From Tubulanus polymorphus (taxonomy: Eukaryota > Nemertea > Palaeonemertea > Tubulaniformes > Tubulanidae), in NCBI RefSeq assembly GCF_964204645.1, contig NC_134028.1, positions 27,068,153-27,132,152 of the forward strand: 64,000 nucleotides of DNA, in the 5' to 3' direction. Position numbers and translations under genes: made by a program. Under the pieces are notes generated by a model. The model worked only from the letters and a program-made list of their open reading frames with translations. It made no database searches and was not told where the DNA came from. Positions 1 through 64,000 of this stretch are shown here, in pieces (the stretch's first letter is position 1; the number at the start of each line of letters is the position of its first letter).

Positions 1-193
1 AATACTAAATAATGTTTTAAAGCGAATGGACTCTTTCGCTTTCGACATTTTGTTGTGAGGACTGCGACTGGTGTGGGTGAAACCAATTTCAAGAGCTTAC
101 TAAGACCAACAATTTGATATCTAGCGACGATGCTAGGGCCAAAGTACCAAAATTCCGGAATTTAGAACGGGGGTCTGAAAAATTCTCCCCCAG

Positions 194-370
194 AAGAAAT
201 TTTGCGTTTTTGCATCGCCGGAGATGCAGTATCACGATCGGCATCTTTCATCTGAAAATACGACGGCAGACATTCGTTGTGCTTCACATCCCTCGCTGCC
301 TTCTTATGCCGCGCGCTATCCCGGTGACGAAGAATATCTTTTTTCCAATTCCAGCCACTACCGTATTTGA
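194..370 (+). CDS. Probable 3'-terminal coding exon of an unidentified gene (5' part outside window)
   Basis: A pyrimidine-rich stretch ending in CCCCCAG at 193 is followed by 58 open codons and a TGA at 368-370. The encoded tail is rich in Ser, Tyr and charged residues, including SENTTADIRC, SLPSYAARYPGDEEY and ending SNSSHYRI. This looks like a real cytoplasmic or C-terminal segment rather than chance reading. A polyadenylation signal AATAAA follows at 532-537, consistent with a short 3' UTR. A 103-residue open frame overlaps in another phase, but its composition is less protein-like. I cannot assign a family, and the 5' exons would lie to the left of the window. The call rests on splice signal, composition and poly(A) signal only. 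Confidence 0.4.
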   Translation, partial: KKFCVFASPEMQYHDRHLSSENTTADIRCASHPSLPSYAARYPGDEEYLFSNSSHYRI

Positions 371-531
371 CCTGGTCTTATTGACATCGGCGATCCTAAA
401 TTTCCGGATATTTCCGGAAAACTAGCATCTCTCTGATCTAGGCTTCTACCTCTACTAGGCTGACTGGGGGATGACCGTTTGATCAAATTTGTCATATTAG
501 AAAAAGCACTTCAGCGTAGTATTTGAAGTTA

Positions 532-537
532 AATAAA
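532..537 (+). promoter_or_regulatory. Polyadenylation signal AATAAA
   Basis: A canonical hexamer lies 162 bases after the TGA of the proposed terminal exon. Its position supports that exon being the end of a + strand gene. Confidence 0.4.
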
Positions 538-935
538 GTTATGAATTGAATTGGAAGTGTCCCGGCCTCTCTCATCTGCTGCTGGTTGAGTCGTGAGTGA
601 GTTTTACTCGACTCATGTTTACTGCCAATAGTAGGCTAGGCCTACACAGACATGAATCGACAAAGCTTCCACTTGTCTTAATTAAAGGCAGTAAATCAAG
701 AAAACGTACCCGAAAAACAAAAAAAATTCGTCGTAAATCGACCGAAGCGCCGCCTACTAGTGTATAGTAAACGTAAATAGCGGATACCGGACTAAGGTGT
801 GGCACTGCTTCGGATTTAGTTTTCTTTCTTATTCTCAATCGATTTCTCATATTGTAATCATTTATCTTTCTCTTATTTTCCATAATATTATTGTATATAT
901 TTCAATCCTTTTGTGTTAGGTCTATACATGTAGCG

Positions 936-1105
936 ATGAAATCAAAGTACCGTACAATTTGTATCCCCAAATCTCAGTCCGCCGTTTATAGTTACCTCAA
1001 AGTGTTCGATAAGGTGCATCGTAGTTTATGTTCCGTCGGCGTCAGTAAATCAACAACGTCTTCATTAACTGAACATTTAGATAGTTTACATAGAAATCGT
1101 TTGTG
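936..1105 (+). CDS. Possible first coding (or upstream-ORF) exon, unidentified
   Basis: A TTGTGTTAG acceptor-like site at 911-919 precedes an ATG at 936 in a GCGATGA context. 56 codons plus two bases then run into a good donor, GTAAGC, at 1106. The peptide contains SQSAVYSYLKVFDKVHRSLC and STTSSLTEHLDSLHRNRL. I do not recognise it. If it is spliced to the acceptor at 1780, just before the OGFOD3 start, the junction creates TGA, so it would act as an upstream ORF in the OGFOD3 leader. Alternatively it is an exon of a separate small gene. No second exon was found, so confidence is low. Confidence 0.25.
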
Positions 1106-1780
1106 GTAAGCGGGTCTGCGAGGACTTGGTTTAACCTGTCGCCGTTTTCTCGGCCTCTAACTAAACCTAGGAACCACTAACAACAGTAGAGTTGCCACAA
1201 CGACGTCAACGGGCCCGCTCTGCTCTAGCCTCTGTGTAAAACGGCCTTTCACACCGGCATCCTCACTTGCCACAATCAACCATCATGGCCAGGCCCAGGG
1301 TTTGATTAGATTAGCTCATGCCAAAACAAATCCTTGCCACAGACCCTTCACTGGTCTATTACACCAAGATTTCTAGGCCTAACCCTATTTCATGAGATCC
1401 ATCTTTGACTGGATCCACCTGGTTCTGGACGGACGGTCGATTCAGGCATCACCTGCCGATCAGTTCCGGCGTATGAGCAGCCTGCGCTCATAGACTAATA
1501 AACCAAACGCTCCCTGATTCCCTGCTGCCAAGTGCCTTATCAGGAGCTTAAAACTATAAATACAGATACAGATAAACAGACAGATTCGTTTTCCTTAAAA
1601 ATGCTGCCCTTTTAGGATGGACCTTAAAGGTTGTGACGGTAGATACGCTCATAGTTCATGGCTTCCTGTGGCCGAGTTCAATACCAGTCCTAAAGTACCA
1701 GGAGTAACCAAGCAAGCCTGGGATTTTATTGAGTTCCTGCAAAATCGCTTTTCAAAATTTCTTAATTTTTTTTTGCATAG
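1106..1780. other. Non-coding stretch, nothing recognisable
   Basis: No convincing exon was found on either strand. It has a short GATACA-like simple stretch near 1555-1585. It ends in a T-rich tract and a CATAG acceptor before the OGFOD3 start. Confidence 0.4.
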
Positions 1781-1786
1781 ATAATA

Positions 1787-4522
1787 ATGAAGCATCATCA
1801 GTCTAGTGATACAGCAGGTGCAGGTGCAGCAGTCGTGGTACCGTCCAGTACCAGTAAACGCCGTAAGAAGAAAGCTGATACAGGTATCAGTGGTGCCAAT
1901 GAGGAAACTACAGTGACTGCAGTAGATAGGTGAGACAATATCAGGACCCACATAACCACCTTTCAGCAATCTGTGCAGTTTCTATGAAACTCGAACCAGT
2001 TTTAGTTTTTGGTCAAATTCGAAAAAATTAATTCATTGTCAATGATTATAGAGTCAAATATTAAACTCATTGATCCCGGTGGAACTGTTGAACCGGGCAG
2101 GACAAACCCAGACATTACCACTTTGAGCAGTGATTGTGGATGAACATAGCTGGTGGAGACAGCCACATTGTGCTGTTCTATGCTGGACTGAGAATCTGAA
2201 ACTGAATCCATCTCTGCGGGGTCCTGTGGAACATGATCTCGTAGAACTGGATCCTGTTGAACTGTGGAACTGGGTCCTGGGGTCAAAATCTGATTATAAT
2301 TTTCATCCGTAGACGGAACCTAGTTATTTTGGGAAGTTTTGAAGTAGCTTCTTGATATTTCGTTTACACAGGTATCTTACCCTAAACACACCCGCTATAA
2401 TTTCAATATTCTCTTTTACAGAAAAAATGGAGCTGCCGAAGTTAAAAAGAACGGGTTGTTGTCTGGTGCTGTGAGTTCGATGTCAATATTACGAGTGTCT
2501 GTTATAGTTATATTCACAATCTCGTCGCTGATTTTCATATCGAATTTTTATACACAAATGAAATATCGAGATCTCGAATCAATCGCGAGAGTCGGAGAAT
2601 TCTTTCGCAAGAAATCATTTTCCGTCACTTGTTCGAAAGACTACGTCGATGAGGCTTCTAAATTTCCGGGTAACAAAACGATGACTAATTTCACGTGTCA
2701 AATTAACGATTTTGTCGATGATTTATTGTTTCGATTAAATCGTTTTTAGGCTGCGTTCCGAAGAACTGCGGCCGGTTTGTTATGGATGGTTTAGTTACTA
2801 AAGAAGAAATAAAAAGACTGGCGAATATCGCTAAAAAAGGACTTGCTCTCGGAGGATCAAGCGGAGGGGTAGGTGTTTCAGGATCTCGGTGAATTTTACT
2901 CTGTTTGATGTTCAAATTCTGTAAACAAATCCAAACGGATTTAGGTGGGAGCCTCTTGTAGTACAGAAAATTTGCAGCCTCAATTGAAAATTCTATAATC
3001 ATTTGTTTTCTCATCTTAGGCTTCAATAATGGACCTTCATTCCGGGGCATTGTCAAAAGATGATAAATTCGTTGATATTTATAAGTGAGTTGAAATATGA
3101 TGTTTATAAACTGTTCAGTCTTCATGAGCGCCAGGAAAATGAATAAATCCAGTTGCTCTAATGTTGGTCAAAGTAAAAACTGACGATCAAACTGTATTTT
3201 GACCAGGTGCCAGTTTCTTTGTGAAGTTTTTTTTTCTAAATTTTTACTAATTAGGATTTACAAAACAATTACATGTTTAAAGGATATTATTAGCAGTAAA
3301 ACATTTAACATTGTGTACATATGAACAACTTTCAACTGCAGAGTTTAATTTTTCAGGTTGATGAAAACCAAAAAGAACAAACCGTTCAATGAAGATGATT
3401 TACAGTTGTATAAGTGAGCAATGAATTCAACCTTGTTCTTTGTGTTACATAAAAACTGCATTCACTAAAATTGATATAACATTCTTTTCGATTATTTTAG
3501 GAGAATTCGTAGTAAAATACAGTTTAATATCGCGGAAGCGTTTGGAATTCCGCACAATAAACTCTACCTGACGAAACCAACTTTCTTTTCTCGAATGACG
3601 ACTAAGTCGGCGAAAACAATCCACGATGAATATTGGCACGTTCACTCTGATAAGGTAGAATTTTATTACAATCGAACTCGTTTAGTGGAAGTATTTTTTC
3701 CAGTCATGAATTCTGCTTGAAATTTTAATTTTTGCCTTTCGTTCATTTCTACTTAAATCATCCACTGCTAGCGGCCACTTTGGCTTTAAGTTTTACCGGT
3801 ACAGATTTGAGGATTTATTTTACATTCACTTACAGTAGAGAGTGAAATGTTTTTATAACCCTACGACCAGTTTAAACGGATTAAGACCTAGTCTACTGTA
3901 CATGTACTGTATAATGAATTGAATGAATTGTTTGATTTGTTGTTGCAGGAAACGTACGGTACATTTCACTATACGTCTCTGCTGTATTTAACTGATTACG
4001 ATAAAGATTTCACCGGAGGACGTTTTATATTCGTCGATAAATCGAAAAATATCACTATCGAACCTAAAAAGGGTGAGTTTTCACTGCTGTGTATTCGACT
4101 ATCATTAAACTGATCCAGTGCAGCTATCAATCTACAATATCGACGGGCTGAAGGTGATGGTGGTTGCGAGATAAAGGGGTGCTTGTAGGCTGTGGAGGGG
4201 TGCTTGCTGAAGTGTTTGAATGAGGAAGTGATTGGTTACAGGCTGAATGAGGTTGTACTGGTTGCAGGCTGAAAGGGTTGGTGCAGGCAGTGAGGAGATG
4301 GTTGATGTTTGTTACAGGTTACAGATTGATATCTGCATATAAATAATTAACTTGATGACTTTTTTTTAATTTTCTGTATTTTCAGGTCGTATCTCGTTTT
4401 TCACGTCTGGTTCAGAGAATCTGCATCACGTAGAGAAGTTAGAATCAGGAACTCGTTATGCGATCACTGTCGCGTTCACGTGTGATTCTAGTAAAGCTAT
4501 CGCTGATCCTGTTATGAGATGA
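1787..4522 (+). CDS. OGFOD3: OGFOD3-type 2-oxoglutarate and Fe(II)-dependent oxygenase, 8 exons, ~348 aa
   Basis: Coding exons by splice site and phase: 1787-1929, 2422-2669, 2750-2868, 3020-3084, 3357-3413, 3501-3654, 3949-4072, 4386-4522. The basic N-terminus (KRRKKK) precedes one hydrophobic segment (SILRVSVIVIFTISSLIFI, about residues 60-80), as in a type II membrane protein. A Cys-bearing linker (GCVPKNCGRF) then leads to a prolyl-4-hydroxylase-like double-stranded beta-helix. Visible active-site elements are the HSD iron triad start (WHVHSDK), the distal His in NLHHVEKL, and the 2-oxoglutarate-binding Arg in SGTRYAITVAF. Length is close to vertebrate OGFOD3. Known from the family: predicted membrane-anchored hydroxylase with undefined substrate. 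The start was chosen because the ATG follows a leader acceptor and gives a continuous frame. The intron at 2670-2749 is only 80 bp and its retention would introduce a stop. A poly(A) signal lies at 4900-4905. Confidence 0.88.
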
Positions 4523-4899
4523 AGAATCTTTACTGTGAAAATATGCAATATGATGAAAATTATGTTCACATTTTTGTTCATATCAGAGTTTTTACTTTCA
4601 GAATCGAACTGCTTTCTTTTCTTTGACTGCTTGACCTTGGATAGAAACCTATTCGAGGTCGCTGCTGGTTTTCCATTTTCCTTTCTCCAGTCTTCTAAGA
4701 TTTTGATTTTATTCTTGTCTTTGCTACTACTCTTATATATGATTTCAAAGTGATGAATTTTTAAAAAATTTTCTCAGTTTTTGGTTTGGTTTAAACTTAG
4801 TTTAACCTTTATGGAAATCGAGGGTCTAGTTATGTACCTAATTCTGTATGTATATTTAACGTACATAGTTCATGTATGCGCAGTATTTATGAGTTTTCT

Positions 4900-4905
4900 A
4901 ATAAA
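4900..4905 (+). promoter_or_regulatory. Polyadenylation signal AATAAA of OGFOD3
   Basis: The hexamer lies 378 bases after the OGFOD3 stop codon in an AT-rich UTR-like stretch. Confidence 0.5.
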
Positions 4906-5260
4906 ATCACGTTTTTATGAATAATTTGTCGGAGTTTGATTTTTACGCTTTGTGGACCGCGATTACGGAGAACCTCGATATTACGACGCGGGTTTAACGA
5001 TTTATCGGTGATTTCATAACCTAGAAATTCCCTAAATAGGACAATGAAACTGATTGTATACTGGAGGAGCAGGTCCACTGAATGTTAATGAGGTTAGTAC
5101 TGTCGGATATGACGTCACGCTCATGGCATAGCGTGTCTCAGTCGAGCGCGACCACGCGTGTTTACCTGCGTCGCCGACTCGGTCCCAGTTCTGAGAATGA
5201 CGTCCCCCACCCGTAACGTGACTGATCTTGTAGGCAATTAGTTTTTTGCTGACCTTTTTG

Positions 5261-5348
5261 GTACGGCCTGGAGTACCGGTACGGCCTGGAGTACCGGTAC
5301 GGCCTGGAGTACCGGTACGGCCTGGAGTACCGGTACGGCCTGGGGTAC
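5261..5348. repeat. 18-bp tandem repeat, ~5 copies
   Basis: The unit GTACGGCCTGGAGTACCG is repeated nearly perfectly. The copies meet in the palindrome GTACCGGTAC, so every junction can pair with itself. Being a multiple of three, it reads open on both strands, as VRPGVP or QAVPVL, which I treat as shadows. Confidence 0.9.
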
Positions 5349-5424
5349 AGCGCGAACCGCAGATTTTGTTTTCTGAAAATTCATTTTTCGAATGCGGACT
5401 TTACGTTTCCATCCATTCCCTCGG

Positions 5425-5475
5425 TGCAGCTCGAAACGGGCTGCCACGACGCCAACAGGTTCGAATCCGTGCACG
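5425..5475 (+). repeat. tRNA-derived SINE-like fragment (B box only)
   Basis: AGGTTCGAATCC at about 5457-5468 matches the pol III internal B box, and an upstream GGTGCAGCTCG could be a degenerate A box. No intact cloverleaf is visible. Confidence 0.3.
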
Positions 5476-6167
5476 ATTTCACGATTGAATACTAGGGCCG
5501 AGGAATTCCATCATGAAGCCCGATATGGTCATCTGCCCACCACGCGGTGTTCTTGGTAAATATGAGGGGAAACAACAGTAAATCAAAACTGTCTCTCAGT
5601 GGACGGTAGTTTTATTCATTGTGACCAATATATCAAATCTATCTACACTAAATCACAGATCTGCCCGGAAAGGCTTTATGTGCGTCACCACAACATATTT
5701 AAATAGCACAAAAATATAGTCGCCTACACAGAATATTCTACATTTTGAAAGTTAATGATTTCGACTACACAATTAAGTACATTTCACTACAAGCAAAATA
5801 TAGAAAACCAGTTCCACAGTTGTCTGTTGAAAGATGGGATGGGAATTCCGTACTGTACGGTCTATAGAACTGGTGGCAGATCCTGTAGTTTTATTTCTGT
5901 CGAAATTTTCTTATTTTATTTCTGCTAAAAAGTTTTCAATGATTCCTTGATGTGCATCGCATGTGTGTAGATCGTCCTTGTGACGCGATGACCACGTGCC
6001 CGAAGCTACCAGTTGCAACCGATCACGTGGCAGGTTGACCCTGGCACGATTGGGCTACAACTACATCAACTAAACTAAGGAGTGATTTTTGTGATACGTA
6101 TTGAATGTCTAATGATAAATACCACTATATTCTATTAGGGTCTGACTTGACTGTGTTTGTGTTTTTA

Positions 6168-9100
6168 CTATTTCTGCACGGTTTCATTCGGTTTCAAATG
6201 ATCAGATTTGCACTTTCTCATCGATGTATATTCAGTTTCCTGTAAGAGCACATCCGCTTTATCCACATCCACCGGTGGATTTATATAGTTATCCAGGAAC
6301 GTCAGCAGTTTCTCGATTCTCTCTTCAAATTCTTCAAAGTTATCGTTACCTGATGAATAAATAGAATACGAGATGGGTTTGGATGACGTTATAGAAAGGA
6401 TGCATTAGTGCAGGACCTGTAAACTCCACCCTACTCCGGGGTAATCCGCCCAATAGTCGGTGGTGAAATTTACTAGATTCTATTTCAAAAACCCTGATTC
6501 TCAGCTCGGTGAAATATTTACAGCAGTTCAAGTGATATTGAGTAAGGCAGAGTTTACTGAAAATAGATCTCGGAAAAATCCACACAAAACTGACCTTCGA
6601 CGTAATGTTCATAAGTATATTCATTATTGTCACCAGAGGTCATGTTTGCAGTCCTTCGACCAGGACCAGTTTTACCAACGAATGTTTTAAACCGTTTCAT
6701 GATGTAATCAACTATTTCGTACTCATTCGATTGTTTTAGTAAATCTTGTTTCACGACGTAGTAAGATTCCATAATCACCTGAATAAAACAAGAGAACATG
6801 CAACACCAGAACGCCGTATACTACGCCTCGTCAGCCAGAAACCTGCAGCCAACTCAGCCTGAACCCTACACCCTAATCCACCTGGACTCTGCATCCTCTC
6901 GACTTCTTGACCATGCGCCTCCTCGGTATGATCCCAATCAGTCTGGACCCTGAACCTTGGACCCCTCGCCTTGTCCCCCTCAGACTGGACCCGCACCCCT
7001 AGTCTTGACCATGCCGCCAGACTCCCTCACCTCGCATCCCCTCAGATATCCAAAACCTACCACAATTCGTATCAGTGTTCAGAACACTTTCAAAAACTGA
7101 TCGCACGCATACAAATAATGGTGAATGTCTGTGAAGGGAGTCGTGCATGATTGCATGATTCTTGAGAGTTACAAGTAATATACATGATATATACAATGCA
7201 TAATGCGAGTTTTAAAACAATTGATATTTAAACTTACGGATATGAAGAAATTCATGAGTACAAACGTCACCAAGACGGTAAAAAAGAAGAAAAACACTGG
7301 ACCAAACACCGGTGAACCCTTCTCAAACGATTTATAGTCAAACTTATCTGAAGTAAACAATATTAGAATCGGGAATATTTTCTCAAACGTGAATATTCTT
7401 ATCGTTTAACCGCTACTTACTGAGTAACATTACAAATAACGTCTCCATCGTCCGAACTGTAGATTTGAAGCCGGATAAATCAGCGCTGAACAACAATAAG
7501 GCGAGTTGCACGAAGGCGAAAAATACGATAGAAAACATGATCAAAAAGTTGAAAATCGGTTTCACCGAATTCCTGATTACACTCGATAACATCGAGACTT
7601 TTTTGTTGAATCGCAGCAATTTGAGAATTTTGATCGTACTGAAGAACGCCACGAACGCGCAGATATAAGTGTATGTCTGGAATATAGAAATCAAAGAGAG
7701 AGAGAGAGTAGGATACTAGAATATCGGTGAAATACTGCATTCTCGACGCGAAATTCAAGATGATTTAATCGTTTATTAAGATTATTCATATATTACAGTA
7801 GACTGCGCATGCCTCGATTATATCGCGGGGACCAATACATTCTCTCATAAGCCACGCAAACTTCAAAACAGTTGGAGCGGGGATAGGTTTTTACTAGGAT
7901 TAATTGGAGTAAGAAAATGTGTAATTTATTATCCGGGGTAGGCGATCAACTCCGGGGTAAACGACACTTACCTCTTCCATTAGAACGATGTATTGAAAGT
8001 TAACGTATCTGTGTTTGTTTTTGTTCACTTGGTTCGTAATGATTTTACTGGCGGCGAATCTCACGAAATACAACACAATCACAACGATATAGAAAATCAC
8101 TAACAACAATTCCAATATGTTGAAATATTCCTACAAGATAAATCAGTAAAAAGACAATTAGAATGCGAGTGAGAAGTGTACAATCACGGGCGGATCCCGC
8201 GGAGCAATATAGGTCTTGGAGAAATGCCATGGCGAGTACCAGAGACTCTCCGTATAAAACAGGATCAGAGCTGCGCATCAAGACAGTCATATTTAGTGCC
8301 TTACGCGGATGTTACACTTAATTGAGTTGAATAATCTTACGCGCTTTGATGAAAATTTCTTAAGATATAATTTTTCTTTATGGTGGCTGATTTGGGCGAA
8401 ATCTGTTAACTACATGCAGGTGCCAAAACACTAAACTGGAAATCAATACCGTAGACCTATAAAAGACACACCAGAAATGTATCGAATAATCCATTTTTAC
8501 AAACGAAAATGGCCGCTTTAACATTTTTAGCGAAGTTTGATTTAACGCCGTCGCCAAAACGAACAGGAAAATCATTTTGGCGGCCTTTTTGTGTGTTTTG
8601 GCGCGGTCATTTTTGTTTTGACACCCAAATCAGCCACCATACTCCTTACATTGAGAATTGTAGTTGAACGATATAATTATTAAGTACGGATACCTTGAAA
8701 TACGGTCTTTTGATTTTACACATGACTTTGATTTCGTTGACCATATAATAAATCATGAAAATAGCGACGAGAATTTGAAGCGCGACGACTGCGTACAGCG
8801 ACGGTCCGGTCACCATTCCTAACCGCAAAGTGTGGAACATAGGTCGAGGTACGATACCTACAATTAGTCATAGAAAGGGTAAAATATTATTCAGATCTCA
8901 CCGACACAAACGGAAAATAATTGGTTTCTCATTTCTCTGGAGGTTTAAAGTTTATCCAGCCGGCCGCCTTAATATACCCTGTACATTACTTTTTTTAAAT
9001 GAACTGATTTTTAATCGCAGTTTACAAAATGGCCCTACTGATTAGGAGAAACAAGATATGATTCTTTTTAGCCTAAAATGTAATGTTTACGTAAATCGTG

Positions 9101-12100
9101 ATCGTAATTCGAACTTACCTCCAACTGATATGAATTCAAAAATCACCGCACTCGTCGTGTAAAGATTCGTATTCGGATTAATCAAGACAAACTCGACGAA
9201 TACAGCTCGAGTGTATCGATCTATCCACGAATTATCGTATAGTGTCTGTATATTAGAGTACGCCTGGTCAGCAGTGGTTCCTAAATCAGCCACGTAGCCC
9301 CCTCCCGAATAGGTAGCTATAACCCCTGAGGTCGGGTAACCAGCCAGGTCAATAGCAGTGCGATACGACCAACTTACATCAGGTTTATCAGAAGAATCTG
9401 AAAATATAGCGAAAATTACTGATTATTCTTTAAGAATTTCTGCCCGGAAACGATGAAAATTAAAAGTTTTTTTTATTTCCGCTTATTTTTGTGCAGATTT
9501 TACCTGATTCATTGACCGTTTTATACCTGTCTATTTTACCTGATTTATTGACTGATTTTACCCGATTTATCGACCGGTTTTAGCTGGATTATTTTACCCG
9601 ATTTATTGACTGATTTTACCCGATTTATCGACCGGTTTTTAGCTGGATTATTTTACCTGATTTATTGATCGGTTTCCAGCCTATTTTGAATTGTCTTTCT
9701 TCCTGATCAAACATGTTGTAACTATCTCGACATTCACTGATCAACGCTTTCAGTTTATTTTTGATTTCACACGATTTCTCTAGTAGAAAAAAATTTACAA
9801 TTTATTAATTTTCTATTTTTAAAGATATGGAAACATAAATTGGCAAATAACGTATGGCAAAACCAACACGTGATCTGAGATCTCAAAATATTATTCAAAT
9901 CAACGCTTTCAAAGAGATCAATTTCTAACTCAAAAATTATAATGACATCATAAGGACATATATGACGTAATCATGGATTCATCGTGCATGTTCACTTAGC
10001 AGGTTCAGTTGCCCGCAGATCCTCGCGGTAACTGTGGCGGAATGTAGACCATGAGAGGTAACAAGCATGAAAAAGTTGCCAGGTCGGAGATTTTTTCTGA
10101 ATTTTTTCAAAACCCACCTGGTGACAGTCGCAGTTGTCTAAGTCGAGGTGCGTTAATCATCCAATTCTGATCATCAGCGATAAATTTTTGTCCTGGTTTA
10201 GAATTCACTCGTCGACCTTGATGCCACAATACCGAGTATATCGACGGTACGAACGAATGGAACATGTAATACCAGAACTTCTCGTGTGAAACAACCTTTT
10301 ATAAAAAAAGATAGGAAAAGATTTTAAATAAAGATATCTTTATACTTCAATTATCATTGCTATTATCATTATCATTTTTAATCGTTTCATCTATTCATTT
10401 ATTGGATTATCAATATCTAACAATAACAAATGGTACGGAATATTTTTCACTTTGTCATCTCCGGGTTTCGACGATTCGAGAAATCAGACCAGTTCAACGG
10501 TTCGCCGTCAAAATTTGATTTTATACTATTTTTGTTTCAGTGTATAAGTCTTAACTCGACAAACAACCGATGACGTCACTCGTATCCCTCAGTAATTCCA
10601 CTCAGGTATTCGGACCTTTCACAGTTTTGTATGAATCTAGAGTGAACCCATTAATTAAAGATGAATGAGTCCAATCTATCTAGAACCGTGCGAAACTGTG
10701 TCCAGTCTAGAACTTTCGAACGGATAATCAAGATAGAAAAATTGCGATATTTACAGCCGACATTGTCGTGTCTCCGTTAGTACTATTGGCCGCGTATACC
10801 CCCAATTCGATGACGTTTTTCACAGAATGATTCTGATAGAATCCGGCTGGGCCTCGTTCCACGTAGATCACAAACATTAATAAAACCACGAAGAACACGT
10901 ATAACGAAACTTCTTTGATCACTTTGTTCATTTTCAGTTCCTTCAATCTGTAATAAATCATAAACATTATAATAACTACATAATTTGGAATTTCAGTTCA
11001 GGTTCGTGTTAACAATCTCCCAACCAGCCTGAACCGGTAAAACATGAATTCATTCAGGTCATAGGAATTAGAGGTCAAAAACCAGTAATACAAATTATGA
11101 GTTAATATAGTAAATGAATTGATATAACAATAGAATGACGGGGATTGAAAGGGGATCGTGTACCTCTCTTCACGAGCTGCCGCTAACTGATGTCCATCAG
11201 GCGGAGGATAATAAACACGTTTCGGTATATCCGCTATTACGTGTACGAATTCCTCATCATTCGCCAGATGAGGATTTTCTCTCTCGATAATTTTCGCGTC
11301 GTCCTCATCGTCATCTTCCTCTTTCTCCGGTTTTCTGATGACCAACGCGTAAATAGAAGCCACTAGTATTATCTGTAAATAAGACAAGTAAGTTCGATAG
11401 AGCCGCCATCACCCGACAGATAGTGGGTTCCAGATACGGGTAGATAGAGTTAGGACTTAAACCGAACTTATTCTAACTGTTATATTTAACAACCCGGAAA
11501 TTGCGTCCACAGGAAGAAGACTGGCCACTTACTTACTTTGATATGATTTATTTTTAAGAAAAATTTTTACAAAAATAATGAATAAGGAAATGCATTAAAG
11601 ATGTAATAATATTAAACGAAAGACTGCTTTGAAGCAACATTTAGTTTATTGAAGAAAGCAGCCCTAGAGGAAAAAATAACTTTTAACCAATTTTGATTTT
11701 CACTATGTCAGTTATATAGACTGGTTAACTGTAACCATTTTTAGCAGGTAAGTGCTTGAATGAATGAAATTCCAATATTATGACAACTAACCTTAACGGG
11801 TTGAGTGAGGAATATTGACTGTACGACGCTCGTTGAGAATGATGACACAAATTCAATGGCGCCTTTTTTACCGAGTATTTGACCAGCAGTTAGTACGACC
11901 CACATAAACGAGAACGCAATCGTACCAAACGTCAACATATAAGTGAATATTAACATCCACCATGGCAACTGAAACTTCTTCTTCTTCGGTTTTACTGGTT
12001 CTTTCTTCATGCCTAACGGTTGCACTGGATAACCTACATAGACATGTGAATTGCAGAAACCTATTTGTTTGACTTAAAGTGCTTATGTAACTAATAACGC

Positions 12101-15100
12101 ATTGCTTTGCCCGCACAGAAAGCTGGAAGTTTTCTCTCCTTTTTTGCGCTTGTTGATAAATTGTAAATGTAACTGTTGTTTGTATTTTCTCTCATTTAAT
12201 GCCTGTTTGTTGTACGTTTTCGTAAAATAAATTTGAATTTGAACTTGAACTTGAGAAGAGGGGCGTCTGTTCAGTCAGTCAATACACATTACCTGGTTGA
12301 AGTCCACCTCCGTAGTTTGTCATCGATGGATTAATGATGAACACTCCTTTTTCATCCAATCCTTCAAGCGCTATTTGCTCGTGCGACTTTTCTAGAGCGA
12401 TTTTAAAATCTGCTTCACTCGCCGCCGACGACAGAAGACTTTTCGAATCTAATGACGGTGATGCCGGGGATTTCTTTCGGCAACATTTACGGCGAAATCC
12501 GGCCCAACATCCGCCGAAACTATAAGGACAAGGTTTTACACTGCGGAACATGATGACTATTACAATGTTTATAGGAACCACGACCAGTCCACTTATAACA
12601 CCGATATATATCGAATGTAAGCTGAATTTGATCGGTCCTGAAAGTAAAAAAAGATGATTAAAGGGTAGAAATAGCATTGTATTGGCGGCATTCGTATCTC
12701 TATATAGTGGTTTTAAATTACAATATTAATAAATTCTGATTTCAATTTTTTCGATTCTATATTTCTCCTTATCCTATTTTTGCCTCAACATTTTTTTCCG
12801 ATTAGTTATTTTCCTAATTCCGATTAAAACTCTGTGCCACGTATCGGGTATCAATATTTCATATGTTTACCTAATTCTATCATCGTCGGATTTTGAACGT
12901 CAGATTCGTTCCCGAAAAACATGATCGAAGCCATCATTGATGTGAACAGTAAACTCAATATAGAAGTGAGTCGCTGAACGCGTGTGAATTTACTGCGAGG
13001 AGGTCGCGTGATCACAGAGAACCACAGATGATCGTCTGTCAGATTCTTTCTGGCTTTCAAAGCGAATAGATGATTAAAACTGGTCAATTCGTCGCTACCA
13101 GCAACAGGAATAACTCGATCAATCTGAAATTGATTAGAAAACAACTCGAGCACAAACTGAAAACAAAAATATGACTTTCTAATTCTTGTAAATTTTTGAT
13201 TGAGAATGTTTTCTCAATTTATGTAAAATACAGTAAATCGAGCCTCTTGGTAGCTCTGGGACAGCAGTACATATCTTGTAAGAATCAGGGAACTCGGTAG
13301 TGTTAAGACTGCTTTAAATATTTCACTGAGTTGAGAATCAGGGAACTCGCTTGCGCGTTGGGACTGCAGTATTTCACAGAGTTGAGAATCAGGGAACTCG
13401 CTAGCGCGTTGGGACTGCAGTATTTCACAGAGTTGAGAATCAGGGAACTCGGTAGCGTTGGGACTGCAGTATTTCACTGAGTTGAGAATCAGGGAACTCG
13501 GTAGCGTGTTGAGACTGCTTTAAATATTTCACTGAGTTGAGAATCAGGGAACTCGCTAGCGCGTTGGGACTGCAGTATTTCACCGAGTTGAGAATCAGGG
13601 AACTCGGTAGCGTTGGGACTGCAGTATTTCACCGAGTTGAGAATCAGGGAACTCGCTAGCGTTGGGACTGCAGTATTTCACCGAGTTGAGAATCAGGGAA
13701 CTCGCTAGCGCGTTGGGACTGCAGTATTTCACAGAGTTGAGAATCAGGGAACTCGCTAGCGCGTTGGGACTGCAGTATTTCACCGAGTTGAGAATCAGGG
13801 AACTCGCTAGCGCGTTGGGACTGCAGTATTTCACAGAGTTGAGAATCAGGGAACTCGGTAGCGTTGGGACTGCAGTATTTCACAGAGTTGAGAATCAGGG
13901 AACTCGGTAGCGTTGAGACTGCTGTAAATATTTCACTGAGTTGAGAATCAGGGAACTCGGTAGCGTGTTGGGACTGCAGTATTTCACAGAGTTGAGAATC
14001 AGGGAACTCGGTAGCGTTGAGACTGCTGTAAATATTTCACTGAGTTGAGAATCAGGGAACTCGCTAGCGCGTTGGGACTGCAGTATTTCACAGAGTTGAG
14101 AATCAGGGAACTCGGTAGCGCGTTGGGACTGCAGTATTTCACAGAGTTGAGAATCGAACAATAAACGGGTCTCTCAAATTTTGATAAACTCTACAGACTG
14201 GGAAGAGCCTGAATGAAATCATCCAAGATCAATGTCACTGATGTCAGTAATGTAATCTATACCTGGCCGTCGTCCTCCTCAACTGCGAGCCATCTGTCAC
14301 AGATGAAATAGAATTTATCCCCAGTTTGGATGTCCTCGATCATCATTCGACTGAAAAACCATGCGGGTTTCTTCCCGGAATTATCGTGCCAAACCCTGTA
14401 ACGATCAGACATTCAAATTACACATCATTCAGGTTCCCGAGAGAACGGAATCTCGAGTCTTTTTAAATTCTTTGATTTTTATATATCATGATTTCTATTG
14501 TTGGTTGGATAAGTGACTTCTGACCTCTGATACAGATCTACCCACATAAGCCTGGAGTTACCTTAGACGGTAATCAACCGTTACATTTAAAATATAGCAG
14601 TGTTTTAAAATGGCCACCACTGCCATTCCTGAAAATCGCATGTTCGACCCTAACTAGATAAACTGACCTAGACTAGTAAACCCAAAGTTTTTCTCATTAT
14701 ATCATAGTCGAAGTATCAGAGGTTTTCAGAACCTGCAACTGTCATATTCTTCGAACTGACGAAGGCGGTCAGTATCAGGAGAACCTGACCTGACTAATTC
14801 AGCACCCTATTTTGCACTGAACCCAACCACTATTACACTGGTTTCGTTTTTTAATTCCAGTTTATAATGGTTTCTATATATTCATACTAAGTCACCTAAT
14901 ATGTGATAGTTGTCCCAGAGTTGAAGATGTCGCCATCACGAATGTGTTCGTTTGTCCAGCTTGGAATATCTTGCGTTTATTATCTTCAAATAATCGAGGT
15001 TCGCTTTCTCGATCATCGCCGACGAGTATAAACGAAACTCGCGCTGTTGTACCTGAGTGAAACGTGGTGGTATCAGTTTATATATCATGTTCCAATCAGG

Positions 15101-18100
15101 GTTCGATTTTTCATTTCTATTCACAGCTACCAAAAGTTTGCATATCAATGATGCTGCTAGGCAGAAAACCCGTTATTGCTACACTGTAGCTATATATTAA
15201 CAATTGTGTTAGTATCGCTTGTGTGGATTATTATGACTATTTTGATAGAATCGATAAAAATGTCGTTACCTGCATTCTTTGCGAATCCAGTATAGACTGT
15301 TATCTCATACATGTATTTATCTCTAGGATTATTACTCGCTAGAGGAGTCGCTCCTACCTACAATCATACAATCATACAACATGCACGTGTTTTAGTAGAA
15401 TAACTATACGAGATAATTGTGGCGATATTTTGCTAGCTATTTTCATAATTCTCTGCAAATATCAGAAATTCTTTCTTTAAGAAAACTGTGGTCATAGCCC
15501 CTCTGTGTTGAAATAAACATCATTTTGAAAAATAACTTTGTAAAGGAAATCACTTTTGAGCGGGAATTTAATCCATGGGCTTAAAAGGAGTATCGCGCGC
15601 CCAGGCTTCTTACCTTCAGTTTATCTAAACCATCCATCCACCTGGCCCAGATAACCGCCAATAAATAAACGCCGAATATTGAACACATGAACGCCAGGGC
15701 GACCGGATTTTTAGCTAATTCACTCGGTGATAATGAACTCAAATCGGCAAAATTCGGAACGTTCATCGGAACGACGAACATGCTGGCAAACGATGTCAGG
15801 TGATTACAGAAACATTGAGTAGCTTGAATGTTCGACCTGTTACCAACCTTTAGAAAAACACGAAAAAACTCATATCGTTAAACCAATCAGTAATCACCAG
15901 CTGACATATAGCTAGCTGTTCATTAAAACTATCGCTACACGTGTATTACGGGATTCAAGACTTCCAGAATATAATTCTACAGATCTAGATCCAAGTTCTA
16001 TAGATCTAGTTCCACAATTCTGGATCTAGTTCAGGTCCTAGTTCCGCAGATGGATAAAGTTCCATCGTTCTGAACTCAGTTCCGAAGTTCTGGATCAAGT
16101 ACAAGAGGTTTTGACTCGGTACCACGGTTGCACGTTCTGAACTCAGTTCCGCGGTTCAGGATCCAGTTCTTTAATTTTTGGTTACAGATTTGAAGCACTA
16201 GAGCCGAATTTAAACAGTGGAACTGGATGAGGAATAATAACTCACCCTGCACCCTTCGCTCGACCATCTATCATCTTCATCGCTCCAATAACGACAAGAC
16301 ATTGTATAAATCTCTGAACTTAGTTGCGTCACCACAAAATCCTGATCGTTGATATTTTCAGTGGTGACTGAAATGTTAACAACTTTAGTCTTTTAAATTT
16401 GTAAGTAGGTTTTGATTTATATCATTTGCGAGTTTGAGTCGTATAAATGTGTAAAAAGTCGAATACAAACCTTCATGTGTGAGATTATCTAAGAATGCTC
16501 TCACTCCTATATAGAACAACACTTTCTCATCCCTATCAGTAACAACAAAGAGAGCCGAAATTATCGCACAATTAAGAAGTGTATCGGATAAAAGGATATC
16601 AAAACTTGATTTGACTTGTTTGTAGGTTAAGGTGGAAATAGTCATGAGCCGCGATCACACGAGTTTCTTATGGCCGACTAAAAAAGCAACTGAACTGTTT
16701 GGCATTGTTTAGTATCGAATGAGTGGTTTACGTGTGAACGCGCTCTCTAATCAGACAAATCGTCTCCGTGTGATCGCGGCTATGAGCAGTCGATGGTTTA
16801 GTCGGGGTCCTAGGAAAAGTTGACTGTATTTATTTTGTCTCATCTATACTCACGTTATATTCAACTGTTCGTGGTCCCAGAAACACGTCGTTAAACTTGG
16901 TGACTTCGGTCTTTTCTGAGCGCACCTATCAGTGTCGATATTTCTACCCGTCGAGTTCACATCGTTTTCGCTACTATTTGAAACACGTGTTTGACGGGAG
17001 GCGACGGGTAGGATACACAAGTCGTTGTATATTCCTGTAGTTGGTTGCGATTCTCTGCGCAGATAAATGGCGAACCTGACCGTCTGATTCGGGTAGGTCG
17101 TATTCACGCTGTAATCAACGTCGTACTCTTCTTGCGTAACGTTTCCGTAAGCGTCCGTGACGTTACGCGTAAACGTCGTTACGTTCAAAAATTGCGAAAT
17201 ATTTACGGATAATGCTCCGTAATCGGATACGTTCACGGAAAATGTATTCATCAATAGATCATCAGAGATTGTCCACCCGAGCACAGGCGGAACCGGCTTC
17301 TGATCTTTACCGGCGTCAATCCATATTTCAATATCATCCGGTAAATTGGACATGTTTAGTGAATGACCGCTATCATCTATCATTGATAAACTAGTCACTG
17401 GACTACTGACTTTAGACGCTTCTGGTGACCAAACGTAAGGGTTTGAAGCTACTGTTGAAGCCTGAAGAAAATATAAAAAACATTTTTCATTTTTTCATCA
17501 ATTTAAGTATCAAACTCACCCCTTATTCGGGCAAATTCTCGTTTGATTTCATGTTTAGGTTTAATATCTATGTATTGAATGAAATACATGGAGGGTTCAT
17601 AGATGATATCGAAATATATCTGGTTCACTATTTTATCAGTTCTGAACTTTCGAATTCCGTTTTAAAAGGTAGATATCCACTACTTCCTTTCACACACTGC
17701 GGTAAGGTTTTTATAAATGAAAATAATGATTAGCATCCTTCGAGACCGCGGGACCCGCTACAGAGACAGATCAACAAAATACAAATATATAAGGTCAGGT
17801 TTTAAGTGAAGAATGTTTATGTACCTGGCTCGATAACGAAAATGCCGTCTCATTTTCATTACCGAACATATTTTTGTTGTCAGCGAATTTCATTCCCGCG
17901 CAGCTGTGACCTTGACCGACGTCCAGCGTTTCTACAACGAAATCCACACAGATTTTATTTCAATCCTCATTTATTCGAAATACTTAAAAACGTTTTTTAT
18001 ATTTGGAGGAAGATAAAAGATTCATTTCGAACTAATTAAATTGATTACGACATCGGTAGTATTTGGTTACAAGGTAAACTGAGTATAGTGAGATATCATT

Positions 18101-21100
18101 ACGATAACTTCTACATAACTTCTGTATTTCAAATTTGCTTCACCGATTAGGTCATGATTCGATCATGTGACCCGAGGTTCGCTGCACAAATGTTGGTTTG
18201 AATCAACAGTCGAATAAGGCAACAGCGAAATTAAAATTGCCACTAAGCCTTGTATATAAGTGTCTGATGGATGATCAGCTATGATTAGTACTTGAGTATG
18301 TTTTGTTGTAATTTGCTTACGGTTAAGGAAGGCAGCGGGTGAGTCCTTTTTCATGAACATAGTCACTGATGGAGATGTGATGATAGTCGGCGCTTCGCCC
18401 ATCACTTTCTTCTTTAAAACGGAAGATGACACGCCGGACAGCAACCCTTGCATTCTCGACGTAGCTTCCTTAGCCTGAATTAATAGATAAAATAAATGAT
18501 GGGAATTTGTTTATAAAAAATCAACAAAAGCGGATTTTCTGCAAAAGCAATGATTCTCAAAACAGGGATATGGTTGAATGCAGGAAGTCTTAATAAACGG
18601 ATTTATTCTTAAAACGGTTTTGTGGTGAGTGTAATGAGGACTCCGCAGTCTCCTGTGGCAAGCGAGGATCCACCGACGTGCATTAAAACAACGACACCGG
18701 ATTCCTTCTCAGATTCCTTCTCGGATTCAATGAAAATTCATCCATAATTTCTCCAAATTCTACGTACAGTGAAACATATCGCGTTAACTACTGTCGAGCT
18801 CTGGAGATCAATCCGACATGATTTACCTAATGGATTTACCTGTGAGAGGCTAAAATTCTAGATGAAAATCCACTTTATATAGTTTTCCTAATGACGTGTA
18901 CGCCATTGAGCGGAAAAGCTGGTTTAGCACGGGTCCACATCGCTTTCAAAGATCTTATCTTTGAAAAAAACATTGACGGGAGTGTGGATGGGTAGGTATG
19001 GGTCAAAAATTTAAAATCACACAGTCTTATTGGTTGAATATAAGATTATGGTCAATGTGCAGAGAGTCCACGGCAAACTGTGAGGGGTCACTCAGAATAA
19101 CTTACAAACTTGGTCGAATTTCCCTAAAACATTTAAAAGATTTAAGAACGAACATATTATCATCGTTTCATGCGGTTCTTGGAAAATTGAAACACGAATT
19201 TATTAGATTGACACAAATCCCAAACTTAAGAATGAAAAGAAAATGTTTCATTGAGCTTATATTCATTAGACGTTTCGTATTACTACAGTCATCATCAGGA
19301 ATATTAGTGGTAGGCCTATTGCAAAATATGAATAAGATTAAAATTACGAGATACATGTACGATCCAGAATAATGAGTCTAAATAACCGAAACAACAAATG
19401 TCTTTGTTAAGTCCTTAAACATTAAACTTTGATATATATGTTGAACAGGGTCTTGTTTACTTACCGCTTTTTCTGTGGTGCCCGTTTTTTCTGTAAGGGC
19501 TGATTGTGCATCAAAAACATTAGCTACAATACAGAATGAGAACAAGAGACTTCAATGAGAGAATTAGATGAATTTTATATTCTTTTTTGCAAATCACATT
19601 TTAAACAATCAGACTCAAGTGAATCGTTTGGGGATGTGTATAACACTCGAGCCATTATTGTGTCGTGAAAAATGTGAATAAATATTTGTTTATTTCGACT
19701 TATACGAAATTTTTTTCTAAATATGTGGACAGAGCGTTTCATCATTTCAATGGTAATTGTGTCTTCAAAAAGACGGCGATATAGAATATTTTAATGCTGA
19801 TCTTACACATGAGTTTCACTTGCTCAGTACATGCTTGTTCAACCTGTTCAGCTCCGACGCTAGGGTTATCCGCCAGTCCCTGCAGCGCTGTGTCCAAGTT
19901 CTCGCAGATATTCTGAATATCATTCTTTTAATTGGAACGAGAAAATGCGATTAATACAGAAATGTCTCTCAGCAATCTATGATTTGTTTCTAAGAGACGG
20001 TCATTTTAAAGTGTGAATAGTTTAAGCGTTAATTGAAAGTGTTAATTAAGGAACAGTAATCTCCCCCAGGCGAATATTTAATTAAGACACTTACGAGCGC
20101 ACTTTCGGTGACTTCATTCGGTTTTCCTACGATCGCCGAAGCCGCTTGCCCGATCACTTTGACACTTTCCAAATCAGCGCGAACCGGGACACTGGCCAGA
20201 TTCGAGGCAGCCGTTTCACGAAACTGGAAAATAATAGCATAATATACCGTCGATGATTGACAATAGCGCGGTAACATATTGGCAACATATTCTTTATTTA
20301 GACTATAGTGAAAATATGTAATGATAAAAAACCGGCAATCCTAATAAGTTTTTACGATAAGTTAATAAAAACATCCCGCATTAAGAATTGAAATAGAGTA
20401 TAATTATTTGTAATCAAACATATTTCATGACTATCATATCTTGAATGTTCATGTATATTGAGAGGATTTGCACTAATTCGGCAATATATCGGGGCTAGAC
20501 TGGTTGCCTTATAGACTGGTTGCCTGATTGTCGATACACTGTAGTGTATACGGGATATCGACAAATTCAAGTTCTTGAATTACTCGTTTGATGGCGCTAG
20601 TCAAAACCGGAAATTGGACCCTAAATCCGCCATGTTCTAGTTCATTTGCAATAAAAATCTCTCGCTTCAAGTTTTTAGTTAGCGATATTTTACTTACTAT
20701 ACATCGTTACGCATAATCCTTTAAGTATGATATCCTGACAATGTTTTAAATTCGATGTAACTTCACTTTGAACGCTAAAGATCACTATAAATGTGAAAAA
20801 ACTACCAAAAATCACAAATTTAGCGATGACGCTCGAAGCAGCTAACGGAAGCAATGACTGGTGCCGGCTGGTCATCACTTTGTTGTTGAGTTCAAGACTC
20901 TAAGGTTAATTCATTGCAGGCTACACTGATAAATATGAAATAATATTATGAAATAAAATTGATTTTTGAAGGACTACACTCCTCGTAGATTCATAATAAA
21001 AATATGAAAAGTACCAGGACTCGAACCAACAATCGAAATTGGGCCGTCAAGTGCTGCCACCATGTGATACCTGGCAACCAGTCTTTACATCTTCAGCCGT

Positions 21101-24100
21101 TGCAAAATGTTTTTTGATAATTTTAGGACACTTATAGTGATTTCTAGCCTTTGTAGTAAGGTTTTATCATATCCAACGTAACGTTAGATTATCATATTTA
21201 AAGGATTACGCGTGAAGATATATAGTAAGTAAAATATCGCTCATTGAAAACTTGAAGCGAGAGATTTTCATTGCAAATGAACTAGAGCATGGCGGATTTA
21301 GGTTCAAATTTCCGGTTCTGACTAGCGCCATCAAACGAGTAATTCAAGAACTTGAATTTGTCAATATCCCGTATTGGTTCTTGGTATTATATTATTCATT
21401 GTCAATGTACGTGTTATTTTTCTTCAAGGCATCAATAAACTGTCAAGTCAGTTTTCCTGTCTATTTTTCATTACCTGTTTTTTCATATTCAACTGTCGTT
21501 CAGCCTCTGAATTCTGATTTGTATCGTTACCAGTCACTGGAGGCGTATCTTCATAAACGAGATTAACATCTATTATACACAATATATTTGTGGTTACGAA
21601 GGATGCACGATTAAGGTTCCTACGACTTTACCTTCTTCTTGGTTGACCTGCGAAGCAAATGCCATCCAGACTTGTGCTGCAGCCTGTGGTGGTAGTCCAG
21701 CTGCAGGGTTTGCATTAGGATTCGCGAGCATCAGATTCATTTCTTCCAAATTTGTTTTCGGTGGATAAACCTTAGGAATAAAATTCATCGAGTATCATTA
21801 AAAGAACACAGAAAAATCCTTCTGAAATGTTTTCATTATATAGTTAATTGTTTATTCGAAGTTCTGACTTGATCCCGATGTGATACAAACACGGGGAATG
21901 TATTCTATATTATATCAAATCTTGTTACTATAAATCAATCACTTTTCACGGGTTTTTTTTCTCAGAATTTTCTGTTACAGAATAAGTATTGCTGAAGATG
22001 ACTATCAAGATACAGTCGAAACGTCGAATAAATTACTGGCGCAATGAAACACATTTCCTACTCTTTATCTGTATAATTATATCCTAGCATTACAACACTG
22101 TCAAACAATGATTAAGGTTCTTTTTGAAAATTTACCTTGATTTTAGCGACTTCAATTTGCGTGAATGAATTTGCCCCGTCGATTGTTTTCAAATACAACG
22201 TTAAATTGAAACCATTATTCTCAAAACCAGATGGGAAAATACTGCGTCTGGAGAACTGTGGATCTTGATCTGTATTAAAATGATTATATATCTCACGTAA
22301 ATATTTCACAGATTCCTGACAAACAGGTTCCCGATTATCTATCAACTTATCTGGTATTACGCACACGTATCACCGGAGTCTATAGTTGCACGGTCACGAC
22401 TTGTGGTATAAATCTTAAGACTTGATTACAAAAGTGTCCTTAGACCATAAGAATGAAGTTGTTGTATTAGTTACGTAACAAAGATGATCTCAGACTGGTA
22501 TCCGATTGGTTATAGAACCAGAATGAACTGAGACTGATTTCAGCTGTTAGATTGGTTATAGAACCAGAGACTTGCCTTAAGTTGTTAGATTGGCCATAAT
22601 GGAACCGAAATGAGCTTAGACTGATTTCATAGCCTTCAGTGCAACTGGCCCTAGATTATTTTGCAAGTTAATCAGGTCGTTCAGGCCGTTTATACTTACT
22701 CGCGTCAAACCAAGAGATATCTGTCAGTGATCCGGTAGAACTGTAACCGAATTCAAACTTCAAAGGTAAATCTACATCATACATCCCGGAGCATTCCATG
22801 TTGAATCTAGTTTCAAGAGCGGTTCCGTTTTCCGGTGTCACCGTACACGTCGTATTATCTACGTTCGGCGGAGCGTTAATCATTAACGGGTAATATATCA
22901 GAGCTAGAAAAATAATTACCGAAAATTGATAGAAAAAAATCATTTAATTTTCAGATGAAGCGGCATAATGAAACAATAGTATCCTGTAATCTGTCCAGGT
23001 GCAATAGTGATATTCGAGAAAATTTTAAAAAAAACGAGATCAAAAGGATTTCTGTGAGATCCAACAGGAATTGAAGATAACTATATTAGGATATATTCTC
23101 GTTTTGAAATAAACTACTAAAAACCCATAGAAACATTGAAGTCGCTGAATTCAGTGGTATACGCCCTTCGTTTTATAAAATTCGTTTTAGATTTAATTTC
23201 TAAATCGTATTTTCTGGTTAAGTGTTTTATTACCGTTCGCCTCTTCAGCGCCTTCCCGGTAACAGTTCAAACGCAACATGAAATATCTATTGTAATCTTC
23301 AGCGATGAAGTAGTTTTCGTTGAGACTCAAATCAGCTCCGACGAGTCCAGTGCTTGCTTTATCGCTCCACAGAGATCGCGGTATCGTGAAGTTATCCGCG
23401 TAAAGATACGAGAAATCAGCGTCATAATGTAACAAATCCCACCTGTATAAAACCAGTTGAAATACGTAGATGATTTTAATGAACATGTTGAGGTAACTAC
23501 AAACAGAACCTCGGATGAAACGTATGCAAAAAATCATTTCAATTAAACCGCGCGCATACGGACATTATTTCTGCAATGAGTATCCCAAATATTGGTCGGA
23601 CCGCCGGACCCGGCAACCTGTCCCTCGATTATTCGGAAATCAATTTTTACTACTTTCCAGTCCACTGCGGGTTTTCGTAGGTTGCCAACAGTTCACAATT
23701 TGTAAAACGGATATAGCGGCAATTAAACCTATTTCTTTCTATAATGGGTCTGGTGCAGATAAACCTCGACTATTAGACCCTCAGTTCGGATAAGGGTTAG
23801 AACACACACGCACACATATATTTACGGAATTGCCAAGTGAATGAAATTTAGTAGTGATTTTCAAGAGGTAATTTATCTTATTGGAATTATCCACGCTTTC
23901 CGAAAGCTTTGATTTATCAATTCGTTTGACTCTCCACAGACGACACACTTACCCGTATATATAATTGATTCCACCGACGCGACCTTTGACGACACTTCTC
24001 ACAGAAAACCGACTAACTGGATTCAACTTTGTGATCATTTCTGATTTGTCTTCGAAACAGTTCGTCACGCATCTGATGTGGAAGAAAACTCGGTTGAAAA

Positions 24101-27100
24101 AGGGCAAATTAACGGCTGAGGTTGTCGATTATAAAATAAAGCCGGTTCCGATAATTCGTAGTTTGATCAACTCCTGATATCTTTATTTTTTTTTTGAATA
24201 ATAAAATCTTTGATCTGTAGATAATGAAGTCTTTGTCTTTTCGAAGTTGGATCCAGTGATGGATCAAGAGATTGGTTGCGGGTATTGAACTATATATACT
24301 TACGATAAACCGACTATTGGTGGTTTCCCCAGCATCACGTAAACCGACTGATTATAGCGAACTTGTCGATTGCCTTTTACAGCCACCATAAAGATATCGA
24401 TGTATGATTTTTCGAATAGGAAACTCGTGTTCAGCCATAGATTATTATTGATTATTTCAAACGGTTTTAACGGATTCGAATAATCTCTTCTGAGTTCCCC
24501 TGAAAAAACAATGAAATATCGATCACAATGAGATATCAATTACCCCTACTTCTCTCAAATTCATGATTTCAGCGAGAGAATGTTGGTAAAATATTTCGAT
24601 GAAGATGGAAGAAGTGGACTTAATGAGATCGAATAGTTACGAATCTGGAATATCTAGGTAGGTTTACAAAAGCGACACGAGAACAGCTGATGAAATATGA
24701 CGCGAACGGAAATGGTCAGATATCGTTTGAGGAAACGAAACTTCGAGAGAAACTGAGAATGTGTTTGAAGTAGCATCAAATCATATCATTAGGTTCACCC
24801 AGTCCTGGCAACGGTTCACCCAGTCCTGGCAATGGTTCACCCAGTCCTGGCAATGTTCCACCCAGTCCTGGCAATGTTCCACCCAGTCCTGGCAATGTTC
24901 CACCCAGTCCTGGAAATGGTTGTCTCCACAGAGATCCCCGTCGCTGTGTACGATCCTGTGTAACCAACACTAATGTTCTCGGTGAAAGATTAGTCAGATC
25001 GAGACCGATGCATCAGCTATCGTTTCTAATACGTTTGAGTATAAATCTAAGATCTCAGATTTATGGAACTGCTTTGGTAACAAAACAAAACCGAACTCAC
25101 CCGCGTAAGGAGCACCGGGAACACTCTCCTGTGAAAAACAGCCTCGGTTCCTCTTCCGTTCAATGCGTTTACATCTGTTAGTCGTGATATTCTCCGTATT
25201 TCTGTAACCGGAATCAAAAGTCGGCCAATCTTCGCACTGCATTTTACAGAACCAGCGAATCATTACACCGTCGTTCCAGTAATCGGGATCGAGATCTGGA
25301 TCGTACGTTAGATCGGTAGCGGTGAAATTGAAATCACTAGCGAACGGAATCCGCTGATACGGACCGCCGTTAATCCCACCCGCGAGCGGTGACGCAACGA
25401 TCTTTATCTCCACGTGACCTTCTTTCCAAATTCCGGTTTCGTTGTCCATCGATACGTTCAATATAAAACGATATAAACCGTAATCTAACGCACGTTTCGG
25501 TATGAATAAAGGCGCTGCCGTATCGGTATACAGACTGACGTTACGAGCTTCCAGTTGATCGGTAACGTTCACCCATAACCCGCTGTTTCTATCGATGCCC
25601 TCAGCTCGCCAGGTAAAATGCCCGATACTAGTAGTCGTACAGTTATACCTCACGTCAGACAAGACGAGTAAATCTTCTGATTTATAATGAGTTTTAACCC
25701 CCGTGTTGAGTGTAGAGCTCGTGCACATTTTAGCGTCTGCGCAGCGGTTCGGGTTTCTCAGATCGACCCGTGGAAAGAAACACGGTCCTTTGGTAACGGT
25801 CAGCGGGTTTTCTGTTGTCTCGTTCGACACGTAATTTCTAGCCGTGGCCGCGATCGTGTAGAAAGCAACTTTATGGAAAATATTGTAGAATCCGATTTTA
25901 CCACTGGCGCGCAAATCGGCGTCGGAGACCGTTTTAAAATTTTCGCCATCGATCGAATCAGCGGGGAACTGCGACCTACAAATTGTCATCGCACTAGCGA
26001 AATAAAGAAATCTACCGAGAGTCGCATTTTCGGCAACGCAATCGATTTGATAACAAACATCTGTTCCAACTGAATCCACGACCAGTTCTATCGGGTACGT
26101 GAAATTACGAGGCATCGGATTTTCTATGAAGAATTCGATTTTTCCGGCTCGGTTGATTAAGACGATGTTTATACTCGTCGATTCGGCGTGCAGAGGATCA
26201 GAGGCGGTCATATTAACCGTATATGAATTAATCAGGGAATAATTATGAGTTATCGCCGATATCTCGTCTAACGACTGACGTGTATCGTCCCCGAATTCCC
26301 ACGTGTAAACTAAATTATTCCCAGTAGAATGAGTGACTTTAAACAGTATCGTATTCTCCAGCGGGTATAGATTTTTATTTGGCCCGTGACCGGTCCGATT
26401 ATCGCCACTCGCATCGATATAGAAAACCTCGATTGCCAGTGCTGTTATAGCTTTATACAATGTCGTCCGGAAGTTGAGGACCTCGTTAGAAACGTGATTA
26501 GAGATGTTAACCGTGACGTCATAGGGTCCTTCTCGTTGGTAGTCGTGTCCGGGAAGACTGATACATTTCGTATGAGTTGTATTACCAGTTATGACCCCGC
26601 TCGCGATACAGCTGAACGGCTGACTCGGATCTGTATTTCCATCGCCCCAGTTAATCGACCAAACGACGTTACTCGGTAGAGGTGTTCCACTGGTCAGCAG
26701 CAGGTCGATATATACAGTTTTCGAGGGTCCGTTAATAGGGAATTCAATAGCGGACAAACCGGTTAGAACCGCATTAGTGATAGGATGTTCAGTGTCGAGT
26801 GTATGGGGCAACGAGATGAAGGTCACGCCGAGACTATTGCTCAAGGTGGCGTTGATAGCAGACGATGATAAAACCTCGTTGTACACGTGACTGAGAGTGA
26901 CGTTATTTCCGGTTGTTATTAGTGTATTGCTTTGAGTCCCGTCCGACCACAGAACCGTCAAATTAACTCGAGTTCCGGTATCGAAATATATTCTCAACTG
27001 TACACGTTCCCCGACTCGATAATACTGCTTATCGACCTCCAGACGCGCGCCTGTGATTGGTTCATCCGTGTCGATACTCGCAGTCAACACAGTCGAACTG

Positions 27101-30100
27101 ACTTCGTTTAAAAGCGTCACGGTGACGTCATACGTACTGGCGTTTGTGTATGGGTGATTGACGACGAATTGGTTCGAGTTTAGAATCAACGATTTCTCTT
27201 CGTCCGGACTTCCGTCGCCGTACGCGAAATAACACGTGACATTAGTGGGAATGTTCGAGGCGTCCCCGCTGTATCTCACAGTCAATACAGCCTGACCTAC
27301 ACCTGCAGTCATAGTAACTGGATCATTCGTCGATAGTTCCAATGAACTGATCGGATTTTGAACACCGATCGTCGAAATTAGAACCGCGCTCGAAAGTTTG
27401 TTTACCATAGTTACGTTCACGTAGAACATGCCTACATCATTGAACACGTGTTCGGTCACGTGAGTCTTATTGGCGACGAATGATAATCCGGTTGTAAGAT
27501 TAGTAACTCCCGCATCTGCGTAATCAAAACTAATATTAACCTGCGATCCAAAATCCATGGTAACCACGAACACAACTTTCGATGTTTTGTTGATGTATTT
27601 CTGTTGCGGGGAAACCACCGGGTTTAAGATGATAAAATCGATAATGATAACACGGGTAAATATTTGCGGGTTTGTTATATAGTTACTGATAGTCGCGTTA
27701 CAGTTGTAGGGTCCGATACCTCCGTAATCAGGTCTGCTTATTTCAATATTTCCACTACGAGTCGAGTTGTAGTCGATTTTTGTTAGAGTCCGGTTCATCA
27801 GCGTCGCCTCGGCGACGATATCAGTTCCAGCAGCTGCCGAAAATACGACAAACCCGCTAAAACTGTGCCCTATTACATCGGGAAAATAGACGGACACATC
27901 TTGTAGCGGCTGCTGTACTCGAACCTCCGCCAGTCCAAAAACATCAGAGATTAGATTACTGGCGGTCAGTGTGACGTTGTAAGAACCAGTCGATGTGTAC
28001 GTGTGAGTGAATGTTCGAGTTTCACGGATTTCTGATGAGAAAATAAAAGAACATTAGAGGCCAGGGAATTTATAGACTATGAAAACTCGATCCAGGTTCA
28101 GAGTTAGCTCTTGGGTTTAAGTCCATAAAACTGGGGCTAGGAATTTTCATTAATGCAAAAAAACCTACAGTAAAGAGTCTAAACGTCTCTGCAGGAACTG
28201 TTCTGTTTCTCATTATAATAGCGGGTTTAATCCGCTCTATACTTACGTCCACAGCCCTGAAGCCCGATCCTAATCGAAGGCCTTGAGTTGAACGATTGCG
28301 GATAAACGCGAAAATAACGCGCTGTGATTGGTTCAGTCAGATTCGTGTATAACAGTGTATTCGTGTTTAAGATAGTTGATTGGTCAACCTACATCGAGTT
28401 AAACATTATATTCACATAGAGCATACACTTTTAAAATTAAAATCTAATTAAGATTGTTCTTAGTTTTGTACAATGGTGACTGATTTGGGCAGAGCATTAA
28501 ACACAACAATCCCGTACAATACGCCATGCTAAATACATATCGTTTCGTTTATGTGCCGCAAAAAACTGACGAAACCGAAATGACGGTGCAAAAATTAGCT
28601 TCTTCGTTTTTTATGTAATTTCTTGTGGCGGTTAAATTTACCATTAAAGTGTCATTCGTCCAAGAGACACCGTCTATACTGGATGATACGTTGAATGTTG
28701 TAACGCCTGATGCAGTATCAGTGGAGTCGACACCGCTGACTAATGTATACACCACGCTCAAACCTCGCAGTTGAATCTATTATATTCAAAGATATTCGAT
28801 AGAAAAAAAACACTCAATCATGAGGAAATTGGCCCGAGTCAAATTTGGCCCGAGTCTAATTTAAGAGCGCGTTCACACACGTTACTAAACAATGCTCAAA
28901 CAAAGCGAAATGATCGTCACTTCCAGAACATGTAGCAATTCACAAGCAACAATTCGACCCGTGCTAGAATTTGGTTCGGGCCAAGTTTGAAATTTTCACG
29001 ACTTAATTTAATCAAGATATATCGCAAGAATTAATTTTCGTAAGCGTTAACATTGATGCCCCAGATAAAAGGAATCGCGTTAATGCGCTGTTTATCACCT
29101 GAATATAATCTGTATAGATATCATTAGGAATCCATCCTCCCGCGGAGGTCAGCTTTATGTCTGTTGAATTTCCGGATGTCGAAGTAAAATATTCAGTTTC
29201 TAGATCCTCAATCAGATCTGTCTTACATAAACTTTCTGAAACGAAAACCACATCACACCTTCCTCACATATTCGGGTAAAGTTTGTAAAATCCGAAGTAG
29301 GTTGTAAGATGCTGACAAGAAAAGCTTAGAAAGGAACAATGATGCAGTAGGACACCCGCCCTTACAGTGGCTGCCATGTGTGTCGGTTTTGAGAAAACCT
29401 TTTTACCTAACTAATCTTACCTTTAAGCAAATAAAGTGACGTTCCAGGTTTGTTATGCTCGAGTTTACTGGCCTCAAGTTCAGCGACACCAACATCACGA
29501 AGCACACACTGAACGGAGTCAATAACAAATGATTTACACTGGAATTGCGAATAGGTCAAACAAGCTTTGGCGCAAACTTCAACATCAACTGTAAAACAAG
29601 TGAAGATACATGCAAAATGTTGTCTCAACATCTTAAGATGACGATTAGGATATAGTCGAAATATAGAATTTTAATAAACTACTAGCCAAGTAAATATTTC
29701 AAACTTCATTTGTATCATTATTGCGGGGTTCTATAGTATTGCGGGATAGATATAGGGCAATCTAAACGTGCATGATTTGAGCAACTACAGAACCTGAATG
29801 TCAGCTAGAAATCAGCTGGAAATGAATAAATACCGGTATTAATAGAAGTCTGTTTCAGTGACTCAGTAATCGTTCTTCCTTGCGACACAGTAAAATACGA
29901 CTGATGACTGTGAGTTTCATTAAACAATCCTAAAACACGATAAATGAAACAGATTTAGGCCTAATTGTTTTTAGATAAAGGAGATACGGAAGATTTCAAA
30001 ACGATTTTTTGTTTGACGTGAGCTTTCGGCGACGAATGGCAGATCCAGGACCGTGGATCCTGCAGGACCCATCCATTCCGGATTTAGAAGAGGGCACTTT

Positions 30101-33100
30101 ATCCTACGGGGCCCGTCAGTAGTAATTGAGTGGCTTGGTTGCCCTTTAACTGCCAGAGTTCACCATTAATAGATAGACGCAGCAACAGGACTAATATATT
30201 AGTAAATAAGCTGCTGCTCGATATTCATGTTTGCTTTCAATGTTTTGCCATAGTTTGTCTAAACGGGTCTTAGATACATTTGTTGATGTCACTAGCGAAC
30301 TATAGACTCAAAATACCCCAGGCGGCTTACATGGGAGCTAGATTAGGCATATGATAACGATATACTTAAATAACTCTAACTAAAATCTATTCGTAGAACT
30401 TTTTATTGGCAGCTGACAGAAATCCAAAGGGGCGCTTTTGAGGAAAGGTAGGTAGGGGCACTGTTTTCAATCATCATTGGTTGGTGAGTTGGACATTCTT
30501 ACAACAATATTAACAGCATTTAGATCAAAACTTCAGAAATACGGATTCCACTATTCATATCTCGCCACTCTCCAGGTCGCTTACATACTGGAACAGTGAA
30601 GCACTCCTCATACCTAATGGTTTTTCTAATGGAATGAAAGTACGCACCCAATCCTGCTTGAGTTTGAGAACCATCACCGAAATGAAGTTGATAAATACCA
30701 TCCGAACCTAGAAATATCAATTACAGATACTATCAAATAACATGCAGATTCCCAATAGGTAATGACGGTGTATATACATTAAAACATTGAATTTCTGAAT
30801 ACGCCTTGACAATATAGATTTTGTTCACAAATACATTTTTCCTGTTCTATTTTCGATTTGAAAAAAAAGTATAATTCCGACACAACGATAGATGTTTTAA
30901 TTGTCTCTACCCTCAGTTCCAGATACGATGATAGTTGTCGCTTGTCCAAACAATGTCGCCGGTTGGTCGTTAACGTCAACTGACACGTGACTTATCGTGT
31001 CCTGTACAGTGAGATTTCTCTGAAAAAAATGTAAAAGGCGACAAGTTTACAAAATGCACCAGCCCAGTCGACAGTCAGGATTTCTGTTACACCCAAGCGT
31101 CCAGTAGCTGGGTGTGTAAGCTATCATGTGTGGTGTATACCTTTTAAAATCATTCCCTTTCATACAGAGGGCGTTTTGAAATCGGACATTTTGACATTGC
31201 AGCATCTCTATTATCATAATTTGGCGAGGAAATACCACTTTAAAAAATGATACGCTTCTCATTTTGGTGGAATTTGACGATCTATATATTTCCTGAATCG
31301 ACGGATTGCGGCGCACATTTTGTCCATAGGCCGTATATTTATTTGTTACCTAGTTACAGCAGCAACACTTGTGTTATATTTGCTTAGAAACAGCGATTTT
31401 TTATAAGATTATCATCCTAAAGATTATAGGCTCTAAAAGTAATGATTTAAGAGGTTTTTCATTATGTTGAAATTTAGACATACAAATTAATCGAATTTTT
31501 TCAGAATTGACAGAATATTCATTCATTTCGTATTTCTATCTTTTAGATGTTTTATCAATATTCTGTACACCTCATTCTGAATCGCAAACATCGTGTTTAT
31601 ATTTACCGTTATAGATTGTTGGTTTAACTCGTTCCGAGCGGTTACTGTTACCGTATAGAAACCGGGTAACAAGTACCGATATATATAAACCAGTTCGGTC
31701 GAATTCGCTTGATTTCCATCGCCGAAATCCCAGGAATAAACCGGACTGGTTCCCGGGTGCTCGGGTATCGTAAAATTAAAGTCCCAGTGAGTTCGACCTT
31801 GAATGAAGAAACATTTGAATCAGTCTGAGGTCCGAGTTTCCAGCTTCCGGTTCTTTGTCAAGATTTGACTTCAAGGTTAAAGCAATGGAAATTAACTCAT
31901 TTCAATTTCAATTTCAATTTTAAAGTCAAGCACAACTGTAGAACTGTGGGCTATATGCGCTATCACCCAGGGTTATCACAGCACACAACTCAATATAATC
32001 AATGTAATTCCCTCACTCGATTTTTTCGAGAACATATATCCTGAATGACGTAGATAGTTAAGCGTCAAGGGTTCGAAACCAGTCTATTGCCATTGGGGCT
32101 GATTCATAGCGGTCCTGATGATATTCAGTGGACCAAATTGACAGGTGTTAGTAAATGTCGGATACATTCGTCCTGTAGGATGTAATGGTCACACGGTCCA
32201 TAATCTTCAAACTCTTAAGTTGTAATTCAGTTTAAGAGGAAGAAGTGAGTAAGAATTGGCGTCACGTGGCCTAGATACAGAACACAGGCATACATACCTT
32301 TATCTTCACATAATAATGTGAAATTCGATATTTTCACAAGTATCTCAATTTTCATACTATCAGTAACTGTTTTATTTGTGATGACGTTGCTAGCATTTGC
32401 TGATACAGTGAAATTAGTTTCACCCAGCGCGGCCGCGTACCGATGTGTTATTTTCGTAATCGCTGGCCTCATCACGTAGAATTTGACGAAGAAGTCGAAG
32501 TTGTGTGACGTCATATCGGTCTGATTCACGATGTAGTTGGTCGTATTGCGGTCGATGTAAGCGGAATCGCCGGTATTCGGAGTGAATGCAGCTGTAGCGC
32601 TGTGAGATGTAGAAAACGTCGATATCTCCATGGTTGAACCGGCTCCGATCACCGGAACATCACCAGCCTGAATGTCTACAGTTCTAGGCATTGCGTAATA
32701 ATATAAACCACTTTCATTCACCTCGAAGCTCCATCGATCAATAAATCTATAATTTGGCGGGTTACCGAGAGTTTGGTCGTCATGGGGCGCCACTGTTCCA
32801 TTTCCTTTAAAGACGCACGTTCGTAAACGGAAGGAATAAATAGTATCTCCGCTACAGCGGATTTTACCAGTCACAGGACGACATTGATTCGTGGAATTAA
32901 TGCATCGATTTAAATGGACACAAAATTCGGCAGTTGCTTCTTGGCAATATGGACGATATAGCTATAAGGAGAAAAAGAGCCATTTTAGAGGTCTAGTGAA
33001 GGTTTATTAAACTAATTAAACTCCATCCGTTGCCCCTCACCTCGAAGGTGACGTTTCCCGCAGTCTTCAGGGTTACCTCAACAGCGACAACACTTCCGTT

Positions 33101-36100
33101 ATGGCGTAGGAAGTGGCTCTTCAGGAAGTGCATTGACGCACTAGCGACTGTTCCCGTTGGTCCGGCCGTAGACTGAACCGACCCCACCTCGTACGGAAAA
33201 GAGTCTGAAAATTAACATAGGATATCCGCTCTATGGTCAAACTTATATAAGTTGCAAAAACATTACATAAGAGTTGTGTGGGTGGCGGATGCCAACGACA
33301 CTAGATATTTAAGACCGTTACAGCAGTGATATATAGAGAGTGTAACAATCTCTATATATCACTACTGTGACGGTCTTAAAAATCTACAATGTTGGACAAA
33401 ATAACCATGAATTCATAAATCTCTTGGCCAGTTTATAGACCGGTTAAAAACTATAACCGGATTATGTCGTTTTCTTCTCTTTATTTTCATCTCATGTGTA
33501 TTTTTTCTCCCTCTCTTTTCTAGGGCTGCTTTCTTGAATAAACTAAATGTTGCTTCAAGGCAGTCTTTCATTTAATATTATTACATCTTTAATGCATTTC
33601 CTTATTCATTAATTTTGTAAGAATTTTACTTGAAAATAAATCATATCATATCATAACTACCTCAAACTCAATTCATTGAATAAACCACAGTACACGTACA
33701 CGATTGGTCTACTTGAATACTACCGAATTCATTTACTAGGTTTTACTTAAATTCTGTTCACAAATGTTAAAAAACGAACATTGGAAAAGAACAAATGTTT
33801 ATTCTAGAGTTAAATCTAAACAAGAACTGTAAAACTGGGTCCTGTATTTTTACTTCATTCGTAACCTATAGGCCTACGCATAAACACGCATTTTTAAGTC
33901 CCTTTATCGAAAACGTATTTGGAAATTCAGTAACTTAATTCGTATCAGTAGAATTCCTAAAATTCTGTAAAATATCGGAGCCATCCTACATTCTGCAATT
34001 TTCCCTTACGCCACCCGGTAGCAATAAAACACGTCGATATTTGATTCCAATCATAATTCTAGATTCATTTGAATTGGAATTTATCATATAATCGATTCCT
34101 ATCCATATTTTTAATCTAAAAGAATCTATCAGCATTCATCGCGTATTTCGTAATTCAATTAATCAAATTCGTACACAAACTGTCAGTTCCTGATGCTACC
34201 AAAGTGAACTTGATCCTGTGTACAAAACGAGCATAAATTACGAGCATGAAAAATTAAAATTCAATATAAACAGCGGCGTTGTGCAGTATGAAAATATAAA
34301 ACAGCGACGAATTGACAGTAATCTAAATGTAATCTACGATTCTTCCATGTTTTATTCAAATGATATTGATCGTTTCTACGATAATATTATCTGTAGATGC
34401 ATTAATGAAAAAGACAGTGCATTCTGAATTAAGATTAACCCTTTTCTCTCTACCTACCCGCCGGTGTAAATGGAAAATAGCGCCCGTCATCGAAATCAAT
34501 ATGAAGTCTTATATCCGTCCCTTGCTTCAGTTGAAATATACATTCGAAAGTTGCATTAAGTTCGACGAATCGCGGACAGATCACCTGCAAATCTTTGATC
34601 GATGATTCGACTTGAACGACGGTTGACGCCGTGACTGGTTGTATCATTTCCGGGGTAGACGCTTTCACGGTTATACCCTTAGAACCACCTGAAAAAATAC
34701 CCGTTATTTTCATAACTGTCATCTCAAAAAATAACTAGGGCTAAAATGAAATGATACATGATACATTGTTTCTCGTAATCGGTCGGGTCACTTTTGTAAA
34801 CTGCAATGAAATTTGCAATCAGTTCATTTCTATAACTGCCGGGTTGGTTTATGGTTAGCTTGATCATGATTTAAAAAAAGTAATTGACAGGGTAGAAAAG
34901 TAGGCGGCCTGCCGGGTCAACTTTTAAGCTCAGCTGAAATGAGAAGGTATCAACTGTTTTAGCCTAAATTAAAAACTAAATGAATTAATCATTGCAGCAT
35001 TCTACCACCATACATAGCGCAACACGTTTAACAGGTAGCAGTGTCCTGCTGGTTATAATCTGGCTCTCAAGAAAGTTGATGCCCAAAAGTGGCCTCGGCA
35101 GCACGAAATGAAAGACTGCTGCAAAATTTCACAAAGCTGGAAAAAGTTAACAGGTGAAAATAAGGTTTAAGTGGTAGATTATCTATAGGAGTTCTCTAAC
35201 GTCAAGTTCAAAGTGGTTTAAGCGGGTAAACGAGTTCAGTTAATCGACTCAGGAAGAGGCGTTGCGTTTCTGCATTAACTTCACTCACTATCCAAATGGC
35301 ATAAGTATCATAATTTCAAATGAAGTCAGTTGTACTTCAAAGTACTATCTGTTTTTACGTTTGTCCATTTTTGATACCAGGTTTACACGGCACATTTCAA
35401 CCAATCATAAATTACCACAGAATGATCTGAATACTAAATTGGAGACTCCGAACTTTGTTTTATATGAATTGGTTTTTTACAGTTCAATATTTTGTAAATT
35501 TAGAATAAACCAAGCATCAAACGGACAAAACAGGAAATATCAAAGATTAACAAACAGCTTCACTCTCTATAACTCAGTCTGGTGATATCGAACAAACTCT
35601 TAAAACGCCATTATTTAAATTACCTCTTGATCGAAACACGTGGGTTGTATGTGAATTGTTCGTTGTTGCTACGTAACCGTCGCCAAAATCGTACGTATAC
35701 GTAACATCGGCTCCTAGCGTTACGTTTACGTCAACGTAAACTGTCTCGACGAATGCTTCGATATTTGCACCTAGAATTTTAACGATTAGCGATTTTTATT
35801 GTTATTACGCATGAGGAAGTTTTCATTGTTTACAGTTATCAGGCATTCGCGACATGGCTGACTTGCGGCCTTCTTAGTATCAATCCCCGATTCGTTTCGT
35901 AATTAAGCTGAATTTAAGGTTGAAAGGAAGATTATTTTTCCAAAATGAAACTAGCTGGAAAAATCAGGAAACTCGACGGGAAAAATTCGGTTTTCATTTC
36001 AGCAGGCCGAATATGAACTGAATGACCCATTACGACAATCCCTCAATAGTGCGAACATAGTATGAACATTTGACTATGGAAAGTGTCATAAATGGATAGA

Positions 36101-39064
36101 TCGCCATTACAGCATTAATTTGTTAATGGAAAGTACTGCAGGATAGGTCGCATATGCAAAATCCTATTCATTACAGGATATAATTGCCGTTGTAATACCA
36201 AAGACCAAACATAATGTGGGTCGAATTCAGTAAAATGATGACCATTTCTTCATTGATTAAGATTATGCTTAATGACGACTTCTTTATTCCTCAATAAAGA
36301 CCCGTTATTCCGCATTGTATTCGATTGAAGAACTGGCTCTAGCGGTTAGAACATTTGAAATCTATCGAGTTCAACATAACCGATAACTAAAGGAACCGTG
36401 TCATGATCTGTAAAACTGGTTCAAGCTTTCGATAAGGACCGAAATGAAGCCGCACGCACCTGTCGCTGGTTGAGTTATCACCAGACCTTTGACGACGTTA
36501 GGAGTTGTATAAACTGTGACGTAGTTTCCGCATGTTGAATTGTCGTCTGCGCAGAGTTGGGTACAGTTTTTATTCATTGATTCGATCAGCGTTGATACCT
36601 CTCCACACATACAAAAATCCCCTTCCAACGATGCGTGTCTAAAACGACATAATTGCAATTTATTCTCTGGCTAATACCGTATCCATTTTACAGATAAAAT
36701 TCAATATTATCAGTTTTCTGATACCACTAAAAGTGTGTATTTGACTTATTCGAGGATCTGAAGGTGTATTATTTCAAACCCCTTGTAAGGGTTGAATGTA
36801 CATAAATTAGCATATGGATAAAATATTATACACTTTTTTTCAACTTTTCCTTCTGTTTAGACGCAATGCTCGGATTATGCAATAATGGCCGTCACTTTTT
36901 GCATCAGTTTACTACGAATGTGACGCGTTGCGATGTCAGGTGCATTAGCTCATTCAGGCCTTCAGGTAGATTTATCAGATTTGGATTTCTTTAAGATGAA
37001 ATCGTTTTAACAATAATCTCAGCGTTCAAAGAAAACATCCCTCAATCGATTCTATTTGCGCAGTTATCTATTGAAGATGGAAGTCCGAACTGCGAGTTTA
37101 CCGGACCTGTTTACTGTTTCTCGCTTCGATGAAACCATGGATACTAATGCAAAACCAATAGCATATTTAAACATATTATTGACAATGGTTTCCGTCGACT
37201 GACGGACGATACCAGCCCAATTAAAGTTCAGTTTACTTAGTCCTATAGCTCAGCTTCATATGACTTCCTATTGAAAATGATCGGATAGGGGGCGAGTCGG
37301 GGTCGGGTCGGGTTGGATCGGGGTCGGGTCGGGTCGGGTTATGTTAATGAGAAATGAACTAACTCTTACGCTATTGTGTTAGGTTCAATTTTATCGGGTC
37401 CTATTTTAGCAAATTGGAGCATTTAAGGATAATATTTGATGGTGAGGTATCGAGCCACACTAACTGGGATAGTTCTATTGTTAACACATTACCAGTTCAT
37501 TATTGTGACTCGGTTCATCTTGTCCCAACTCAGATACCACTTAACCAGTCAAATATAATGAAACCTATAAGCGCTCTCGTAAATTAATGAAACTTCCTTT
37601 CATTCTGAATTCCCTGTGGTGCGTTCGACAATTCGTATTGTTTAACACAATGTATTATTCAGGTAAGTTTTCCGCGACTTCGCGAATTATTATCGGTATT
37701 GCGCTGCTGCAGAATCGACTGAGAATTCTACAGCTATTTACATCAATCGTTATAAATAAATACTTCAGGAGAAGTGTCACAAACAGCTATATTTCAAATT
37801 TCAAAGTTTAAGCCTAATACAATAATCATCATTAATAGTGGTTTCTCAATTTATAGTAACATTCATGTTTTCCTATGAATTTTTAATGATTACATCACGG
37901 TATAGCAATCAGCGTCAAAAACAAGCGCTTAAAATGTGTCGTGTTAAAGGTTTTAATTCGAGTTAAACAAATAATTCCGTAAACTCGATGCCGATCACAC
38001 AGCTATGTTTGTACTCTGATTTTCGATTTCAAGATTAAACCCCCTGTTTCGCGCCCGGCAGGTGTGGTGGGTTTGTAAGGGACACCAAATCAAAACAAAC
38101 GAAATCTACCAATTAAATAAACGTCAGGGTCAATCCCTATTTTAAGATCAAAAGGATAAATCCCGTTGTCACACGAATTGTTGTTCTTCACGAATTGAAT
38201 TTGATCATTAATGGGATTAGATCCAACTCGAGGCGCTCTAGTTTACCTGTGCGCTAGACGCTTCAGTTTAGATCGTACCATACTAAAGCCCAACGACACG
38301 AAAATAAATGTGAGTGTTGATGTGTTTTTGAGTTTTGCCGCGTGCGGGTAAAACTCTACTCAAAAAGTTTCGTCAAAAACGTGTTTAGGTGTCGGGTTTA
38401 GGTGTTGGTGCGATGGGCTAGAAATATTTAGAGATTCATACCATATTTCAATTGTACATCAAATGACTTATCGGTCACGTTTAATCACGTTACCTAATCC
38501 TTAAATTCTTATACATCTTTTAATTCCAGAAACCGCTATTGTAATTCCATTTATTTACTTCCCTTTCAATCGATTGCGTAGCTTTAAAGCGTCGGTATAA
38601 TTTATTGCGCGTACGCAAAAAAATTAATTAGAAAAGTGAAAGTTAAAAATATTGCAATAAACTCAACTGGATGAAATTGTAAATATCAGTGAGACTCACG
38701 TGAAACTGCATTGAGCGCAATGTAACTGACATTCACTGCTGGTTAATATCTGTGACGTCAGGTAAAATCCGGGAGACGTAGTCAGCAGACGAGTATCGGT
38801 GGTTCCATTCCAGATAGTGTAGCACCCAACTTCGCCTTGTTAGAAAAAAAGATGATGAAATTTTGGAACAACGGTCTTATTGATATATCTTATTGATATA
38901 TCTTATTGATATATCTTATCGATATATCTTATTGATATATCTTTAATGAAATGATGTCAGTGTGAAATTTAATATCGGAACTTACTCGCGTTAATGAATC
39001 TCGTAGTGATAATTAGCAAAATCAGGAGAGCTTCTGTTGCTGTTGCTGTTATTCGCTGTATCAT
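6168..39064 (-). CDS. Polycystin-1-like protein, 47 exons, ~3807 aa
   Basis: Reading the reverse strand from ATG at 39064 to TAG at 6168-6170, I could join 47 exons with consistent phase throughout. Domain order: signal peptide (1-26), WSC, PKD-like repeats, a Cys-bearing module, PKD, PAN/apple-like, F5/8C, PKD array, REJ, GAIN/GPS (cleavage context CFCNHLTS near residue 2702), TM1, PLAT, ten more TM segments with the extracellular polycystin (TOP) domain between TM6 and TM7, and a short coiled coil. This is the polycystin-1 architecture: an atypical TRP-related ciliary or sperm receptor-channel that pairs with polycystin-2. Vertebrate PC1 is longer (about 4300 aa) and has LRR and C-type lectin modules that I do not see here. 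Orthology to PKD1 versus PKD1L1 or PKD1L2-type genes cannot be set by eye. The component blocks are listed separately. Confidence 0.9.
6490..6532 (+). repeat. Solitary copy of the 51-bp polycystin minisatellite unit, inverted
   Basis: Within the last intron of the polycystin gene, GATTCTCAGCTCGGTGAAAT followed by ATTTACAGCAG matches the reverse complement of the unit tandemly repeated at 13275-14155. Confidence 0.6.
8379..8641. mobile_element. MITE-like element with TA target duplication
   Basis: Terminal inverted repeats ATGGTGGCTGATTTGGG (left) and CCCAAATCAGCCACCAT (right) enclose about 260 bases and are flanked by TA on both sides. It has no transposase and sits in a polycystin intron (between exons 42 and 43). 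A related half end lies near 28471. TA duplication points to a Tc1/mariner- or pogo-type mobiliser (inference). Confidence 0.7.
9528..9680. repeat. Degenerate ~60-bp tandem repeat
   Basis: About 2.5 copies of a unit containing TTTTACCCGATTTATCGACC and AGCTGGATTATTTTACC lie in a polycystin intron. Confidence 0.7.
11520..11740 (-). repeat. Dispersed repeat, copy A (SINE-like)
   Basis: This stretch is the inverted counterpart of 33430-33650. Shared blocks include GAATAAGGAAATGCATTAAA, GAAAGACTGC and CTTTATTGAAGAAAGCAGCC-like sequence. It lies in a polycystin intron. I do not know the family. Confidence 0.6.
13275..14155. repeat. 51-bp (48/54-bp variants) minisatellite, ~17 copies, intronic
   Basis: The unit contains GTTGAGAATCAGGGAACTCG then CTAGCGCGTTGGGACTGCAG then TATTTCACAGA. 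Variants differ by 3-base steps (TAGCGTTGGG versus TAGCGCGTTGGG) or by a longer GACTGCTTTAAATATTTCAC form, so open frames run through it on both strands. It lies between polycystin exons 34 and 35. Confidence 0.95.
14263..15357 (-). other. Polycystin exons 32-34: PLAT/LH2 domain
   Basis: Exons 15270-15357, 14896-15052 and 14263-14395. YMYEITVYTGFAKNAGTTAR opens the PLAT fold. VSFILVGDD, TNTFVMATSSTLGQLSHIRV and WHDNSGKKPAWFF follow, then FYFICDRWLA. This cytosolic lipid- or protein-binding domain sits between TM1 and TM2 in all polycystin-1-type proteins. The correct frame was chosen through the exon junctions; a different open frame over 14936-15148 is a shadow. Confidence 0.9.
15614..20223 (-). 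other. Polycystin exons 23-31: GAIN/GPS autoproteolysis region and TM1
   Basis: Exons 20095-20223, 19807-19924, 19465-19523, 18321-18474, 17825-17931, 16854-17461, 16471-16532, 16246-16382 and 15614-15847. The helical part (NICENLDTALQGLADNP) precedes beta strands (EIWIDAGKD, VRFAIYLRRES, VLFYIGVRAF). The GPS motif is split over two exons, SCRYWSDEDDRWSSEGC then TQCFCNHLTSFA. The GPS-type HL-T context is intact, so self-cleavage is plausible. TM1 follows (VALAFMCSIFGVYLLAVIW). A short inverted-repeat element lies in the intron at 16643-16792. Confidence 0.85.
16643..16792. mobile_element. Short inverted-repeat (MITE-like) element
   Basis: Left end ATGAGCCGCGATCACACGAG and right end CTCCGTGTGATCGCGGCTATGAG are inverted copies (core AGCCGCGATCACACG), about 150 bases apart, flanked by ATGA. 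It is intronic in the polycystin gene. A fragment with AGAGCGCGTTCACAC recurs at about 28866. Confidence 0.65.
20549..21377. mobile_element. Fold-back element: ~195-bp inverted arms around a ~435-bp spacer
   Basis: The left arm starts TACGGGATATCGACAAATTC. The right arm ends GAATTTGTCAATATCCCGTA. Inside, GATGGCGCTAGTCAAAACCG pairs with its inverted copy with few mismatches, and similarity continues to about 20745 and 21185. The spacer contains a tRNA-like SINE piece (21005-21085). It lies in a polycystin intron. No transposase is visible. Confidence 0.8.
21005..21085 (-). repeat. tRNA-derived SINE-like fragment
   Basis: On the reverse strand GGTTCGAGTCCTGGTAC matches a pol III B box, and an upstream GTGGCAGCACTTG could be a degenerate A region. 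It sits in the spacer of the fold-back element. No intact cloverleaf. Confidence 0.4.
21624..24499 (-). other. Polycystin exons 17-22: REJ region
   Basis: Exons 24304-24499, 23953-24072, 23234-23442, 22700-22903, 22136-22269 and 21624-21770. They encode the receptor-for-egg-jelly-type region, with NPLKPFEI, SFLFEKSYIDIFMVAV, CVTNCFEDKSEM, a Cys pair around NTTC and FNMEC, and FEFGYSSTG. The acceptor of exon 18 was set at 24072 because upstream alternatives give a stop or wrong phase. The donor of exon 22 (GTAGGA) is non-optimal and the least certain in the gene. The intron after exon 22 contains a large fold-back (20549-21377). Confidence 0.75.
24573..24773 (+). pseudogene. EF-hand protein fragment, disrupted
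   Basis: On the strand opposite the polycystin gene, inside one of its introns, two EF-hand loops can be read. The first is KYFDEDGRSGLNEIE, followed at once by an in-frame TAG. The second, KYDANGNGQISFEETKL, lies in a frame shifted by one base and ends LRMCLK then TAG. The second loop has the full D-x-N-x-N-G-x-I-x3-E ligand pattern. A TTTCAG acceptor-like site precedes the first part. The stop and shift indicate a relic, or two exons of an unrecognised small gene with an unusual intron. A 21-bp repeat starts right after it. Confidence 0.5.
24791..24915. repeat. 21-bp tandem repeat, 6 copies
   Basis: The unit GGTTCACCCAGTCCTGGCAA(T/C) varies to GTTCCACCCAGTCCTGGCAA in later copies. It reads open on both strands because the unit is divisible by three. 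Confidence 0.9.
25101..28031 (-). other. Polycystin exon 16: 2.9-kb PKD-array exon running into REJ
   Basis: One uninterrupted 2931-base exon (976 codons) encodes several tandem PKD-like domains. Each shows a W/F-GDG or related turn (CYFAYGDGSP, VLWSDGT, WSINWGDGN, YTWEFGDD) and a closing Y-V-V-L-N strand (YDVTVTLLNEVSS, YDVTVNISNHVSN). From about residue 1560 the sequence changes to a REJ-type region with paired cysteines (VCYQIDC, RNPNRCADAKMC, WFCKMQCEDW). Neighbouring exons are 60-660 bases, so this block is exceptional within the gene. Such large PKD/REJ exons are also known in other animal PKD1 genes. Confidence 0.85.
28247..29235 (-). other. Polycystin exons 13-15: F5/8 type C (discoidin) domain
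   Basis: Exons 29099-29235, 28642-28776 and 28247-28388. Family features in order: opening Cys (ESLCKTD), GGWIPNDIYTDYIQIQLRG (the W...D-YIQ-I-L strand), FNVSSSIDGVSW (the S-DG--W turn), ITARYFRVYPQSF and closing RIGLQGC. This is a complete discoidin fold of about 140 residues, usually binding lipid headgroups, glycans or collagen. Exon 15 joins exon 16 directly at a partial PKD strand. Confidence 0.85.
29421..29929 (-). other. Polycystin exons 11-12: PAN/apple-like domain
   Basis: Exons 29834-29929 and 29421-29588. The segment SYFTVSQGRTI opens the domain. VCAKACLTYSQFQCKSF followed by QCVLRDVGV gives the C-x3-C, C and C pattern of PAN/apple folds, which mediate protein or carbohydrate contacts. 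Its place between PKD segments and a discoidin domain is not part of the vertebrate PC1 layout. The phase into exon 13 is consistent (1). Confidence 0.65.
30543..31797 (-). other. Polycystin exons 8-10: PKD-like segment
   Basis: Exons 31607-31797, 30911-31019 and 30543-30707. Exon 8 has a clear PKD core (VYSWDFGDGNQ, then PGFYTVTVTARNE). Exon 9 finishes that domain (RNLTVQDTISHV) and starts another. Exon 10 carries LHFGDGSQ, then ECFTVPVCKRPGEW. The last part lacks the usual closing strand, so the second PKD may be degenerate or a linker to the PAN-like domain. Confidence 0.7.
32298..32961 (-). other. Polycystin exon 7: unrecognised Cys-bearing beta-rich module
   Basis: This single 664-base exon encodes about 221 residues. 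The first third has closely spaced cysteines (PYCQEATAEFC, NRCINSTNQC, KIRC, LRTC), loosely like an LDLR-A or small disulfide module. It sits roughly where vertebrate PC1 has C-type lectin and LDL-A. The remainder is Thr/Ser-rich and beta-like (DRWSFEVNESGLYYYAM, then KFYVMRPAITKITHRY). It ends in a region that feeds into the next PKD domain. I do not recognise a named family for the main part. Confidence 0.6.
33314..33381. repeat. Imperfect hairpin, ~30-bp arms
   Basis: AAGACCGTTACAGCAGTGATATATAGAGA-like left arm (written here in part: AAGACCGTTACAGCAGTGAT) pairs with ATCACTACTGTGACGGTCTT across a short GTGTAACAA loop. It lies in a polycystin intron, next to the SINE-like copy at 33430. Confidence 0.7.
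33430..33650 (+). repeat. Dispersed repeat, copy B (SINE-like)
   Basis: Opposite orientation to 11520-11740, with the same blocks (GGGCTGCTTTCTTGAATAAA, TTTAATGCATTTCCTTATTC) and the same AT-rich tail toward AAATAAATCATATCATATC. Confidence 0.6.
37287..37340 (+). repeat. GGGTC-rich, G-quadruplex-capable tract
   Basis: Repeated (G)GGTCGGGTCGGG blocks give at least four G-triplets in 54 bases. It lies in polycystin intron 2, on the strand that is template for that gene. Confidence 0.7.
38023..38180 (+). repeat. Dispersed repeat copy (pair of 62400-62525)
   Basis: Shares CCTGTTTCGC, AGGTGTGGTGGGTTTGTAAG, GGGACACC and CAGGGTCAAT(T/C)CCTATTTTAA with the inverted copy at 62400-62525. It lies in polycystin intron 2. 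Confidence 0.65.
38873..38942. repeat. 13-bp AT-rich tandem repeat, 5 copies
   Basis: The unit TCTTATTGATATA is repeated with one substitution, immediately inside polycystin intron 1. Confidence 0.9.
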
Positions 39065-40897
39065 GATTTCTGATTATTTACACGATGTTTATGATGTTCA
39101 CATATCTACAAGAATAAACATCAACTCGTAATACGTCAACAAAAACGACCAACAGAGGCGGATCCTATTATTAATACGTTATTTACAATTTGAAGGGGGG
39201 TGGGCAAATGTAGGCAATGAGTTACTATACAATACTTAGATGGCGAAGTTGTTCCAGGACCAACTTTGCGAAACCATTAGAGGGGGCTCTGGGGATCCTT
39301 CTCCATAAACATTCAGGAAAAATAAATGAAACGAGCTTCATTCTGAGCTCACTTTTGCAACATAACAGAAAGAAAATAATCTAATCGGTGAAGAAGATTC
39401 GGTCAATTCCCCCTTAACGCGGCTACCATCGAGCAAACTAAGTTTTTTGTACACATGTATATATGGCGGGTTGAAAAAGTCCTGGATCTGCCCCTGCTCT
39501 TTGTACGAACTGGTACATTCCACTAACAATACGGTTATAACGAAGATTCTTTATGAAGATTACTTCGATTCTTACGAATGTAATATTGACTCATCAATTC
39601 TTTAATTGGATGATTTCCATAGAAAATTCAATCTACACAATCAGACGGATGATGAATCAGATGCTATTTTCAAAGTATTTCCAAGATTTCATTAGTTTCA
39701 TCCAAGACGTCAACAAATCAAGCCGCTGCCGGATGTAACTGGATGTAACCGGTCTAAATCTAGTATAAAACGAGCTGTTCAATTAACAGCCGACCCATCA
39801 ACACTTCAAAATAGAAACAGACATCATAACCATTCAAAACTTCTATATACGTACAAATCCAACGTTGAAACATGATTCCAAACAATTCAAGAAAATGTAC
39901 GTCGTTTCGAACTCTCATCAGAGTCTACCGCCGTGTATGAGACGATTTCATAGACTTGTATTAGATCTAATCCGGGGTTGATTAACTAAATTCAATTCGA
40001 TTTGGTTAGCCAGGTTTGAAGCCGACAACAGTCAACCTGCCAACAGGTCCACCACTCTACCCCTACAGTATCTCAGCAAATATACTGGATGCGTTCACCA
40101 TCAAATTTCAACAAGAGCCCCTGTGCCTCGGCCCTTGTTAACTTACCCGATTTAGTTATTGAGTATTTCCTCTCGAAGTCTGCAATAGTTGAACATGATG
40201 CGCGGGCTCAGGTAACTATTCAGTGAATGGTGTGTTTGCGCGCGCCGTGACGCGTGAGAGTGAATCCATCCATAATACATCATTTGACCATGACGTCACT
40301 CGCGACACTGAGGCTATAGTTGAGGCCGCCGCCGGTATATTCTGCAGAAAGGTGTTCATCCGAATCCGTAAAGTCTCCGACTTAGATAAAAGCGTCGAGG
40401 GCGATATTTACGTAGAAAACGGTTGAAGTGATTTTATAGGCCTCACTATGAATATGAAATGAATTAATCGCGATAAAACGACATGTATGCCGGCAACATA
40501 TGATGTGAATCGCGATATAATGTTTCATTAAGTTTATCATTTCGAATATTTTTATGTCCAATCTAGGCTAATGGATATCGTCGTTTTTTATACCTGGCAA
40601 TGGGTTTTGTTGGTGTAAACAGATTTTGATAGGGATTTGTTTGTGAATTGTGAATAATCGACAATCAATCGTTACTACCAAACTGTCCGGACTACACATC
40701 TCCGTCTGACATCCGGGCCTGCTAGGGTGTCATTTTACTGTCAGCTCCTTGTTATTAGAATGAACTACCTCTAACATGTTAGAGTCTCCATTTGTCTCAA
40801 CATTCGAATCCAGAACATTTCTTTTTATAAACTCATGGTGATCAATTTCTAACTTGTACTTTTTTATAATGTAGTTTTAGAAAGTGATGCTTTATTA
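39065..40897. other. Intergenic between polycystin start and GPCR end
   Basis: No exon was recognised. It should contain the promoter of the polycystin gene, which starts leftward at 39064. A perfect CRE-type palindrome TGACGTCA lies near 40292 in a locally GC-richer stretch (40230-40420). The open frame over that stretch shows no protein-like features, so I leave it unannotated. Confidence 0.3.
40891..40896 (-). promoter_or_regulatory. Polyadenylation hexamer immediately after GPCR stop
   Basis: Reverse-strand AATAAA begins one base beyond the GPCR stop codon. Cleavage here would leave almost no 3' UTR, so a more distal signal may be used. Confidence 0.3.
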
Positions 40898-42626
40898 TTA
40901 CGATTTCCTATCGGTATCTGCCGCATCGTCAGAAATAAACGAAGATATTCGTACGGAGCTGATTGTACTGATCATTGACGGTGAGAGTGAAGGTTGTCTG
41001 GATCTCAGTAGCAGGTCCGGGGCGTGTAACAGTATACCATCGTTAATAGTTACATGACCGGTGTTCTTGTCACCGACTGATCCCGGTAAACAACCGTCCT
41101 CGGTTCCTGCTGATCGTAGTGTCGATAACGATGAAACTGTTTTACACGCGGGTTTGTTCATTTGTCGAGATTTCGGCGGATAAATAAGGATGGGTTCTAC
41201 TACCGCGGACGCGTTGGTCTGCAACCCCTCGCGACGTTTCATCTCGACAAATGACGTGGAATTCGGCGATATTCTAACGAGATTTCCCTGACATAATAAC
41301 ATCATTTTGAACGATTTTTTCAGATAGCTATGAACGGCTACGTTCAATATGGGATTATATAAGAGACAAGTGAAGGCTAGGGTGGCCACTAGTACACGGT
41401 ACTCTGTACGTATCTTAAAATCGCACGAAGCCGAAATAATGGTGAACAATGAATCTGGCAGCCACGAAATCAGCGTCAAATGTATTATCAACAACATGCG
41501 ATATCCAACTGTTTTTTGCATCGATGAAGATTTATCATCGGATCGGTGAATGGAGGGCGAAATGACGTCAGCCGCCGAGCCGAAATATCTCCAACTTACG
41601 GTAGAAATGCGATTGAGACGGACTTGAGTTGCCACCTGTTTCATCTGACGATAGATGCGACGATAGCACACCGACATTACTAGAATGGGTATCAGAAGTG
41701 TGATGAACATTCTCGATGTATTTAGTATAACAGACGCTGTTCCTCGAAACCCGATTGAATACGGGATAACAGTGGATATGGCTGTTATAACGATCGACGC
41801 GATTTTGATACCCACCAAGTATCCCGTGTAGTGAGTTCTGCGCTGTATTTTACCGTGTTGTTGATTTCTACTGACCATCATATACCTGTTAAACAATTTA
41901 TAGAAGAAGCTTGAATTAATTCGAGAATTTCCAGCAAAAATCTGCATTTTAATTATCCTTTAGAATGATGCATAAATCAGGTATATCGAGCAAGAAACTG
42001 CTCTGAGCTTGTCGATATTAAATCATGTTTTAAAAAAAGCGAAATTTATCTCAACAATGGTGACCCGAAGGGATCGCCACAATACGGGGCGTAATATCGC
42101 TAACCCTAACCCTAGGTCGACCATAACCCTAACCCTAGCAGGACTCGAACCCGTGGTCCGCAGCATGTCAGCCAAACGTGCTAACCCCTAGACCACAGAC
42201 GAGTAGTGATTCACGGTGGTAGTAATTGTGCCTGGTCAGTGTGCTGACTTTTTTGCTGTGTATAAATAAACTCGGAAACTTATTTACTATTCAGACATGT
42301 TCCTACCTGTGAAATGCTGCAACTGTTAGCGTGAACGTATTCGCAGTACCGAGAAATCCAAAAATGAAATCAAATCCCACGAAGGCTATTTCGGCATTCT
42401 CAGCGCTACAGACAGCGATGATCAGGGTCGGATAAGCGATCAATCCCATCAGCAAGTCCAAAGCCAACGTATTCAGCACGAACGTATATGACCAGAGTTT
42501 GGCACTGTTCGTCTTTAACAAGACGATAAACGAGACTAAATTCAGATATAAACCGATTAAAACTATGATCGTTAGTAAAACTAATATAACAATAGTGGCA
42601 TCAGATGGACGAATCCAAGTAGCCAT
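40898..42626 (-). CDS. Orphan class A (rhodopsin-family) GPCR, 2 exons, ~435 aa
   Basis: Exon 1 is 42307-42626 and exon 2 is 40898-41885. The intron splits the Arg codon of the DRY-equivalent (FHR|YMMV). Seven hydrophobic segments are visible: TM1 IVLIGLYLNLVSFIVLL (N at the GN position), TM2 LALDLLMGLIAYP, TM3 with HRY, TM4 IKIASIVITAI, TM5 FITLLIPILVMSVC, TM6 LLIIHLTLISWLPDSLF (W-LP core) and TM7 LAFTCLLYNPILNVAVHSYL. The extracellular N-terminus is very short, about 9 residues. The cytoplasmic tail is long and Ser/Thr-rich. TM7 has NPILN rather than NPxxY, and DRY is HRY. The ligand is not deducible. It has no clear match by eye to amine, peptide or opsin subfamilies (no retinal Lys seen in TM7). 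Confidence 0.85.
42095..42212 (-). repeat. tRNA-derived SINE-like element abutting telomere-type repeats
   Basis: On the reverse strand TGGTCTAGGGGTTAGCACG fits a pol III A box and GGGTTCGAGTCCTGC fits a B box, about 35 bases apart as in a tRNA. It is followed by CTAGGGTTAGGGTTATGG and CTAGGGTTAGGGTTAGC. The region between does not form a convincing anticodon arm, so this is tRNA-related rather than a functional tRNA gene. It lies in the GPCR intron. Confidence 0.6.
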
Positions 42627-43749
42627 TGCTTTACTTTTGATTCCTATCAGGTGTTAGTAAATCAGCAAATCGTTATCATAAGATACCCCCCCTCAACAGT
42701 TTCCATATGAAGTCTACGGGTTTCTGCATCAACTTCTCACTTTTATATACGTGACGTGTGCAGTGCATTACATTACATAAAGTTTTCACAATTTTAATAT
42801 CATTATCACTTACTGATGACTGATATACTGTGCCTCTGCTGCCGAGGGTTTAGACGAGAGGTCTTAAGAGGTCCAGGCTGCTGACAATTGTTTGATGAGG
42901 TCCAGGCTACCGATTATTCTGGGGGATGCAGGATTCAGGCTGGATATCTCTGAGGGGTGGTGCAGGGTCCAACTGTAGATTAATCACTCACCAAAAATAA
43001 AATAGATTCAAAATGATTTTAGATGATTATATTTTATCTTTATTTCAAGGATATATGTTAAATGACAAGAGTTTAACGAATAATTCCTGATTTTGACAAT
43101 CGAATGTTTATTAATTACTTATTTTGTATATACAGATAATAACGAAAATACTTAATAGAAAATGATACGTGATAAAGATGACCCGAATCCCTTGGCTCAT
43201 AATCAATGTTCGGGCCTTAAAAGAAACTTATTACAGTTAAGTACCGGTAATTTGAAACACAAAAGGCCGGGTGCATTACCAGGGCTTGAATGAATCCTGT
43301 CAAATAAAATCCGATTTATCCAAACATGATTCACACGTGGATTCAGCAACTGATCGTGTTAAGAGTTCATGATCAGTGATTGATTGGAAAAACCTCCTCA
43401 TCAAAGCTCAACGTAGCTTTCCGAAAACTGATCCAAATTGTGAAAGCTCAAAGTGAAACTTGAAACTCATCTGTTCTCCTGCAGGGACAGTATTTTTCTT
43501 GTCTCGTTTTGAACAAATCGTCAAATTTATTCTGTTATGCAACTCCCATTTATTTTGATGACACATGACTCGCATGACACATTACGATTCGGAAAATCAA
43601 ATCTGAATTGACAGGATAAATTCGCCTTTTGGTCTCCACCTGAGGTAACGTGAGCTTAGGACAAGCTCTGGTAAGCGATGATGCGCCGCACGTAAGAAGC
43701 CACGTGACTGCATCCATTAACAGAACCCGGATAACAAGAATAATTCAAA
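42627..43749. other. Intergenic, nothing recognised except SDR 3' UTR
   Basis: No exon found. The right part is the 3' UTR of the leftward SDR gene, with reverse-strand AATAAA hexamers near 43529 and 43552. The left part should hold the GPCR promoter. Confidence 0.35.
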
Positions 43750-46700
43750 TTAATGCTTATAAGAAGAAGCGATGATATTCTCTCCGCCGAGGTGAAATAT
43801 CTTATCCAACCATCGATCGGGTAGATGAGATAACACGAATACTTTCAGCCGAACTCGTAAATTGGGGACATATCTGGATTTGGGTCTCTCGGAGCAAACC
43901 GCGTCCATCATTTCATCGACCACTTCATTCGGGTTAGGAAGACTCCGACTCAGTACTTTTCGGATGGTTCGTTTGATGAAATGGTCGAAATAAACTTGTC
44001 CGTAAGCTTGTTGTATTTCATGGGGTGAATTGTTCCAATGAGTTGTCGCTTCTTGAGTGACTCGATCGACCGCGGTCAGATTCGTGCTGAAACAATATTT
44101 TCATGACTAGTTTGAAGTGACGTTTGATATCCATTACCCTATAATTCTAAGTTTATTTCTCAAAAAGAAATCATCACAAACTGATTATCTAAAAACGTTA
44201 ATAAAGGTGCCCTAATAAACAGGCATGTAAGAGTCTTTGGTTACACGTAGAATAGAAATGAACTGAGTCTGGTTGAAATAATGCTGTCAAACTCAGTCAC
44301 GCATTTCACCAACTTATTATCAAACATTATTAGTAATGATCATACAAAATGAAGCGAAAAAAGACTTCAAATGAAATCGTCGATCTTTCTGTATTTTTAA
44401 GCACTTTATTAAGATCAGAACCGGCTTAATCTAATTCTGCGTAACCAGCAATAGATGAAAACAAACTTTCATCAAATGGATTTTTTCTATCTTAGAATAG
44501 GGCGGACAAATAACAGGATTAACCCTGTTATTTGAAACAAGGAGTTTGATTTTGATATCGGAAATCGAAGTACAGACATTCGTGTGATGGGCGGTGGTAG
44601 TTATTAGTGGTACATATCAAACTAATGAATGAACTGATTCCTCCTGTAATGAGGTTGTGTTCTGTCACCGTTTATGTCTGTTTGTTAATAACCAGTTAAT
44701 CGAACACACTGAGTTTGGGCCGTTTTAAGGCTATGCTACGCGTTCCCTGTCGTCAGTTCGTGTAGCTCGGGGCATACTACTGAAACTCATTGAAAGGAAA
44801 TTACTTTACATTTGTTACTCCTGAGTGTGATTATAATCAGGCTTAAGAAATGCCATCAAATATATAAGCGCGTAGTCTTTCTGACTGCGTATTATAATGG
44901 ACCAATGATAGGAATTGTCTCATCGTAGTTCAAAAAATGGAAGAGAAAACAATAAAAAATTCAGACCTTTTACATTCATTACCCGAAGAACTTCGAGGTT
45001 ATGTACTATCGGCTCTCAATATACGACCGTCCTTTACCCATAACTCTCTGCGCTATTTCTGAATAGCACAATCGCGTTATTTTCACGCGTCTGCGATTCT
45101 ATGTAGATATATCACCAACACTGTGACACCAGGCCAACACTAGGATAATTACGTTTATCACCAGGCCAACACTAGGGTTTCTGCGTTTATTACCAGGCCA
45201 AAACTAGGGTTTCTGCGTTTATTACCAGGCCAAAACTAGGGTTTCTGCGTTTATTAAACAGGCCAAAACTAGGGTTTCTGCGTTTATTACCAGGCCAAAA
45301 CTAGGGTTTCTGCGTTTATTCACCAGGCCAAAACTAGGGTTTCTGCGTTTATTAAACAGGCCAACACTAGGGTTTCTGCGTTTATTCACAAGGCCAACAC
45401 TAGGGTTTCTGCGTTTATTCACCAGGCCAAAACTAGGGTTTCTGCGTTTATTCACCAGGCCAAAACTAGGGTTTCTGCGTTTATTAAACAGGCCAACACT
45501 AGGGTTACTGCGTTTATTCACAAGGCCAAAACTAGGGTTTCTGCGTTTATTCACCAGGCCAAAACTAGGGTTTCTGCGTTTATTAAACAGGCCAACACTA
45601 GGGTTTCTGCGTTTATTCACCAGGCCAAAACTAGGGTTTCTGCGTTTATTCACCAGGCCAAAACTAGGGTTTCTGCGTTTATTAAACAGGCCAACACTAG
45701 GGTTTCTGCGTTTATTCACAAGGCCAACACTAGGGTTTCTGCGTTTATTCACCAGGCCAAAACTAGGGTTTCTGCGTTTATTCACCAGGCCAAAACTAGG
45801 GTTTCTGCGTTTATTAAACAGGCCAACACTAGGGTTTCTGCGTTTATTCACAAGGCCAAAACTAGGGTTTCTGCGTTTATTCACCAGGCCAAAACTAGGG
45901 TTTCTGCGTTTATTAAACAGGCCAAAACTAGGGTTTCTGCGTTTATTCACCAGGCCAAAACTAGGGTTTCTGCGTTTATTCACCAGGCCAAAACTAGGGT
46001 TTCTGCGTTTATTAAACAGGCCAACACTAGGGTTTCTGCGTTTATTCACCAGGCCAAAACTAGGGTTGCTGCGTTTATTAAACAGGCCAACACTAGGGTT
46101 TCTGCGTTTATTCACCAGGCCAAAACTAGGGTTTCTGCGTTTATTCACCAGGCCAACACTAGGGTTTCTGCGTTTATTCACCAGGCCAACACTAGGGTTT
46201 CTGCGTTTATTCACAAGGCCAACACTAGGGTTTTTGCGTTTATTAAACAGGCCAACACTAGGGTTACTACGTTAATTCACCAGGCCAACTAAATTCTAAT
46301 TCTCTAAACCCTGAACCCTCTAAACCCTCAAACCCAAACCCTAACCCAATTAGAGTTTACAGGGTTAGGGTTTTTTAGGGGGGGGTTAAGCTTTAGAGTA
46401 CCACAATCGCACGCTATCCTTTTGCGATCATATACGATCGTATGAATCGCATTTTACGTTAGTGATATTCAATTCATATAATTGTAGAATTGTAGAATAG
46501 CGTTCTGAAACCATAGAATCGCACATTACACTTTATTTTCTTAAATTATTCTTGAATAGAATCGATCGCAAATACTGTGAGATTGTGCTATTCAGAAATA
46601 CCACACAGTTTTCTATTCACCTGTAAAGGGTCGGTTCTACAGTGCTGACCATCACTTCAAACGCGGCCATTTCTCTCCTCAGACAGTCAGAGAACGCGAT

Positions 46701-48334
46701 ACACGCGCTTTTAGACATCGCGTACGCGCAATACAGAGGTAGATTGAACCTGCCTGAAATTATATATTGAAAATAATACTTCACTTCAAAACTTAACGAA
46801 AAATGACGAGTTATGTGACCTAAGTGTACTAATAACCGATCGTTAAGTCGTAGCCAATAAACAGCGATCGTACACATCACGTGACTTAGGCGTTCGGTTC
46901 AAAAAGATCGCGGATCTCAGGTGAACCGAGTGTAGCTGAGATCCAACAAACTAGTCTTCGTCGAATCGGTGACTCGACTTCGTGATGTGTGACATCAGTG
47001 TTCTTAAAACCGAATAGCAGACGACAATCGGATCGGATGTTAGCGCCACCTGGTGATACCTGCGAGACTCGCTACGTTGATCACTCGTCCTCGAGACTTT
47101 CGTAACATCGGTAGAAATGTTTTCGTCACTCGAACGACTCCCATCACGTTCACCGACATCATCCTTTCAAATTCAGAAGCGGGTGTCCATTCGAGCGGGC
47201 TGAACACAGCAACACCTGCATTATTTACTACTGCCCACAAATCTACATAAAGAAATCCACATTCGTTATACTTTATTCGTTATAACTTAAAAGATTATAG
47301 AAAATTAATGAAAATCGTAAAATCGATTGAAATCGACTTTAAAAGCTGTGTGTGTGTTCATTGTTTTGATATTAAGATAGGAATCAGTGGCCCTCTTATT
47401 TATTTGATTGGTAAATTTAATCTAATTTCACTTGATTTGGTGTCTCGAAATTTCTTCCATCCAGCCGGATCGGAGATAATTAATCAAATACATCGATATT
47501 TGGAAATAACTACATTTCAATGTTAACTAGTAGAATATAGTTAAAGTTTATTTGTGATAGGTTGATGTTACACAGACGTGTGCTACATGGGTAAAAACTG
47601 GTCCAAATCTTAACTCGCAACTATGGAACTAGAATCAGAATTTCGACTGTGAAACTGAATTCAATTCTGATACCTTTATCTCCCAAATTCGACTCTATGA
47701 ATTCCTTCGCCGCGGTTACGTCAGATTCTTTCGTGACGTCACACTTGATGACGTGTATGTTTTCGGTGTATTGGAGTTCTTTAGCCCCGCCCTCACACGG
47801 GTTCAAACACGCCGCAAACACTAAACAATCCAATGATGATAGTCGTTTCGCTGTTAAATGTCCAAAACCACTGTCACAACCTGGAATTATAGATAGATAG
47901 GACCTTTTTCGCTTTGGCTTAAAGTCGGTACTTTGAATATCTGTTACATTTACAATAAAACCGCTTAATGATACTGAACAAACAGATGACGTCACTCGGC
48001 AAACGGATTCTTAGTTCACAGTTACCTTGAATAATTTAGTATTAAGTCGACGAAACAGTGTTTGACTTATCGACAAAATTCTCTTTAATTCCAGCGCAAT
48101 CGAAGATTATTAACGATTAAACATCTTACCTGTGATAAAAACAGCTTTTCCCGATACTGATAGGTGCGGAGGTCGCCTCCAACTGAGGAAGGCGACCCAA
48201 ATAGTCAGTAGAGTACACAGAACAGTAGCTGAGAGGATACTTTCAATATCGGCAAATCCGTTAGTCAACCAGGAAAGCCAAACTAACGTTACACCGATAG
48301 TTACCACAATAAACCTATATCCGCGTGGAATCAT
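43750..48334 (-). CDS. Membrane-anchored short-chain dehydrogenase/reductase (SDR9C, BDH1/RDH-like), 5 exons, ~354 aa
   Basis: Exons 48130-48334, 47674-47880, 47060-47242, 46621-46753 and 43750-44086, all phase-consistent. The N-terminus has two hydrophobic stretches (FIVVTIGVTLVWLSWL and LSATVLCTLLTIWVAFL) suggesting a membrane anchor. The Rossmann core is complete: cofactor loop ITGCDSGFGHLTA, CDVT (Asp of the NAD-binding strand), VVNNAGVAVFSPLEW, NVMGVVRVTKTFLP, RGRVINVASLAG (catalytic Ser), and YCAYAMSKSACIAFSDCLRR (Y-x3-K). The TGCDSGFG loop and C-terminal layout fit the family containing retinol, 17-beta-hydroxysteroid and 3-hydroxybutyrate dehydrogenases, which oxidise alcohol groups with NAD(P). 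The substrate is not deducible. The last intron (about 2.5 kb) houses the 33-bp satellite. Confidence 0.9.
45129..46288. repeat. 33-bp satellite, ~35 copies, in last SDR intron
   Basis: The unit contains CAGGCCAAAACTAGGGTTTC then TGCGTTTATTCAC. Three recurring variants differ at AAAAC/AACAC, CACC/CACA and TAAA. Since 33 is divisible by three, the reverse strand (sense of the host gene) stays open for about 330 codons as repeats of NKRRNPSFGLV, without an ATG start. First and last units are diverged. Confidence 0.97.
46305..46385. repeat. Telomere-like interstitial sequence
   Basis: CTAAACCCTGAACCCTCTAA, AAACCCAAACCCTAACCC and, inverted, ACAGGGTTAGGGTTTTTTAG flank the satellite. They resemble degenerate CCCTAA repeats meeting head to head. 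Confidence 0.7.
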
Positions 48335-49756
48335 TTTCAAGCGACTGAAATAGAAACGACATTGATTTTATTACCAGAGCTCAATACACCTCCACAGCCG
48401 GCTTCTATAGATCAGTCAAAAACCCACTGCATAAAGAAAAAAATAGCGTGTCAACCCAATTCTAGGGCCTTTTTTAAACTGAAAAAAATGACCCAATGCA
48501 CATTTCGTTTTTCTATATTATTGTAGGTTTTTTGCTGCAAAACGCCTCAGTTATCTGAAGATGTTTAATGGATTAAGTAAATAAAGTAACGTGTTCAGTG
48601 ATTTTTCGGTTAATACATTGGGAATATAGGTTAAAATCACAACTTACGATTGTTAGTTGAATATTGGGGCAATAGATCCACAGTTATCGGGTTTGTCGCT
48701 ACAAGGGTTGATACTGGAAATAAACGTGTGTCTGATCGAGTATTATCTAACTCACTAGCTCCATTAGTATTGGTTTTGAACTAATCGCAGTCAGCTATCA
48801 ATGGATTATTGTAGCAGTCCTCATAACCATTGCCTCAGTGCATTATTGATATATTATTATATCAGTATTTAGATGTATAGTTATAATATCTACCCGTAGC
48901 TTTTATGATTGGATCTATATATGTTTTCAATGCCTCGACCTATATTCACAACCAGTGTTTACACATTGAACTGTCGTATCGATTCGATAACACAACTACT
49001 TCATTCGAGTTTTCCGTTGTTTTGTAACTGATAAGGTTTTTAGAGCTCTTACCGCGAGAACTCTGTCCGACGAACTCAAGCTAAAAGGCAAATTTTGAGG
49101 TCTCTAGTGAATCTATCGATGCCAGCAGTATAAATACGACCATTATTTGGTAGATAAAGGAAGTAAATCTGTCGGCACCGCTGACCTGAATTCAATAAAC
49201 ACTTTTAAATCGTCGGGTGTTTCCACTTTGTTGAATGCATTCGGAGCGGCGGTCCTAGACATCTCTGAGTCCTCCAGCGTTCCAAACGAATTCAACTACA
49301 CTAGTATCATCTGTTCAACCACTTGTCTTGGAGTAATTATCTTGACAAGAAGATTAAATTGACAAGATTGACCAGATGACAAGATTGATTGGAGTAAGTT
49401 AGAGTTTAGTGGTACCACCCAATGTATCCACTACCCTACTACTCTCGTGGTGGACTCCAACGCGAACTCCGGCTCCCCTTTCCCCGGCGGATGAATGGTT
49501 CACGGAGCAATCCATAACTGATTCGAACTGAACCCTGGCACGTTACCGCCGCACTAACCGCTAGATGGCACTGCTAACTAGGAAGTGAAAATTTCAGGGA
49601 TTTTGACATTTATGAAAACAACTCATAACTGCAGTTAGGTTACTATCTGAGGGCCGATGTCAGGACTGATTCTAGTAGCGATTCCGTTGGTCTAATAATA
49701 AACCCTGCCCCGAAAAAGGAGAAATGATCGATTAAAACAGTGCCACTGGGTTTAAT
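48335..49756. other. Divergent intergenic region between SDR and SNX29
   Basis: The two genes start head to head about 1.4 kb apart, so their promoters lie here. No exon recognised. A SINE-like tRNA-related segment occupies about 49490-49585. Confidence 0.4.
49490..49585 (-). repeat. tRNA-derived SINE-like fragment
   Basis: On the reverse strand CATCTAGCGGTTAGTGCGG looks like a tRNA D-arm or A box, and GGGTTCAGTTCGAATCAG like a B box with a small insertion. Confidence 0.45.
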
Positions 49757-52700
49757 ATGACTTGTAAGTATCACACCCGCAGCTGCAGGTTCGGCAATCT
49801 TTCTCAACTCGTCGATCTTGTTTTCAAATTAATTGCTTTCTGTATGTGTATATTTAAAGCTGAATCGTATGAATGTGAAAGGAAGAGTTTATTGAATCGA
49901 CTTCTCGACGCAGTTAAACAATGTCAGGTCCGGTTTGGAGGAAAGAAAGAGCTCGCTACAGATGCTGATAGTCGGTAAATCATCATCTCTGGCTAAATTA
50001 CATACCCCGCACTAAATGCATCAATTTTCTTTGTTGACAAAAAGGGAGCACTCAACAACTTTTATAAGTTTCACAAGTCTCCCTGGATCCGGTGTGGATC
50101 CGGCGCTATAGTAGTTAACCCCATTAACTACAGTTACATCAGTAACCTCTCTCTATATATCCCGTCACACACACAGTGGATATTACAAAATCTTCAGAAT
50201 TTGCTGGAGCAAACCTAATATTGCCCCTAAGTGCAGACTTAGCGAACGTAATATTGCCTTTAGGACTGGATTCAATGTGTCTTTAAGGATGTGACAAGTC
50301 CTCCCAAAAATAGCCCCTAGAGTCGCCCCCTAAGGACTCCCTGTGATTATCATTATATTCTCTGCAATAACTGCAATCATGTTTGAACAGTTATTAACTT
50401 GTGATTTGTAATATTTTGCAGAGTTGTTTGTTTATGTAATTATTGGGAAGCAGTTCTTCAACATGGAATTAAACACACTGGTGCTGGGGGTAAAGCCCTC
50501 TCAACTCTTAAGTAAGATACTTCACAAATACCAGTCTGTTCGTTCTATGATCTCATTACTCTGAAATCATCTATACTTTCACAAATCTGATTCAATTGAC
50601 AGGTTTTATTACTTGTCATTGTATAAGACAGTCATCATATCACTGAAATTATCTCTATTTTTGAGTCCCTATTTGTTTTCTGCAATTCAAACACTGATTG
50701 TCCTAGCTATGGATAACTTAAGAGTCTGGGGCTGCAGATGCTCAAAAGTCGATAGTGAATAAGAGAAGTTCATCGTTACTGTAATGTCTTTGTTTGAGCT
50801 ACTGCTGTCTGTGTTGGTCATCTTCACTGAATTCATTCATTTAATGAAGTTGTTTTTACTTGTTTTCAGGCAGGTCACTGAAAAAGCTGGACTGGCAAAC
50901 ATTCCCGGCGTTTCAGATATCAAAAACCTTGAAACAGAACCAGGTATGAATTATTAGAATTCAGTTCTACTCATTTTCTGGATTTAACTCCACAGTTCAT
51001 GACTCGGGTTCCAATTGTGGTTTAAGTTTGACTCAACAGACAGTGTTCCACAGAGATGTTCAATCAGTTCATTTTCATTAAGTTAACTCTCAGTGCAATC
51101 TTCAACTGTTGAACTGGAATGATTTCCCCTCAAGAGTCAATACCTATGACTGTTGAGTGAACGGCCTTTTTAACTCTATTTCATGAACTCAACTGTATCC
51201 GTTTAATGTTTCAGAATTTTTCCATTACGTCAAAGAAATCCTGAACAAACACGAACAACAGAGATTTTTCATGTTGAAGCATATAACGACAGACGCGGGC
51301 CGGGGCCGGGCCTGGCTGCGGGCGTCGTTAAACGAGAACTCATTAGAGAGATACATGCATTGTGTGATCGCAAACGAAACTCTTTTGTCGTAAGTTTTCT
51401 AGAGATAATTTTAAACTCCCTCAATACAGATAGAAAAACCATTCTAAAAAGGTTTCTATTTGTTAATGATCCATATAAAGTTTCGAATGTATCTTATAAT
51501 AGTCATTTTCAGGAATTCTAAAGTTTGTATCAAATAAAGATGGGAGATCATCTATTGGGTCATATACAGCATAAAAATATAATAGCTTTAATATACACGT
51601 ATAAGAATTGAAAATGGCTATTAAGATATATTGGAAATGTTGAATGATTATCAGCTGAAATTCAAATTGAATGACTTTGCATTTTAAGCTGAAAAGAATA
51701 CAATGTTTGGATATATCGAATGTGGACAGATTTCTAATAATCAACTGTATTTACACCGCTATAGACAACACAGTGCTTGATCTATTGATCTCTGATCTAG
51801 TTCACCATTCATAGATACTGTGTACAATGTATGTATATAGAGAGAAAGTGTCTTATTGTTTTAGACCCAATTGCCTTGATAGATAACCTGATAATTTGTT
51901 ACACTTGTGTTTTAAGTTTTATGCACGGTAGTTAAGAATTGTCAGCTCTCATGACTAGTCTCCAGTCCTTGTGACTGGGCCTCAGCTCTTGTGACTAGAC
52001 CCCAGTCCTTGTGACCTGGTCTAAGCTCTCATGACTAGATCCCAGTCCTCGTGACAGGGCCTCGGCTCTTGTGACTAGACCCCTGTCCTTGTGACCGGGG
52101 TTCCATTGATTTCCATAGACCCACAATAACATAAAGAAAAACGAAATGAGCAATTAACGTCTTGATTCTATGGACCGTTTTCTAAAGCTGATTTATTATA
52201 CAGTTATAACATACAGCGATTAGGTTTTAGCCTGTAGCTGATGTAGCTGATGTAGCTGCTGTAGCTGCTGTAGCTGATGTAGCTGCTGTAGTAAACTGTG
52301 AAATCAGAGGTTTTTTGAGTAATATCGGACTCAATCATGTGGCGTTTATATAAATCAGAGCAAGGGAAGATTAATTGGCTAAAGGAAAAATCAAAAATGG
52401 GGCTTCAGTTGTGATAAGATCCCGGTTCTCGTGAGTAGGTCACCTCTTAATGATTGCCTTTTTACTGCGAATGTAAATGATTTGTTTACTTTATAAGGAG
52501 ATGATTTTCTGCTATTTAAGATTATTCGAGCCTTTTTTAAATCAGTTCTTCGGGTGAAATTATAAAAACCTTTATGAACCCATCTCAGATAAACTTTTGA
52601 TCCAGAAAATTTGCACATTATGATAAGATATTGGGAATTCTAAAAATCAACATTGATATCAGTTTGATTTACCCTGAATACCCAACCACATAGATCTATA

Positions 52701-55700
52701 TACAACACTGACTGTACACCTTCCTCACTGCTGTGTTTCTATATGGCACACATTTCCTAGTTGTGTTTCTATATACCTCGAGATGATGATGATCTTAGTA
52801 CACCTCATCACTGTGTAATAACAGTGATAAAAGATGGCAGCACCTGTCAAATATGTTGATATATCAGTAACGTATTGAGTAGGAATTTTATAAAATTTTC
52901 CAAATTATCTCCTGTAATCAAAGGGTTTTAATCATCAATCGTGTATTCTTTATTTCAGTCAATATTATGAGAACTGGGCGTTTCTCAGAGACATGGAGAA
53001 GAGTTCAGTATTACCGAATATGGCAGCAGGTAAAAACTACGCTTTCAGCATCTATCGAAATCTAGATATATTTAATATTCACTGATTTACTGAGACGTTG
53101 AAATCGATATCAATTTTAGGACTAGGATCTATTCTGTTCGCTATAGCGATTGACTTAGAAGGATTGAATACTATTCGTCCTGCTCAGGGTCTCGACGGTC
53201 AGTTCTCATTCTCTCGTCTCGGAGAGATTGAACCGGATGAAGATGCGAAGCCGGTCGTTGTAGCCGTTGAACCTCTACTTTTAGGTAAAAATACAAACTG
53301 TGAAAATAGAAAACAAGTTGTGGATACAGTTCGACAGTCCACTGTTAGGTTTAACACAGTTTGGAATCAGTTTATTTCTAATTCTAGATTCAAATATGAT
53401 CTGAGGACTGAACTGTTTTAATATTTTGCCACCGTTTTATTTGATGATTCTTGTTTTCACTTTTTTCGCAGAGAAGAAAAAAGAAAAGAAAAAGCGAAGA
53501 AAACCGGCAAAACTGGTTTCATTTGATGGAGTTGAACCAGTATGTGGACGCTCCTCACCAACCAGAGTATCCACTCCTCCAGCTCCTCCAGCTCCAAATA
53601 AACAATCTTTCATTCCTTCAAACAGTGATAATTCTTACCGTAACGATGAACTGAATATCAATTCAGCGTTGACAGCTGACGGGATAGCGGCGGATGAATC
53701 GAGAATCAGGACCGCGGCGGATGAATCGAGAATCACGACCGCGGTAGATGAATCGTTGAGTGGAATCACTGGTCAATGCGCTGATTCAATCAGTATCAGT
53801 AGCAGCAGCGCGAGTGTCACTTCCGCTGTCAATGACGAACAAGAATCGTGTATTTACGATATAAAAACTATCAATTCTAGTCAACACGAGCAGGAAACTA
53901 TAGACAATATGACTATAATGACTAGTCAGCGGGATACTAGTCCGTATGCTGATGTAAACAATATGACTAGTACGACTAGTAATCAGTGTTCATCGGATTA
54001 TAATATGACAACAACGGCATTTTCAACTCCACCTTCAACTCTTCCACTAACTCGCAATAACATCAATTGTGATACTGACATGTAAGTATAAATACCACGC
54101 CCTTCACCCAACCCGTGCAGCTGCATCTCTTCCACCAACCCGTGCAGCTGCACCCCCTCCACCAACCCGTGCAGCTGCATCCCCTCCACCAACCCGCGCA
54201 GCTGCATCCCCTCCACCAACCCGCGCAGCTGCATCCCCTCCACCAACCCGCGCAGCTGCACCCCCTCCACCAACCCGTGCAGCTGCATCCCCTCCACCAA
54301 CCCGTGCAGCTGCACCCCCTCCACCAACCCGTGCAGCTGCATCTCCTCCACCAACCCGTGCAGCTACACCCCCTCCACCAACCCGCGCAGCTGCATCCCC
54401 TCCACCAACCCGCGCAGCTGCACCCCCTCCACCAACCCACGCAGCAGTATAAATACCACCCCATCCACCCAACCTGTGCAGCTGCACCCCCTCCACCAAC
54501 CCGCGCAAAAATATTAAATTCCATTCCTTCAAGATTCTATGAAACTCAGTTTTGTAGCAGTCGTGCAAGATTTGACAATTGTATTTTGATGTTCTTAGTT
54601 CTCGGGTGAAAACTCAAGCCTTGAAAACCTTTAGTAGCAAAGATTTGAACTCATAACCCAGTTCAACAGTAACTGTTAAACTGCGTCATGATTAAGTTCA
54701 TGGTGAAGTTTGACTTTGAGTTAAAATGTGTTCAATTTTGCCCGGCATTTTTGGTGTTGCAACTCTGAAGTCAAATTCTAACAGAGAACTACGTGTTCAT
54801 GCTATTGTTTTATTAATAGTTACAGTAATCAGAGTAGATCAGCACCGGTTAGCGATACGCCTGTTACGCTAACTCCGATGACACCAATAGGTGGCGACGA
54901 TGAAGGTTTGATGATATATCCGGCGTCATCGAACGGAAACACATCGGATACAGCATCGATAGATTCATATAACATTCCATCGTGTCCGTATACTGAGAGT
55001 GCTGCTCACGCATTACAACTAGCACAACTCGGCTTATCTGACAAGTAAGTATCATTTATACACTTGAACCCTGAACATTCACAGTCATCAGTTGAACCCA
55101 GAAATGGTTGTTTAAGTCTGCTTTAAAACCAAAATGAGCTTAGACTGGTCTTAAGTTGTTAAGGTCGGCTATGGATCCAAAATGAGCTTAGACTGTCTAA
55201 TGTTGTTAGATAAGTTTTAGAGCGAAAATGAACTTAGTTAGATTGGAGAGAGATAGAATTTTGGGTTACCTTTTATCCATGTTAAAACTGACCAGGATCT
55301 GCTTCGAGGGTTTCATACTAAAACTGAAGTGTAGTTGGTCTGGTTTTGACAAATACTAATCAGGGACAGATTCAGGATTTATTTATATTGATTGTTTAAA
55401 GCATTCCTGCTCTGAGAACTGCTGGAGATGGAAGTAATGATCCGGAATCACCGTCCGGTAAAGAGACGATGTCTACAAGCGAACTGAAACAAGCGGTCGT
55501 AGCGATGATGCTTCGTAAAGACGATGTTGAAGAAGAGAATCGTCAGTTACGAGCGTTGTGTGAAGTCGAACAGGAAACGTCTGCCGGACTGAAAGCAGAA
55601 TTAGAGGAGATTCGTAAATCACATCATATTACAATCGAGAAAGATCAATCACGTATACAAGCATTAACCAGGTGACTATAAACGTTAATACAATATTCCC

Positions 55701-58700
55701 AGCATCCAGTTCCACTTTTGTGAGTAAAAGTTAACTATGAGTTAAATCTAACTCACAACTGTGTAACTGGCAACTGGCTCTTGTAGGCCTCCCGTTGCCT
55801 GAAAAGTTTGTTCAAGTAAACCAACAGATAAATGCCAAATGCAGTTTCGATTTCCTCCATATCAGTTTTCCTCTGGTTTAGTTAATTTGCCAGTTATCCA
55901 CTCGTTTAATTTAACCAGTTTTAATTGTCATCATGTCAGTTTTACACTGGTTAACTTTTCACTATGTCAGCAATCCACAGATTCATTTGAACCTAATTCA
56001 AAGCAATTGAGCACCTGACAGTTACTGGTATGATAATAGATTGTGAATTGTGTAAATCAATGTTTCGTAGAGAAAATGAACTTCTCAAACATCAACTGAA
56101 GAAATATGTTAATGCTGTACAGTTATTGAGAAGAGAAGGTCTGGCAGCGGAAGGTAAGTCTGTATTATACTCCTCAATCTCAGGTCTATTACTGTCGCTT
56201 ACATAATGTGTGGTATACATGTGTGTTTTGACAGGTAAAATAGGTGTTCATTTAGATGATATTCAGCCAGCAATACCAGCCAGTAAACCACAGATTGATT
56301 ACAGTCACGAAGCATCTGAATATGAAAAGAAGCTCATACAGGTTTGTGTAAAACTATCTCTGATATTGAGAGTGTTGAGAAGTGGTTTCGGTAACAGGAA
56401 GTTATTGATCTATTGTTACAGGTTGCTGAAATGCACGGAGAACTGATCGAATTCAATGAATCACTACACAAACAATTACTATCAAAAGAATCACAATTAA
56501 GAAGACTTCGTCAAGACCTCATTGAACTGAGAGGACCGGTTAGTATGGAACCATTCGCAATGGTGAACCATTTATAATGTATTCATCTAATTTAATCGGT
56601 AAAATTTTAAGACTTTAAAGGTGAACTAGATTTGTTTAGAGTACGAGCTTTCATTACTAGCGCATATAGCAGCTTTAAATGACCAATGGGAGCCGAGATC
56701 TTACAGATTTTCTGATGAAAGTTTCAGTCTAGATAAATTGTGTTTTCAGCTGCCAAATCATCATGAAGAACATACGGATGACAACACCAGCATCTCTTCA
56801 GATGCAGATGTGTAAGTGTTGAAATGGTTGTGTTCACTATTGATAATGTTTTTATATCTGAAGTCCGGGGGGCGGGGTTGGTATATCAGACCTGCTTCCG
56901 GGGGGGGGGGGAGGGGAGTATATCAGACCAGCTTCCCCTACGATATCTCTGTAGTAGTTTATATGATAATTCATGTCTCATTACGATGCTTTTAATCACT
57001 ATCATAAAACATACATTGATCAGTGATTTCTGGTGATAACCATAGAAATTATGATTCCAATATGAATAGCAGCCAATTCAATAAATTATAATATCTAACA
57101 AAAAGCAATGTCAATGCCCGACCTGGGTTTTGGGGGTTATTTGCACTGTAGTTAACCCCAGTTGTATATGTGTGTGTTTGATGTTTGTGTTATTTGATAT
57201 TTAGATTGTCACCAACATCTCGACCATTGATAAACATCTGGATTCCTTCCGCGTTCATGAGAGGTGTAGGAACTGAATCACATCATGTTTATCAGGTCAG
57301 TTTACAATAGATCTGTCGTGTTGAAAACTTGATTGAATTTACACGTAACCAGACCTTCAGCCTGCCAGCATCCATCTGCAACCTGGAACCAGCCCTTCAG
57401 CCTGCCAGCATCCATCTGCAACCTGGAACCAGCCTTTCAGCCTGCCAGCATCCATCGGCAGCCTGGAACCAGCCCTTCAGCCTGCCAGCATCCATCTGCA
57501 GCCTAGAACCAGCCCTTCAGCCTGCCAGCATCCATCTGCAGCCTGGTACCAGCCCTTCAGCCTGCCAGCATCTATTCAGATATTCTGCAGCCTGGAACAC
57601 ATAATCATTGTTATGTGAAATGTGGATGATCAAAAATTCGAACACTGAAAATTGGTGATAAAATGTAAATTGTCTCAAGGTTGCAGGATTCATTCATTAT
57701 TGCCTCACATAAACATCTCACACTAGGCCTATGAGACACATCATTAAGGTGCATGTAGTCACTTTCATCAGCTAATTGTAAAACTTCTGATGTTTGCTGT
57801 TGATAGTCACAGCGGTTTCAAACAGTTGTTCACTAAGTCACCATTATCAGTACCTGTTTGATAAGGCGCGGGCTGATAATAAACAGGGGATTTGACAGCT
57901 AAACGGATGACCCTACGAGTGATCAGCGTTGTGACGGACGATGTGACGGACTGGCTCTGTGTGGGTTTATGAAGGTAGTATGTTGTATTGTAGGTATATG
58001 TTCGTATACGCGATGAAGAATGGACGGTTTATAGAAGATACGCACAGTTTTATGAGTCGCATAATAAACTACGTAAAAAATACGCGATTCTCAACACTTT
58101 CGAATTTCCACCAAAAAAAGCTATAGGAAACAAGGTATGGAAATATTCAATGATTTCACTGACTATTTACCCTTATAAAGTAGTTACTTGTTGCATTATG
58201 AGTATGTGTAATGTATTTATTTCAGGGAGGTAAATTCGTCGAAGATCGACGTAAAAGATTACAGAATTATATTCGTCAAGTTATAAATTGGCTCGTTCAA
58301 AATAATGCACAGTTAGCATCGAACGCTTGCAAGGACAATCTGATCGCATTGGTGCCAGTTCTCGGGTAAGTGTTACTCCCCCCTCTCTCAGACAGGGGTC
58401 AGCCCCCTCTTGCATGTGAAGGCTTTGATTTTAAGATTTAAGACCAGTCTAAACTCATTCTATAGCCGATTGAAATATTTAAGATCAGTGTTATGATTTA
58501 AGGCGTCTATTTGTGGTGACTGAACCCCGGATGATTACTGCCAGTCTGTGTATGACACAATCTTCTCCTTTATTCTTTTTAGTGAGATTCCTGACAAGAA
58601 GAAATCATCAAAAAACCGTCGGAAATCAGCGCCCTCTACGTCACAACCAGCAGGGATTCAGCCAGCACCGGTTGTAGCTGCTGATATGTACATGGGACTT

Positions 58701-58703
58701 TAA
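49757..58703 (+). CDS. SNX29: Sorting nexin-29 (RUN, coiled coil, PX), 18 exons, ~921 aa
   Basis: Exons: 49757-49763, 49860-49974, 50422-50511, 50870-50943, 51215-51389, 52959-53029, 53120-53284, 53472-54081, 54826-55044, 55402-55671, 56071-56153, 56235-56341, 56422-56538, 56642-56811, 57205-57295, 57994-58134, 58226-58365, 58583-58703. The N-terminal RUN domain is clear (LLNRLLDAVKQCQVRFGG, CLCNYWEAVLQHGIK, TTDAGRGRAWLRASLNENSL, AAGLGSILFAIAIDLEGL). A basic patch (KKKEKKKRRKP) and a low-complexity Ser/Thr-rich linker follow. Next come coiled coils (VEEENRQLRALCEVEQETSA and the RENELLKHQ exon). The PX domain has VYVRIRDEEWTVYRRYAQFY and FEFPPKKAIGNK, with the RRY and PPK phosphoinositide elements. 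The tail is basic and ends YMGL. It is a cytosolic or endosomal protein. It is longer than vertebrate SNX29 mainly through the linker. Confidence 0.93.
51940..52105. repeat. ~20/40-bp degenerate tandem repeat in SNX29 intron
   Basis: Alternating CCAGTCCTTGTGACTGGGCC and TCAGCTCTTGTGACTAGACC units, about four pairs, between exons 5 and 6. Confidence 0.8.
52234..52292. repeat. 9-bp tandem repeat GTAGCTGAT/GTAGCTGCT
   Basis: About six copies in the same SNX29 intron. Confidence 0.85.
54106..54510. repeat. 27-bp GC-rich minisatellite beside SNX29 exon 8 donor
   Basis: The unit CAACCCGTGCAGCTGCATCC plus CCTCCAC is repeated about 13 times, starting about 25 bases past the GTAAGT donor at 54082. 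All three frames on both strands stay open for over 100 codons. The exon 8 frame itself meets TAA at once if the intron is retained. Confidence 0.95.
57336..57600. repeat. 40-bp tandem repeat, ~6 copies, SNX29 intron
   Basis: The unit CCAGCCCTTCAGCCTGCCAG then CATCCATCTGCAGCCTGGAA is repeated with few changes, between exons 15 and 16. Confidence 0.9.
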
Positions 58704-58710
58704 AACAACA

Positions 58711-59202
58711 CTAATGTCTATTTCAACCTGTCTTGAGAGCATTCCAGGTGGCCTAGCTTGATCATTTTTGGTAGTACATACCTGATAAAGGTCTTAATAG
58801 GACCAGAAAGGACAGGCAGTCGACCTAAATCATCGTTTTCTAATCCATTTGAAGAATATCCAAAAAGTCTGCATTGAAAGGGGTTAAATGAAGAGAAGTG
58901 ACTCCATGATTTGAAAGTTTAACAATATGTTTCCATGCCTACGTACCAAACTTCAGTTGGTAGGCATGGAAACATATTGTTTAACTTTCAAATCATGGAG
59001 TCACTTCTCTTCATTTAACCCCTTTCAGTGAAGACTTTTTGGATATTCTTCAATACAGTTTCAAATGGATTAAAAAATGATGATTTAGGTCGACTGCCTG
59101 TCCTTTCTGGTCCTATTAAGACCTTTATCAGGTATGTACTACCAAAACTGACTGAGCTAGGCCACCTGGAATGCTCTCAAGTCAGATTGAAATAGACATT
59201 AG
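58711..59202. repeat. ~490-bp fold-back palindrome just after SNX29 stop
   Basis: The left arm starts CTAATGTCTATTTCAACCTG and the right arm ends CAGATTGAAATAGACATTAG. The arms are about 232 bases each and nearly identical, for example ATTTGAAAGTTTAACAATAT opposite ATATTGTTTAACTTTCAAAT. They are separated by about 17 bases (58943-58959). It begins 8 bases after the TAA, inside the expected 3' UTR. It has no coding capacity. Confidence 0.95.
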
Positions 59203-59204
59203 AT

Positions 59205-59330
59205 TCACTTCCACATTTCTCCTGGGTTCACTTCCATATTTCTCCTGGGTTCACTTCCACAGTTCTACTGGGTTCACTTCCACAGTTCTACTGGGTTCAC
59301 TTCCACGGTTTTACTGGGTTCATTTCTAGT
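59205..59330. repeat. ~22-bp tandem repeat, 6 copies
   Basis: The unit CTGGGTTCACTTCCACAGTT(CTA), with CATATTTCTC and ACGGTTTTA variants, abuts the fold-back palindrome. Confidence 0.85.
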
Positions 59331-61343
59331 TCTATTGTACTAGGTTCTACGGGAGTTGGTTTAGTTTAACTCTGGATCCAGTTGTTAATTTCAGAGGATT
59401 AATATTTTCCAATAGAATCCACTCAATTGAGACGAGAAGAAAAAAGCGTGAACGAAGTTTATTTGTGCGTTCGGTTTGTCGCGGTACAAACAATTATGAA
59501 ATTGATTCCACTGATGAATTATTCAGTTTTTTGACAATCAAAATGATGTAATGTATGAAAATGAACAAATCAAAATTTTAAAACGAAACAATTTTTGAAA
59601 ATATTGATCATGAAAATGTGTGTTAAACCCGTGACTAGTGACAGACTAGGCAAATATTGTGTGCGAATTTATTCAGCTTTTTAAATTTTAATTGTATGAA
59701 TGAAAAATGTTTGATATTACCGCCAGATTACAGTAACCTATTTGCTGATTTCACACTGTGTGTGTGTCATCTTAACTGAGCATACAAGTTGACCCGGCCG
59801 GCCAACTGCAGTTTACAAAATGGCCTGCCCGATGAAGAGCATTAATCTTATGATCATTAAATGGCAAATCAGTGATCACCTCAATGTGTCAACTTTAGTC
59901 TCCACGTGTTTAATCGTAATTAAATAATACGGCCAAAGATTGGCCTATAGTCTGTCACAAGGTTTAGAGGTCGCCCTGATCCACAACAATAGTACATCAT
60001 TGTTCTGTATATATCGATAGTGTAGTAATACATATGTATTATTTTAGTGGCTTTATCAGGTCAGATTAAAGATGCCAGTTGAAGGGAGGGGGGGTGGTTC
60101 AAGAGGCATTCCAACGAGTAATTTAATACGTATTACATTTTTGTAAATGTTTTATTTAATTTCGATTGAACATTTTGTAAAGTTGTTAATTTTGTAAATA
60201 GATATTACTCTGATAATCGATATATGGTGCTTGTTTTTCAATGTTGTGCTATAATTGTTCATGTTATAATGATTTGTGTATCTCTACACAAACACTTGTC
60301 AAATTAATCAGAGAATTTGAGGGAATGAAACATTGAAGGTCACCCTGTCACCTGTCACCTTCAATATTAAACCCTTTTCAACGTATGAATGAATTTTATG
60401 GAATGGATTTTAAAACTTGTCAAACTAAAAGAAGATCTGGATTTGATTTAAATTTATGGATTGAATTCAAGATTACAGTAAACCTTGCCTTACTTGGACA
60501 CGGTCATCTCAGAATTTTGACTAACTCGCGCAAAAAGGAAATAATTATTCTCTGACTTCGTATTTTTAATTCGGAATTCGTCTACGTCAAAGATAACCGG
60601 TGGATAAATAGCGGGACCCAGTTCCACAGTTGTGAGTTAGAGTTAACTCCGAGTTAGTTAGTTCATTTTCAATGAGTTAACTCTGAGTCAAATCTTAACT
60701 CAGAACTGTGGAACTGGATCCTGAGTAACTGTTACCCTGGTATTTATCTCAGCTAAAATGGGTACCAGTAAATCAATTTATGAATAACCGCGCTCCACAT
60801 TTAGAATAACTTTTCAATAAGCTCCTAGCTTGTACTGATTTTATCTGCCCCGGGTTGTCAAGGGTTACTGTAACAAGAATGTTGGAATTATTGACGCAAT
60901 TGTGCAGGTTTAGATTGTCGTATGATATAGTGATGATCGGGATATATATATTATGTATTTGAAAATAGATCAAATCAAAAATATAAATATTACAACTTTT
61001 TTGTTTGTTTCTTTGATTTTTAGCCTCGAGATTGTTTTGTATTGAGTGATATTCAAGTTCAATGGCCATGATGAGGAAAACAAACTCAAACTCCTAGAGA
61101 CTGATAACATTAAACATCAACATCTATTCATACACTTAGAATGTTTAATGTTTATTCAATATTTTTTGTGTTAAACAAGTTTATATTTAACATCTGTAAT
61201 TCATAGAATTTCAAAAACGTAGAAATCTTTTTTAACTTATTTGCAGAATGCACTGAACACTGTATCGGTAGAGAGATACATAGATTATTGACACAGTTAT
61301 ACATTTCTTTACTCATTAAATTGTGGTCAATAGATATTTTTTT
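59331..61343. other. Gene-free stretch
   Basis: No exon recognised on either strand. It is AT-rich, possibly including the distal SNX29 3' UTR. It contains the GAGTTAAC inverted-repeat element at 60613-60721. Confidence 0.4.
60613..60721. mobile_element. Small inverted-repeat element, CAGTTCCACAGTT family
   Basis: GGACCCAGTTCCACAGTTGT at the left pairs with GAACTGTGGAACTGGATCC at the right, and internal GAGTTAACTC motifs are palindromic. Related ends occur near 2250-2280, 51000-51120 and 55705-55775. Confidence 0.65.
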
Positions 61344-61652
61344 TCTGTGGAACCTCGTTACAACGAACTTCAGGGCACCATAAAATATATTTGTTATAAC
61401 CGATAGTTTGTTGTCTCAAGTACGAAATTATTATAATTGTCCTATTTGCCGGAGTGGATTTAGGGGGTGGTTTTGGGAGTACAGACCCTTCCCACTTAGG
61501 TTGGCCTTTTCGTTAGGACAGAGGTAGTTAAATTTTTATCTCAGTTTTTCCACAATCTCTGGGGGCTGTGGCTGCTTTATTTCTCCTTGACCAAGCCTCC
61601 TTTCTCTAGATCTGCCCACATCAGAAACGTCGTTATAGCGAGGTTCCACTGT
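61344..61652. mobile_element. MITE-like element with CAGTGGAACCTCG ends
   Basis: Left CTGTGGAACCTCGTTACAACGA and right TCGTTATAGCGAGGTTCCACTG are inverted copies about 305 bases apart. CAG-starting ends followed by CTCG...TAACGA resemble pogo/Tigger-type termini (inference). No transposase. Confidence 0.6.
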
Positions 61653-62801
61653 AATCTCATTTTTGGTAAACGAAAAAAAATTTTAAAAGCAATATTCTTA
61701 AGATGAACACTAAAATGACAGTTAAGACCGGTACGTATAATTCACTAAGTTCTGTATATATAACTCCTGTCAACAACCGAAATCTATTTAAGTTTGGTTG
61801 AATTGGTAATTGCAGAAAGCGACGACTACATTCTATTTATATTCCTATAACAATAACTTGTGTATTTTAAAATTTAAACTATGATTCAACTTAATCAACA
61901 TTTATAATTCATGCGTTACAAGCAGTTTAAATTGATCCTGATAGGAGTGGCACCGATAAAACAGTCCTCTCAAGTATATACACATTAAAGCAGTAAAATC
62001 TAATGATTTCAATCTATATGAATCAATCATCTCAACTGTATTTCATATTTTGCTAGGTGGCTAAGCAGAAATCTGAATGGTCTGTCCTAGAACTGGTCAC
62101 CTCATTTAGATTAACGACGAGGCAGGGATTGATCTAGGAATATGGTGAATTGCGGGGTTGAAAAAAAACTAGAAAAAAATCGGTGTGCTCTGGCGATTTT
62201 TCAGAACCACAAAAATCAACGCAATCGGCAATAAAATCCTAGGCTTGATGGTTAAACCATAGTTCTGATTGGTTGAGACGTGGTCACCTGATATGCAAAT
62301 AGCTCACACCTAACCCAAACCCTGGATTCTGATTGGCATAGATTTTGTCGCATAACTACTGAAAATTCAATTTCAAGTATTTACTGGAGTTTTATTCTAT
62401 TTCTTTCTTTTAATTTTAAAATAGGAATTGACCCTGTTATTCATTTGATCGGTGTCCCTTACAAACCCACCACACCTACTGGGAGCGAAACAGGGTTCGA
62501 TTTTGAAATTCGGTTTAATTCTATTTCAACCAACTGATTATCCTTTCACTAATGATATAGCTTTTTACACAGCGATGCAGAGCTGCTGCCCTCTATAGAG
62601 TATAGGAGAAACTGAGGGCAACATCGAATACGCAATTTAAACAGCAGTAAATTTTAATATGATGAGGATTGAAATCATGTACACACAATATGACTGTGTA
62701 AAATATCGAACTATATTTTACTGAATCATTTCAACATCCATCATTCAGTTTCATATACAAAAAGCCTAATTTTTCGAATATTTTTTAAAGCATAGCCGAT
62801 T
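61653..62801. other. Gene-free stretch with one dispersed repeat
   Basis: No exon recognised. Positions 62400-62525 hold the inverted mate of the repeat at 38023. Confidence 0.4.
62400..62525 (-). repeat. Dispersed repeat copy (pair of 38023-38180)
   Basis: The reverse strand carries CCTGTTTCGCTCCCAGTAGG, TGTGGTGGGTTTGTAAGGGA and the downstream ACAGGGTCAATTCCTATTTT block shared with the other copy. Confidence 0.65.
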
Positions 62802-62993
62802 TCACAAGCGAAAACATTGACTTTGTCGCGGTGAATCAACAGTCAAAATATCTTCAACCAGAATCATCCTTAAAATCCTAACCCCACACCTCTTCATACA
62901 GTTATTATATCTACAAAATCTACATAACATGCCATCCCTTTTGACGGCCTTATTCCCAAAAGTGATAATATCATAATTTGACTCACAATTCAT
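62802..62993 (-). pseudogene. Nuclear-receptor DNA-binding-domain-like fragment
   Basis: The reverse strand encodes KRDGMLCRFCRYNNCMKRCG, which fits the second zinc finger of nuclear receptors (R-x2-C-x2-CR-x3-C-x3-G). The upstream half is abnormal: one expected Cys (after CESNYD) is Ile and the spacing to the next Cys is too long. It opens after a GTGAG or similar acceptor-like site and ends in a stop without a visible donor. No first zinc finger or ligand-binding domain was found. It may be a relic, or an exon of a fast-evolving receptor. Confidence 0.3.
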
Positions 62994-63249
62994 CGTTTAT
63001 GATATTGAAATTTCATCCCGTGCTGAGATTTCACACAAATCAGTTTCAGGCCTGACTGACTAATCAATAACCAAAAGTGCCGGAGATAATTTAGAATTTT
63101 TTAATAATTCCACCCCAGTGTGTTGAATAACGGGCATACCGCTAAAAGTGTGTATGCAGTGCGATGTATCAATACCTACTGAATTTCACTTGGCTTGACA
63201 GGTGCTGCCATCTTTCAATAGAAATAGAGACTAATTGTCAATTACATCA

Positions 63250-63313
63250 GTACACCGCAGTGCGGTGTACTAGCAAAATCCATCACTGATTTATACACCG
63301 CACTGCGGTGTAG
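63250..63313. repeat. Two copies of a perfect ~20-bp palindrome
   Basis: GTACACCGCAGTGCGGTGTAC at about 63250 and TACACCGCACTGCGGTGTA at about 63294. Each is self-complementary around one central base, with central base T/A swapped, so the copies are inverted relative to each other. They lie 20-90 bases beyond the stop of the Josephin gene, in its 3' UTR. Confidence 0.85.
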
Positions 63314-63337
63314 ACACACTGAAAGGGTTGACAAGAT

Positions 63338-63971
63338 TTACAATGAATTCTTATTATCTTCAGTGTTCAATACAGTAAGTTCATGTTTGGTTAGCTCAGC
63401 TGGTTGAACGGGTTCAGTCAGTTCGGTTAGCTCAGCTGTTTGAACGGGTTCAGTCAGTTCGGTTAGCTCAGCTGGTTGAACGGGTTCAGTCAGTTCAGTA
63501 GATTGTGGAAGCTGATTTGCTATGAAAGCGCCATTTGATTGTTTGCGCTGTTCAGTTTGTGGTAAACTATCGCACAGAACGCCGGTGATCTCTTCCTTCC
63601 CGTCCGCTGTCACCGATGTATTAATCGTCAATTTGAATATTCTCTGACTCGACAAATCGACGCCGTTCGGTAAATCAGGATCGACAACTCTCCACGTGCC
63701 GTTCATTTCAACCTCTTTAGATACGATCACTAATAATTCTTTGTCCTGACATTCGAGTTGCTCTTTCAGATACGACAGTAGTTCGGCTGGTTTACCGATT
63801 AATTCTGGAGAGTCTAGTTTAGAGTCAAGGTTGTAATAGACGCCCGAGATGTCTCTTAATGCGATCCAATGTTTACGGTGAATCGGAAATGTGAATATTC
63901 CCCATTTATACTCAGTAGGGATGTTCAGAATGAATCCATGTATGTTTTTCAGACATAAACAGCTAACATCC
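63338..63971 (-). CDS. Josephin-domain deubiquitinase (JOSD1/2-like), 3' exon, partial
   Basis: A TTTCAG acceptor at about 63972-63974 (reverse strand) opens a 634-base terminal exon ending in TAA at 63338-63340. The upstream exons with the catalytic Cys are outside the window. The part seen has EYKWGIFTFPIHRKHWIALR, then GVYYNLDSKL, then PAELLSYLKEQL and ELLVIVSKE. This is the C-terminal half of a Josephin domain with its catalytic His (KHWIAL) and the acidic/amide residue region (YNLDSK). Josephin proteases cleave ubiquitin chains. Small JOSD proteins usually end soon after this point. Here a tail of about 130 residues follows, closing with three 12-residue repeats of the ELTEPVQPAELT type. 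This 36-bp coding repeat lies at 63386-63500. Confidence 0.85.
63386..63500 (-). repeat. 36-bp coding tandem repeat, 3 copies
   Basis: The forward-strand unit is GGTTAGCTCAGCTGGTTGAA then CGGGTTCAGTCAGTTC, nearly identical among copies. In the Josephin gene frame it gives Glu/Thr/Pro-rich 12-mers. Confidence 0.9.
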
Positions 63972-64000
63972 CTGAAATTAGAAAAAAGAGCATTTTTACA

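Follow-up and report, generated by a model that had tools for sequence, protein, structure and literature searches.

A palindrome beside the stop codon of an SNX29-like gene

The window, i.e. the whole stretch of 64,000 nucleotides analysed here, contains the 3' end of an SNX29-like gene, which reads on the forward strand down to a TAA stop codon at 58701..58703. The joined last exons before this stop yield a Pfam PX domain (E 9.7e-15), and the upstream exons 'FRRENELLKHQLKKYVNAVQLLRREG' and 'VAEMHGELIEFNESLHKQLLSKESQLRRLRQDLIELRGP', coiled-coil exons included, we take to resemble those of SNX29. Judged by its sequence, the predicted gene fits SNX29.

Between this stop codon and the palindrome lie 7 bases. 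An inverted-repeat search resolves it into two blocks, 58711-58853/59060-59202 (94%) and 58849-58942/58960-59053 (97%), which together define a left arm of 232 nt (58711..58942, forward strand), an unstranded loop of 17 nt (58943..58959) and a right arm of 243 nt (58960..59202, reverse strand). Between the arms there are scattered substitutions and one gap of ~11 nt, corresponding to bases that are extra in the right arm and absent from the left, and which form the offset between the two blocks. Folded alone as a single strand, the palindrome gives one hairpin of -386 kcal/mol, compared with -113 +/- 7 kcal/mol for dinucleotide shuffles (z = -39.9). The predicted hairpin has 227 pairs, its longest uninterrupted helices being 74 and 48 bp. 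Search and fold thus bear out the 490-bp near-perfect palindrome with a loop of ~17 bases described in the sequence-only reading. An Rfam search over 56000-64000 returned no match. Directly adjoining, and not part of the element described below, is an unstranded 23-bp tandem repeat of 5.3 copies (59204..59326); this minisatellite begins at the element's edge, and related arrays elsewhere mostly have no such element nearby.

Genomic copies, ends and target site

The sequence-only reading had proposed a genome copy search with one arm, and this search identifies the palindrome as one copy of a dispersed family. With the window left arm as query against the same genome (267.8 Mb), 742 first-look candidates led to at least 41 scored places with matches of 89-100% over the left side; the opposite arm lies alongside in nearly all of them, and most of these places are full-length palindromes, found on several chromosomes. 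Copies measure about 490-510 bp, half-size and rearranged forms also being present. The exact 23-base end TAATGTCTATTTCAACCTGACTT occurs 287 times in the genome (144 forward, 143 reverse), while its reversed control does not occur. Of 48 ends in the best copies, 33 (about 69%) are exact, from which some 210 copies with ends in comparable condition are to be expected, a lower bound that leaves more diverged copies uncounted. As the genome holds a couple of hundred copies or more, a palindrome specific to SNX29 is rejected; being one copy of a dispersed family, it is a transposon insertion of an ordinary sort, not something built for SNX29; the tempting false lead of a purpose-built SNX29 hairpin is thereby removed.

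The family has sharp ends, TA followed by ATGTCTATTTCAACCTGACTT...GACAT and again TA, with ATGTCTATTTCAACCTGAC as terminal sequence, and these ends are kept in unrelated flanks. The 22 clean-ended copies begin and end at identical bases, TAATG...CATTA, again between unrelated flanks, which show no direct repeat longer than TA. The target preference is AC-TA-GT: of the 22 copies, 16 have the A and 17 the C before the TA, and 16 have the G after it. One clean case (L025) provides an empty site: this copy interrupts one arm of a further inverted repeat. The uninterrupted arm reads AATAAACTAGTTAACC, and the interrupted one AATAAACTA-[element]-TAGTTAACC. Hence, insertion at ACTAGT duplicates the TA. 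A second copy inside another repeat (L086) agrees with this approximately. Elsewhere, one copy has entered another precisely at its terminal TA, giving an adjoining pair (L064/L074, the latter at G000:C1:16314675-16315918).

Transferred to the window, the boundary common to the genomic copies delimits 58712..59201, i.e. 490 bp without strand and including both flanking TA (58712..58713 and 59200..59201, placed by the ends of copies and the empty site). The element proper spans 58714-59199, and the outermost palindromic bases, C58711 and G59202, belong to the target site and not to the element. An allele of the SNX29 locus without the insertion would show the single-TA site ...ACAACACTAGATTCAC....

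Common ends, unrelated flanks and TA duplication argue for a cut-and-paste DNA transposon, and the absence of coding capacity together with the size of about 490-510 bp makes it a MITE. The window copy is essentially all inverted repeat, below the limit of ~800 bp for such elements with terminal inverted repeats and no coding capacity, and many dispersed copies share its ends; the TA duplication is read from the one clean empty site. We therefore assign the window palindrome, with high confidence, to a family of non-autonomous DNA transposons that duplicate TA and whose members are fully palindromic MITEs of ~500 bp. The family is new, and its kind, the palindromic TA-duplicating MITE, is already known. 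The statement in the sequence-only reading that no transposase is present is true, the element being too short for such a gene, but it is no argument against a transposon that is non-autonomous and numbers a couple of hundred copies or more.

Concerning an autonomous partner, none was found among the DDE_3 and DDE_Tnp_4 loci that were read or the deviating terminal-repeat matches that were followed up, a search that covered part of the transposase repertoire. Eight DDE_3 (PF13358) loci of Tc1/mariner type, some with intact frames of ~360 aa, carry the family's TIR in no case; they end in TACAGGGTGTCC in some instances (Tc1/mariner-like) and otherwise in the rest, not in ATGTCTATTTC. The TA duplication agrees with Tc1/mariner elements, but ends common with a Tc1/mariner transposase gene were not seen at these 8 loci, and because they lack the family's ends we do not claim membership. 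DDE_Tnp_4 (PF13359; Harbinger/ISL2EU type) abounds: of its 150 scored places 5 were read, and none of these has the family's ends. A PF01359 profile search gave no match, nor did its control, which makes this negative uninformative. One exact end pair lying 2.57 kb apart (L069) was considered as an autonomous element and rejected, being a MITE copy that carries other, unrelated repeats. Single unpaired ends are fragments in which no transposase was recognised, and of the 25 places with ends but no MITE arm behind them, the 2 that were read are not transposons with a gene. As a separate observation, DDE_Tnp_4 copies at G000:C1:15911046-15911537 and about 11 other places have identical scores and open frames of 400 aa; these ~12 copies probably belong to a DNA transposon family that was active recently.

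We infer the mobilising transposase, its superfamily and the transcription of the window copy. A transposase acting in trans would have moved the MITE into an ACTAGT-like site downstream of the SNX29 stop. The hairpin is the element's own body, made of two long terminal inverted repeats joined at a short loop, and arrived ready-made.

History of the two arms

Arms were compared over 38 near-full-length copies. Similarity to the window left arm was the criterion for 23 of these, so that agreement among left arms is inflated; copies brought in by their end pattern show the same arm features. The left- and right-arm consensus sequences differ at 26 diagnostic columns, and in 15 of the 38 copies the arms are essentially pure left and right; hence, divergence of the two arms most likely preceded the spread of the family. 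In most other copies the arms are built of blocks: the right arm contains tracts of left type, and in a few copies the left arm contains tracts of right type. The 24 mosaic arms, in 23 distinct patterns, contain 118 runs against 263 +/- 10 after shuffling of the arm-type calls inside the individual arms (none of 5000 shuffles as low). The left-type tracts that many right arms contain point to past exchange between the arms of this family.

The arm identity of the window copy, 0.944, is the second highest of the 38. Its right arm is of left type over diagnostic sites 4-22 of 26, which is why the copy is unusually symmetric. Two further copies (L003 and L026) have almost the same arm pattern, so that the right arm was probably already mosaic when the window copy was inserted.

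A different picture is obtained from rare residues, i.e. those present in <2% of other arms, which are mostly private changes made after insertion: out of 289, none is common to both arms of one copy. Hence, the arms are not equalised in place, and selection for a paired hairpin is not supported. The sequence-only reading had called the palindrome young or maintained. Youth fits the window copy, with ~4 private substitutions over both arms, while in-place maintenance is contradicted by the rare residues and is rejected. Tentatively, the arms of the family may swap sequence during the transposition cycle and not while resident, the near-symmetric class of the window copy arising in this way; the route would be, e.g., hairpin-templated gap repair or template switching. 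If true, such exchange would leave tract-like mosaic arms behind and renew the palindrome periodically. The arms of foldback elements may also exchange sequence. Mosaic arms without in-place equalisation are the only mildly unusual feature here, and the contrast between past exchange, seen in the mosaics, and the absence of common recent changes, i.e. none in place, turns the family into a small natural experiment on when the arms of a palindromic element become equalised.

Competing explanations and the SNX29 transcript

In the sequence-only reading the palindrome would make the SNX29 3' UTR a long double-stranded structure that lends itself to A-to-I editing by ADAR, to retention in the nucleus or to cleavage by Dicer. 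A hairpin selected for such regulation would agree with the position 7 bases after the stop and with the very stable predicted fold, and since no AATAAA is present from the stop (58700) to 61300, transcripts may well run through it. An ATTAAA at 59069, in the right arm, could however end the transcript within the palindrome (others lie at 59856, 59919, 60065, 60366 and 61109), the same hairpin stands at hundreds of unrelated places, and no copy shares a rare residue between its arms, all of which makes a selected regulatory hairpin improbable. Even less probable is an element of foldback or Mutator type in place of a TA-duplicating one: the fully palindromic body with long arms does recall the foldback elements Galileo (PMC4168063) and Tm1 (PMC3169594), but the duplicated site is TA and not 7-9 bp, and the flanks hold no longer direct repeat. 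Foldback or chimeric reads can also yield near-perfect palindromes, and inverted joining of reads was the artefact named in the sequence-only reading; independent copies throughout the family with a common boundary, identical ends and different flanks, together with left/right differences fixed at the 26 diagnostic columns and one clear empty site, exclude it for practical purposes.

With a copy of a TA-duplicating MITE family as the preferred reading, any effect on the SNX29 mRNA (a duplex 3' UTR, editing, retention, or use of the right-arm ATTAAA as poly(A) signal) would be incidental to the insertion. On the evidence of these motifs, the SNX29 transcript may hold the whole predicted hairpin or end within it, and a palindromic transposon family could put long duplex RNA into any transcript that it entered. 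Long duplex RNA, such as the window MITE would give, also arises from inverted pairs of Alu elements in the 3' UTRs of primates; these are, however, two separate retroelement insertions, whereas the MITE is a single DNA transposon that is itself the hairpin. Galileo differs in its target duplications, which are longer than the TA of the window family. Galileo, of the P superfamily, and other foldback elements resemble the family in their very long inverted repeats, which form much of the element (PMC4168063). Human MER53 is likewise non-autonomous, with TA duplication, a palindromic stem-loop and many dispersed copies (PMC2996404), a likeness of description, and measures 193 bp against about 500 bp. 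Since this shorter, mariner-related palindromic MITE is the source of miR-1302 genes, miRNA production being reported for some copies (PMC2996404), dicing of a palindromic MITE may be possible in principle. No direct precedent was found in the literature on palindromic MITEs and editing, or on SNX29 and inverted repeats.

Palindromic repeats are common in this genome, so that one beside a stop codon is unsurprising here. A further palindromic repeat of ~109 bp, 77% self-complementary, lies at 60614-60721 in the probable SNX29 3' region and has at least 40 scored copies (2494 first-look candidates). The inverted pair 20548-20814/21108-21374 has 267-bp arms, 84% identical and ~290 bp apart, with at least 40 genomic copies of the arm at 91% or more, and a compact 85-bp palindrome, 89% self-complementary, occupies 33302-33386. 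Tandem repeats are also present: a 40-bp unit in 5.7 copies at 57347-57572, probably in an SNX29 intron, and a ~1-kb array at 45208-46292 whose two strands both carry open frames (RPKLGFLRLFT... among them).
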